From Solirubrobacterales bacterium 70-9 (GTDB lineage Bacteria > Pseudomonadota > Alphaproteobacteria > Acetobacterales > Acetobacteraceae), in assembly GCA_903970625.1 (NCBI GenBank), contig CAJCJG010000150.1, positions 1 through 34,029 of the forward strand: a stretch of 34,029 nt of DNA, in the 5' to 3' direction. Made by a program: the position numbers and the translations under genes. Below the pieces are notes generated by a model, which made no database searches, was not told where the DNA came from, and worked only from the letters and a program-made list of their open reading frames with translations. This document shows positions 1 to 34,029 of the stretch, in pieces (position 1 is the first letter of the stretch; each line of letters starts with the position of its first letter).

Positions 1-75
1 CAGCAGCGCCTGGATCAGAAACTCGATCAAAATCCCGAGGCGCTCGGCCGGGGAAAGGTTTGGGGTGTTGTTCAC
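1..75 (-). CDS. partial gene, N-terminus of unknown protein
   Basis: An open frame begins at a GTG at 75 and runs off the left edge; only about 25 residues are visible, beginning (M)NNTPNLSPAERLG and continuing into a leucine-rich stretch that looks like an amphipathic helix. No Shine-Dalgarno site precedes the GTG. A plausible promoter ends only six bases upstream, so the message could be leaderless. Too little is visible to assign a family. The frame is preferred over the opposite strand because of its helix-like composition, which is weak evidence. Confidence 0.35.
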   Translation of the reverse strand, partial: MNNTPNLSPAERLGILIEFLIQALL

Positions 76-81
76 GTCAAT

Positions 82-111
82 ATGTTAGTATGGATGACGT
101 ATGCGGGGCAA
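82..111 (-). promoter_or_regulatory. possible promoter of the left-edge gene
   Basis: Read on the minus strand, TTGCCC (111-106) and TAACAT (87-82) are separated by 18 bases and resemble -35 and -10 elements. The predicted transcription start would fall at or next to the GTG at 75, consistent with a leaderless message. This is a pattern match only. Confidence 0.25.
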
Positions 112-183
112 GCGAAAAACGATGGTGCGATATGAAATGGCGCGCGACGACGGGGCGGCGCACCCCCCGCACAAGGGCAATCG

Positions 184-212
184 GGTCAAGGCGCCATACC
201 GGCGGCTTGACC
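184..212. promoter_or_regulatory. inverted repeat upstream of the kinase gene
   Basis: GGTCAAG (184-190) and CTTGACC (206-212) are exact inverted repeats, and the CGCC/GGCG bases just inside them also pair, giving an almost continuous hairpin. It lies about 90 bases before the kinase start, in the 225-base gap after the left-edge gene. It could be a regulator site or a leader hairpin. The right arm contains TTGACC, which could serve as a -35 element for the kinase operon. No other feature is recognised in this gap. Confidence 0.35.
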
Positions 213-300
213 TGATATCGGCCCCGGATCATCAACGTGTCCGGGACGTTCGCCCGCGACACCGATCCGTCGGCCGCCGGGGGCGTCCTGGAGGAGTCCA

Positions 301-1371
301 ATGACCGTTCAATCGCGGCCGTCGCCGGGAGCGGGCACAAAAGCCCTGCCGGCAGGCGTTGCGGAGTTCGATCCGGCGGCGCTGGAGCGATTTTTGCGCG
401 CGAACCTGCCCGGCGCGTCCGGCGCCTTCGCGCTGGAGCGCATCTCCGGCGGCCAGTCCAACCCGACATTCTTCGCCACCCTTGGCGACACACGCATGGT
501 GGTGCGCAAGAAGCCGGCGGGCGAGGTGCTGCCCTCCGCGCACGCGGTGGACCGCGAGTATCGGGCGATGGCGGCGCTGGCCGGGACCGATGTGCCGGTG
601 CCGCGCACCATCCTGTTCTGCGACGATTTGTCCGTGGTCGGTACGCCGTTCTACGTCATGGAACGCCTGGAAGGCCGCGTGTTCCACGACCCGGCGCTAC
701 CCGGCGTTTCGCCCGCCGACCGGACTGCCATGTATCTGTCGATGGCCGAAACCCTGGCGCGGCTGCACGACGTCGATCCCGAAGCCGTGGGCCTCGCCGA
801 TTTCGGGCGGCCTGGCAACTACTTCGAGCGGCAGATTCGCCGCTGGACGACGCAATACCAGTTGGCACGCTGGCGCGACCTGCCGGACCTCGACCGTCTG
901 GCCGCATGGCTGCCGGCGCATCTGCCGCCGGAGGAGCCGGCCCGCATCTGCCACGGCGATTTCCGCATCGGCAATCTGATGTTCCACCCGACGGAGCCGC
1001 GCGTTGTCGGTGTGCTGGACTGGGAACTTTCCACACTTGGCCAGCCGCTGGCGGATGTGGCGTTCAGCGCCATGGGCTGGGCGACGTTTCCGCACGAGTA
1101 CGGCGGCCTGCGCGGCCTGGATCATGCGGCGCTGGGCATTCCCGCGCGCGAGGATTATCTGTCGCATTACTACGCCCGCCGGAAAACCGCGATGCCGCGC
1201 CGGCTGGCGCCGTTCGACACGATCTTCAGCCTGTTTCGCTTCGCCGTGATCCTGGAAGGTGTCGCTGCCCGCGCCCGCGCCGGCAGTGCCGCCGCCGAGG
1301 ACGCGGCGAGCGTCGGCGAACTTGCCCCGATCTTCGCGCACCGTGCCGTCGAAGCCATCTCGGACACCTGA
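301..1371 (+). CDS. phosphotransferase (APH/ACAD10-11 kinase-like)
   Basis: A 356-residue aminoglycoside-phosphotransferase-fold kinase. The conserved lysine lies in VVRKKP (K70), the catalytic loop is HGDFRIGN (H218, D220, N225), and the metal-binding LDWE is at 239-242 (D240). The N-terminal ISGGQSNPTF resembles the glycine-rich loop. In this subfamily (LvaA and the kinase domains of ACAD10/11) the known role is phosphorylation of the hydroxyl of 4-hydroxyacyl-CoA. The start is supported by GGAGGAG ending a few bases before ATG 301. An acyl-CoA dehydrogenase begins 19 bases after the stop, so the two very likely form one operon. An antibiotic-resistance role is unlikely given this partner. 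The exact acyl chain is not predictable. Confidence 0.88.
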   Translation: MTVQSRPSPGAGTKALPAGVAEFDPAALERFLRANLPGASGAFALERISGGQSNPTFFATLGDTRMVVRKKPAGEVLPSAHAVDREYRAMAALAGTDVPVPRTILFCDDLSVVGTPFYVMERLEGRVFHDPALPGVSPADRTAMYLSMAETLARLHDVDPEAVGLADFGRPGNYFERQIRRWTTQYQLARWRDLPDLDRLAAWLPAHLPPEEPARICHGDFRIGNLMFHPTEPRVVGVLDWELSTLGQPLADVAFSAMGWATFPHEYGGLRGLDHAALGIPAREDYLSHYYARRKTAMPRRLAPFDTIFSLFRFAVILEGVAARARAGSAAAEDAASVGELAPIFAHRAVEAISDT

Positions 1372-1390
1372 ATCAGCGGAGCCGGCGACC

Positions 1391-2599
1391 ATGGATTTTG
1401 GCTATCCCCCCGACACCGAACTTCTCCGCACCCGCGTGGCCCGCTTCATGGCCGAGCACGTTGCGCCGGCCGATCCGGCATGGCAGGCGGAGGCGAAGCT
1501 TGGCCGCATGCCGCTCGCGATCATGGAGCCGCTGAAGGAACGGGCGCGCGCTGAAGGGTTGTGGAACCTGTTCCTGCCGAGCCTCAAACAGGGCCAGCCG
1601 GGCACGCGGCTGACCAACCTGCAATACGCGCCACTGGCCGAGATCATGGGGCGCATTCCGTGGTCGCCCGAGATCTTCAACTGCAACTCGCCCGACAGCG
1701 GCAACATGGAAATCCTGCAACTGTGCGCCACGCCGGAGCAGCGGGACCGCTGGCTCGATCCGTTGCTGGCGGGCCGCATCCGCTCCTGCTTCTCGATGAC
1801 CGAGCCGGGCACTGCCTCCTCCGACCCGACGACGCTGCAAACCACGATCGCGCGGGAGGGCAACCAGTTCCGCGTGCGCGGGCGCAAATGGTTCACCACC
1901 GGCGCCCTGCATCCCAACTGCAAAGTTGCCATCGTCATGGGCCGCTCGGACACCGAGGGCACGCTTCCGTCGCATAACGCCTATTCGATGATTCTCGTGC
2001 CGCTCGACACGCCGGGGATGCGTGTGCTGCGCAACCTGCCGATCATGAATCACTATTCGCCAGAAGGGCACTGCGAAATCGACTACGACGTGCTGGTGCC
2101 GGCGGAGAACATGCTGGGACAGGAAGGCGAGGGCTTTGCCATTGCGCAGGCGCGGCTGGGCCCCGGCCGCATCCATCATTGCATGCGCACGATCGGCCAA
2201 TGCGAACTGGCGCTGGAATTGATGGTCGCGCGCGCCAAGAGCCGCATCGCGTTCGGCGGCCCACTCTCCGGCTTCGCCAACATTCAGGACTGGATCGCGG
2301 AATCGCGCATCGAGATCGATCAGGCGCGGCTGCTGATCCTGCGTGCCGCGTGGACGATGGATCGGGAGGGCAACAAGGCCGCCCGCGTGGACGTTTCCGC
2401 CATCAAGATCGTCGCCGCGCGCTTGCAGACCAGGGTGCTGGACCGCGCGATTCAGGTGTTCGGCGCGGCGGGCCTGACGGACGATACGCCGCTCGCGTAT
2501 CTGTGGACCTGGGGCCGCGCGCTGCGCTTCATCGACGGGCCGGACGAAGTGCATCTGCGGACGGTGGCGAGGGCCGAATTGAAGAAAGGCGCTCTATGA
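1391..2599 (+). CDS. acyl-CoA dehydrogenase, ACAD10/11-LvaC type
   Basis: A 402-residue soluble flavoprotein with the full acyl-CoA dehydrogenase fold. The FAD/substrate segment CFSMTEPGTASSD is near residues 133-145, KWFTTGA near 166-172, and the C-terminal signature IDGPDEVHL at 381-389. At the position of the usual catalytic glutamate (EGTNE in typical members) there is an aspartate, D382, as in the ACAD10/11 subfamily. That family removes phosphate from 4-phosphoacyl-CoA, made by the partner kinase, and feeds the product into beta-oxidation. The upstream kinase gene supports this role. ATG 1391 is chosen because it starts the conserved N-terminal helix and follows GCGGAG; the frame also stays open upstream across the kinase end, without family similarity there. 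Confidence 0.88.
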   Translation: MDFGYPPDTELLRTRVARFMAEHVAPADPAWQAEAKLGRMPLAIMEPLKERARAEGLWNLFLPSLKQGQPGTRLTNLQYAPLAEIMGRIPWSPEIFNCNSPDSGNMEILQLCATPEQRDRWLDPLLAGRIRSCFSMTEPGTASSDPTTLQTTIAREGNQFRVRGRKWFTTGALHPNCKVAIVMGRSDTEGTLPSHNAYSMILVPLDTPGMRVLRNLPIMNHYSPEGHCEIDYDVLVPAENMLGQEGEGFAIAQARLGPGRIHHCMRTIGQCELALELMVARAKSRIAFGGPLSGFANIQDWIAESRIEIDQARLLILRAAWTMDREGNKAARVDVSAIKIVAARLQTRVLDRAIQVFGAAGLTDDTPLAYLWTWGRALRFIDGPDEVHLRTVARAELKKGAL

Positions 2600-2945
2600 G
2601 CTGCGGCCTTCTTTTTCCTGTCCGCCCCGCTCGGCCGATGTGGGAGTGAAGCAAGTAGGGTTATCCGCAGATGACGATGTCGGGATACTTATTGATCGGC
2701 AGGGATTATGTCGTTCGTCGTGATAGACGACCCACGTCCTCAAGGATTCGTGCGAAACCACCGATGCATTGCGTCACCCCGGCGAAGGCCGGGGTCCAGG
2801 ACCGCGCGAAAGTCGGAGCGGGCGGCTCATGGATTCCGGCTTTCGCCGGAATGACGAAATGGAGCGCTTATTCTCGAACCGCCCTTAAGCGATAAATTCG
2901 GATAACACGCCTTCGCTTTGCCTTTCCGCTATTGCGGCGCCGCGC
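2600..2945. other. 346-base gap between convergent acyl-CoA dehydrogenase genes
   Basis: No convincing gene is present. The only structured element is the REP-type repeat at 2772-2856, listed separately. A short open frame through the gap encodes the peptide shadow of that repeat (VTPAKAGVQ, then WIPAFAGMT), which recurs in proteobacterial mis-annotations and is not a protein. No clear hairpin-plus-T-tract terminator was found after either gene. Confidence 0.7.
2772..2856. repeat. REP-type palindromic repeat doublet
   Basis: The 85-base element has inverted ends, CGTCA and TGACG. Inside are two hairpins: a left arm around ACCCCGGC with GGCCGGGGT, and a right arm ATTCCGGC-TTTC-GCCGGAAT. They are separated by a variable spacer and flanked by inward TCCA/TGGA. 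This is the classic layout of an abundant proteobacterial extragenic palindrome. It lies between the 3' ends of two convergent genes, where it may act as a transcription barrier or stabilise both messages. Confidence 0.8.
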
Positions 2946-4088
2946 TCAATCCTTCCCCACCACCGACCGCGCAATGATCAGCCGCATGATTTCGTTGGTG
3001 CCTTCCAGAATCTGATGCACCCGCAAATCGCGGACGATTTTCTCGATGCCGTAGTCGGCCAGATAGCCGTAGCCGCCATGAAGTTGGAGCGCGCCATTGG
3101 CGACCTCGAAGCTCGCATCGGTGACGAATCGCTTGGCCATGGCGCAGAGCTTGGTTGCATCGGCGGCTTTCGCTTCCAGCGCGGACGCTGCCCGCCAGAG
3201 GAACGTGCGCGCCACCTCCAGTTGCGTCGTATAGTCCGCGAGCCGGAACCGCAACGCCTGAAATTCGCTTAGTGCCGTCCCGAACGCCTTGCGCTGCCGC
3301 ATATACGCGACGGCGCGATCCAGTGCCGCCTGCGCGCCGCCCAGCGAGCACGCGGCGATGTTGACGCGCCCGCCGTCCAGCCCGCTCATCGCGATGGAAA
3401 ACCCTTTGCCTTCCGGCCCCAGCCGGTTCGCCGCCGGCACGCGCGCGCCATCGAACAGCACCGCCCGCGTCGGCTGCGCGTTCCAGCCCATCTTTTTCTC
3501 GTTGGCGCCGAACGACAGGCCGGGCGTCCCTTTCTCGACCACGAACGCGGAAATCCCGCCCGCGCCATCGCCCCCTGTCCGCGCCATCACGACATAGAGG
3601 TCGGACGCGCCCGCGCCGGAGATGAACTGTTTTTCCCCGGTCAGCACGTATGCATCGCCATCGCGCACCGCCCGCGTGCGCAGCGCCGCCGCGTCCGACC
3701 CGACCGCCGATTCCGTCAGGCAATAGCAGGCCAATAATTCCATCGAGGCCAGCGGCGGTATCCAGCGCCGCCGTTGTTCCTCCGATCCATAAACATCCAG
3801 CATCCAGGCGCACATGTTGTGGATCGAGAGGTACGCGGCAATGGTCGGGCAGCCGCCCGCCAGCGCCTCGAAAATCACCGCCGCGTCGAGCCGCTTCAGC
3901 CCGGTGCCGCCGACATCTTCACGCGTGTAGATCGCGGCCAGCCCCAGTGCTGCGGCTTTGCGCAGGGTCTCCACCGGAAAATGCCTGGCCTGATCCCACT
4001 CCACCGCGAACGGCGCGAGTTCCTCGGCGGCGAAGGCCGCCGCCATGTCGCGGATCGCTGCCTGCTCCTCGCTCAGCTCGAAATCCAT
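2946..4088 (-). CDS. acyl-CoA dehydrogenase, isobutyryl-CoA dehydrogenase-like
   Basis: A 380-residue flavoprotein beginning MDFELSEEQ. It shows CYCLTESAVGSDAA near 121-134, RQRKAFG near 264-270, LHGGYGYLADYGIEK at 336-350 and ILEGTNEIMR at 360-369, with E362 as the likely catalytic base. The pattern resembles isobutyryl-CoA dehydrogenase (ACAD8 type) of valine breakdown, but the acyl group cannot be fixed from sequence. A GTG at 4103 would add five residues. ATG 4088 is preferred because it begins the conserved N-terminus and has AGGTGG about 11 bases upstream. It follows the RidA gene by 18 bases and probably ends the hyu operon, so it may process the acyl-CoA end product of that pathway. 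Confidence 0.87.
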   Translation of the reverse strand: MDFELSEEQAAIRDMAAAFAAEELAPFAVEWDQARHFPVETLRKAAALGLAAIYTREDVGGTGLKRLDAAVIFEALAGGCPTIAAYLSIHNMCAWMLDVYGSEEQRRRWIPPLASMELLACYCLTESAVGSDAAALRTRAVRDGDAYVLTGEKQFISGAGASDLYVVMARTGGDGAGGISAFVVEKGTPGLSFGANEKKMGWNAQPTRAVLFDGARVPAANRLGPEGKGFSIAMSGLDGGRVNIAACSLGGAQAALDRAVAYMRQRKAFGTALSEFQALRFRLADYTTQLEVARTFLWRAASALEAKAADATKLCAMAKRFVTDASFEVANGALQLHGGYGYLADYGIEKIVRDLRVHQILEGTNEIMRLIIARSVVGKD

Positions 4089-4106
4089 GCGCGCACCATC
4101 CACCTG

Positions 4107-4496
4107 TCAGTCCACAGCCTCGGCCTCGACCTCCACCTGATAGCGCGGGTCCGCGAGGCCGGCGACGAACAGCAGGGTGGAGGCGGCGGGATGCTCGGCG
4201 AAAAACGCGTCGCGCGCCTTTCGGTAGTGGTTGACCAACGCACGATCGATCAGGAACGCCGTGGTCTTGACGACGTTGTGCGGCCCCATGCCATGCGCTG
4301 CAAGGATGGTTCGCAGGTTCGAGAACACCAGCGCAAGCTGCGCGTCACCGCTCGACGGCACGGACTCGTCCTCCGCCTTGCCGACCTGTCCGGACACAAT
4401 CAGCCGCCGCGTGGCGCCTTTGACGAGCACCGCCTGGGAATATCCCACGGTCGGCGCCGCCACACCCGGCGGATTGCTCAGCGTGATCACCGGCAC
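4107..4496 (-). CDS. RidA family (YjgF/UK114) protein
   Basis: A 129-residue cytosolic protein of the RidA fold, showing RRLIVSGQVG, the central LVFSNLRTILAAHG and the later HPAASTLLFV. Family members hydrolyse reactive enamine/imine intermediates released by PLP enzymes; some operon-specific members are dedicated amidohydrolases or deaminases. The start is GTG 4496, directly behind the strong site GAGGAGG (eight bases). The frame remains open far upstream, but only as an out-of-frame reading of hyuB. Start 4496 lies 11 bases after the hyuB stop (4508). With a PLP aminotransferase in the same operon, imine clearance is a natural role; direct catalysis in the pathway is the alternative. Confidence 0.85.
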   Translation of the reverse strand: MPVITLSNPPGVAAPTVGYSQAVLVKGATRRLIVSGQVGKAEDESVPSSGDAQLALVFSNLRTILAAHGMGPHNVVKTTAFLIDRALVNHYRKARDAFFAEHPAASTLLFVAGLADPRYQVEVEAEAVD

Positions 4497-4507
4497 GATC
4501 GCCTCCT

Positions 4508-6283
4508 CTATGAAGTATGCGCTGCCAACCGCCGCCGCGCCGTGGCCTCGGCATCGACCGCCAGCGACTCGTCCTCGACACGTCCGTTCAGCACAACGCC
4601 GTAAACGTCGCCTGCCCGCTCCACTGTCTCCCAGCCCTCCAGCACGTCGCGCAGCACGCGGCGCGGATCGCGTGCCAGCGGGTCGCCGTAGCCGCCGCCC
4701 GAGCAATCGAAGGTGCGCAGGACTTCGTTCTTGCGAATCTCCACATGGGCGACATTGGCCAGCCGCGTCTGCTGCCCGTTGGCAGAGATGTGCCAGCCTT
4801 CGCCACACAGCCCGTCCTGTCCGCCCTGCACGCCCTTGGCCGGATATTTTTCGCCGTCGCGCGGATAGATGACGGTGACGCTGTGCTCCTTCGGCCGGAA
4901 CGCCGTTTCCGACCCCGGCGCACCGCGCATCTTGCCCGCCCCGCCGCTGCCGGCAACGAGCCGCATGTAGGCGAACTCGATCGGGTGCTTCAGTTCGTCG
5001 ATCTCGATCGAATCGCGATACATCAAGCCGGAGACAACGGGCAATCCGTACGTGACCCAGCCGTCCGCCAGCGGCGAGGCGGGGCCGCCATTGTTGGTCA
5101 AGATCAACTGGTTCACATACGGCTCGTCGTTGTAGCGATGGTCCTTGCCGGAGATGACGGACGAGCTGCCGCCCATGCCGACGCCGCCTTCGGCCAGCCC
5201 ATACCCCTCGCCAAGCTGCGCGAACACCGCACCCGCGCAATTCACCAGCCGGTCCGCCACGTTCGTCGTGGCCACCGAACAGGAGTGCGGAAATGCGGGG
5301 CGGCCGACGACCGCGCCGTCTTTCAACTCCAGTTCGATTCGCCGGAACGAGCCTGCGTTGCGCGGAATATCGGACGGCAGCGCGTTGAAGATCCCGGCCA
5401 TGACGGCAGAGACAGTACACGCCTCGCTCTCGTTCAACCCGCAATCCAGGTTCGGAATGTTGTCGCGCAGATCGACAAAGATCTTTGCTTGCGCCGGATC
5501 GATCTCGACCTCGATGTTGATGGGAATGCCATCCGGCAGCAGCGGCTCGAACGGATCGTGCCGCGCGCTGTTTTTCAACGTCGCCTTCGGCATCTTGCGC
5601 AGCGCCTCGATCATCCGCTGTTCCGAGTAGTTCAGCCAATCCTTGATGAAGGTCTTGACGATGGCCTTGCCATATTTCGCGCACAGTTCCTGCAACCGCC
5701 GCTCCGCCGTGCGCGCGGCGCCGAGACCCGCGAGGAAGTCGCCGTACCATTGGTTGGGCACACGGATGCGGCTGCGACACATCGCCACGATGTCGTCGAT
5801 CATCTTGTAGCCGCGCTGGATGCGCACGGCGGGGAAGATCAGCGAGCCTTCCTCGTACACGTCGCGGGCGGCAGCGTGATACGTCGTCGGGATCGAATTG
5901 CCGATATCCGCCTGATGCGCTTTGGCGACTGCGGTGAACAGATGCTCGCCCTCGAAGAACACCGGCACCAGGAACGTGTGGTCGGCCGGATGCGTGTTGC
6001 CGGTGTACGGGTCGTTGTGCAAATAGGCGTCGCCCTCCGCCAGATCGGGGTGCCGCTCCACCATCGTGCGGGACTGCATGTGCGAGCCGAAAATATGGAT
6101 CGGCAACCCTTCCGCGCAGGCCAGCAACTGGTTGTCGCCGGTGCAGATGGCGCAAGAGAAATCGCGAGCACTATTGATCACCGCCGAGCGTCCGGCGCGC
6201 AGCAAAGTCGTCGTCATCTCGCGCACAACACCGTCGATGCGGTTGGCCAGCACCGCCGTCATCACCGGATCGATCGTGCTCAT
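4508..6283 (-). CDS. hyuB: hydantoinase B / oxoprolinase subunit B
   Basis: A 591-residue HyuB-family subunit. The N-terminus DPVMTAVLANRIDGVVREM, the HNDPYTGNTHPADH block and the glycine-rich stretches near the centre (GLAEGGVGMGGSSS) and toward the C-terminus (SGGAGKMRG) are typical. With HyuA it forms an ATP-dependent amide-ring-opening enzyme; known members act on 5-oxoproline, N-methylhydantoin or caprolactam, and carboxylase relatives also exist. ATG 6283 overlaps the hyuA stop as ATGA, so the two subunits are translationally coupled. The frame stays open upstream of 6283 only across hyuA coding sequence. Length fits a stand-alone B subunit. The substrate is unknown. Confidence 0.9.
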   Translation of the reverse strand: MSTIDPVMTAVLANRIDGVVREMTTTLLRAGRSAVINSARDFSCAICTGDNQLLACAEGLPIHIFGSHMQSRTMVERHPDLAEGDAYLHNDPYTGNTHPADHTFLVPVFFEGEHLFTAVAKAHQADIGNSIPTTYHAAARDVYEEGSLIFPAVRIQRGYKMIDDIVAMCRSRIRVPNQWYGDFLAGLGAARTAERRLQELCAKYGKAIVKTFIKDWLNYSEQRMIEALRKMPKATLKNSARHDPFEPLLPDGIPINIEVEIDPAQAKIFVDLRDNIPNLDCGLNESEACTVSAVMAGIFNALPSDIPRNAGSFRRIELELKDGAVVGRPAFPHSCSVATTNVADRLVNCAGAVFAQLGEGYGLAEGGVGMGGSSSVISGKDHRYNDEPYVNQLILTNNGGPASPLADGWVTYGLPVVSGLMYRDSIEIDELKHPIEFAYMRLVAGSGGAGKMRGAPGSETAFRPKEHSVTVIYPRDGEKYPAKGVQGGQDGLCGEGWHISANGQQTRLANVAHVEIRKNEVLRTFDCSGGGYGDPLARDPRRVLRDVLEGWETVERAGDVYGVVLNGRVEDESLAVDAEATARRRLAAHTS

Positions 6284-8364
6284 GCCGACACTCCTATATC
6301 GAGCAGATAGTGCCCGGCCCCGCTGATGCGCGCCGACATGCCGGGAAACACCACCAGCGTCGTCGTCGGTTCCTCCACGATGGCCGGCCCCGAAATTGTC
6401 AATCCCGGATGCAAATCCGCCGGCGCGTAGACCGGAGTCGCCACCGGATCGCCCCCTCCAAAATAACAGTTTCGCGATGCTGCGGGAATCACGCTGTCGT
6501 GCGCGGCCACGTCGGGCGACAGCGCCGCGGCCGGCGCCAGCCGCACGATCAGGCGGGCTTTCCAGTTGATGCACTCCACCGGGCTGTGCAGATCGCGCAC
6601 GGCGAACACCCTCTCATGCACCTGATGAAATGCCTCCATCAGTGCGGCCACGTCCTCCGGCCCGCGCAGGCGCGGCACCGGAAGTTTTGTGTCCAGTTCC
6701 CAAACCTGCCCCAGATACCGCGCCTCGGCCAGCAGTTCGATCTCGTGCGCGGCGTCCGCATGCGGCCCCAGCCCGGCGAGGAACCGGTGCAGCCGCCCCT
6801 CCAGATCGTCCAGCACGCGGTTCACGTCGTCGTAGCGGAACCGCGCCGAACTGGTCGGCAGACTTGCCGTCTCCTCCTTGACGATATCCGCGTACTGCAT
6901 GCCGGAGGCGGACAGGGCCGACGCCACGTTCGGCAAAATCACGCGCTTGCAGCCAAGCTCGCGGGCAATGCTCAGAATATTCATGCCGGCCGCGCCGCCG
7001 CCCGCGACGATCGTACTTTCCTGCGGATTCAACCCTTCCGATGTGGTGATCTCGTGAATCGCGCGAATCATCAGTTCGCTGGCAAGGTTCAAAATGTCCC
7101 ATGCCGTCTGTTCGATGCCGCGCCCGATCTGGGTGGCTACAGTTCCCACCGCCTGCCGCGCTGCCGCCACGTCCAATTTCATCCGCCCGCCGAGGAAAAA
7201 ATCCGGGTCGAAATAGCCAAGCACGCAGGCGGCATCGGACACGGTGGGCAGTAGTCCGCCGCGTCCGTAGCAGGCCGGACCCGGATTGGCCCCGGCCGAC
7301 TGCGGCCCGACACGCATCAGGCCGCCATCGTCGATCCACGCAATCGAACCGCCGCCCGCGCCGATGGAGCGCACGTCCACGGAGGACACGCCGAGCAGAT
7401 TGCCGGTCCACTGGCCGCCGAGCCACGTATCGCGATTGAACACCAGCCGCCCGTCGCGTACCAGCCCGACATCGAACGTCGTGCCACCGGTGTCGCACAC
7501 GATCACGTCGTCGCCGAGATTTTCCACGCGCGAATAGGTCAACCCGGCAATCGGCGCCATCGCCGGCCCGGATTTCGCCGTGTGGATCGGGGCCGCGACC
7601 ACTTCGTCCACCTGCATGATGCCGCCGACGCTGGTGGAAATCAGGATTTCGCCGGTGTAGCCCTCGGCACGCAGATCGCTTTCCAGGCCACGAATGTGAC
7701 GCTGCATCAGCGGCTTCAGCGAGGCGTCGATGGCGGTGGCCGAGGCGCGGCGATATTCGCGCACGATCGGCACCAACTGGTGCGACAGCGTGTACGGCAC
7801 GCCCGGCAGCAACTCGTCCAGCAGATGCGCCATGCGCAATTCGTGGTCCGGGTTGGCGATGGACCAAAGGAAGCACACTGCCACCGCCTCGATGCCGCGC
7901 TGGCGCAAAATCTCTACAACGCCGCGCGCCTGCACCGCGTCGAACGGCACGGACGCCGTGCCTTCGGAGCTCATGCGTTCCGCGATTTCGAACGTGCGGC
8001 GCCGTGCCACGTAAGGCTCGGGATATTCCTTGCTGAAATCGTGCGCGTTCAGCTTACCCCCTTCCTTGAATACCAGCGTGTCCGGAAATCCCTGCGTGGT
8101 GAGGAACGCAGTCTTCGCGGCGGTGCGGGTGACGATGGCGTTGGTCGCGCGCGTGGTGCCGTAGATCAGCAGTGCGGTGTTGGCCAGCAGCGCCGCGAGG
8201 TCGATGCCGATATCCCGCGCGGCTACATCGAGCGCTTCTCGCATGCCGCCGAACGCCCGTTCCGGCGTGGTCAGCGCCTTGCCGATGGTCTGCGTGCCGG
8301 AACTGTCCATGACGACGACATCGGTAAACGTGCCGCCGGTATCGACGGAAATGCGGTATGCCAT
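6280..8364 (-). CDS. hyuA: hydantoinase A / oxoprolinase subunit A
   Basis: A 694-residue HyuA-family ATPase subunit. The N-terminal phosphate-binding loop DTGGTFTD lies at residues 8-15, followed by ATNAIVTRT (substrate or nucleotide pocket), the central DTGGTTFDVG, a second actin-like ATPase motif, and the VAGGGAAGMNI segment. It activates a lactam or imide carbonyl by phosphorylation so that HyuB can complete ring opening. GGAGAC precedes ATG 8364 at normal spacing. The gene follows the class III aminotransferase by 32 bases, a gap that contains the palindrome GTGTGATCACAC, suggesting the operon reads aminotransferase, hyuA, hyuB, ridA, acyl-CoA dehydrogenase, perhaps with an internal control point. 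Confidence 0.91.
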   Translation of the reverse strand: MAYRISVDTGGTFTDVVVMDSSGTQTIGKALTTPERAFGGMREALDVAARDIGIDLAALLANTALLIYGTTRATNAIVTRTAAKTAFLTTQGFPDTLVFKEGGKLNAHDFSKEYPEPYVARRRTFEIAERMSSEGTASVPFDAVQARGVVEILRQRGIEAVAVCFLWSIANPDHELRMAHLLDELLPGVPYTLSHQLVPIVREYRRASATAIDASLKPLMQRHIRGLESDLRAEGYTGEILISTSVGGIMQVDEVVAAPIHTAKSGPAMAPIAGLTYSRVENLGDDVIVCDTGGTTFDVGLVRDGRLVFNRDTWLGGQWTGNLLGVSSVDVRSIGAGGGSIAWIDDGGLMRVGPQSAGANPGPACYGRGGLLPTVSDAACVLGYFDPDFFLGGRMKLDVAAARQAVGTVATQIGRGIEQTAWDILNLASELMIRAIHEITTSEGLNPQESTIVAGGGAAGMNILSIARELGCKRVILPNVASALSASGMQYADIVKEETASLPTSSARFRYDDVNRVLDDLEGRLHRFLAGLGPHADAAHEIELLAEARYLGQVWELDTKLPVPRLRGPEDVAALMEAFHQVHERVFAVRDLHSPVECINWKARLIVRLAPAAALSPDVAAHDSVIPAASRNCYFGGGDPVATPVYAPADLHPGLTISGPAIVEEPTTTLVVFPGMSARISGAGHYLLDIGVSA

Positions 8365-8390
8365 CGTTGTCTCCGTTCAAGCCGGGAAGT

Positions 8391-8402
8391 GTGTGATCAC
8401 AC
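8391..8402. promoter_or_regulatory. candidate operator, GTGTGATCACAC
   Basis: A perfect 12-base palindrome overlapping the stop codon of the aminotransferase gene and lying just upstream of hyuA. Its 10-base core TGTGATCACA is identical to the one in the divergent promoter at 9807-9816. It is a candidate site for one of the two GntR/FCD regulators in this cluster and may control an internal promoter for hyuAB. Confidence 0.5.
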
Positions 8403-9773
8403 CGGCCGCACTGCCATTGCATCGTCCAGCGCGCGCCCGAACACGTCGAACACTTCGTCGATCTCCGCTTCGGTGATGATCAGCGGCGGCGAGAAGGCGA
8501 TGGTATCGCTGGCGGAGATTTGCCGGGTGATCACACCCAGGTCCTCGCAGCGTTCGCGCACGAATTTGCCGACCGCGCCCAGGGGCTGGAACCGCGCCCG
8601 CGTCGCCTTGTCCGCCACCAGTTCGACGGCGCCCACCAGCCCGACCGCGCGGACCTCGCCCACAAGCGGATGGTCGGCAAATCCCCGCAGCCGTTCGACA
8701 AACCGGCGCGAGACCTTTTGCACATGCGCCAGAATACCGCGCCGTTCCATGATCTCGATGGTGCGCAGCGCCACGGCGGCGGCCACGGGATGGCCGGAGT
8801 AGGTGGTGCCGTGGGCAAAGAAGCCGATGCTGTCGGACCCTTTCTCCAGCCCGCGATAAATCTCGTCGGACAGTGCCAGCGCCGCGATGGGCTGGTAGGC
8901 GGAAGACAATCCCTTCGCCATCGTCATCGTGTCCGGCGCGATGCCGAACGTCTCGCAGCCGAACATGCGGCCGGTGCGCCCGAAGCCGGTGATGACTTCG
9001 TCGGCCAGGAACAGCACGTCGTATTTCGCCAGCACCGCCTGGATCGCCGAAAAATACCCGTCCGGCGGAATCACCACGCCGCCCGCGCCCGTCACCGGCT
9101 CGGCGATGAAGGCCGCCACCGTGTCCGGCCCTTCGGCCAGGATCATGGCTTCGAGATTGCCGGCCATGCGCGCCACGAATGCCGCTTCGTCCTCACCCGG
9201 CAGACCGTTGCGGTAGAAATGCGGATCGTCGGTGTGCAGAAATCCCGGCAGCGGCAGGTCGAACGCGCGGTGTTGCACCGGAATCCCTGTCATGCTCGCC
9301 GCCCCCAGCGTGGAGCCGTGATAGCCGTTTATGCGAGAAATGATCTTCTTCTTCAGCGGCCGGCCGATGGCGTTGTTGTAGTAGCGAATGAACTTGACCA
9401 GATTGTCGTTGGCTTCGGAGCCGGAGAGCGCGAAATAGATGCGCGCGTTTCGGATCGGCACCAGGCTCGCCAGCTTTTCGGCAAGGTCTATGGCGGGGCC
9501 TACGGATTTCGAGGCCACCGTATGATAATATGGCAACTTGTGCATCTGTTCGACGGCTGCGTCGATCAGCTCCTCCTCCCCGAAGCCGAGCGACGTACAC
9601 CACATGCCGGCCACGGCCTCGATATACGGCCGCCCAGTGTCGTCGTACACGTACACGCCCTTGCCCGACACGATGATTTTCGCACCATCGCGACGGTGGG
9701 CGGCAAGGTTGGTGAAACCATGCACCAGCGTGGCCGCATCGCGGGCCGCCGGGGAATTGGGCAAGCCGTCCAT
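8397..9773 (-). CDS. class III (omega) aminotransferase, PLP-dependent
   Basis: A 458-residue fold-type I PLP enzyme. The phosphate-cup motif is LSGSEAND (116-123), the pyridine-nitrogen aspartate is D258 in ADEVITGFGRTG, the Schiff-base lysine is K287 in MAKGLSSAYQP, and FAHGTTYSGHP follows. The family transfers terminal or beta amino groups of omega-amino acids or amines to pyruvate or 2-oxoglutarate. ATG 9773 follows a very strong GGAGGTGAC; a start 14 codons upstream has no such site. It is the first gene of the hyu operon. It could remove the amino group freed when HyuAB opens a cyclic amide, which is inference. Donor and acceptor are not predictable from the sequence. Confidence 0.9.
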   Translation of the reverse strand: MDGLPNSPAARDAATLVHGFTNLAAHRRDGAKIIVSGKGVYVYDDTGRPYIEAVAGMWCTSLGFGEEELIDAAVEQMHKLPYYHTVASKSVGPAIDLAEKLASLVPIRNARIYFALSGSEANDNLVKFIRYYNNAIGRPLKKKIISRINGYHGSTLGAASMTGIPVQHRAFDLPLPGFLHTDDPHFYRNGLPGEDEAAFVARMAGNLEAMILAEGPDTVAAFIAEPVTGAGGVVIPPDGYFSAIQAVLAKYDVLFLADEVITGFGRTGRMFGCETFGIAPDTMTMAKGLSSAYQPIAALALSDEIYRGLEKGSDSIGFFAHGTTYSGHPVAAAVALRTIEIMERRGILAHVQKVSRRFVERLRGFADHPLVGEVRAVGLVGAVELVADKATRARFQPLGAVGKFVRERCEDLGVITRQISASDTIAFSPPLIITEAEIDEVFDVFGRALDDAMAVRPV

Positions 9774-9799
9774 GTCACCTCCGGGCAAAAACCTTGACG

Positions 9800-9828
9800 A
9801 CGATGATGTGATCACACCATGCTGTCAA
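9800..9828 (-). promoter_or_regulatory. tentative promoter with operator in its spacer
   Basis: On the minus strand a perfect -35 element TTGACA (9828-9823) is followed after 17 bases by CATCGT (9805-9800), a weak -10 element. The palindrome TGTGATCACA sits inside the spacer, so a bound regulator would block RNA polymerase. It would drive the aminotransferase-hyuAB operon. The -10 match is poor, so the exact promoter is uncertain. Confidence 0.35.
9807..9816. promoter_or_regulatory. candidate operator, TGTGATCACA
   Basis: A perfect 10-base palindrome in the 82-base gap between the two divergent aminotransferase genes. The same core recurs at 8391-8402, with one mismatch at 8526-8535 and two mismatches over the start of the second GntR gene (12614-12623). 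The half-site spacing differs from CRP sites, which have six bases between TGTGA and TCACA. A GntR/FCD regulator encoded nearby is the likeliest binder. Confidence 0.55.
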
Positions 9829-9855
9829 GCATCCGAACCGGGGAAAGGCATCGTC

Positions 9856-11175
9856 ATGTGGCCCAGTGAAAATTCCGCGTCGCGCCCGTTGTACGATCGC
9901 GCGCTGCGCGTCATGGTCGCCGGCACCACGCGGCATATCCCCTGGCAAGATCCGTTCCCGAGGTTCGCCGCCTCCTGCCGTGGCATGTACGTCACCGACG
10001 TGGACGGCGCGGACGTTCTAGACCTGGTGATGAACAACGCGGCCCTCATCCACGGCCACGCATCGCCGCCGGTGATGGAGGCGGTGCAGGCGCAACTGTG
10101 GCGCGGCACAGCCTGCACCCTGCCGTTCGAGGTCGAGGTGTCGCTGGCCGAACTGCTATGCGAGCGGGTGCCGTCGCTGGAGAAAATCCGCCTGTGCAAT
10201 TCCGGCACCGAGGCGGTGATGCTCGCCATCAAGGCCGCCCGCGCCTACACGAACCGCCCGAAGATCGTGAAGGTGGAAGGCATCTATCACGGCATGTACG
10301 ACTATGCCGAGGTCAGCCTCGACCCGAAGCCGGACAATTGGGGGAACGATCCCGGCCGCATCGGCTATTCGCGCGGCGTACCGCAAGGCGTGCTGGACGA
10401 TGTGATCATCGTGCCCTGGAACCAGCCCGAAGCCCTGCGCCGCATCCTGCGCGACGAAGCCGCGTCCGTCGCCGCGATCCTGTTGGATCCGGTTTCTGGA
10501 GGCACCGGCTTCACGCCGCCGACACCGGAATTTTTGGACGCGGTGCATGAGGCGGCGCATGAGATCGGCGCCTTGGTCATCTACGACGAAGTGCTGTGCT
10601 TTCGCCTCGGCTACCACGGTGCGCAGGGCCGCTTCGGCGACCGGCGGCCAGATTTGACGGTTCTGGCGAAAATCATCGGCGGCGGCTTCCCGGTCGGCGC
10701 CATTGGCGGCCGGTCGGACGTGATGGAAGCCGTGTTCGAACACCGGCGCGGCAAGCCGCTGCTGCCCGCCAGCGGCACCTTCACGGCCAATCCCATCTCG
10801 ATGACCGCCGGCTTGGTGACGATGCAGATGCTGGACGAAGCCAGTTACGACAAACTCGACCGCATCGGCGATACCGCGCGCGCCATCATGCGCGATGCGC
10901 TCGCGCGTGCGGGGGTGCCCGGGCAAGTCACCGGCATCGGCTCGCTGCTGGCCGTGCATCTGCATGACCGCCCGATCCACGACTACCGCTCGGCCTTTGC
11001 CTCGCCCACCGAGGCAGCATCGCTGCGCGCGCTGCAACTGGCGATGCTGAAGCGCGGCGTGCTAATGGCCGTGCGCGGCGTGGCCTATCTGCCGACGGTC
11101 ATGGCCGATGCAGATTTCGAACGTCTTGAATTGGCCGTGCGCGGCGCGCTGGCGGACATGGCGCAGCATGCCTGA
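9856..11175 (+). CDS. class III aminotransferase, glutamate-1-semialdehyde aminomutase-like
   Basis: A 439-residue PLP enzyme of the HemL-like branch. It has CNSGTEAVM (114-122), the PLP aspartate D244 in YDEVLCFRLGYHG, the lysine K272 in LAKIIGGGFPVGA and SGTFTANPIS at 306-315. True HemL makes 5-aminolevulinate, but relatives outside heme operons include beta-amino-acid transaminases. The catabolic setting and coupling to a GntR regulator favour a transaminase role here. ATG 9856 is chosen because GGGGAAAGG lies upstream at good spacing and the N-terminal alignment starts there; the frame remains open far upstream only antisense to the other aminotransferase. Its substrate is unknown. Confidence 0.87.
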   Translation: MWPSENSASRPLYDRALRVMVAGTTRHIPWQDPFPRFAASCRGMYVTDVDGADVLDLVMNNAALIHGHASPPVMEAVQAQLWRGTACTLPFEVEVSLAELLCERVPSLEKIRLCNSGTEAVMLAIKAARAYTNRPKIVKVEGIYHGMYDYAEVSLDPKPDNWGNDPGRIGYSRGVPQGVLDDVIIVPWNQPEALRRILRDEAASVAAILLDPVSGGTGFTPPTPEFLDAVHEAAHEIGALVIYDEVLCFRLGYHGAQGRFGDRRPDLTVLAKIIGGGFPVGAIGGRSDVMEAVFEHRRGKPLLPASGTFTANPISMTAGLVTMQMLDEASYDKLDRIGDTARAIMRDALARAGVPGQVTGIGSLLAVHLHDRPIHDYRSAFASPTEAASLRALQLAMLKRGVLMAVRGVAYLPTVMADADFERLELAVRGALADMAQHA

Positions 11176-11875
11176 CAGCCCCACACTCTCGGCACAGGTC
11201 TATCGCGATCTGCGCAACGCAATCCTGATAGGCACGTATCCGCCCGGCACCCATCTCACCCTGCGCGCGCTCGCCGACGAACTCGGCACCAGCGTCATGC
11301 CTGTGCGCGAAGCGGTGCAGCGCCTTGCCGCCGAGCACGCCGTTGTGCTGAGCCCGAATAAAAGCATTCGCATTCCTCCGCTCGATCGTGCGGAAATCGA
11401 ACAATTGTGGCGACTGCGCATTCTGATCGAGGGCGATGTCTGCCTACTCGCCGCCGGCCGTGCGACTGCGGCGCAGATCGATGCTGTGGCGGCGCTGAAC
11501 GCGGCGGCGGGCAAACTCTATCGCGCCAAGCAACTCAGCGACTTCTTCGCGAAAATCAGCGCCATGGGGCGTGTCCTCGCCGAGGCGGCGGGGGCGGCGC
11601 TGCATGCCGAGTTGATCGCCAATCTGCGCCTGCGCTCCGGCCCACACATGGCGCTGGCGCTGCGCGGCGAGGGGGCGACGGACGACACGTTCGTTAATTT
11701 TACCCTGGCCATGACGGTCGAGGTCGTGGCCGCGTTGCGGGAGGGCGACGGCGAGCGCGCACGGGACGCCCGGCGGGTCGATCTACAAACCTTCCAGCGG
11801 TTCATTTTCGACCGCCTGGGTTGGCAGCGCGTCGCGCCGCTGGCGGATGCGGGCGCGGCTCAAAACTTGCCGTAG
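11168..11875 (+). CDS. GntR family regulator, FCD type (first)
   Basis: A 235-residue regulator with an N-terminal winged helix (about residues 8-70: QVYRDLRNAILIG, then LRALADELGTSVMPVREAVQRLAAE) and a C-terminal all-helical FCD-like ligand domain. FadR/FCD regulators usually bind short palindromes near their own cluster and release them on binding an organic acid or related metabolite. ATG 11168 overlaps the end of the upstream aminotransferase by eight bases, so the two are co-translated. Its last 16 bases overlap the 3' end of the convergent RraA-like gene. It is one of two candidates for binding TGTGATCACA. Confidence 0.88.
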   Translation: MPDSPTLSAQVYRDLRNAILIGTYPPGTHLTLRALADELGTSVMPVREAVQRLAAEHAVVLSPNKSIRIPPLDRAEIEQLWRLRILIEGDVCLLAAGRATAAQIDAVAALNAAAGKLYRAKQLSDFFAKISAMGRVLAEAAGAALHAELIANLRLRSGPHMALALRGEGATDDTFVNFTLAMTVEVVAALREGDGERARDARRVDLQTFQRFIFDRLGWQRVAPLADAGAAQNLP

Positions 11876-12510
11876 CTCAAATAAGCCTGCTGCGGATCCA
11901 CGCCGGACAGGATCGCGGTACGGACGCGGTTTTCGGTGGCAATGGCCAGTTCGGCCTTGGTTACGACGTCTTCCGCGATGGCGCGCGGTACGCGCAACAG
12001 GCCGTCGCGATCGCCGAGCATATAATCGCCGGGCGCAATCCGGACCTCGCCGATGGTAATGTCGACGTCGATGGCTTTCGGCAGCCACCAGCCCACGATG
12101 TCGCGCGGCGTGTGGAAGCGCGCCCAGGTCTGGAAGCCGAGCGCCAGGAGGAAATTCACGTCGCGGATGCCGCCGTCCAGAATCGCACCGCGCACGCCCT
12201 TGTTCTTCAGTGTCTCGGCCGACAGTTCGCCCATGTGAGCCACGGTGCGGTCGTTCGGCTGGCTGACCCAGATGTGGCCGGGGTGCGCCTTCGAAAGCAG
12301 GCCGGTCCAGGCCAGCAACGTTGCGTGCGCGTCGGCTGTGGGATCGACGATACCCTCGATGGTGAACGCGGGGCCGGCGAGAGTCTGTTCGGGCAGGATC
12401 GGCCGCAACTCCGGCGGCAGGGTGAAATCGCGCAGGCCCATCGCGCGCATCACGTCGTGGACGACCCCGGTGTAGCAGCGCGCCAACCGTTCGGTGAGTG
12501 AATCCGTCAT
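11860..12510 (-). CDS. RraA-like protein (HMG/CHA aldolase family)
   Basis: A 216-residue protein of the RraA/4-hydroxy-4-methyl-2-oxoglutarate aldolase family. The active-site segments GVRGAILDGGIRD (105-117, with D112, R116 and D117) and PGDYMLGDRDGLLRVP (160-175) are intact. Relatives are metal-dependent class II pyruvate aldolases or oxaloacetate decarboxylases, while E. coli RraA inhibits RNase E. In this catabolic setting a C-C lyase acting on a 2-oxo acid is more likely. ATG 12510 follows AGGGGA about ten bases upstream. It is divergent from the second GntR gene across an AT-rich promoter region and overlaps the first GntR gene at its 3' end. Often annotated as a methyltransferase by error. 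Confidence 0.85.
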   Translation of the reverse strand: MTDSLTERLARCYTGVVHDVMRAMGLRDFTLPPELRPILPEQTLAGPAFTIEGIVDPTADAHATLLAWTGLLSKAHPGHIWVSQPNDRTVAHMGELSAETLKNKGVRGAILDGGIRDVNFLLALGFQTWARFHTPRDIVGWWLPKAIDVDITIGEVRIAPGDYMLGDRDGLLRVPRAIAEDVVTKAELAIATENRVRTAILSGVDPQQAYLSYGKF

Positions 12511-12552
12511 ATGCCCGTTTCCCCTGGTTCTGCTTCGAGCCTATCCTCGAAT

Positions 12553-12590
12553 ACCATTTTCGACAAAAAATTTTTTATGGTTGATTTTTT
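12553..12590. promoter_or_regulatory. AT-rich divergent promoter region with A-tract palindrome
   Basis: The 104-base gap between the RraA-like and GntR genes contains AAAAAATTTTTT (12565-12576), followed by a further T-run ending at 12590. It is flanked by ACCAT (12553-12557) and ATGGT (12577-12581). In such a GC-rich neighbourhood this stretch stands out; it is likely bent promoter DNA or an operator. On the minus strand TTGTCG and TAGGCT with a 17-base spacer could be the RraA promoter. Confidence 0.45.
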
Positions 12591-12613
12591 CGGTCCGCCC
12601 CGTAGGGTCGTGT

Positions 12614-12623
12614 TATGATCACT
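12614..12623. promoter_or_regulatory. weak copy of the TGTGATCACA site over the GntR start codon
   Basis: TATGATCACT matches eight of ten bases of the candidate operator and covers the ATG at 12615. If bound it would give autorepression. Two mismatches make chance occurrence possible. Confidence 0.25.
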
Positions 12624-13295
12624 TTGCGACGCGCCACGCTCGCCGAACAGGCGTATGAGGAACTGCAAGCCCAGATCGCCACCGGCCGCCTGCCCGCCGG
12701 CCGGCGACTGCTCGCGGAGGAATTGGCGAGCCAGCTTGCCATCAGCCCAACTCCGGTCAAGGAGGCTCTGGCCCAGCTCGAACGCGACGGGCTGGTGGAG
12801 AGCGAGGCGCGGCACGGTTCCGTGGTACGCCGCTTCGCCGCCGATGACATTGCCGAAATCTACGAGGCCCGCGTGCTGATCGAGACGCACGCCGTGAGTG
12901 TTGGCATGAAGGCGCGACGCAATACGCCGGCCTTCCTCGCTGACCTACGGGCGACATACGCGGCGCAGCAGGCGCACGCCGAGCGCCGCAACACCGAGGA
13001 TCTGGCCGAAGCCATCCGTCTGGATCGCGCGTTTCATGAAGCTCTGGTGTCGCTCGGCGCCAACCGCCCGATGGCCGGCTGGCATCGGATGCTGCTGCGC
13101 CAGACGCAGACCATCCGCTCCTATTCGCTTGAACGGTACGACGTGGATCGCGCGCGCGCAGAGCACGCCGCCATCATCGACGCCTTGCAGGGCACCAGTG
13201 GCGGCATCGCTGTCCGCGCCGTCCGCGACCATCTGACCCGGAGCCGCGAGGAAATGCTGTCGCGCGCGCCGGAAGACCTTCCGCCCCGCCCATGA
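12615..13295 (+). CDS. GntR family regulator, FCD type (second)
   Basis: A 226-residue regulator with winged-helix residues about 8-72 (AEQAYEELQAQIATGRLPAG, LASQLAISPTPVKEALAQLERDGLV) and an FCD ligand domain. The latter shows the helical EARVLIETHAV, the metal-type DRAFHEALV and the late histidine in RAVRDHL. FCD domains of this form often bind a metal ion that holds a carboxylate ligand. AGGG lies eight bases before ATG 12615. The stop overlaps the start of the UxaA small subunit as ATGA, so the regulator is translated together with the enzyme genes that follow, which fits a local, substrate-responsive repressor. It probably controls the uxaA-like and ABC importer genes. Confidence 0.9.
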   Translation: MITLRRATLAEQAYEELQAQIATGRLPAGRRLLAEELASQLAISPTPVKEALAQLERDGLVESEARHGSVVRRFAADDIAEIYEARVLIETHAVSVGMKARRNTPAFLADLRATYAAQQAHAERRNTEDLAEAIRLDRAFHEALVSLGANRPMAGWHRMLLRQTQTIRSYSLERYDVDRARAEHAAIIDALQGTSGGIAVRAVRDHLTRSREEMLSRAPEDLPPRP

Positions 13296-13597
13296 CCCCA
13301 CTCCTGCGTCTGGCGGACAGCGACCCGGTCGGCATCGCCACGCGCGACATCCTGGCCGGCGAACAGATGTGGCTCGGCCCGCTGTCGGTCATCGCTGCCG
13401 CCGACGTGCCGCTCGGCCACAAGATCGCTCTGCGCCGCATCGCCGCCGGCGAGAAGGTCGAGAAATACCGCGTGCCGATCGGCACCGCTACGGTCGATAT
13501 CTTCCCCGGCGAGACGGTGCATACGCACAATCTGCGCAGCAATTACATCCCGACCTACACGCTGGAAGCCGGCCACCGCTTCGGCGAGGAGCAGTGA
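13292..13597 (+). CDS. UxaA family dehydratase, small subunit (SAF domain)
   Basis: A 101-residue protein made of a single SAF-like domain, corresponding to the N-terminal part of altronate/galactarate dehydratase (UxaA/GarD). IATRDILAGE, VPLGHKIALRRIAAGEKVEKY and the late HTHNLRS are family-typical. In split enzymes this piece partners the large subunit to dehydrate sugar acids. Two-piece relatives also include sulfolactate sulfo-lyase (SuyAB), so the chemistry is a beta-elimination but the leaving group is not fixed. It overlaps the GntR gene by ATGA and the large subunit by TGATG, so all three are coupled. No metal-site residues can be assigned with certainty. Confidence 0.86.
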   Translation: MTPLLRLADSDPVGIATRDILAGEQMWLGPLSVIAAADVPLGHKIALRRIAAGEKVEKYRVPIGTATVDIFPGETVHTHNLRSNYIPTYTLEAGHRFGEEQ

Positions 13598-14790
13598 TGC
13601 GCGGCTATCTTCGCAGCGACGGCCGCAAGGGCATCCGCAACGTCGTCGCGGTCGCCTATCTCGTCGAGTGCGCGCGCCATGTCGCGCATGAGATCGCCGC
13701 CGAGTTTCGCGGCCAGCCGGTGCATGTCATCGGCTTTCCCGGGTGCTACCCCAACCCGTACGCGAACCGGATGATGCGCCAGCTTTGCACGCACCCGAAC
13801 GTCGGCGCCGTGCTGCTGGTCTCGCTCGGTTGCGAGGGGTTCGACAAGCGTGGCCTGCGCGAGGTGATCGCCGAGTCGGGGCGGCCGGTCGATCTGGTCG
13901 GCATCCAGACCACCGGCGGCACGCGCAGCACGATCCGCCATGGTGTGGACTGGGTGGGCGGCGCGCTGACGGACCTGGAGGAGACGCCGCGCGTGCCGAT
14001 GACCGCCGCCGATCTGGTCGTGGGCACCATCTGCGGCGGCTCGGATGCCACCAGCGGGCTGACGGCGAATCCGGCTATGGGGCTTGCGTTCGACACGCTG
14101 ATTGCCGCCGGCGGGCGGGCGATTTTCGAGGAGACCGGCGAGCTTATCGGCTTGAACCAGTTCATGGCCGACCGCGCGGAGACGCCCGCTTTGGCGCGCG
14201 AAATCGTCGCCTGCATGGACAAGACCGAAGCCTATTACCGCACGCTCGGTCATGGCAGCTTTGCCGCCGGCAACGCCGATGGCGGACTGACCACGATCGA
14301 GGAGAAGTCTCTCGGCGCGTATGCGAAAAGCGGCCATTCGCCGATTGCCGGATTGCTCAAGCCCGGCGACATCCCGCCGCGCACCGGCCTGTATCTGCTG
14401 GATGTGATCCCGGACGGGGAGGTGCGCTTCGGTTTTCCGAACATCAACGACAATGCCGAGATTGCCGAACTTATCGCCTGCGGCAGCCAGATCATCCTGT
14501 TCGCCACCGGTCGCGGCTCGGTCGTTGGCTCGGCCATCTCGCCGGTAATCAAGGTCTGCGCCAATCCGCAGACGTTTCGGCGCATGAGCGAGGACATGGA
14601 CGTCGATGCCGGTCGCGTGCTGGAAGGCCGCGCGACATTGGCCGACGTGGGTGCCGAAATCTTCGCATTGATCGAGGAGGTCGCCGACGGCGCGTTGACG
14701 AAATCCGAAGAATTGCTGCATCAGGAATTCATTCTGACCTACAAATCCTTCACCCCCATCGGGCCGTCCTGCCTGCCGGGAGTGAGATAA
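13597..14790 (+). CDS. UxaA family dehydratase, large subunit
   Basis: A 397-residue catalytic subunit of the altronate/galactarate dehydratase family. It begins GYLRSDGRKGIRNVVAV and has GFPGCYPNPYA, LLVSLGCEG, GTICGGSDATSGLTANPAMG, and the C-terminal region FATGRGSVVGSAISPVIK. Family members use iron to remove water (or sulfite in SuyB) from a hydroxy acid, giving a 2-oxo product. ATG 13597 shares one base with the small-subunit stop and follows GAGGAG. A longer open frame upstream is only the small subunit read out of frame. A perfect hairpin begins three bases after the stop, and the ABC importer genes follow in the same direction. The substrate is probably the compound brought in by that importer. 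Confidence 0.88.
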   Translation: MRGYLRSDGRKGIRNVVAVAYLVECARHVAHEIAAEFRGQPVHVIGFPGCYPNPYANRMMRQLCTHPNVGAVLLVSLGCEGFDKRGLREVIAESGRPVDLVGIQTTGGTRSTIRHGVDWVGGALTDLEETPRVPMTAADLVVGTICGGSDATSGLTANPAMGLAFDTLIAAGGRAIFEETGELIGLNQFMADRAETPALAREIVACMDKTEAYYRTLGHGSFAAGNADGGLTTIEEKSLGAYAKSGHSPIAGLLKPGDIPPRTGLYLLDVIPDGEVRFGFPNINDNAEIAELIACGSQIILFATGRGSVVGSAISPVIKVCANPQTFRRMSEDMDVDAGRVLEGRATLADVGAEIFALIEEVADGALTKSEELLHQEFILTYKSFTPIGPSCLPGVR

Positions 14791-14793
14791 ATC

Positions 14794-14827
14794 GTAGGGT
14801 GGAATGCCCAGGCGCATTCCACCCTAC
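14794..14827. repeat. palindromic repeat / hairpin after uxaA-like gene
   Basis: A perfect 14-base stem (GTAGGGTGGAATGC and its complement) with a six-base loop CCAGGC. No T-tract follows, so it is not a typical intrinsic terminator. A degenerate copy is at 33718-33750, which identifies it as a dispersed repeat family. It lies between the dehydratase and the binding-protein gene, and may cause partial termination or protect the 5' end of the downstream message. Confidence 0.8.
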
Positions 14828-14876
14828 AACGAGCGTTGCGTGACTGGCCAAGAAACGAACCAAGGGGAGAAAAAAT

Positions 14877-15884
14877 ATGAGGACCGGTACAAGAACATTT
14901 GTCGCCGCCGCCATCGCGATAGGCTTGGCGACAGGCGCTGCGCATGCCGCCGATGCGCCGAAGGTCGGCGTGGACCTGACCACGCTCACCTCGCCGTTCT
15001 GGACCGCCTACAACCGCTACATCGTCCAGGAAGCCAAGGCGCAGGGGCTGGACCTGTTGCAGCCGTTCAACTCGGAATTCGACACGTCCAAGCAGATCAC
15101 CGGCGTCAAGAACGCGATCGCGCTCGGCGCGAAAGGCATCATCTTCTCGCCGTTCGAGTCCGCCGCGGCCGGCACGATCCTGAAAACCGCGCAAACCGCG
15201 CACGTCGCGGTCGTGGCCGTGGATGTCGCGCCGTCGGCCGGCCCCGTCGCCATCGTCGTGCGCGCCAACAACCTCGCCTATGGTGAAAAGGCCTGCCACT
15301 ATATCGGCGATCATGTGGCCGAAGGCGCAGTGGTGCAGATTATGGGCGATCAGGCTTCCATCAACGGCCGCGATCGCGGCAACGGGTTTCGCGACTGCAT
15401 TGCGAAGAGCTACCCGAAGCTGAAAGAACTGGAGATCCCGACCAAGGCGTGGTCCGGCGAGGATGCGGCCTCGGGTCTCGACGCGCTGTTGAACGCCAAC
15501 CCCGGAATCAAGGCAATCTACATGCACGCGGGCGGCGTGTTCCTGGCGCCGACGTTGCAGACGCTGAAGCGTAAGGGGCTGTTGAAACTTGCCGGCGATC
15601 CAGGCCACATCATCATCGTCAGCAACGACGGCATCCCGCAGGAGTTCGACGCGATCCGCAAGGGCGAGGCGGACGCCACCGTCTCGCAGCCGGCCGACCT
15701 GTATGCGAAATACGGCATCATGTATTTGAAGCAGGCCATCGAGGGCAAAAAATTCGCCGCCGGCCCGACAGACCACGACAGCACCATCGTCGAAGTGGCG
15801 CCCGGCGTTCTGGAAGATCAGCTTGCCGCGCCGCTGGTGACGAAGGCGAACGTGGACGACAAGGCGTTCTGGGGCAACTTGTAA
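14877..15884 (+). CDS. sugar-type ABC transporter substrate-binding protein
   Basis: A 335-residue periplasmic binding protein of the LacI-like type I fold (CUT2 importers). A signal peptide covers residues 1-24, with a basic start, a hydrophobic core AAAIAIGLATG, and cleavage after AHA. The mature domain has VGVDLTTLTSPFWTAYNRY, GAKGIIFSPFES, the hinge-side IVVSNDGIPQEF and a final family-typical helix. It delivers the substrate to the permease and ATPase that follow. A strong GGGGAG lies before ATG 14877. The gene is bracketed by two perfect hairpins (14794-14827, 15896-15926), an arrangement that can raise the binding-protein level relative to its partners. Its ligand is unknown; a polyol, sugar acid or similar small polar molecule is likely. 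Confidence 0.92.
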   Translation: MRTGTRTFVAAAIAIGLATGAAHAADAPKVGVDLTTLTSPFWTAYNRYIVQEAKAQGLDLLQPFNSEFDTSKQITGVKNAIALGAKGIIFSPFESAAAGTILKTAQTAHVAVVAVDVAPSAGPVAIVVRANNLAYGEKACHYIGDHVAEGAVVQIMGDQASINGRDRGNGFRDCIAKSYPKLKELEIPTKAWSGEDAASGLDALLNANPGIKAIYMHAGGVFLAPTLQTLKRKGLLKLAGDPGHIIIVSNDGIPQEFDAIRKGEADATVSQPADLYAKYGIMYLKQAIEGKKFAAGPTDHDSTIVEVAPGVLEDQLAAPLVTKANVDDKAFWGNL

Positions 15885-15895
15885 GCAACGTGCGT

Positions 15896-15926
15896 AAAGC
15901 CCTCTCCCCTTGTGGGAGAGGGCTTT
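15896..15926. repeat. hairpin repeat between binding protein and ATPase genes
   Basis: A perfect 13-base stem (AAAGCCCTCTCCC and its complement) around a five-base loop CTTGT, starting 11 bases after the binding-protein stop and ending 24 bases before the ATPase start. It resembles a widespread palindromic repeat whose translated shadow reads like SPTRGEG. It probably stabilises the binding-protein mRNA and reduces expression of the downstream genes. Confidence 0.75.
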
Positions 15927-15950
15927 GTGATTTGACCGCAAGGCCCGCCC

Positions 15951-17450
15951 ATGGACGACAGCCAATCAATGCCGATCGTCGAGGCCACCGGCGTGTCCAA
16001 ACGCTACGGCGCGACGATTGCCTTGCACGACGCGCGGTTGCGTGTCGTCGCCGGGCAGTCGCACGCGCTGGTGGGCCGCAATGGGGCAGGCAAATCCACC
16101 CTCGTCGGTCTGCTGACTGGCCTACGTGCGCCGGATTCGGGCGAGATCCGCTTCTCCGGCTCACCCGCACCACCGCTGGCCGACCGGCAGGCGTGGCGCG
16201 CCCGCGTCGCCTGCGTGTACCAGCATTCGACCATCATCCCGGACCTCACGGTGGGCGAAAACTTGTTCGTCAACCGGCACCCGTCGCGCCATGGCTTCAT
16301 CAGTTGGTCCGCGCTGCAACGGCAGGCACGCGCGCTGCTCGACCAATGGGACATCGGTGTGTCCGAGCACACGCGCGCGGGCGATCTGAAGGTCGAGGCC
16401 CGGCAGTTGGTCGAAATCGCCCGTGCGCTGTCCTACGGCGCGCGCTTCATCATCCTTGACGAACCCACCGCGCAACTGGACGGCGAGGAGATCAAGCGCC
16501 TGTTCGGGCGGATGCGCGAACTGCAACGCGGCGGCGTCACCTTCCTGTTCATCTCGCACCATTTGCAGGAAGTCTATGAGATTTGCGAAGCCGTCACCGT
16601 GCTGCGCGACGCCCGCCACATCGTCACGGCCGCCGTCGCCGATCTGCCCAAACAGGCGCTGATCGAAGCGATGACCGGTGAGCAGGCCGGCGCTGGTGCC
16701 GCCGATGCGGCCTCTCGCACGCCAATCCGCGATGCGAAGGTCGCACTCGACGTCAGGGACCTTGCGGGCGAGGATTTTGCCGGCGTCAGTTTTGCCGTCC
16801 GGCGCGGCGAAGTCGTCGGCATGTCTGGGTCCACGAGTAGCGGTCGCATCGGCGTGGCCGAAGCCATCGCCGGCCTCGGTGGCTATCTCTCCGGCAGCAT
16901 CCGCGTCAACGGCAAGCCGGTGCCGCCGGGCGACGTTCCGGCTGCCCTCGCACTCGGCATTGGTTGCGTGCCGAAGAGCCGCCACAAACAGGGCCTCGTG
17001 CTGCCGCTGTCCATCGCAGACAACGCGACGATGACGGTCGCCCGCCGCTTGGGTCCGTTCGGCTTTCTAGCGCCGTCGCGCAAGCGGTCGATGGCGGAGA
17101 ATACCATCCGCTCCCTCGGCGTGGTGACGGAAGGTCCGGAGCAGCCGGTCGCGGCCCTCTCCGGCGGCAACCAGCAGAAGGTCGTCATGGGCCGCGCGCT
17201 GGCCACCGCGCCGGATGTGCTGGTGCTGATGGACCCGACCGCCGGCGTGGACGTGAAATCCAAAGAGGCGTTGCTGGCCATCGTCGAGCGGCTGCGCGCC
17301 GAGGGCCGCGCGATCCTGGTCGTCAGCGGCGAACTGGAAGATTTGCGCACCTGCGACCGCGTGCTGGTCATGCGCCACGGCGGCATCGTCGCCGAGCATC
17401 CGGCCGGCTGGACCGACAACGCGCTGGTTGCCTCCATCGAAGGGATCTGA
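15951..17450 (+). CDS. sugar-type ABC transporter ATP-binding protein, two NBDs
   Basis: A 499-residue fused double ATPase as in RbsA/XylG/MglA. The first domain has Walker A GRNGAGKST (42-50), a weak signature LKVEARQ (146-152) and Walker B FIILDEPTAQLD (166-177). The second has a Walker A position reading SGSTSSGRIGV, without the lysine, a good signature LSGGNQQKV (about 403-411) and Walker B near VLMDPTAGVD. Loss of the second lysine is usual in this family, so ATP turnover occurs mainly at one composite site. ATG 15951 has only a weak AAGG; ATG at 15969 (MPIVEATG) is a possible alternative start. The gene sits between its binding protein and permease, completing one importer. Confidence 0.91.
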   Translation: MDDSQSMPIVEATGVSKRYGATIALHDARLRVVAGQSHALVGRNGAGKSTLVGLLTGLRAPDSGEIRFSGSPAPPLADRQAWRARVACVYQHSTIIPDLTVGENLFVNRHPSRHGFISWSALQRQARALLDQWDIGVSEHTRAGDLKVEARQLVEIARALSYGARFIILDEPTAQLDGEEIKRLFGRMRELQRGGVTFLFISHHLQEVYEICEAVTVLRDARHIVTAAVADLPKQALIEAMTGEQAGAGAADAASRTPIRDAKVALDVRDLAGEDFAGVSFAVRRGEVVGMSGSTSSGRIGVAEAIAGLGGYLSGSIRVNGKPVPPGDVPAALALGIGCVPKSRHKQGLVLPLSIADNATMTVARRLGPFGFLAPSRKRSMAENTIRSLGVVTEGPEQPVAALSGGNQQKVVMGRALATAPDVLVLMDPTAGVDVKSKEALLAIVERLRAEGRAILVVSGELEDLRTCDRVLVMRHGGIVAEHPAGWTDNALVASIEGI

Positions 17451-17455
17451 GACCG

Positions 17456-18442
17456 ATGGCCACCCCCCGCCCCGCGCACCGCCGCGCGATCGCCCGGCTG
17501 CGCGATCTGGCGCTTTTGCCGGCGCTGCTGATCCTGATCGTCATCGGCACTTTCGTCAGTCCCGCGTTCCTGACGACGGGTAACATCACCACCATCGTGG
17601 CGTCGTCGGCGGCGCTCGCATTCGTCGTGCTGGCCGAATCGCTGGTGGTGATTACCGGGAAGTTCGACCTGTCGCTCGAATCCGTCGCCGGCTTCGCACC
17701 CGCCATCGGGGCGCTCGCGGTCAGCCCCGCCAGCGACTACGGGTTCGGCCTGGAACTGCCAACCTGGGTCGGGCTGCTACTGGTGCTGGTCGTGGGCGGC
17801 GTCATCGGCCTGATCAATGGCATTCTGGTCGTCAAATTGCGGCTCAACGCCTTTATCGTCACGCTGGCCATGCTGATCATCCTGCGCGGCATGTTGGTCG
17901 GCGTCACCAGCGGCCGCACGTTGTTCGACCTGCCGGACGGGTTCTACGCGCTGATGGCGCTGAGCATGGTCGGTGTACCCCTGGCGGTCTGGCTTGCCGC
18001 ACTGGCGTTCCTCGTCGCCGGCATCCTACTGCGTCACCACCGGCTCGGCCGCGCCCTGTACGCCATCGGCGGCAATGCGGAGGCAGCGCGGGCGGCCGGC
18101 ATCCGCGTCGAGAAAATCACCGTCGGCGTCTATGTGCTGGCTGGCATTCTGGCCTCGGTCGGCGGGCTGGTCATCACCGGCTATGTTGGTGCGATCAGCG
18201 CCAACCAGGGCAACGGCATGATCTTCACGGTGTTCGCCGCCGCCGTGATCGGCGGCATTTCGCTCGATGGCGGCAAGGGCACGATGTTCGGGGCGCTGAC
18301 CGGCGTCCTGCTGCTCGGCGTGGTGCAGAACCTGCTGACCCTTGCGCAAGTGCCGTCGTTCTGGATTCAGGCGATCTATGGCGCCATCATCCTTGGCTCG
18401 TTGATGGTGGCCCGCTTCGCCGGCGGGCAGGCGCAGGAGTAA
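17456..18442 (+). CDS. sugar-type ABC transporter permease (CUT2)
   Basis: A 328-residue inner-membrane permease of the RbsC/XylH family, with about eight to ten hydrophobic helices. The first is ALLPALLILIVIGTFV. The cytoplasmic coupling motif is YAIGGNAEAARAAGIRVEK, followed by GVYVLAGILASVGGL and the family-typical AAAVIGGISLDGGKGT. It forms a homodimeric channel for the binding protein and the double ATPase. ATG 17456 follows the ATPase stop by five bases; AGGGA lies about 11 bases upstream. The frame extends far upstream only through the ATPase gene. It ends 13 bases before the 3' end of the convergent SNF2 gene, with no clear terminator between them. Confidence 0.92.
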   Translation: MATPRPAHRRAIARLRDLALLPALLILIVIGTFVSPAFLTTGNITTIVASSAALAFVVLAESLVVITGKFDLSLESVAGFAPAIGALAVSPASDYGFGLELPTWVGLLLVLVVGGVIGLINGILVVKLRLNAFIVTLAMLIILRGMLVGVTSGRTLFDLPDGFYALMALSMVGVPLAVWLAALAFLVAGILLRHHRLGRALYAIGGNAEAARAAGIRVEKITVGVYVLAGILASVGGLVITGYVGAISANQGNGMIFTVFAAAVIGGISLDGGKGTMFGALTGVLLLGVVQNLLTLAQVPSFWIQAIYGAIILGSLMVARFAGGQAQE

Positions 18443-18455
18443 CCGCGCCGCATAT

Positions 18456-21400
18456 TTACGGGTCGAACAGCGCTTCCACGTCCGCCTCGGTCAGCTTCAG
18501 CGGCCCGCCGGCCTCGGCCTCCAGGATGCCGGCGACCAGCGCCTGTTTGCGCGCCTTCAAAACCTCCATCTTCTCCTCGATGCTGGCGATCGTGATCAGC
18601 CTGTGGACGAACACCGCTTTGTCCTGGCCGATGCGGTGCGCGCGATCGGTCGCCTGATCCTCCACCGCCGGGTTCCACCACGGGTCGTAATGGATCACCG
18701 TATCGGCCGCCGTCAGCGTCAGGCCGACGCCGCCGGCTTTCAGGCTGATCAGGAACAGCGGCACCTCGCGGTTCTGGAACCGCTTCACCACGGTTTCGCG
18801 GTCGCGCGTCTCGCCCGCCAGCAGGACATACGGGATCTTGCGCGCGGTCAGTTCTTCCTCGATCAGCGCCAGCATCGACGTGAATTGGGAGAACAGCAGC
18901 ACCCGCCGCCCTTCGTCCAGCATTTGCGGCAGCATCTCGAACAGCCGGTCCATCTTGGCCGAACCCGCCTTTGCCGCTTTCGCCGTGGACAGTTTCAGCA
19001 GGCGCGGATCGCAGCACGCCTGCCGCAGCTTCAGCAGCGCGTCGAGGATGACGATGCCGGAGCGTGCGAGCCCCTTTTCGGCAATCGCCTCCCGCACCCG
19101 GCTGTGCATCGCCACGCGGATGCCCTCGTAGATCGCGCGCTGGGGCGCTTCCATCTCCACTTCTTCGGCGATCACGGTCTTCGGCGGCAAATCGTCAGCG
19201 ACTTCGGCCTTGGTTCGCCGCAGCAGGAACGGCGCGACCCGGCGCGCCAGCAGCATCTGCCGCTCGGAATTGCCGGCCTTTTCGATCGGGCCGCGGTAGC
19301 GGCGGCCGAATTGCTGGCGGTTGCCCAGGAAGCCCGGCATCAGGAAGTCGAACAGCGACCACAACTCGCCCAGATGATTCTCCAGGGGCGTACCGGATAG
19401 GCACAGCCGCAGCCGCGCATCCAGCGTCCGCGCGAGGCGCGAGGTGGTGGCGGACGGGTTCTTGATCGTCTGCGCCTCGTCGAGCACCACGATGTGCCAC
19501 GCCTGTTCTGCCAGCACCTCATGGTCGCGTGCCAGCAGCGGGTAGGTCGTGATGACCAGATTATGCTGCCCGATGGCGGGGAAGTTTTGGGCACGGTCAG
19601 GGCCGTGCAGCACCAGCACGCGAAGCGAGGGCGCGAAGCGGGCGGCTTCGTTGCGCCAGGTCGCCACCACGCTGGTCGGGCAGACCACCAGCACCGGCCG
19701 GTCCAGCCGCCCTTGCGCCTGCTCGACGGCGATGTGCGCGAGCGCCTGCACCGTCTTGCCCAGCCCCATGTCGTCGGCCAGCACGCCGCCCAGGCCAGCG
19801 GCGGCGAGGAATTGCAACCACGCCAGGCCGTCCGCTTGATACGGCCGCAAGACCGCGCCGAAGCCGGAAGGTGGCGCGCAGGGCTGGATGCTCCCCGTGG
19901 CGCGCAACTGTCGGCCGAGCGCCCGCAGCGCCTCGCCGCCGGCCCACACCAGCCTCGGGTCGGCGGCCTCCAGCAGCGCCAGATCGCCCGCGCGATGGCG
20001 AGACACGCGCAGGCGGCCGTCTCCGTCGCCGCCCTCGGAATCCTGGAACAGTTCCAGCAGCGGCGCGATGATCGGCCGCAGCCGCGCCAGCGGCAGCGTC
20101 AACAGCCGTCCGTCCGGCATCGGCAGCAGCATCGGCGTGTCGCTGTCGTTGTCTGCGTCGGCTTCCAGCATGGCAAGGAAGTCGGCATCGCCCAGCAATC
20201 GGCGCAGGATCGGCACCAGATTCACTCGCTCGCCGTCCACCATCACACCGAGATCGACATCGAACCAGTCGATCCCGGAACCCTCGTTGATGGCGATCTC
20301 GATGTCGCTCTCGGCCTCGGCGATCCGCACCGGAAAATCGGCGCCGACCTCCACCTCCCAGCCGTCGGCGCGCAGCGCGGGCAAAGCGTTCAGCACCAAT
20401 TCGATCCAGGCGCCGGGGTCCGGGTCCATCAGCACGAAATCGTTGGCGTGAGGATGGGAGGGCATCACCAGCGGCAGGCGCTGGACGATCTGAAGCCCCA
20501 GTTGGTGCAGCCGCTCCCATGCGCGCGCCTCGCCCACCGGGTCGCGCACGACCGTCAGCAGGGCGCCGTCGCGCACCACCGTGTCGCGGTTCACCGGCGT
20601 TGCCAGGGTCACGTCGCCGTAGCGGAACGACAGCCGGGCCAGCGGCACATGCTGCCTCGCCGGCGGCGGCGAAGCGGACCCGCGCCGCGCGCGGCCGTAC
20701 ATCCAGGGATCGACCGGCAAGTCGCCGGCCAACAGCGCCAGATGCGGCCGCAGCTTCTCGTGGACCTGCCGGGGCGGCGCCAAATTGCGCGGCGGCGGCA
20801 CCGCCGCGTCCGGCATGCGCCGCAGCATTTCGTCGCGCACACGCGCGGCCACCACCGGCGGCACCGGCGGCCCGACCAGCATTGCATACAGCACGCGCGG
20901 CGCCAGATCAGTCTGCACCGGTCCCATTTTGCCGGATTGCGGATCGGCGTACCAGGGCGAGGCGGAGGTCAGCACCGGAAACCCTTCAGCGACCTCCAGC
21001 GTCGGCTTCTGGCGCCCATCATCCGAGAGCGACCACGTCAGGCGGCCGGCCAACGGCGGCCCTTCCGTGACCACGGGCCCATCCCACGACCCCCAGTGGC
21101 CCCGGTCGGTGGCCGCGATGCACCGCAGCAGCGCCGGCATCTCGCCGGCCGGGTCACGCGCGGCGAGGCGTTGCATGAGCGCAAGCGCCTGCCTATCAAC
21201 CGGCCGAAGGAATTTAGGCAGTTGATTTTGGCTGCCCTTGGTAAACTCGTGTATCCCATGGCGCCGCACCTCGCCGGCGACGCTGCCGTCGCGTTTCAGC
21301 TCCACCGACGCGAGCGACACCGTCAGGCTGCCCGTATCCGGCGCGCGCCCGAGCACGAACAGCAGACGTTTGCGCACTGTCGGCGGGTAGTCGTCGGTCT

Positions 21401-21848
21401 CGTCCACCTGCGCGGCTTCCAGGCTGCGAAGCCAGTTTTCGATATCAGGTGGCAACTGCGCCTCGCCCGTTGTCGTGCGCGCGACGGCGGTGCGCGACGG
21501 TTGCGGGCGTTCCGCGACACATGCCAACAGCACGGCGACAATATGTTTGCAATTCAGGCCAGCAGGGCAAGAGCAGGAGCCGAACACGGCGACAGCCCCG
21601 CTGGCAGCCATGCCGATGCGGATGGTCTGGCGGTATGGCTGCCGCTCGGATCCCCGCACGGCGGCCAGGATCGTCGATCCGTCCGCCGAGACGGTGACGG
21701 TGCCGACACGCCCCTGCCGCCAGTAGGCTTGGCCGGCCTCGAACGTCGTGGGGCGAACCAGCCGCACGATATCGTCGCGCGTGAACGGCGGTGGCTGCGA
21801 TTCGGCGCGGTCTGACAAGTTCGGCAAGGCGTGGGTGGCACGGCTCAC
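18456..21848 (-). CDS. SNF2-family helicase-like ATPase with SWIM zinc finger
   Basis: An approximately 1130-residue protein. Near the N-terminus is a SWIM zinc finger CSCPAGLNCKH (C92, C94, C100, H102), then a long helicase-associated region, then the two RecA-like lobes of the SNF2/RapA type. Walker A is DDMGLGKT (K near 697), the Walker B box is VVLDEAQTIKN (near 789), the next motif is LSGTPLENHLGELW, and motif VI is ATDRAHRIGQ (near 1069). The fold couples ATP hydrolysis to movement along double-stranded DNA; RapA-like members also recycle RNA polymerase. The role of bacterial SWIM-SNF2 proteins is poorly known. GTG 21848 is preferred because GGAG lies ten bases upstream; TTG 21872 is the other candidate. 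It appears to be a single-gene unit. Confidence 0.86.
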   Translation of the reverse strand: MSRATHALPNLSDRAESQPPPFTRDDIVRLVRPTTFEAGQAYWRQGRVGTVTVSADGSTILAAVRGSERQPYRQTIRIGMAASGAVAVFGSCSCPAGLNCKHIVAVLLACVAERPQPSRTAVARTTTGEAQLPPDIENWLRSLEAAQVDETDDYPPTVRKRLLFVLGRAPDTGSLTVSLASVELKRDGSVAGEVRRHGIHEFTKGSQNQLPKFLRPVDRQALALMQRLAARDPAGEMPALLRCIAATDRGHWGSWDGPVVTEGPPLAGRLTWSLSDDGRQKPTLEVAEGFPVLTSASPWYADPQSGKMGPVQTDLAPRVLYAMLVGPPVPPVVAARVRDEMLRRMPDAAVPPPRNLAPPRQVHEKLRPHLALLAGDLPVDPWMYGRARRGSASPPPARQHVPLARLSFRYGDVTLATPVNRDTVVRDGALLTVVRDPVGEARAWERLHQLGLQIVQRLPLVMPSHPHANDFVLMDPDPGAWIELVLNALPALRADGWEVEVGADFPVRIAEAESDIEIAINEGSGIDWFDVDLGVMVDGERVNLVPILRRLLGDADFLAMLEADADNDSDTPMLLPMPDGRLLTLPLARLRPIIAPLLELFQDSEGGDGDGRLRVSRHRAGDLALLEAADPRLVWAGGEALRALGRQLRATGSIQPCAPPSGFGAVLRPYQADGLAWLQFLAAAGLGGVLADDMGLGKTVQALAHIAVEQAQGRLDRPVLVVCPTSVVATWRNEAARFAPSLRVLVLHGPDRAQNFPAIGQHNLVITTYPLLARDHEVLAEQAWHIVVLDEAQTIKNPSATTSRLARTLDARLRLCLSGTPLENHLGELWSLFDFLMPGFLGNRQQFGRRYRGPIEKAGNSERQMLLARRVAPFLLRRTKAEVADDLPPKTVIAEEVEMEAPQRAIYEGIRVAMHSRVREAIAEKGLARSGIVILDALLKLRQACCDPRLLKLSTAKAAKAGSAKMDRLFEMLPQMLDEGRRVLLFSQFTSMLALIEEELTARKIPYVLLAGETRDRETVVKRFQNREVPLFLISLKAGGVGLTLTAADTVIHYDPWWNPAVEDQATDRAHRIGQDKAVFVHRLITIASIEEKMEVLKARKQALVAGILEAEAGGPLKLTEADVEALFDP

Positions 21849-22225
21849 TGGGCAACAACTCCGCGAATCCAAGATGAACTTTCATCCTAGCAGCCTGGCG
21901 GACTGAACGCGACGCGAGATGGTCGGGTAGAAGCGAGGGAGAGTTCCCAGCTTTGCCCAGAGATCCTGCGCACGAGCAACCTTCGGTCCATCGACCGCGA
22001 CCCGGGCGTCGCCATGGCGGGTGATGTCGTCGCAACGCAAATGTTAGCATACAAATGAATTCTGTAACCGAACCGTCCAGTCTGTCGACGACATTGCAAG
22101 CGCCGAATCCCCGAAAAGCCCGCCGCGACCTTGGCAAGCCACATTCTTGTCACGATGTGCTGTGCCGGCCGCCGGTCACGACATCGCCGGGGGCATCGAA
22201 GCCGACCATAGGAGAGAAATCGGAC
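21849..22225. other. 377-base gap between divergent SNF2 and M16 genes
   Basis: No convincing gene is visible; the open frames here lack any family motif. Around 22038-22068 the sequence becomes AT-richer (AAATGTTAGCATACAAATG), which could form a promoter for the peptidase gene; a similar ATGTTAGTAT motif occurs near position 82. The rest looks like non-coding or decayed sequence, and a long frame running into the M16 gene from 22055 has no recognisable content before the true start. Confidence 0.55.
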
Positions 22226-23494
22226 ATGGACATTCAACTGACGACGCTGCCCAACGGCCTTCGCGTCGTCACCGCCAACCTCCCAGGCTTCGACTCCGCC
22301 GCCGTTGCCGCCTTCGTCGACTCGGGCTCCCGCAACGAGACGGCCGCCGAGAATGGCGTCGCCCATTTCCTCGAACACATGGCGTTCAAGGGCACGGCCA
22401 GCCGCACATCGCTGGACATCGCGCGCGAGATCGAAAATCTCGGCTCGAACATCAACGCATTCACATCGCAGGGGACGACGGCTTATTTCGTCACCGGCCT
22501 CGGGTCAAATGTCGAGAAATCGGTCGCCATCATCGGCGATGTGCTGACCGCATCGGTCTTTGACGAGGCCGAGATCGCGACCGAAAAAGGTGTGATTCTC
22601 CAGGAAATCAGCCGTAGCTACGACAATCCGGGCAGCCTTGCGCACAACCGCTTCGGCGCCACTGCTTACCCGGACCAGGCGCTCGGCCGCGCGATCCTCG
22701 GCCAGCCCGATTTCATCAAGGCGGTCACACGCGACAATTTCGTCTCGTTCATCGACCGGTTCTACGTGGCGAGCAACATCATCGTCGTCGGCACCGGCGC
22801 CATCGAGCACCCCACCTTCGTCAGCCTGGTCGAACGCTATTTCGCCGCCATTCCCGCCCGCCCCAGCGTCCCCGCCGAGATCCCCGCGCAATGGGTCGGG
22901 GGCTTCGACCCCTCCAGTGCGACCAAGTTCGAACAGGTCACGGCGCTGATCGGCTGGAACTCGGTGCCGGAAACCGACGACCGGGTGCATGCCCACCGCC
23001 TGCTCGCAGCCGCCGTCGGCGGCGGCATGTCCTCGCCGCTGTTCCAGGAAGTGCGCGAGAAGCGCGGCCTCGTGTACGCCGTACAGGGCTCGCACGACAG
23101 CGGGCCGGACTATGGCGAGTTCCTTCTGTATGCCGGCACCACGCCGGACAAGCTGGACGAGGTGGTCAAGGTCTCCTGTGGCGTCTTTCGCGACGCCTGC
23201 GCCGGGATCAGCGCGGACGATTTGATGCGCGCCAAGAACCGCGAACTGGTTGCGCTCGCCACGATCAAGGAGCGGCCGTTCGGGCTGGCCCACTTCCTCG
23301 CCTCGAACCTGCTGGAACGGGGCCGTCTGGTTGCCCCGGACGAGCGCAAGCGAGCCGTCGAGGCGGTCACGATCGAGGACGTGATCGCGGCGGCGGAAAC
23401 GATTTTCAAGACCGAACCGGCGGTGGCCCTGGTCGGCCCCGTGCCCGAGACGGACTATCTAGGCCTCATTAAGGCCGAAATGGGCACGGCGTAG
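22226..23494 (+). CDS. M16 family zinc metallopeptidase
   Basis: A 422-residue pitrilysin/mitochondrial-processing-peptidase-like protease. The inverted zinc site HFLEH (H47, E50, H51) is intact, the third ligand glutamate is expected in EIATEKGVILQEI near residues 120-132, and the C-terminal half carries the substrate-binding REKRGLVYAV motif. The length is that of a single-chain two-domain member, probably working as a homodimer that degrades or processes peptides. There is no signal peptide. ATG 22226 follows GGAGAG at nine bases and starts the conserved domain; the 57-codon upstream extension is rejected. The LLM oxidoreductase follows after seven bases, so the pair is probably one operon, though without an obvious functional link. 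Confidence 0.9.
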   Translation: MDIQLTTLPNGLRVVTANLPGFDSAAVAAFVDSGSRNETAAENGVAHFLEHMAFKGTASRTSLDIAREIENLGSNINAFTSQGTTAYFVTGLGSNVEKSVAIIGDVLTASVFDEAEIATEKGVILQEISRSYDNPGSLAHNRFGATAYPDQALGRAILGQPDFIKAVTRDNFVSFIDRFYVASNIIVVGTGAIEHPTFVSLVERYFAAIPARPSVPAEIPAQWVGGFDPSSATKFEQVTALIGWNSVPETDDRVHAHRLLAAAVGGGMSSPLFQEVREKRGLVYAVQGSHDSGPDYGEFLLYAGTTPDKLDEVVKVSCGVFRDACAGISADDLMRAKNRELVALATIKERPFGLAHFLASNLLERGRLVAPDERKRAVEAVTIEDVIAAAETIFKTEPAVALVGPVPETDYLGLIKAEMGTA

Positions 23495-23501
23495 AGAACG
23501 C

Positions 23502-24533
23502 ATGGCACAGGATCTGGAACTCGGACTCGACACGTTCGGCGACGTCACCGCTGGGGTCGATGGGCACCCTTTGCCGTACGCGCAGGTGATCCGCAATGTG
23601 GTGGCCGAGGCCGTGCTGGCGGACGAACTGGGAATCGACTTCATCGGCGTGGGCGAACACCACCGCGCCGACTTCGCCGTCTCGGCGCCGGAGATCGTGC
23701 TGGCGACCATCGCCGGGCGGACGACGCGGATCAGGCTCGGCTCGGCCGTGACCGTGCTGAGTTCGGACGATCCAATCCGCGTGTTCCAGCGGTTCGCCAC
23801 GCTGGACGCGACCTCGAACGGCCGGGCCGAAGTGATTCTCGGGCGCGGGTCGTTCACCGAATCCTTCCCGCTGTTCGGCTTCGAACTGTCGCAATACGAG
23901 CAATTGTTCGAGGAAAAACTCGATCTGTTCACGGCCCTGCTGGCCCAGCGCCCGGTGACGTGGGAGGGGCGGACACGGCCGCCGTTGCGTGAGCAAAGCG
24001 TCTTTCCGCCGGTGGAGATCGGCAGGTTGAAAACCTGGATCGGCGTCGGCGGCAGCCCTGAATCGGTCGTCCGCGCCGCCCGCTACGATTTGCCGCTGAT
24101 GCTGGCCATCATCGGCGGCGATCCCACGCGGTTCGTGCCGTACGCCGACCTCTACCGCCGCGCGGCGGCGCAGTTCGGCAGGCCGGTTCGGGCCATCGGC
24201 GTCCATTCGCCCGGCTACGTGGCTGAGACCGACGAGCAGGCCCGCGCGGAATTATGGCCGGATTACAAACGGATGCGCGACCGCATCGGCGCCGAGCGCG
24301 GCTGGCCGCCGATGGAGCGGGCGGAGTTCGTGCAGGAGGCCGATCGCGGCTCGCTCTATGTCGGCTCGCCGGCAACGGTTGCGCGAAAAATCGCGGCGAC
24401 CGCCAAGGCGCTCGGCCTTTCGCGATTCGACCTGAAATACAGCGCGGGCGAACTGTCCCACGAGAAGCTGATGCGCAGCATCGAACTGTACGGCCGTCGC
24501 GTGATCCCGATGGTGCGCGACATGCTGGGCTGA
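23502..24533 (+). CDS. LLM class flavin-dependent oxidoreductase
   Basis: A 343-residue member of the luciferase-like monooxygenase family (TIM barrel, FMN or F420 type). GIDFIGVGEHHRADFAVSAPE, TTRIRLGSAVTVLSSDDPIRVFQ and NGRAEVILGRGSFTESF form the typical N-terminal half; GVGGSPESVVRAARYDLPLM and YVGSPATVARKI complete the barrel. Such enzymes oxidise small organic substrates with reduced flavin from a partner reductase; none is nearby. ATG 23502 lies seven bases after the M16 stop with only a weak AGAG site, suggesting translation linked to the upstream gene. The substrate is not predictable. The gene ends 70 bases before the convergent RND pump gene. Confidence 0.86.
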   Translation: MAQDLELGLDTFGDVTAGVDGHPLPYAQVIRNVVAEAVLADELGIDFIGVGEHHRADFAVSAPEIVLATIAGRTTRIRLGSAVTVLSSDDPIRVFQRFATLDATSNGRAEVILGRGSFTESFPLFGFELSQYEQLFEEKLDLFTALLAQRPVTWEGRTRPPLREQSVFPPVEIGRLKTWIGVGGSPESVVRAARYDLPLMLAIIGGDPTRFVPYADLYRRAAAQFGRPVRAIGVHSPGYVAETDEQARAELWPDYKRMRDRIGAERGWPPMERAEFVQEADRGSLYVGSPATVARKIAATAKALGLSRFDLKYSAGELSHEKLMRSIELYGRRVIPMVRDMLG

Positions 24534-24603
24534 CCGTGCCGTCATGCCAGGGTTTCATTTCCCGGGACAATCGATCGGCCTCGCCGAGAGGCACCCGCCC
24601 GCG

Positions 24604-27600
24604 TTAGGTGTTGGTCCGAACCGGCACCAGCGCCGTGCCATGCTCCTCCTGCGCGGCACCGTGGCGGGCGGCGATCGCCAGATAGACGGCGGGGAGGACG
24701 AACAATGTGAACACCGTGCCGATCGACAGGCCGCTCGCGATCACCAGCCCCATATTGAAGCGCGAGGCCGCCCCCGCACCCGCCGCCAGGATCAGCGGTA
24801 CGACGCCGAGCACCATGGCCGCCGTCGTCATCAGGATGGGACGCAAGCGGATTCCGGCGGCGTAGATAACCGCCTCCAGCTTCGATTTGCCATCGACCTG
24901 CGCCGCGTTGGCGACTTCGACGATCAGGATGCCGTGCTTGCTGATCAGGCCCATCAGCGTCACCAATCCGACCTCCGTGTAGATGTTCAGCGTTGCACCG
25001 CCAAGGCCGAGGCTGATGAATACCAGGGCGCCCGCCACCGACATCGGGATCGAGATCAGGATCACCAACGGATCGCGGAAACTCTCGAACAGCGCCGCCA
25101 GGCAGAGGAAGATGATGACCAGCGCCAGTGCAAAGGTGGCGATGAAGCCGCTGGATTCGGTGACAAGCTGCCGCAACGGGCCGGCATAGTCGATGGACAC
25201 GTCGGCCGGCAGCGTGCGCTTGGCCAGCGCCTGGAGCGATTCCAACGCTGCGTCCTGCGAGACGCCGAGTGCCGGTACGCCGGAGATTGTCGCAGAATTC
25301 ACCTGTTGAAAATGCGTGATGGTTTCCGGGATGGTCTCGGTGCGGACTTGGCCGATTGCCGAGAGTGGCACAGGGATACCGTTCACCGTCGCGACCTGCA
25401 TGTTCATCACCTGATCGACCGTCAGGCGCGACCGCTGCTGCACTTGCGCGATGACCTTGTACGAACGCGAATCCAGACTGAAATAGTTGGTGTAGCCTCC
25501 GCCGAGCAGGCCGCCGAGCGCGGTGCCCACTTGCGTCATGGTCAGGCCGAGTTGGGCCGCCTTGTCGCGGTCGATGACGATGGCCTTTTGCGGCTGGTCG
25601 ATTTTCAGGTCGCTGTCAACGAACAGGAACATGCCGCTGGCGGCAGCGTCGGCGAGGAATTTCTGCGCCTCCGGATACAGCGTGCCGAGCGGCTGCGTGG
25701 TCTTGAGCACGAACTGAATCGGCAGACCCTGCGAGCCGGGCAACGACGGCGGCTGGAACGCGACGATGTTCTGCCCGGCGACGGCACCGAGTTCGGCTTG
25801 CAGGTCGCGCTGGATGGCCGTCGCATCGCGCTTACGCTCGTCCCACGGTTTCAGCGTGACGCCGGCGATGGATTGCGCCGGGCTTTCGACCTGGAAGGTC
25901 TGCGCGGCCTCAGGGAGTTTCGTCATGATGCCGGCGACCTGATCGCCGTACAACAGCTTTTGGCGCAGCGTTGCATCCGGTGCCGAGGTGGGGAGCAGGA
26001 TGACGACACCCTGGTCCTCCTGCGGCGCTAGTTCGCTGTCGGAACTCGTGTAGAGGAAGTAGATGCTGCCGACGACGAGGGCGGTGAAGATCAGCGTGAC
26101 CGGCAGCGTGCGCAGGCTGCCGCGCAGCAATCGTTCGTAACCGCGCTGTACGGCGCCGAACACGCGATCGATCAGGTCCACGACCCGCGAGAAGAACCCG
26201 GAATCGCCCTTGTGCGGCTTCAGGAACACGCTGCACATCATCGGCGACAAGGTCAGCGACACGATGGCCGACATCGTGACGGCGCCGACAAGCGTGAAGG
26301 CGAATTCGGTGAACAGCGCGCCGGTCAGCCCGCCCTCGAACCCGATGGGGACATAGACGGCGACCAGCACGATGGTCATGGCGATGATCGGGCTGGCCAG
26401 GTCGCGTGCGGCCTTGATGGCGGCCTCGCGCGGATTCATGCCTTCTTCCAGATGCCGGCTGACGCTTTCGACGACGATGATGGCGTCGTCAACCACGAGG
26501 CCGATGGCGAGCACCAGCGCCAGCAACGTCAGCAGGTTGATCGAGAAACCCAGTACCAGCATTACGCCGAAGGTACCGATCAGCGACAGCGGAATGGCGA
26601 TGACCGGTATCAGAACGGACCGGGGCGAGCCGAGGAACAGAAAGACGACCAGCGTGACGATCAGCACGGTCTCGCCGAGCGAGGTTTCAACTTCTGTGAT
26701 GGAGCTGTTTACGAACACGGTTGAGTCATAGATGACGTCCGCTTTGATGCCGGCGGGCAGCGCCTGCTGGATCGCAGGCAGTACGGCTTTGACACCGTCG
26801 ATGACTTTTAGCAGGCTTGCCGACGGCACCGTCTGGATGCCGATATAGACGCCCTTCTTGCCGTTGTACGAGACGCCGGATTCGTAGTCGTCGGCACCCA
26901 GCGTCACGTTCGCCACGTCGCCGAGGTGGACGATGCCGCCGTTGACTTGCTTGACGATCAGACTGCGGAATTCGGCCACCGAGTGCAGATCGGTGGAGGC
27001 GGTCAGATTGAACTGCACCATCTGGCCCTTGGTGGTGCCGAGGCCGGCGATGACGTTGTTGGCGGAAAGTGCCGTGGTGATGTCGGACGCCGTCAGCCCG
27101 TAGGCCGCGAGCTTTTGCGGGTCCAGCCATGCGCGGAGCGCGAAGTTCTGGGAACCCAGCAATTCGGCGGTCTGCACCCCCTCCACGGATTGCAGTCGTG
27201 GCTGTACGTTGCGAACGATGTAGTCGGTGACTTGGTTCGGCGCCAGTTCGTCGCTGGCGAACCCGATGATCAGCGCATCGAGCGACTGGCCGATGGCAAC
27301 CGTGATGATCGGCTGCTGCACGCCCGCCGGAAGCTGATTGAGGACGGAATTGATCTTGGCGTTGATCTCGGTGATCGCCTTGTCGGCGTCGAAATTCAGG
27401 ATCAGGTTGGCAGTGATCGTGCTGGTGCCGGACGTGCTTTTCGAGGTCATGTAGTCGATGCCGTTGGCCTGCGCGATGGCGTTTTCCAGCGGCGTGGTGA
27501 TGAAGCCGGCGACCGTCTGCGGGTCGGCGCCGTAGTATGTGGTGGTAATGGTGACGACGGCGTTGTCGGTCTTCGGGTATTCCAGGATCGGCAGCGCCGT

Positions 27601-27687
27601 GAACGCCTTGTAGCCGATGACCACCATCATTAGGCTGACCACGCAGGCCAGCACCGGGCGGCGGATGAAGATGTCGGTGAAGGTCAT
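24604..27687 (-). CDS. RND efflux pump, inner-membrane subunit (HAE-1 type)
   Basis: A 1027-residue AcrB/MexF-like proton-driven exporter with a typical start (FTDIFIRRPVLACVVSLMMV), twelve expected membrane helices in two repeats with two large periplasmic loops, and the proton-relay pair D400-D401 in LAIGLVVDDAIIVVES. The late helix-11 region GLISKHGILIVEVANAA also fits. It forms a homotrimer that takes lipophilic or amphiphilic compounds from the membrane or periplasm. AGGACGG precedes ATG 27687; an open frame continuing upstream to 28932 is only an out-of-frame reading of the adaptor gene. It is the last gene of the operon and lies 14 bases after the adaptor stop. Export substrates cannot be told from sequence. 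Confidence 0.94.
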   Translation of the reverse strand: MTFTDIFIRRPVLACVVSLMMVVIGYKAFTALPILEYPKTDNAVVTITTTYYGADPQTVAGFITTPLENAIAQANGIDYMTSKSTSGTSTITANLILNFDADKAITEINAKINSVLNQLPAGVQQPIITVAIGQSLDALIIGFASDELAPNQVTDYIVRNVQPRLQSVEGVQTAELLGSQNFALRAWLDPQKLAAYGLTASDITTALSANNVIAGLGTTKGQMVQFNLTASTDLHSVAEFRSLIVKQVNGGIVHLGDVANVTLGADDYESGVSYNGKKGVYIGIQTVPSASLLKVIDGVKAVLPAIQQALPAGIKADVIYDSTVFVNSSITEVETSLGETVLIVTLVVFLFLGSPRSVLIPVIAIPLSLIGTFGVMLVLGFSINLLTLLALVLAIGLVVDDAIIVVESVSRHLEEGMNPREAAIKAARDLASPIIAMTIVLVAVYVPIGFEGGLTGALFTEFAFTLVGAVTMSAIVSLTLSPMMCSVFLKPHKGDSGFFSRVVDLIDRVFGAVQRGYERLLRGSLRTLPVTLIFTALVVGSIYFLYTSSDSELAPQEDQGVVILLPTSAPDATLRQKLLYGDQVAGIMTKLPEAAQTFQVESPAQSIAGVTLKPWDERKRDATAIQRDLQAELGAVAGQNIVAFQPPSLPGSQGLPIQFVLKTTQPLGTLYPEAQKFLADAAASGMFLFVDSDLKIDQPQKAIVIDRDKAAQLGLTMTQVGTALGGLLGGGYTNYFSLDSRSYKVIAQVQQRSRLTVDQVMNMQVATVNGIPVPLSAIGQVRTETIPETITHFQQVNSATISGVPALGVSQDAALESLQALAKRTLPADVSIDYAGPLRQLVTESSGFIATFALALVIIFLCLAALFESFRDPLVILISIPMSVAGALVFISLGLGGATLNIYTEVGLVTLMGLISKHGILIVEVANAAQVDGKSKLEAVIYAAGIRLRPILMTTAAMVLGVVPLILAAGAGAASRFNMGLVIASGLSIGTVFTLFVLPAVYLAIAARHGAAQEEHGTALVPVRTNT

Positions 27688-27701
27688 GTTTGCCGTCCTG
27701 C

Positions 27702-28892
27702 TCACTGATCTTTCGGCACTGGGGCCGAGTCGTCGGGGACCTTCACGCTGTTGTCGATCTTGACGAGGGCGTCGTTGTGCAGCTTGAGTTGGCCCGCTAC
27801 GACGACGATGTCTTCGGCCTTGATGCCCTTCAGAATGCTCACCTGATCGCCCCGCGTGGCGCCGGTGGTGACGAATTGCTGATGCGCCTTCTTTTGCGGT
27901 TGGCCGTTCGCCTCCGGGCCGTCCTGGATCACGTACACCAGGCTGCCGTACGGATTGTAGGCGACCGCCGCCTGCGGGATCGTGACCAGCGATTGCGGCG
28001 GGCCGCTGGCGATGGTCGCGGTGGCGAACATGCCGGGCAACAATTCGCCGTTCGGATTGGCCACCGTCGCGCGGATTTGCAGCATCCTGCTGAGCGAATC
28101 GACCTTGGCATTCAGCGAGGACACGGTGCCGGCGAAGTCGCGGCCGGGGTAAGCATCGACCGCGACGGTGACTTTCTGGCCAACGGTGATTTGTGCCAGT
28201 GCCTGCTGCGGCAAATAGAAATCGACGAACATCGGGTCCAGCGCCTGCAACGTCACCAACGCGGTGCCGGGTGCCACATACTGGCCAAGGTCGATCTGGC
28301 GCACGCCGAGACGGCCGGCGAACGGGGCGCGGATAGTCTTCTCGTCGATGATCGCCTGTTGCGCCGCCACCTGCGCGCGCGCGACGTTTAAATTGCCGGC
28401 GTCGGTATCGACCACCGATTGCGCGACACCTTGGGCTGCCAACTGGCGCTGGTCGCGCTTCAGCGTGATCGCGTCGAGATCGGCGGCTGCCTGCAATTGC
28501 TGGAGCTTGGCGTTGTCGTCGTTCAGCCGCAGATGCACCAGCTTCGTGCCGGCCGCGACCGTCTGGCCGGATTCGAAATGCACCTCGTCTATGACGCCGC
28601 CGATCTCGGGGGAGAGGTCGGCGCCGTTGGAGGCGCGCAGCGAACCCACGGCCGTCAGCGTCGCCTGCCACGGCTGCACGCTGGCCGGGGCGGTGGCGAC
28701 CGTCGGCTGTTCGGCCTGAATGCTGGCCGTGACCTGCTTCAAAATGCCGGACTTGAACTGGTGAAAGCCGATCAGGCCGGCGGCGACGATCCCCACGAAC
28801 AGCAGCACCAGCGTCAGCCGCAGCCAGGTGCGCGGCTTGCGGGTCTTGACCGGCTCGCGGGCCACGGTGTCGGCGACAATGGTGCTGGTCAT
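27702..28892 (-). CDS. RND efflux periplasmic adaptor (membrane fusion protein)
   Basis: A 396-residue membrane fusion protein. An uncleaved N-terminal anchor spans about residues 23-43 (LRLTLVLLFVGIVAAGLIGF). The lipoyl-like half motif GGVIDEVHFESGQTV is followed by a helical hairpin rich in Q and A, the second lipoyl half IRAPFAGRLGVRQIDLGQYV, and the beta-barrel and membrane-proximal domains. It bridges the pump and the outer-membrane channel. ATG 28892 overlaps the stop of the channel gene as ATGA and has CGGAG at eight bases, so an 18-codon upstream extension is rejected. No lipobox is present, unlike AcrA; this resembles MdtA/EmhA-like members with a membrane anchor. Confidence 0.92.
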   Translation of the reverse strand: MTSTIVADTVAREPVKTRKPRTWLRLTLVLLFVGIVAAGLIGFHQFKSGILKQVTASIQAEQPTVATAPASVQPWQATLTAVGSLRASNGADLSPEIGGVIDEVHFESGQTVAAGTKLVHLRLNDDNAKLQQLQAAADLDAITLKRDQRQLAAQGVAQSVVDTDAGNLNVARAQVAAQQAIIDEKTIRAPFAGRLGVRQIDLGQYVAPGTALVTLQALDPMFVDFYLPQQALAQITVGQKVTVAVDAYPGRDFAGTVSSLNAKVDSLSRMLQIRATVANPNGELLPGMFATATIASGPPQSLVTIPQAAVAYNPYGSLVYVIQDGPEANGQPQKKAHQQFVTTGATRGDQVSILKGIKAEDIVVVAGQLKLHNDALVKIDNSVKVPDDSAPVPKDQ

Positions 28893-30388
28893 GGGAACAC
28901 TCCGGCGGATTCGGCGAGTTTCGGTGCGACATCGGTGCGGTGCCACCAGCCGCCGCCGAGCGCCTGGAACAAGGCCACGGTGTCGGTGAAGCGGGCGGCG
29001 CGGGCGGCGACGAGGGTGAGGCGGGCGCTTTGGTCGGACTGTTCGGCGGTCAGCACGTTCAGGTAGGTGCCGCCGCCGGCTGCGTATTGTGCGCGCGCGA
29101 CAGCGAGGCTTTTGGCGGCGGTGGCCTGGGCCGCCAGGTCGGCGGCCAAGGTTTCGGCATCGCGTTCGATGGCCACCAGCGCGTTGGCGACGTTCTGGAA
29201 GGCGGTGTTGACGGTGCTGCTGTATTGCGCGGCGGCGACGTCGGCTGCGGCAATGGCGGCGCGCTTCTTCGCGCGCAGCGTGCCGCCGTCGAAGATCGGC
29301 TGCGTCAGGCTGCTGGCGATGGTCCAGACGATGCCGGCGGGGGTGAACAGGTTGGAGAGGTTGGAGCCGTCGCGGCCGTAGCTGCCGGTCAGCGAAATTT
29401 GCGGCAGCGTGTTGGCGGTGGCGACGCCGACATTGGCGGTGGCCGCGTGCAGCAGCGCCGCATACGCCTGGATGTCCGGCCGCTGCCCGACCAGGGCGGA
29501 CGGCAACGAGACCGGCAATTCGTCCGGCAGCGTCAAGGTGTCGAGGTCGAGCGTCGGCCGGGAATACTGGCTGGGGACGCCGCCGAGATACACGGCGAGT
29601 TGGTTGCGTTCCTGCTCAAGCTGCTTTTGCAGCCCGGGCAGCGTCGCGGCCTGCGCGTCGCGCAGGGATTGCTGTTGCAGCACCTCAACCTGGCTGACGC
29701 CGCCCAGTTCGAAACGGCGGCGCGTGACTTGCAAGGCTTCGTCGTAGGCGCGGACGATCTCGTGCGTGGTGTCGATCTGCGCCTGCAAGGACGCTTCGAC
29801 GATGGCGGCGTTGACGACGTTGGCGACCAGCGCGAGGTCGGTGGCTTCCAGTTCGAACCGCTGGTACTCGGCCTGAGCGCCGAGCTGCTCCACCTGCCGG
29901 CGGATGCCGCCGAACGCATCCAATGTGTAGGAGACACTGAGCGAGGCGCTGACGACGCTGTAGGTCTCGGAGCCCGAGCCGAACCCGACGGCGGCCAGCG
30001 ATTCCTGTTGCCGCTCGGCGGAGGCGTTGGCGGTGACTTGCGGGTATTGGGTGCCCTGTTCGGCGCGCAGGTTTTCGCGGGCTTCGCGCAGCGTCGCCTG
30101 GGCCGCCGCCACGTCGGGGTTTGCGGCCAGCGCGCGCGCGACAAGGTCCGAAATTTGCGGCGAGTGGAACAGAGCCCACCAATCGCCAGGAATGTCGCGG
30201 CCGCTCTCCAGCGATTGCGCAGCTCCGCCTTGCGTGGCGGCGGACACGGTGCGCGATGGCAGGGCATGTTCGGTGACGCGCGCGACGGCGGGGGCCGCAG
30301 GCGCTTGAAAATTCGGCCCGACCGTGCAACCGGCAAGCAGCAGCAGCGCGAAGATCGCGGGTGGCGAGGCGTTGAAACGCAAGGGCAC
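28889..30388 (-). CDS. outer-membrane efflux lipoprotein (NodT/OprM type)
   Basis: A 499-residue TolC-like channel. The signal peptide ends in the lipobox LLAGC (lipid-modified C21). Two repeated helical-barrel halves follow, with TLDAFGGIRRQVE and later SLTQPIFDGGTL as the family-typical segments. It forms a trimeric outer-membrane tunnel for the RND pump encoded next to it. The start is GTG 30388, with AGGAATGGGAAA directly upstream. As the first gene of the operon it lies against the divergent TetR regulator, with both operators in the gap. The gene order channel, adaptor, pump is less common than adaptor, pump, channel. Confidence 0.93.
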   Translation of the reverse strand: MPLRFNASPPAIFALLLLAGCTVGPNFQAPAAPAVARVTEHALPSRTVSAATQGGAAQSLESGRDIPGDWWALFHSPQISDLVARALAANPDVAAAQATLREARENLRAEQGTQYPQVTANASAERQQESLAAVGFGSGSETYSVVSASLSVSYTLDAFGGIRRQVEQLGAQAEYQRFELEATDLALVANVVNAAIVEASLQAQIDTTHEIVRAYDEALQVTRRRFELGGVSQVEVLQQQSLRDAQAATLPGLQKQLEQERNQLAVYLGGVPSQYSRPTLDLDTLTLPDELPVSLPSALVGQRPDIQAYAALLHAATANVGVATANTLPQISLTGSYGRDGSNLSNLFTPAGIVWTIASSLTQPIFDGGTLRAKKRAAIAAADVAAAQYSSTVNTAFQNVANALVAIERDAETLAADLAAQATAAKSLAVARAQYAAGGGTYLNVLTAEQSDQSARLTLVAARAARFTDTVALFQALGGGWWHRTDVAPKLAESAGVFP

Positions 30389-30402
30389 GGTTTCCCATTC
30401 CT

Positions 30403-30416
30403 AGACTGACCAGTCT
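30403..30416. promoter_or_regulatory. TetR operator 1, AGACTGACCAGTCT
   Basis: A near-ideal palindrome, AGACT-GACC-AGTCT, in the gap between the efflux operon and its tetR-like gene. It shares the pattern xGACyGAyyrGTCT with the second copy 29 bases away. The TetR regulator next door is the natural ligand. Confidence 0.65.
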
Positions 30417-30431
30417 GCTATATAGGATAGT
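30417..30431. promoter_or_regulatory. AT-rich core of the divergent efflux/tetR promoter
   Basis: GCTATATAGGATAGT sits exactly between the two operators and supplies -10-like elements in both directions (TATAGG or ATAGGA forward, TATATAG reverse). The position suggests that one TetR-bound region would close both promoters. Exact start sites are not determinable. Confidence 0.4.
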
Positions 30432-30445
30432 GGACCGATTGGTCT
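30432..30445. promoter_or_regulatory. TetR operator 2, GGACCGATTGGTCT
   Basis: The inner GACC-GATT-GGTC is a perfect palindrome and matches operator 1 in 10 of 14 positions with the same half-site geometry. It lies 27 bases before the tetR-like start codon. Confidence 0.65.
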
Positions 30446-30471
30446 AGTAAGTCGAAGCAAGGAATCGCGAT

Positions 30472-31131
30472 TTGTCGCATTCGGTATCATCCGCTCGCGC
30501 GGGCCGCCCGAAGGACACGGCCAAACGCGCCGCGATTCTGGCGGCGGCAAAGGAACTGTTTGGCGGGCAGCCTTACGAGACGGTGACGATGGAGGCGGTC
30601 GCGGCGCGGGCCGGCGTGTCGAAAATGACGGTGTACAGCCACTTCGCCGACAAGGAGACGCTGTTCGAGACCATCGTGGCCGCCGTGTCCGACCAGATGA
30701 CAAGTGCGGTCTCCGGCGGCGACTTTGGCGACGCGCCGCTGAACGAGCGGCTGACGGCCATCGGCGTCGCGTTCCTGACGGTCATCCTCGATGCCTCCGT
30801 GCGGACCATCAAGCATACGCTGCCGGCGGCGCTGCACACGGACCAGACGCTGGCGCGGCGCTTTTTCGACGCAGGGCCGGGGCGGACGCGGCAGGCGCTG
30901 GCGGCGATGATCGCCGAAGCGGCGGCACGCGGCGAACTGGCGACGGACTCGCCGGAATGGGCAGCGGACGATCTGGTCAGTCTGTGGGAAGGTGGCTTGC
31001 CGGCGCGGTTGGTGTTCGGCGTGATCGAGCCGACGACGCCCGAGGAGATCGCGCGGCGGGCGCGGCGGGGGACGGAGGTGTTCTTTCGGGCGTACGCCAA
31101 TCCGGAGAATGCAAAAGCCGGCGTGATTTGA
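30472..31131 (+). CDS. TetR/AcrR family transcriptional regulator
   Basis: A 219-residue regulator with an N-terminal helix-turn-helix (about residues 18-62; VTMEAVAARAGVSKMTVYSHFADKE region) and a ligand-binding C-terminal domain of the AefR-like type (the block near RRFFDAGPGRTRQAL). It likely represses both itself and the divergent RND efflux operon, and is released by a pump substrate. The start is TTG 30472, supported by AAGGA nine bases upstream and by agreement with the family N-terminus. The stop codon overlaps the apparent -35 element of the tRNA-Ser promoter. The inducer cannot be predicted. Confidence 0.9.
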   Translation: MSHSVSSARAGRPKDTAKRAAILAAAKELFGGQPYETVTMEAVAARAGVSKMTVYSHFADKETLFETIVAAVSDQMTSAVSGGDFGDAPLNERLTAIGVAFLTVILDASVRTIKHTLPAALHTDQTLARRFFDAGPGRTRQALAAMIAEAAARGELATDSPEWAADDLVSLWEGGLPARLVFGVIEPTTPEEIARRARRGTEVFFRAYANPENAKAGVI

Positions 31132-31156
31132 CGCGACCCTGGCAAGCCCGTAGAAG
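31128..31156 (+). promoter_or_regulatory. promoter of tRNA-Ser
   Basis: TTGACG (31128-31133) and TAGAAG (31151-31156) are separated by exactly 17 bases and lie 34 bases before the tRNA. The -35 element overlaps the TGA of the TetR gene. Confidence 0.5.
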
Positions 31157-31190
31157 AAAAGGAGCAAACGTCGTGTTGGTGGCCTCGTGC

Positions 31191-31283
31191 GGAGGGGTGG
31201 CCGAGCGGCTGAAGGCGACGGTTTGCTAAACCGTTGTAGGGAGTAAATCCCTACCGTGGGTTCGAATCCCATCCCCTCCGCCA
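31191..31283 (+). tRNA. tRNA-Ser (anticodon GCU)
   Basis: A 93-base class II tRNA with the 3' CCA encoded. The acceptor stem GGAGGGG pairs with CCCCTCC. The anticodon stem ACGGT/ACCGT holds the loop TTGCTAA, with anticodon GCT at 31225-31227, which reads AGC/AGU serine codons. The long variable arm (TAGGGA...TCCCTA) and the T-loop GTTCGAATC are intact. No integrated element is seen at its 3' end; the next gene is the Fur-family regulator. Confidence 0.96.
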
Positions 31284-31371
31284 CCTATCCGCTGATCTCT
31301 GGGGCCATCGCGAACGGCACCTTGGTGCGGAGGCTCACACCGCAGCTCACGCGGCGGACGGGAGAGGGAGC

Positions 31372-31839
31372 GTGACTCACACGAAGCGGGACTCCATCGA
31401 GGACCGGCTTGAACAGGCGGCGGGGCTCTGCTTGCGCGATGGCGGCCGGCTGACCGACATCCGGCGCCAGGTCCTGGCCCTGGTCCTTCGCTCGGGGGAA
31501 CCGATCGGCGCCTATGCACTGCTCGACCGCCTGAAGGCAGACAAGGCCAACGCGACCCCCGCGACGATCTATCGCGCGCTCGAATTCCTTCAGACGCATG
31601 GTCTGATTCACAAGCTCGAACGGCTGAACGCCTTCATCGGCTGTGCCGACGTGAGCGATCATCACCACCACCATGCCGTGCAATTCCTAATCTGCCGCAC
31701 CTGCGGGTCGGTGGCCGAGATGGAGGACAGCGGCATCGCCGGCGCCGTCGAAACCGCGGCGGAACGGACGGGATTCCGGCCCGCCAGAGCCACGGTGGAA
31801 GTGGAAGGCACCTGCGCCGAGTGCGCCGCAACCGGCTGA
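31372..31839 (+). CDS. zur: Fur family zinc uptake regulator (Zur)
   Basis: A 155-residue Fur-family repressor. It has an N-terminal winged helix (TDIRRQVLALVLRS, then ATPATIYRALEFLQTHGLIHKLE), a run of five histidines at 97-101, and two structural zinc pairs: C108/C111 in CRTC and C148/C151 in CAEC. The His-rich loop followed by FLICRTCG is typical of Zur rather than iron-sensing Fur. With zinc bound it represses zinc-uptake genes; a perfect Zur box lies 54 bases after its stop, before the zinc-binding protein gene. The start is GTG 31372 behind GGAGAGG. No own promoter could be fixed in the 88 bases after the tRNA. The assignment is strong because of the Zur box. Confidence 0.9.
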   Translation: MTHTKRDSIEDRLEQAAGLCLRDGGRLTDIRRQVLALVLRSGEPIGAYALLDRLKADKANATPATIYRALEFLQTHGLIHKLERLNAFIGCADVSDHHHHHAVQFLICRTCGSVAEMEDSGIAGAVETAAERTGFRPARATVEVEGTCAECAATG

Positions 31840-31893
31840 TCGGCCACGCCGCGCGAAACCGCTGGGTCAGGGTCGGACTGGCAGTGGACTTGG

Positions 31894-31916
31894 GAAATGA
31901 TATATTATATCATTTC
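31894..31916. promoter_or_regulatory. Zur box (perfect palindrome)
   Basis: A 23-base perfect inverted repeat: half-site GAAATGATATA, a central T, and the exact complement. It matches the alphaproteobacterial Zur consensus half GAAATGTTATA except for one position in each half. It lies 27 bases upstream of the zinc-binding protein ATG and downstream of zur itself, so zinc-loaded Zur should block transcription of that gene. Confidence 0.9.
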
Positions 31917-31943
31917 ATATACCGAAACCGTTCGAGGATCGCC

Positions 31944-32822
31944 ATGAGGAAGATCGTTTGGCTTGCCGTAGCCGTTACCGCGCTCGCCGCACGGCCGCTG
32001 GGTGCGCAAACGCCTGTGCCGCTGACCATCGTGGCGGCCGAGAATTTTTACGGCGACATCGCCACGCAACTAGCCGCGCCGGACGCCAAGGTCAGCAGCG
32101 TGCTGAGCAATCCGGACGAAGACCCGCATATGTTCGAAGCCAGCCCGTCTGTCGCGCGCGCCCTCTCGGCCGCCCGCATCGTCATCTACAACGGCGCCGA
32201 CTACGATCCTTGGATGGACAAATTGCTGGGCGCGGCGCGGTCCGCCAATCGGCAGGCGATCGTCGTTGCCGATCTCGTTCATAAGCAGGCCGGCGACAAT
32301 CCGCATCTTTGGTACGATACCGCCACCGTGGCCGCCGCCGCGAAAGCCCTCTCGGCCGCCCTCGTCGCGGCCGACCCGGCGCGCATGGCGCTCTACGATC
32401 GGCGTTTAGGGGTTTTTCTTGCCTCCTTGCAGCCGATCGACGCCAAAGTCGCGGCCATGCGGGCGACATATTATGGCATGAGCGTGACGGCGACCGAGCC
32501 GGTGTTCGGTTACATGGCGGCGGCCTTGGGGCTGACCATGCGCAACGAGCGGTTTCAGCTTGCCGTGATGAACGACACCGAACCGGCAGCGTCCGACATC
32601 GTCGCGTTCGAGAGCGACCTCCGGCATCGTCGCGTTCGAGTTATGTTGTATAGCAGTCAGGCAACCGACAATTCGGCCAAACGACTGTTGCGCATCGCCG
32701 AACAAGCGAATGTGCCCGTCGTCGGCATCACCGAAACCGAGCCGCCCGGCCAGACCTATCAGGCCTGGATGACCGGCGAACTCGACGCGTTGGCCGCCGC
32801 TCTGGCCAAGGCGGGATCCTGA
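31944..32822 (+). CDS. znuA: zinc ABC transporter substrate-binding protein (ZnuA-like)
   Basis: A 292-residue cluster A-I metal-binding protein with a signal peptide (cleavage probably after LGA or GAQ, about residue 21). Likely zinc ligands are H62 in DEDPHMFE and H121 in DNPHLWYD. At the usual third histidine there is E185 in TATEPVFGY, and an acidic ligand is expected near TETEPPG. The His-rich loop of classical ZnuA is absent, which suggests an AztC/ZnuA variant. It captures zinc in the periplasm. ATG 31944 has GAGGA at six bases. The promoter carries the Zur box. No permease or ATPase gene follows in the window, so its importer partners must be elsewhere or missing. Confidence 0.88.
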   Translation: MRKIVWLAVAVTALAARPLGAQTPVPLTIVAAENFYGDIATQLAAPDAKVSSVLSNPDEDPHMFEASPSVARALSAARIVIYNGADYDPWMDKLLGAARSANRQAIVVADLVHKQAGDNPHLWYDTATVAAAAKALSAALVAADPARMALYDRRLGVFLASLQPIDAKVAAMRATYYGMSVTATEPVFGYMAAALGLTMRNERFQLAVMNDTEPAASDIVAFESDLRHRRVRVMLYSSQATDNSAKRLLRIAEQANVPVVGITETEPPGQTYQAWMTGELDALAAALAKAGS

Positions 32823-32825
32823 CCG

Positions 32826-32987
32826 TCACCGGTCCTTGGTCGCGGATGGCGCCGTTCTATCCGCCCCGGCGACGTGCTGAAGGTCCGCATCCTCGATGTC
32901 GCCCCGCGCCCGAGCCGCAGGATGCGGTTGTTCCTGATGACTGTTCACCAGCTCAGCGAGGGCGAGGTGATCTGCGGAGGCGGCTGA
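32826..32987 (+). pseudogene. remnant of a MaoC-like (hotdog) dehydratase C-terminus
   Basis: An open frame with no start codon or ribosome site follows the znuA stop. Its residues GWRRSIRPGDVLKVRIL, then APRPSRRMRL and later SEGEVIC, resemble the C-terminal part of MaoC/R-hydratase-like enzymes, where RPGD, the RPS turn and GEV are conserved. The fragment ends at a TGA at 32985. It has lost its catalytic N-terminal half, so it cannot be active. The match is by eye and moderate. Confidence 0.4.
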
Positions 32988-33015
32988 CAGCCGATGCTTC
33001 AGGCAGATCCAGGCG

Positions 33016-33057
33016 CCAGTAGCACCCGCCGCCCAACGTCGCGATTTGTTCGGTCAT
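33016..33057 (-). pseudogene. truncated start of msrA (methionine sulfoxide reductase A)
   Basis: An ATG at 33057, behind a strong GGAGGATCAC, opens with MTEQIATLGGGCYW, the N-terminus and active-site cysteine motif (GGCFW type) of MsrA. After the tryptophan the frame turns into unrelated sequence (RLDLPEASAV) and stops near 32953, without the rest of the roughly 160-200-residue enzyme. It is an inactive 5' stub, probably left by a deletion that also cut the MaoC-like fragment. The original promoter side remains, facing the oxidase-like gene. Confidence 0.55.
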
Positions 33058-33154
33058 GTGATCCTCCGTGTGGGCAGCGGTGTTGGCGCGGGACGGCGCG
33101 GAGTCCAGTGTGCCGTCTCGTCGGGAAACGCACGACCCGGCTTGGAGGGCCGCG

Positions 33155-33721
33155 ATGACGTTGAACGAAACCCTGGCAGATGCCTTTTCCCGCCTGTCGC
33201 ACGCTGCCGCCGACCGCGCCGCGCCGTTCCGCACCCTCGCCCTGGCCACGGTGGCCGGGACCGGCACGCCGGCAGTCCGCATCGTCGTCCTACGCTCGTT
33301 CGAGGCCTCTTCGCGCAGCCTGACGGTCCACACCGACGCCCGCGCCGCCAAACACGCCGAGATTTTCGCCAATCCGACGGTCGCGCTGGTGGCGTGGGAC
33401 GCCGGCCCAAGGCTTCAGATTCGGCTGCGCGGACGTGCCGTCACTCACATCGGCGATGCCGTTGCCCAAACCGACTGGGACGCGCTGCCGCCGCTGACGC
33501 GAAACCTCTATCGCCTGCGCCAGCCCTCCGGTTCGCCTCTGCCCGCCCCGTTGGCCGGCCATGACGACGTGGGCACCGAGGTGGAGGGTTTTGTCCATTT
33601 CGCCGTGATCGACATCACGTTCGACCGCCTGGAAACGCTGCATTTGGCCGACGAAGGCCATATCCGTGCCCGCTTCGACTTTACGGACGGCAATATGTCG
33701 GCGTCGTGGCTCATGCCGTAG
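33155..33721 (+). CDS. pyridoxamine 5'-phosphate oxidase family protein
   Basis: A 188-residue flavin-binding split-barrel protein. LNETLADAFSRLSHAAADRAAPF and the strand ALATVAGTGTPAVRIVVLRSF resemble the N-terminal flavin pocket; HTDARAAKHAEIFANPTVALVAWD and the C-terminal DEGHIRARFDF fit the Alr4036-like branch. Such proteins bind FMN, but many are not true PdxH because key PLP residues differ; the function may be a small-molecule reductase or oxidase. GGAGGG lies five bases before ATG 33155, and the 29 codons upstream look non-coding. The stop codon abuts the repeat at 33718. Confidence 0.82.
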   Translation: MTLNETLADAFSRLSHAAADRAAPFRTLALATVAGTGTPAVRIVVLRSFEASSRSLTVHTDARAAKHAEIFANPTVALVAWDAGPRLQIRLRGRAVTHIGDAVAQTDWDALPPLTRNLYRLRQPSGSPLPAPLAGHDDVGTEVEGFVHFAVIDITFDRLETLHLADEGHIRARFDFTDGNMSASWLMP

Positions 33722-33750
33722 GGCGGAATGCCCAGGAGCATTACACCCTT
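33718..33750. repeat. degenerate copy of the 14794 palindromic repeat
   Basis: The sequence begins GTAGGGCGGAATGC, then CCAGGA, then GCATTACACCCTT, corresponding base for base to the perfect hairpin at 14794-14827 with a few changes in the stem. It lies between the 3' ends of two convergent genes and overlaps the stop of the upstream gene by up to three bases. Confidence 0.65.
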
Positions 33751-33763
33751 CGAAGTCCAATAC

Positions 33764-34029
33764 TTACCGCCCCTCCACCGCTTCCCGCATCAACTCCAGT
33801 TCCAGCCACCGCTCCTCCAACTCCGCCAATTCTTTCTCTGCGCGCGCCAAAGCGTCCGTCGCTGCCGCAAATTTCTTCGGATCGGCTGTGTACAGCTTTG
33901 GATCGCCCAGAACTCGCTGCGTCTTGGCGATCTCCGCCTGCAAAACCTCCATCCGCGCCGGCAGCGTCGCCAGGGCGTGCTTATCCTTGAACGACAGCTT
34001 CTTGCCGGCCGAAGCCGGCGCCGGCTCCG
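33764..34029 (-). CDS. ABC-F family ATPase (Uup-like), C-terminal part
   Basis: Only the last 88 residues or so are present; the gene continues past the right edge. The visible part, KKLSFKDKHALATLPARME followed by a charged coiled coil (AEKELAELEERWLELELM), matches the linker and C-terminal coiled coil of Uup-type ABC-F proteins, with the ADPKKF turn between helices. These proteins carry two ATPase domains (outside the window) and act on the ribosome; Uup also affects DNA recombination intermediates. The gene is convergent with the oxidase-like gene. Confidence 0.75.
   Translation of the reverse strand, partial: EPAPASAGKKLSFKDKHALATLPARMEVLQAEIAKTQRVLGDPKLYTADPKKFAAATDALARAEKELAELEERWLELELMREAVEGR

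Follow-up and report, generated by a model that had tools for sequence, protein, structure and literature searches.

A ten-base palindrome as the predicted operator of an FCD-type GntR regulator in a divergent aminotransferase and hydantoinase gene cluster

Several GntR-family regulators related to the one discussed here have described operators. Atu1419 of Agrobacterium fabrum, an FCD protein of the VanR group, has the operator ATGTATACAT (GT-N2-AC), in which the essential G3 is read by Arg45, and looping has been shown for this system (PMC7797058). The survey of the FadR subfamily by Suvorova et al. (2015) reported TKGT/ACMA boxes with a GT-AC spacing of 2 or 3 nt (PMC4494728). In E. coli, RspR/YdfH is a GntR repressor acting at a palindromic box, ATACnnGTAT (PMC8249747), and McbR/YncC is reported to have AT-rich sites that contain an ATATAT motif (PMC13343897).

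Here we analyse a stretch of DNA of 34,029 nucleotides (the window), in which the perfect palindrome TGTGATCACA recurs at a gene cluster that also encodes two FCD regulators, GntR1 and GntR2. The locus resembles that of Atu1419 in several respects (PMC7797058): a catabolic cluster has an FCD regulator, a perfect even palindrome of ten bases recurs both in a divergent gap and at a neighbouring promoter, autoregulation occurs (predicted for GntR1), and an extra degenerate copy lies within a gene; it differs in that TGTGATCACA reads GT-N4-AC and in that Arg45 is absent, its place being taken by Val in GntR1. As in the FadR subfamily, the sites are palindromic and a single mid-gap site would control both divergent operons, as is proposed below for the site O1 (PMC4494728). 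However, with 4 nt between GT and AC (TGT-GATC-ACA), TGTGATCACA falls outside the GT-N2/3-AC class, so that a regulator which is an ordinary FCD protein by its domains is paired with an operator outside the spacing rule surveyed for that subfamily. RspR is likewise a repressor at a palindromic box, but the box is a different one from TGTGATCACA. McbR (PDB 4P9F), which among solved structures comes closest to the GntR1 clade (1.2e-47), similarly has a recognition region without Arg45 (GMSITPVRE), and the His in the FHF motif of the clade is missing from it too, whereas its AT-rich sites are unlike TGTGATCACA. A search of the open-access literature found no paper linking TGTGATCACA with a GntR protein, the sole bacteriology match being a cloning primer; since the coverage was that of open-access papers, the novelty of the pairing is provisional.

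The gene cluster and its copies of the palindrome

The genes and sites to which the text refers are the following.

4508-6283, minus strand: hyuB, hydantoinase B-type subunit (Pfam Hydantoinase_B, 3.7e-116), in the same operon as hyuA
6280-8364, minus strand: hyuA, hydantoinase/oxoprolinase A-type subunit (Pfam Hydantoinase_A, 8.6e-74), presumed target of O2
8391-8402: O2, predicted second operator, GTGTGATCACAC, overlapping the stop codon of the aminotransferase gene; hyuA starts about 27 bp further on
8397-9773, minus strand: class III aminotransferase (Pfam 1.3e-85; match to NCBIfam PRK06105 above the cutoff), heads the divergent operon, presumed target of O1
8526-8535: possible degenerate auxiliary site, GGTGATCACA, within the aminotransferase gene at a distance of 134 bp from O2
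9807-9816: O1, predicted main operator, TGTGATCACA, centre 9811.5, midway in the 82-bp divergent gap 9774-9855
9856-11175, plus strand: hemL-like class III aminotransferase (Pfam Aminotran_3, 1.4e-52), first gene of the gntR1 operon
11168-11875, plus strand: gntR1, regulator with GntR winged-helix and FCD domains, proposed to bind O1 and O2
12615-13295, plus strand: gntR2, second FCD regulator, judged not to be the binder

The two exact copies of the 10-mer named in the original prediction are indeed present, at 8392-8401 and 9807-9816, the former extending to a 12-base palindrome, the longer of the two, at 8391-8402. A genome-wide pattern search returned just these two exact copies in 4.63 Mb, and the 10-mer is thus not common at random sites. 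About 1.7 copies are expected in the genome by an estimate from base composition, so that the number as such is no excess; the chance that two random sites in this genome lie within 1415 bp of each other is about 6e-4. The copies stand at opposite ends of one class III aminotransferase gene. Both had been placed in gaps flanking that gene, which holds for the 9807 copy, whereas the stop codon (TGA, minus strand, 8399-8397) falls within the copy at 8392-8401, whose end lies 27 bp ahead of the hyuA start codon.

The mismatched copies that had been listed beside them exist too, but have to be read differently. The one-mismatch copy at 8526-8535 lies inside the aminotransferase gene, in the codons GGT GTG ATC ACC (GVITR) of a stretch that is conserved at the protein level in homologues, and these codons may explain the match equally well; one-mismatch matches occur at 18 further places in the genome, 8526 among them. 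An 11-mer, GTGATCACACC, is common to all three copies (8392, 8526 and 9807). The two-mismatch copy TATGATCACT does overlie the gntR2 start at 12614-12623, but matches with up to two mismatches number 8 in the window against 9.85 expected, which is chance frequency, and this copy therefore carries no weight as a site. The weight rests on the exact copies only, with 8526 perhaps to be added.

The first gene of the operon formed by the hemL-like gene and gntR1 begins 39 bp after O1; the reading frames of these two genes overlap by 8 bp, and gntR1 is therefore presumably part of the same operon, at its end. Hexamers resembling -35 elements flank O1 on both strands (TTGACG at 9794-9799, plus; TTGACA at 9826-9821, minus). 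The copy had been said to lie within the spacer of a TTGACA promoter, of which the hexamer can be recognised while the promoter is unproven: a sigma-70 promoter scan around the sites found none, and neither TTGAC hexamer has an adequate -10 element. We can only infer, then, that two divergent promoters overlap here and have the operator lying between them.

Pairing of the palindrome with GntR1-type regulators

A search of the class with GntR1 yielded distant homologues only, and it is from these that the upstream footprint comes. Homologues were gathered by protein similarity alone and their upstream DNA was inspected afterwards. In the first set, exact TGTGATCACA occurred within 350 bp upstream of 6/29 GntR1 homologues; in the GntR2-type control the exact 10-mer was found upstream of 0/29 and a one-mismatch form of 1/29. 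When the GntR1 set was enlarged with plasmid records and by a profile search of the phylum and the class, TGTGATCACA was present within 400 bp upstream of 19 of the 69 non-redundant GntR1-type FCD regulators of proteobacteria. The 21 upstream sites at these 19 loci compare with 0.02 expected from per-sequence first-order Markov composition; the nominal Poisson probability for 21 sites, about 1e-55, tells no more than that the count is very far from chance, as the loci are related. The unbiased figure is the 6/29, the enlarged set deriving partly from a profile (A1) built mostly of motif-bearing members. Across the 69 regulators, TGTGATCACA was the commonest palindromic 10-mer upstream, followed by TTTGATCAAA at 8 loci, while every other palindromic 10-mer was found at 3 loci at most. 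Five exact copies fell beyond the upstream windows, all starting past the end of the regulator gene. The motif-bearing GntR1-type regulators are 28-38% identical, and about 70% of the sampled clade members have no exact 10-mer upstream. GntR1 itself matches the clade profile at 1.3e-73, far above the other proteins of its own genome (next listed, 2.8e-33); with GntR1 as query, the nearest paralogue in the genome reaches only 6e-12.

Twelve further genomes were picked because they carry a motif-bearing regulator, so that one copy at the regulator was guaranteed and it is the scarcity of copies elsewhere that is informative. In four of the twelve, every exact copy lies at the clade regulator (G291, 1/1; G277, 1/1; G999, 1/1; G367, 2/2), and in G1107 four of five are within about 6 kb of it. 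The remaining picked genomes hold 2 to 15 exact copies, and the motif is thus not exclusive to the regulator everywhere.

The neighbouring genes are in part shared as well. Of the sampled clade regulators, 13/60 have a class III aminotransferase gene no further than about 1.5 kb away, as against 0/29 of the GntR2 type (p = 0.008). A divergent pair of hemL-like aminotransferase and regulator genes with exact copies in the gap, a layout close to that of the window, was seen at L061/L142, L160/L207, L168, L169 and L171. Searches with the aminotransferase and the hemL-like protein found no close orthologue of the whole cluster, their best matches (about 59% and about 51%, respectively) having other neighbours; the nearest arrangement, hyuA / GntR1-type regulator / hemL-like gene in G183 (L055/L196), lacks the exact motif.

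Some individual loci showed further features. In G1107, exact copies at 4049, 4136, 9515 and 10394 (coordinates of locus L204) surround a single clade regulator, from which two are some 5.5 kb distant; this locus is a candidate for a larger regulon or for looping. On an Agrobacterium vitis plasmid (L131), exact TGTGATCACA at 5085 precedes a phosphotransferase/class III aminotransferase pair downstream of the GntR gene, and not the GntR gene itself. Plasmids of Rahnella and E. coli (L133, L134) carry a third palindrome, TGATGCATCA, upstream of a clade GntR gene that adjoins class III aminotransferase and phosphotransferase genes. At the sampled motif-bearing loci, TGAT and one further base precede many of the sites (TGATNTGTGATCACA) but not those in the window; this element may be an additional half-site like those described close to GntR operators (PMC4494728).

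Recognition region and sensor domain of GntR1

Residues are numbered here as in Atu1419/FadR, where Arg45 belongs to the recognition helix. Among the motif-bearing regulators, Arg35, Ser44 and Arg49 are each present in 19/19 and Met46 in 18/19, with Arg45 in 0/19; the full signature (Arg35, Ser44, Met46, no Arg45) is present in 18/19, and the recognition region of GntR1, LTLRALADELGTSVMPVRE, fits it throughout. That of GntR2, LASQLAISPTPVKE, is of another type. Within the sample, the motif is upstream of 18/45 members of the Met46 type and of 1/20 others (Fisher p = 0.0035). The sister palindrome TTTGATCAAA stands upstream of L035, L036, L038, L039, L058, L163, L164 and L173, and Arg35 is kept in 4/8 of these regulators versus 19/19 of those with TGTGATCACA. 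This difference between TTTG and TGTG sites suggests, from few and related sequences, that Arg35 reads the outer G/C pair, and TTTGATCAAA with loss of Arg35 is possibly a specificity switch. We lean slightly towards the view that a large proteobacterial FCD/GntR clade reads TGTGATCACA, or its variant TTTGATCAAA, with Arg35 and a Ser-x-Met-Pro helix replacing Arg45, and that GntR1 is a member which keeps the reading head but has an altered sensor. The palindrome, anonymous before, becomes in this way the predicted operator of one named regulator; the recurring 10-mer, together with the recognition-helix signature, should make the targets of many uncharacterised FCD regulators predictable from sequence, and it gives an easy way to test whether the family has a second mode of reading DNA, with Arg35 instead of Arg45.

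GntR1 has an N-terminal GntR winged helix (PF00392, 3.4e-16, 59.1 bits against a cutoff of 27) and a C-terminal FCD domain (PF07729, 1.2e-9, 39.1 bits against a cutoff of 24.3). Its best NCBIfam match, PRK11414 (6.3e-17), is far below the cutoff of that model, which we take to be the one for the RspR/YdfH group. The DNA-binding domain of GntR1 is 42-57% identical to those of the other profile members (mutual mean 54%), and the FCD domain 21-27% (mutual mean 34%). GntR1 has Gly, Ala and Arg in place of H134, Y138 and W154, which do not vary among the 15 other aligned members; H134 is the likely metal-ligand His, although it is not defining for all FCD proteins, McbR being also without it. The tree gives GntR1 a long branch, and the exact motif is lacking in L034 and L045, its nearest neighbours there. 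The sensor of GntR1 may have been re-purposed or be degenerate: probably, either GntR1 has a ligand other than its relatives have, or it has a degenerate sensor.

Predicted regulation of the cluster and alternative readings

The occurrence of the same 10-mer before distant relatives of GntR1 in many other bacteria makes GntR1 the predicted binder. In our reading, to which we assign a probability of roughly 0.88 on sequence evidence, TGTGATCACA is the operator of GntR1. A GntR1 dimer would bind O1 in the middle of the gap and from there control both operons, most likely by repression, as is usual for single sites in the divergons of this family (PMC4494728): that of the hemL-like aminotransferase and gntR1, which would amount to autoregulation, and the divergent aminotransferase-hyuA-hyuB operon. 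O2, just before hyuA, would add a further level of control over hyuAB, and 8526 could be a weak auxiliary site comparable to the degenerate in-gene copy of Atu1419. Sequence comparison shows the motif itself, how rare it is, where it lies and that it goes with the GntR1 clade; what we infer is binding by GntR1, repression, the ligand and any looping between O1 and O2, which are 1415 bp apart.

Other proteins have to be considered as binders. GntR2 might bind the palindrome and control the cluster, as its gene encodes an FCD regulator, lies at a distance of 2.8 kb and has a two-mismatch copy across the start codon; yet such matches occur at chance frequency, none of 29 GntR2 homologues has the exact 10-mer upstream (one has it with one mismatch) and the recognition region is of a different type. 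We consider this very improbable and reject GntR2 as the binder. The proposal that one of the two local FCD regulators binds the site is thereby upheld and narrowed to GntR1, before whose homologues TGTGATCACA is enriched while it is absent before those of GntR2. Just as improbable, in our estimate, is ownership of the palindrome by a regulator encoded elsewhere, of Lrp-, CRP- or MarR-like type, with the association with GntR1 as a by-product. The half-sites TGTGA/TCACA do resemble those of CRP, but CRP requires TGTGA-N6-TCACA and the half-sites here abut, at spacing 0, so that the exclusion of CRP on half-site spacing was sound and we too reject a CRP operator. A global regulator would moreover be expected to have many sites, whereas the 10-mer is found twice, and the motif follows GntR1-type genes across phylogenetically scattered genomes, sometimes as the sole copy beside them.

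The more serious reservation concerns O2. O1 could be a true GntR1 operator and the 8392 copy a coincidence at a gene junction, as half of that palindrome is coding sequence plus stop codon, and operators within co-directional operons are less usual than at a promoter. Against this, with about two copies expected genome-wide, the second lies 1.4 kb off and directly before hyuA, which has a probability of about 6e-4, and it is the longer palindrome of 12 bp; we regard coincidence at 8392 as unlikely, though much less so than a different binder. That both repeats are functionless chance palindromes, finally, is the least credible reading: it agrees with the genome count (about 1.7 expected, 2 seen) but leaves unexplained the joint position and the cross-genome association (21 observed against 0.02 expected). 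Control of the two operons by GntR1 through O1, with O2 as an additional site, is the reading that we retain.

The RraA-like/gntR2 divergent gap (12511-12614) has repeats of its own. It holds AAAAAATTTTTT at 12565-12576 and an inverted repeat, ACCAT/ATGGT, at 12553-12581, a possible GntR2 site.

Follow-up and report, generated by a model that had tools for sequence, protein, structure and literature searches.

A probable zinc importer encoded at two loci with different closest relatives in a draft bacterial genome

In zinc ABC importers the pairing of binding protein and permease has been reported to be highly specific (PMC7731109). In the classification given there, the zinc-specific Groups I and II have three-histidine sites and Group II also carries a long His-rich loop; Group III has sites of 2His/1Asp/1Glu or 3His/1Asp and no flexible loop, and includes the zinc binder AztC. 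A described system of close likeness to the one reported here is the zur-znuACB locus of Burkholderia cenocepacia H111, which, together with its relatives in the Burkholderiaceae and Acetobacteraceae, has the same kinds of proteins, the same order and a Zur site, and whose genes rise on zinc depletion (PMC10563805). The H111 locus is contiguous, whereas the genes described here lie on two contigs and form two halves with different closest relatives. The probable zinc importer of this genome is coded at two loci, zur-znuA on contig C150 and an ATPase and a permease on contig C207.

The DNA analysed, hereafter the window, is a stretch of 34,029 nucleotides which makes up the whole of contig C150 and belongs to the draft assembly G000 (4.63 Mb in 378 contigs, completeness 93.6%, estimated contamination 0.8%). 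At the right end of the contig a tRNA-Ser gene, zur, a 23-base palindrome and a ZnuA-type gene follow one another (Table 1). A sequence-only reading of the window had described a zur gene followed by a perfect 23-base palindrome and a ZnuA-like gene, and the open reading frames, Pfam matches and a motif scan confirm this description. It had also noted that neither znuB nor znuC follows; in agreement, tblastn of positions 32700-34029 returned only chance-level matches (E 6 or worse) and no remnant of an ATPase or permease between znuA and the contig end. What had been called gene debris behind znuA is a truncated msrA start in minus-strand orientation, and a PNPOx-family gene comes after it. 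The genes of a ZnuABC-type system are thus not found in one cluster, with znuA on C150 and the ATPase and permease genes on C207. Only one ZnuA, one ABC-3 permease and one Zur are present in the assembly, and together they form a mutually complementary set.

Table 1 Features at the right end of contig C150 (positions in the window).
Feature	Position	Strand	Basis or remark
tRNA-Ser (GCT), directly upstream of zur	31191..31283	+	ARAGORN; BLASTN
zur, FUR-family zinc uptake regulator, 155 aa	31372..31839	+	ORF, profile matches, tree
Sigma-70-like promoter (predicted), -10 element inside palindrome	31878..31906	+	consensus match only
Perfect 23-base palindrome, predicted Zur operator of znuA	31894..31916		motif scans; similar sites at relatives
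znuA-type gene, cluster A-I metal-binding protein, 292 aa	31944..32822	+	Pfam, alignment, model
Truncated msrA, first 17 codons	33007..33057	-	71% to G001 over 17 residues
PNPOx-family gene, neighbour	33155..33721	+	ORF 33068-33721; start 33155 chosen by eye
ABC-F-like ATPase, C-terminal 87 aa, cut by contig end	33764..34027	-	named by eye

The zur product matches the Pfam FUR family (PF01475) with an E value of 6.5e-14. Among seven NCBIfam models the Zur equivalog, an enterobacterial model, gave the best score, 106.5 bits, which is under its cut-off of 167 as judged without a Zur of the same family as control. Two CXXC pairs are the motif of Zur regulators, and both CRTC and CAEC are present in the translation, so that the protein combines a FUR domain and two CXXC pairs with adjoining zinc uptake genes. 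No second zur was found in the assembly, the only other match being a FUR-family protein at 29% identity.

The palindrome, GAAATGATATATTATATCATTTC, consists of two 11-base arms around one central base. It is far beyond chance: no match within 3 mismatches occurred in 100 shuffles of the window, and the degenerate motif, with as many as 3 mismatches allowed, was found at one place only in the 4.63 Mb assembly, the window's own box, compared with 0 in the reversed control. A promoter consensus scan gave 2 overlapping candidates where 0.3 were expected, and the overlap of the palindrome with the -10 element of this promoter-like sequence is the arrangement expected for a repressor site. The Zur operators described for Caulobacter crescentus lie over the -10 region or between the -10 and -35 elements (PMC4176598). 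The same kind of site is present upstream of znuA at 12 loci of relatives, and a position weight matrix (PWM) was built from these 12 sites just upstream of znuA, omitting the sites at L169, L170 and L173, which are distant from the znuA start. Boxes matching at least 15 of the 23 bases were not seen at L068, L014, L164, L171, L172, L174, L176, L177 and L189, nor at L010 and L161, both of which belong to G019, although the G019 lineage groups with the window's Zur. A listing of the regulon by a 15-base core with 2 mismatches was abandoned: it matched 14 places in the assembly and 14 in the reversed control, so that this search cannot list the regulon. The strongest further PWM sites, on contigs C299 and C140, were rejected as the 3' ends of two members of a repeated gene. 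These members (L095 1004-1513 on C299 and L089 1503-2054 on C140) belong to a small gene family with products ending in HNVTI, in which an AT-rich near-palindrome at the stop codon mimics a Zur box.

The znuA-type gene is intact. Its product matches Pfam ZnuA (PF01297) with an E value of 4e-47 over profile positions 1-263 of 263, and its predicted structure (pLDDT 87.8) is matched by solved structures of ZnuA, AztC and PsaA, which are tied at Z 24 to 27; both the domain and the fold are those of a cluster A-I binding protein. AztC is thus among its nearest solved structures, and the NCBIfam AztC equivalog scores 73 bits on it with a cut-off of 350. The likely ligands H62, H121, E185 and E264 are identical in 93 of the 93 aligned rows, which include the window and count at least three genomes twice, and no His-rich stretch was found in the window's ZnuA. 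Judged by these residues, the protein falls outside Group II as strictly defined, having neither a three-histidine site nor a His-rich loop. With two His and two Glu at the likely positions, the fourth of which aligns ambiguously with AztC, the family appears to lean to Group III, and yet it is tied to Zur. Zur-linked binding proteins of this family carry a manganese-like H, H, E, E pattern under a zinc regulator. This pattern resembles the Group III manganese and iron proteins more than a three-histidine ZnuA as these are described in PMC7731109, and the orphan ZnuA could on this ground work with a different permease or carry manganese or iron instead of zinc, leaving the C207 pair to be served by something else. 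We regard this as improbable, since no second ABC-3 permease or ZnuA-type protein is present in the assembly, the same ligands are kept throughout the alignment of a family in which an ATPase and a permease follow znuA in 74 of 80 related loci, and the zinc-depletion response reported for zur-znuACB of B. cenocepacia (PMC10563805) concerns what, from the gene order, we infer to be the same family. Zinc is therefore the likely metal of the window's ZnuA.

The sequence-only reading had suggested that the missing permease and ATPase might be encoded elsewhere or have been lost from the locus, and proposed a genome search for the pump genes and for further Zur boxes. Both were located on contig C207, where the sole ABC-3 permease match in the assembly has an ATPase gene ahead of it (permease PF00950, E 5.9e-47; ATPase PF00005, E 3.9e-28) and a weaker Zur-box-like site precedes the pair. 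The suggestion of partners elsewhere is thereby supported; what that reading had not foreseen is the loss of znuA from C207 and the divergent affinities of the two halves. The order on C207 is the start of a YgjP-like gene, cut by the contig end, the box-like site, the ATPase and the permease; znuA is absent. The same-genus genome G001 has the order YgjP-like gene, box, znuA, ATPase, permease. C207 and G001 align over 80 bases at the YgjP-like start (76%) and over 458 alignment columns in the ATPase (79%), and between these alignments C207 has 147 bases versus 1016 in G001, that is, about 870 bp less. No remnant of znuA was found on C207. We infer from this comparison that a native znuA was probably lost from between the box and the ATPase.

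The site on C207 lies just ahead of the ATPase start and shares 17 of 23 bases with the window's box. A PWM scan of 283,641 sampled bases placed two separate sites above it, the window's box and the rejected site on C299. Its score of 24.7 exceeds the maxima of 20 mononucleotide shuffles, which averaged 15.1 and went no higher than 22.3; because some of the sampled loci had been chosen by the motif search itself, this score is support and not proof. In G001 a box of this kind likewise separates the YgjP-like gene from the operon, and this shared position is the better argument. By eye, the ATPase start lies about 7 bases after the box with no obvious ribosome site, which makes the expression level of the ATPase uncertain. 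Around positions 10713-10743 of the C207 locus (L158) agreement of the ATPase frame with G001 begins one codon past the ATG of G001, and that ATG itself is absent from C207; upstream in-frame starts adjoin or fall inside the Zur-box-like site.

The gene order of relatives, another comparison which had been proposed for this locus, was also read. It covered every same-family genome whose znuA match reached an E value of 6.2e-30 or lower, and znuA, ATPase and permease are contiguous in 18 of these 18; weaker matches elsewhere fell outside this set, and G020, whose permease and ATPase stand at the edge of a contig and in which znuA was not found, was not counted. In G011, G019 and L011, zur lies directly ahead of znuA in a full zur-znuA-ATPase-permease order. 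Of the 80 related loci, which share three genomes with the 18, two (L008 and L062) end at a contig edge behind znuA, and four (L035, L065, L072 and L082, from three Caballeronia and one Candidatus Burkholderia) have no ATPase or permease behind it, as seen in 2.1 kb up to the contig edge for L035 and in 8 kb for the other three. Each of these four genomes has one relative of the C207 permease beside an ATPase gene and another znuA, partly seen at the locus edge. The orphan znuA of the Caballeronia type was accordingly rejected as a parallel to the window, being an extra copy beside a complete set elsewhere.

The permease is 90% and the ATPase 81% identical to G001, compared with 67% for ZnuA and 57% for Zur, and the best matches are L011 for ZnuA (74%) and G011 and G019 for Zur (68%). 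In maximum-likelihood trees the permease groups with G001 at 97/98, with a bootstrap that had not settled, and the ATPase does so at 100/98, while ZnuA groups with L011, G011 and G019 (98/98) and Zur with G011 and G019 (98/92), L011 being added at 94/88. AU tests, in which the clades were chosen after the identities had been seen and the p-values are consequently somewhat optimistic, rejected one clade with G001 for Zur (p 0.0014), did not reject it for ZnuA (p 0.077, and 0.119 without long rows) and gave p 5.6e-6 for Zur and ZnuA combined. A clade with G011, G019 and L011 gave p 0.0024 for the permease, 0.005 for the ATPase and 8.2e-5 for the two combined. For the combined tests, as for the second ZnuA value, the long or incomplete rows G002, G023, G030, G020, L005 and L007 had been dropped beforehand, and rows lacking either gene of a pair fell out, leaving 16 in the test of Zur with ZnuA. 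The ATPase and permease thus group with G001, and Zur, and with it ZnuA, with the G011/G019/L011 lineage. The zur-znuA pair appears not to be the genus's own copy, whereas the ATPase and permease appear to be. A native znuA which was moved next to zur by rearrangement and then evolved fast would be compatible with the AU values for ZnuA, but we hold this to be very improbable, as the adjoining Zur rejects the G001 clade, the pair does so more strongly, and zur is directly ahead of znuA in G011, G019 and L011 too.

The conflicting ancestry of the halves depends on a sound draft assembly, and the flanks of zur-znuA bear on this. Similarity to the tRNA loci of G001, G011 and G019 stops at about the 3' end of tRNA-Ser (BLASTN). 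The tRNA itself is 98.9% identical to that of G019, 95.7% to G011 and 91.4% to G001, with differences mostly in the variable arm, and the 61-base flank upstream of it matches only G001 (75%) among 8 genomes compared. On the other side, the minus-strand frame after znuA opens with MTEQIATLGGGCYW, which is the msrA start, and runs on into unrelated sequence. In G001 msrA, PNPOx and ABC-F follow one another as they do in the window, with matching orientations, the G001 msrA being readable for about 145 residues before its contig ends. The junction in the window's truncated msrA interrupts this order, so that zur-znuA borders on a break in the gene arrangement native to the genus. The identities of PNPOx (55%) and the ABC-F piece (67%) to G001 are not high. 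Within 31150-33200, zur-znuA is not flanked by a direct repeat of the tRNA-Ser 3' end, which leaves integration at the tRNA site without support, and 0 of 39 plasmid records with a relative reach 60% identity. The assembly has two other full-length msrA genes. Beside an msrA gene on contig C59 lies an SDR gene (L238 1370-2254) with 74% identity to an L011 SDR gene (3102-3953) which sits immediately upstream of the L011 zur.

In composition, C150 correlates at 0.933 with a 176 kb sample of its own assembly, and with smaller samples at 0.861 for G001, 0.862 for G011, 0.809 for G019 and 0.608 for L011. Pieces of C150 of 12 kb range from 0.807 to 0.880 and the assembly's own contigs from 0.678 to 0.887, a range overlapped by single foreign loci (up to 0.862, a G011 locus), so that composition is compatible but weak evidence. 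An SNF2 gene on C150 has no match in G001, itself 87% complete, at E 1e-100. A baseline identity from sampled contigs of the assembly and G001 loci was tried and dropped, as too little is shared. C150, or its right part, could accordingly come from a relative of G011, G019 or L011 through an error of binning or assembly, with the true zur and znuA unassembled. The draft and incomplete state of the assembly, the affinities of Zur, ZnuA and the tRNA variable arm, the SNF2 gene and a composition compatible with such an error all speak for this explanation, and we consider it unlikely, though one to be taken seriously. Against it are the low estimated contamination, the tRNA flank shared with G001 alone and the G001 order of truncated msrA, PNPOx and ABC-F. 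Furthermore, a mis-binned C150 leaves unexplained why znuA is absent inside contig C207, and znuA in G011, G019 and L011 is followed by an ATPase and a permease which C150 does not have. The strongest argument that C150 belongs to this genome is complementarity, as each contig lacks what the other has.

The computed gene content and order, the absence of znuA on C207 and the conflicting trees are best accommodated by a natural hybrid importer, in which a zur-znuA pair of foreign origin, or from a paralogue since lost, replaced the native pair and the native pump was kept; we think this probably correct. Transfer may well have been the route, as opposed to differential loss of old paralogues. 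In the latter case an ancestor would have carried two complete loci, each with a zur gene; this lineage would have retained zur-znuA from one and ATPase-permease from the other, and G001 the remaining genes. This differs in route only, yielding the same conflicting trees with no transfer. G003 has two Zur-like genes (50% and 46% identity), and in the Caballeronia-type cases an extra znuA coexists with a complete locus. We nevertheless judge differential loss unlikely, given that none of the 18 same-family loci comes from a genome with two full znuA genes of this type, the second znuA of G013 being a 69-residue piece at a contig edge.

For the hybrid importer, we propose the following mechanism. 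Zinc-loaded Zur would bind the palindrome covering the znuA -10 element and keep znuA off; under zinc shortage znuA and the C207 operon would be released, and the binding protein would go to the periplasm. A single Zur would control both places, the ATPase-permease operon on C207 more weakly, and the window's ZnuA would dock on the C207 permease and hand the metal, presumably zinc, over to it. In automatic annotation each locus of such an importer may pass for a defective system, even though all the parts are there. If the swap is true, its comparison with the many unswapped relatives could make the docking surface and the contacts between Zur and its operator readable from the residues kept and changed.

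Among the titles and abstract beginnings listed in a literature search, none described such a split importer with conflicting trees. The split itself is a variant of known arrangements with orphan binding proteins, and the conflicting ancestry is the more interesting part. In Listeria, as described in PMC7731109, the ZurAM pump likewise consists of an ATPase and a permease with no linked binding protein, and the orphan lmo1671 possibly serves it; the binding proteins AdcA and AdcAII of streptococci provide another likeness, in that a binding protein is encoded away from its pump. The window's ZnuA, encoded at a location separate from the C207 pair, may serve that pair as an orphan zinc binding protein of the lmo1671 or AdcAII kind. 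According to the same source, however, Listeria is Gram-positive and has a second complete system, ZinABC, whereas the orphan here is the only binding protein found; and AdcAII adds to AdcA, whereas the orphan ZnuA here would stand in for the operon's own znuA. Paracoccus denitrificans possesses two Zur-controlled zinc importers, ZnuABC and AztABCD, the latter with the Group III zinc protein AztC, and engineered hybrids of ZnuA and AztC, which are 25% identical, are reported to fail (PMC7731109). The incoming ZnuA here is, by comparison, 67% identical to that of G001, the stand-in for the lost native protein. That a foreign Zur and ZnuA replaced the own pair of the only high-affinity zinc importer, whose native znuA was lost from its place between box and ATPase while pump and box were kept, with the Zur reading the native box and the ZnuA feeding the native permease, is in our estimation a real possibility that falls somewhat short of an even chance, and it would be a natural counterpart of the Paracoccus hybrids.
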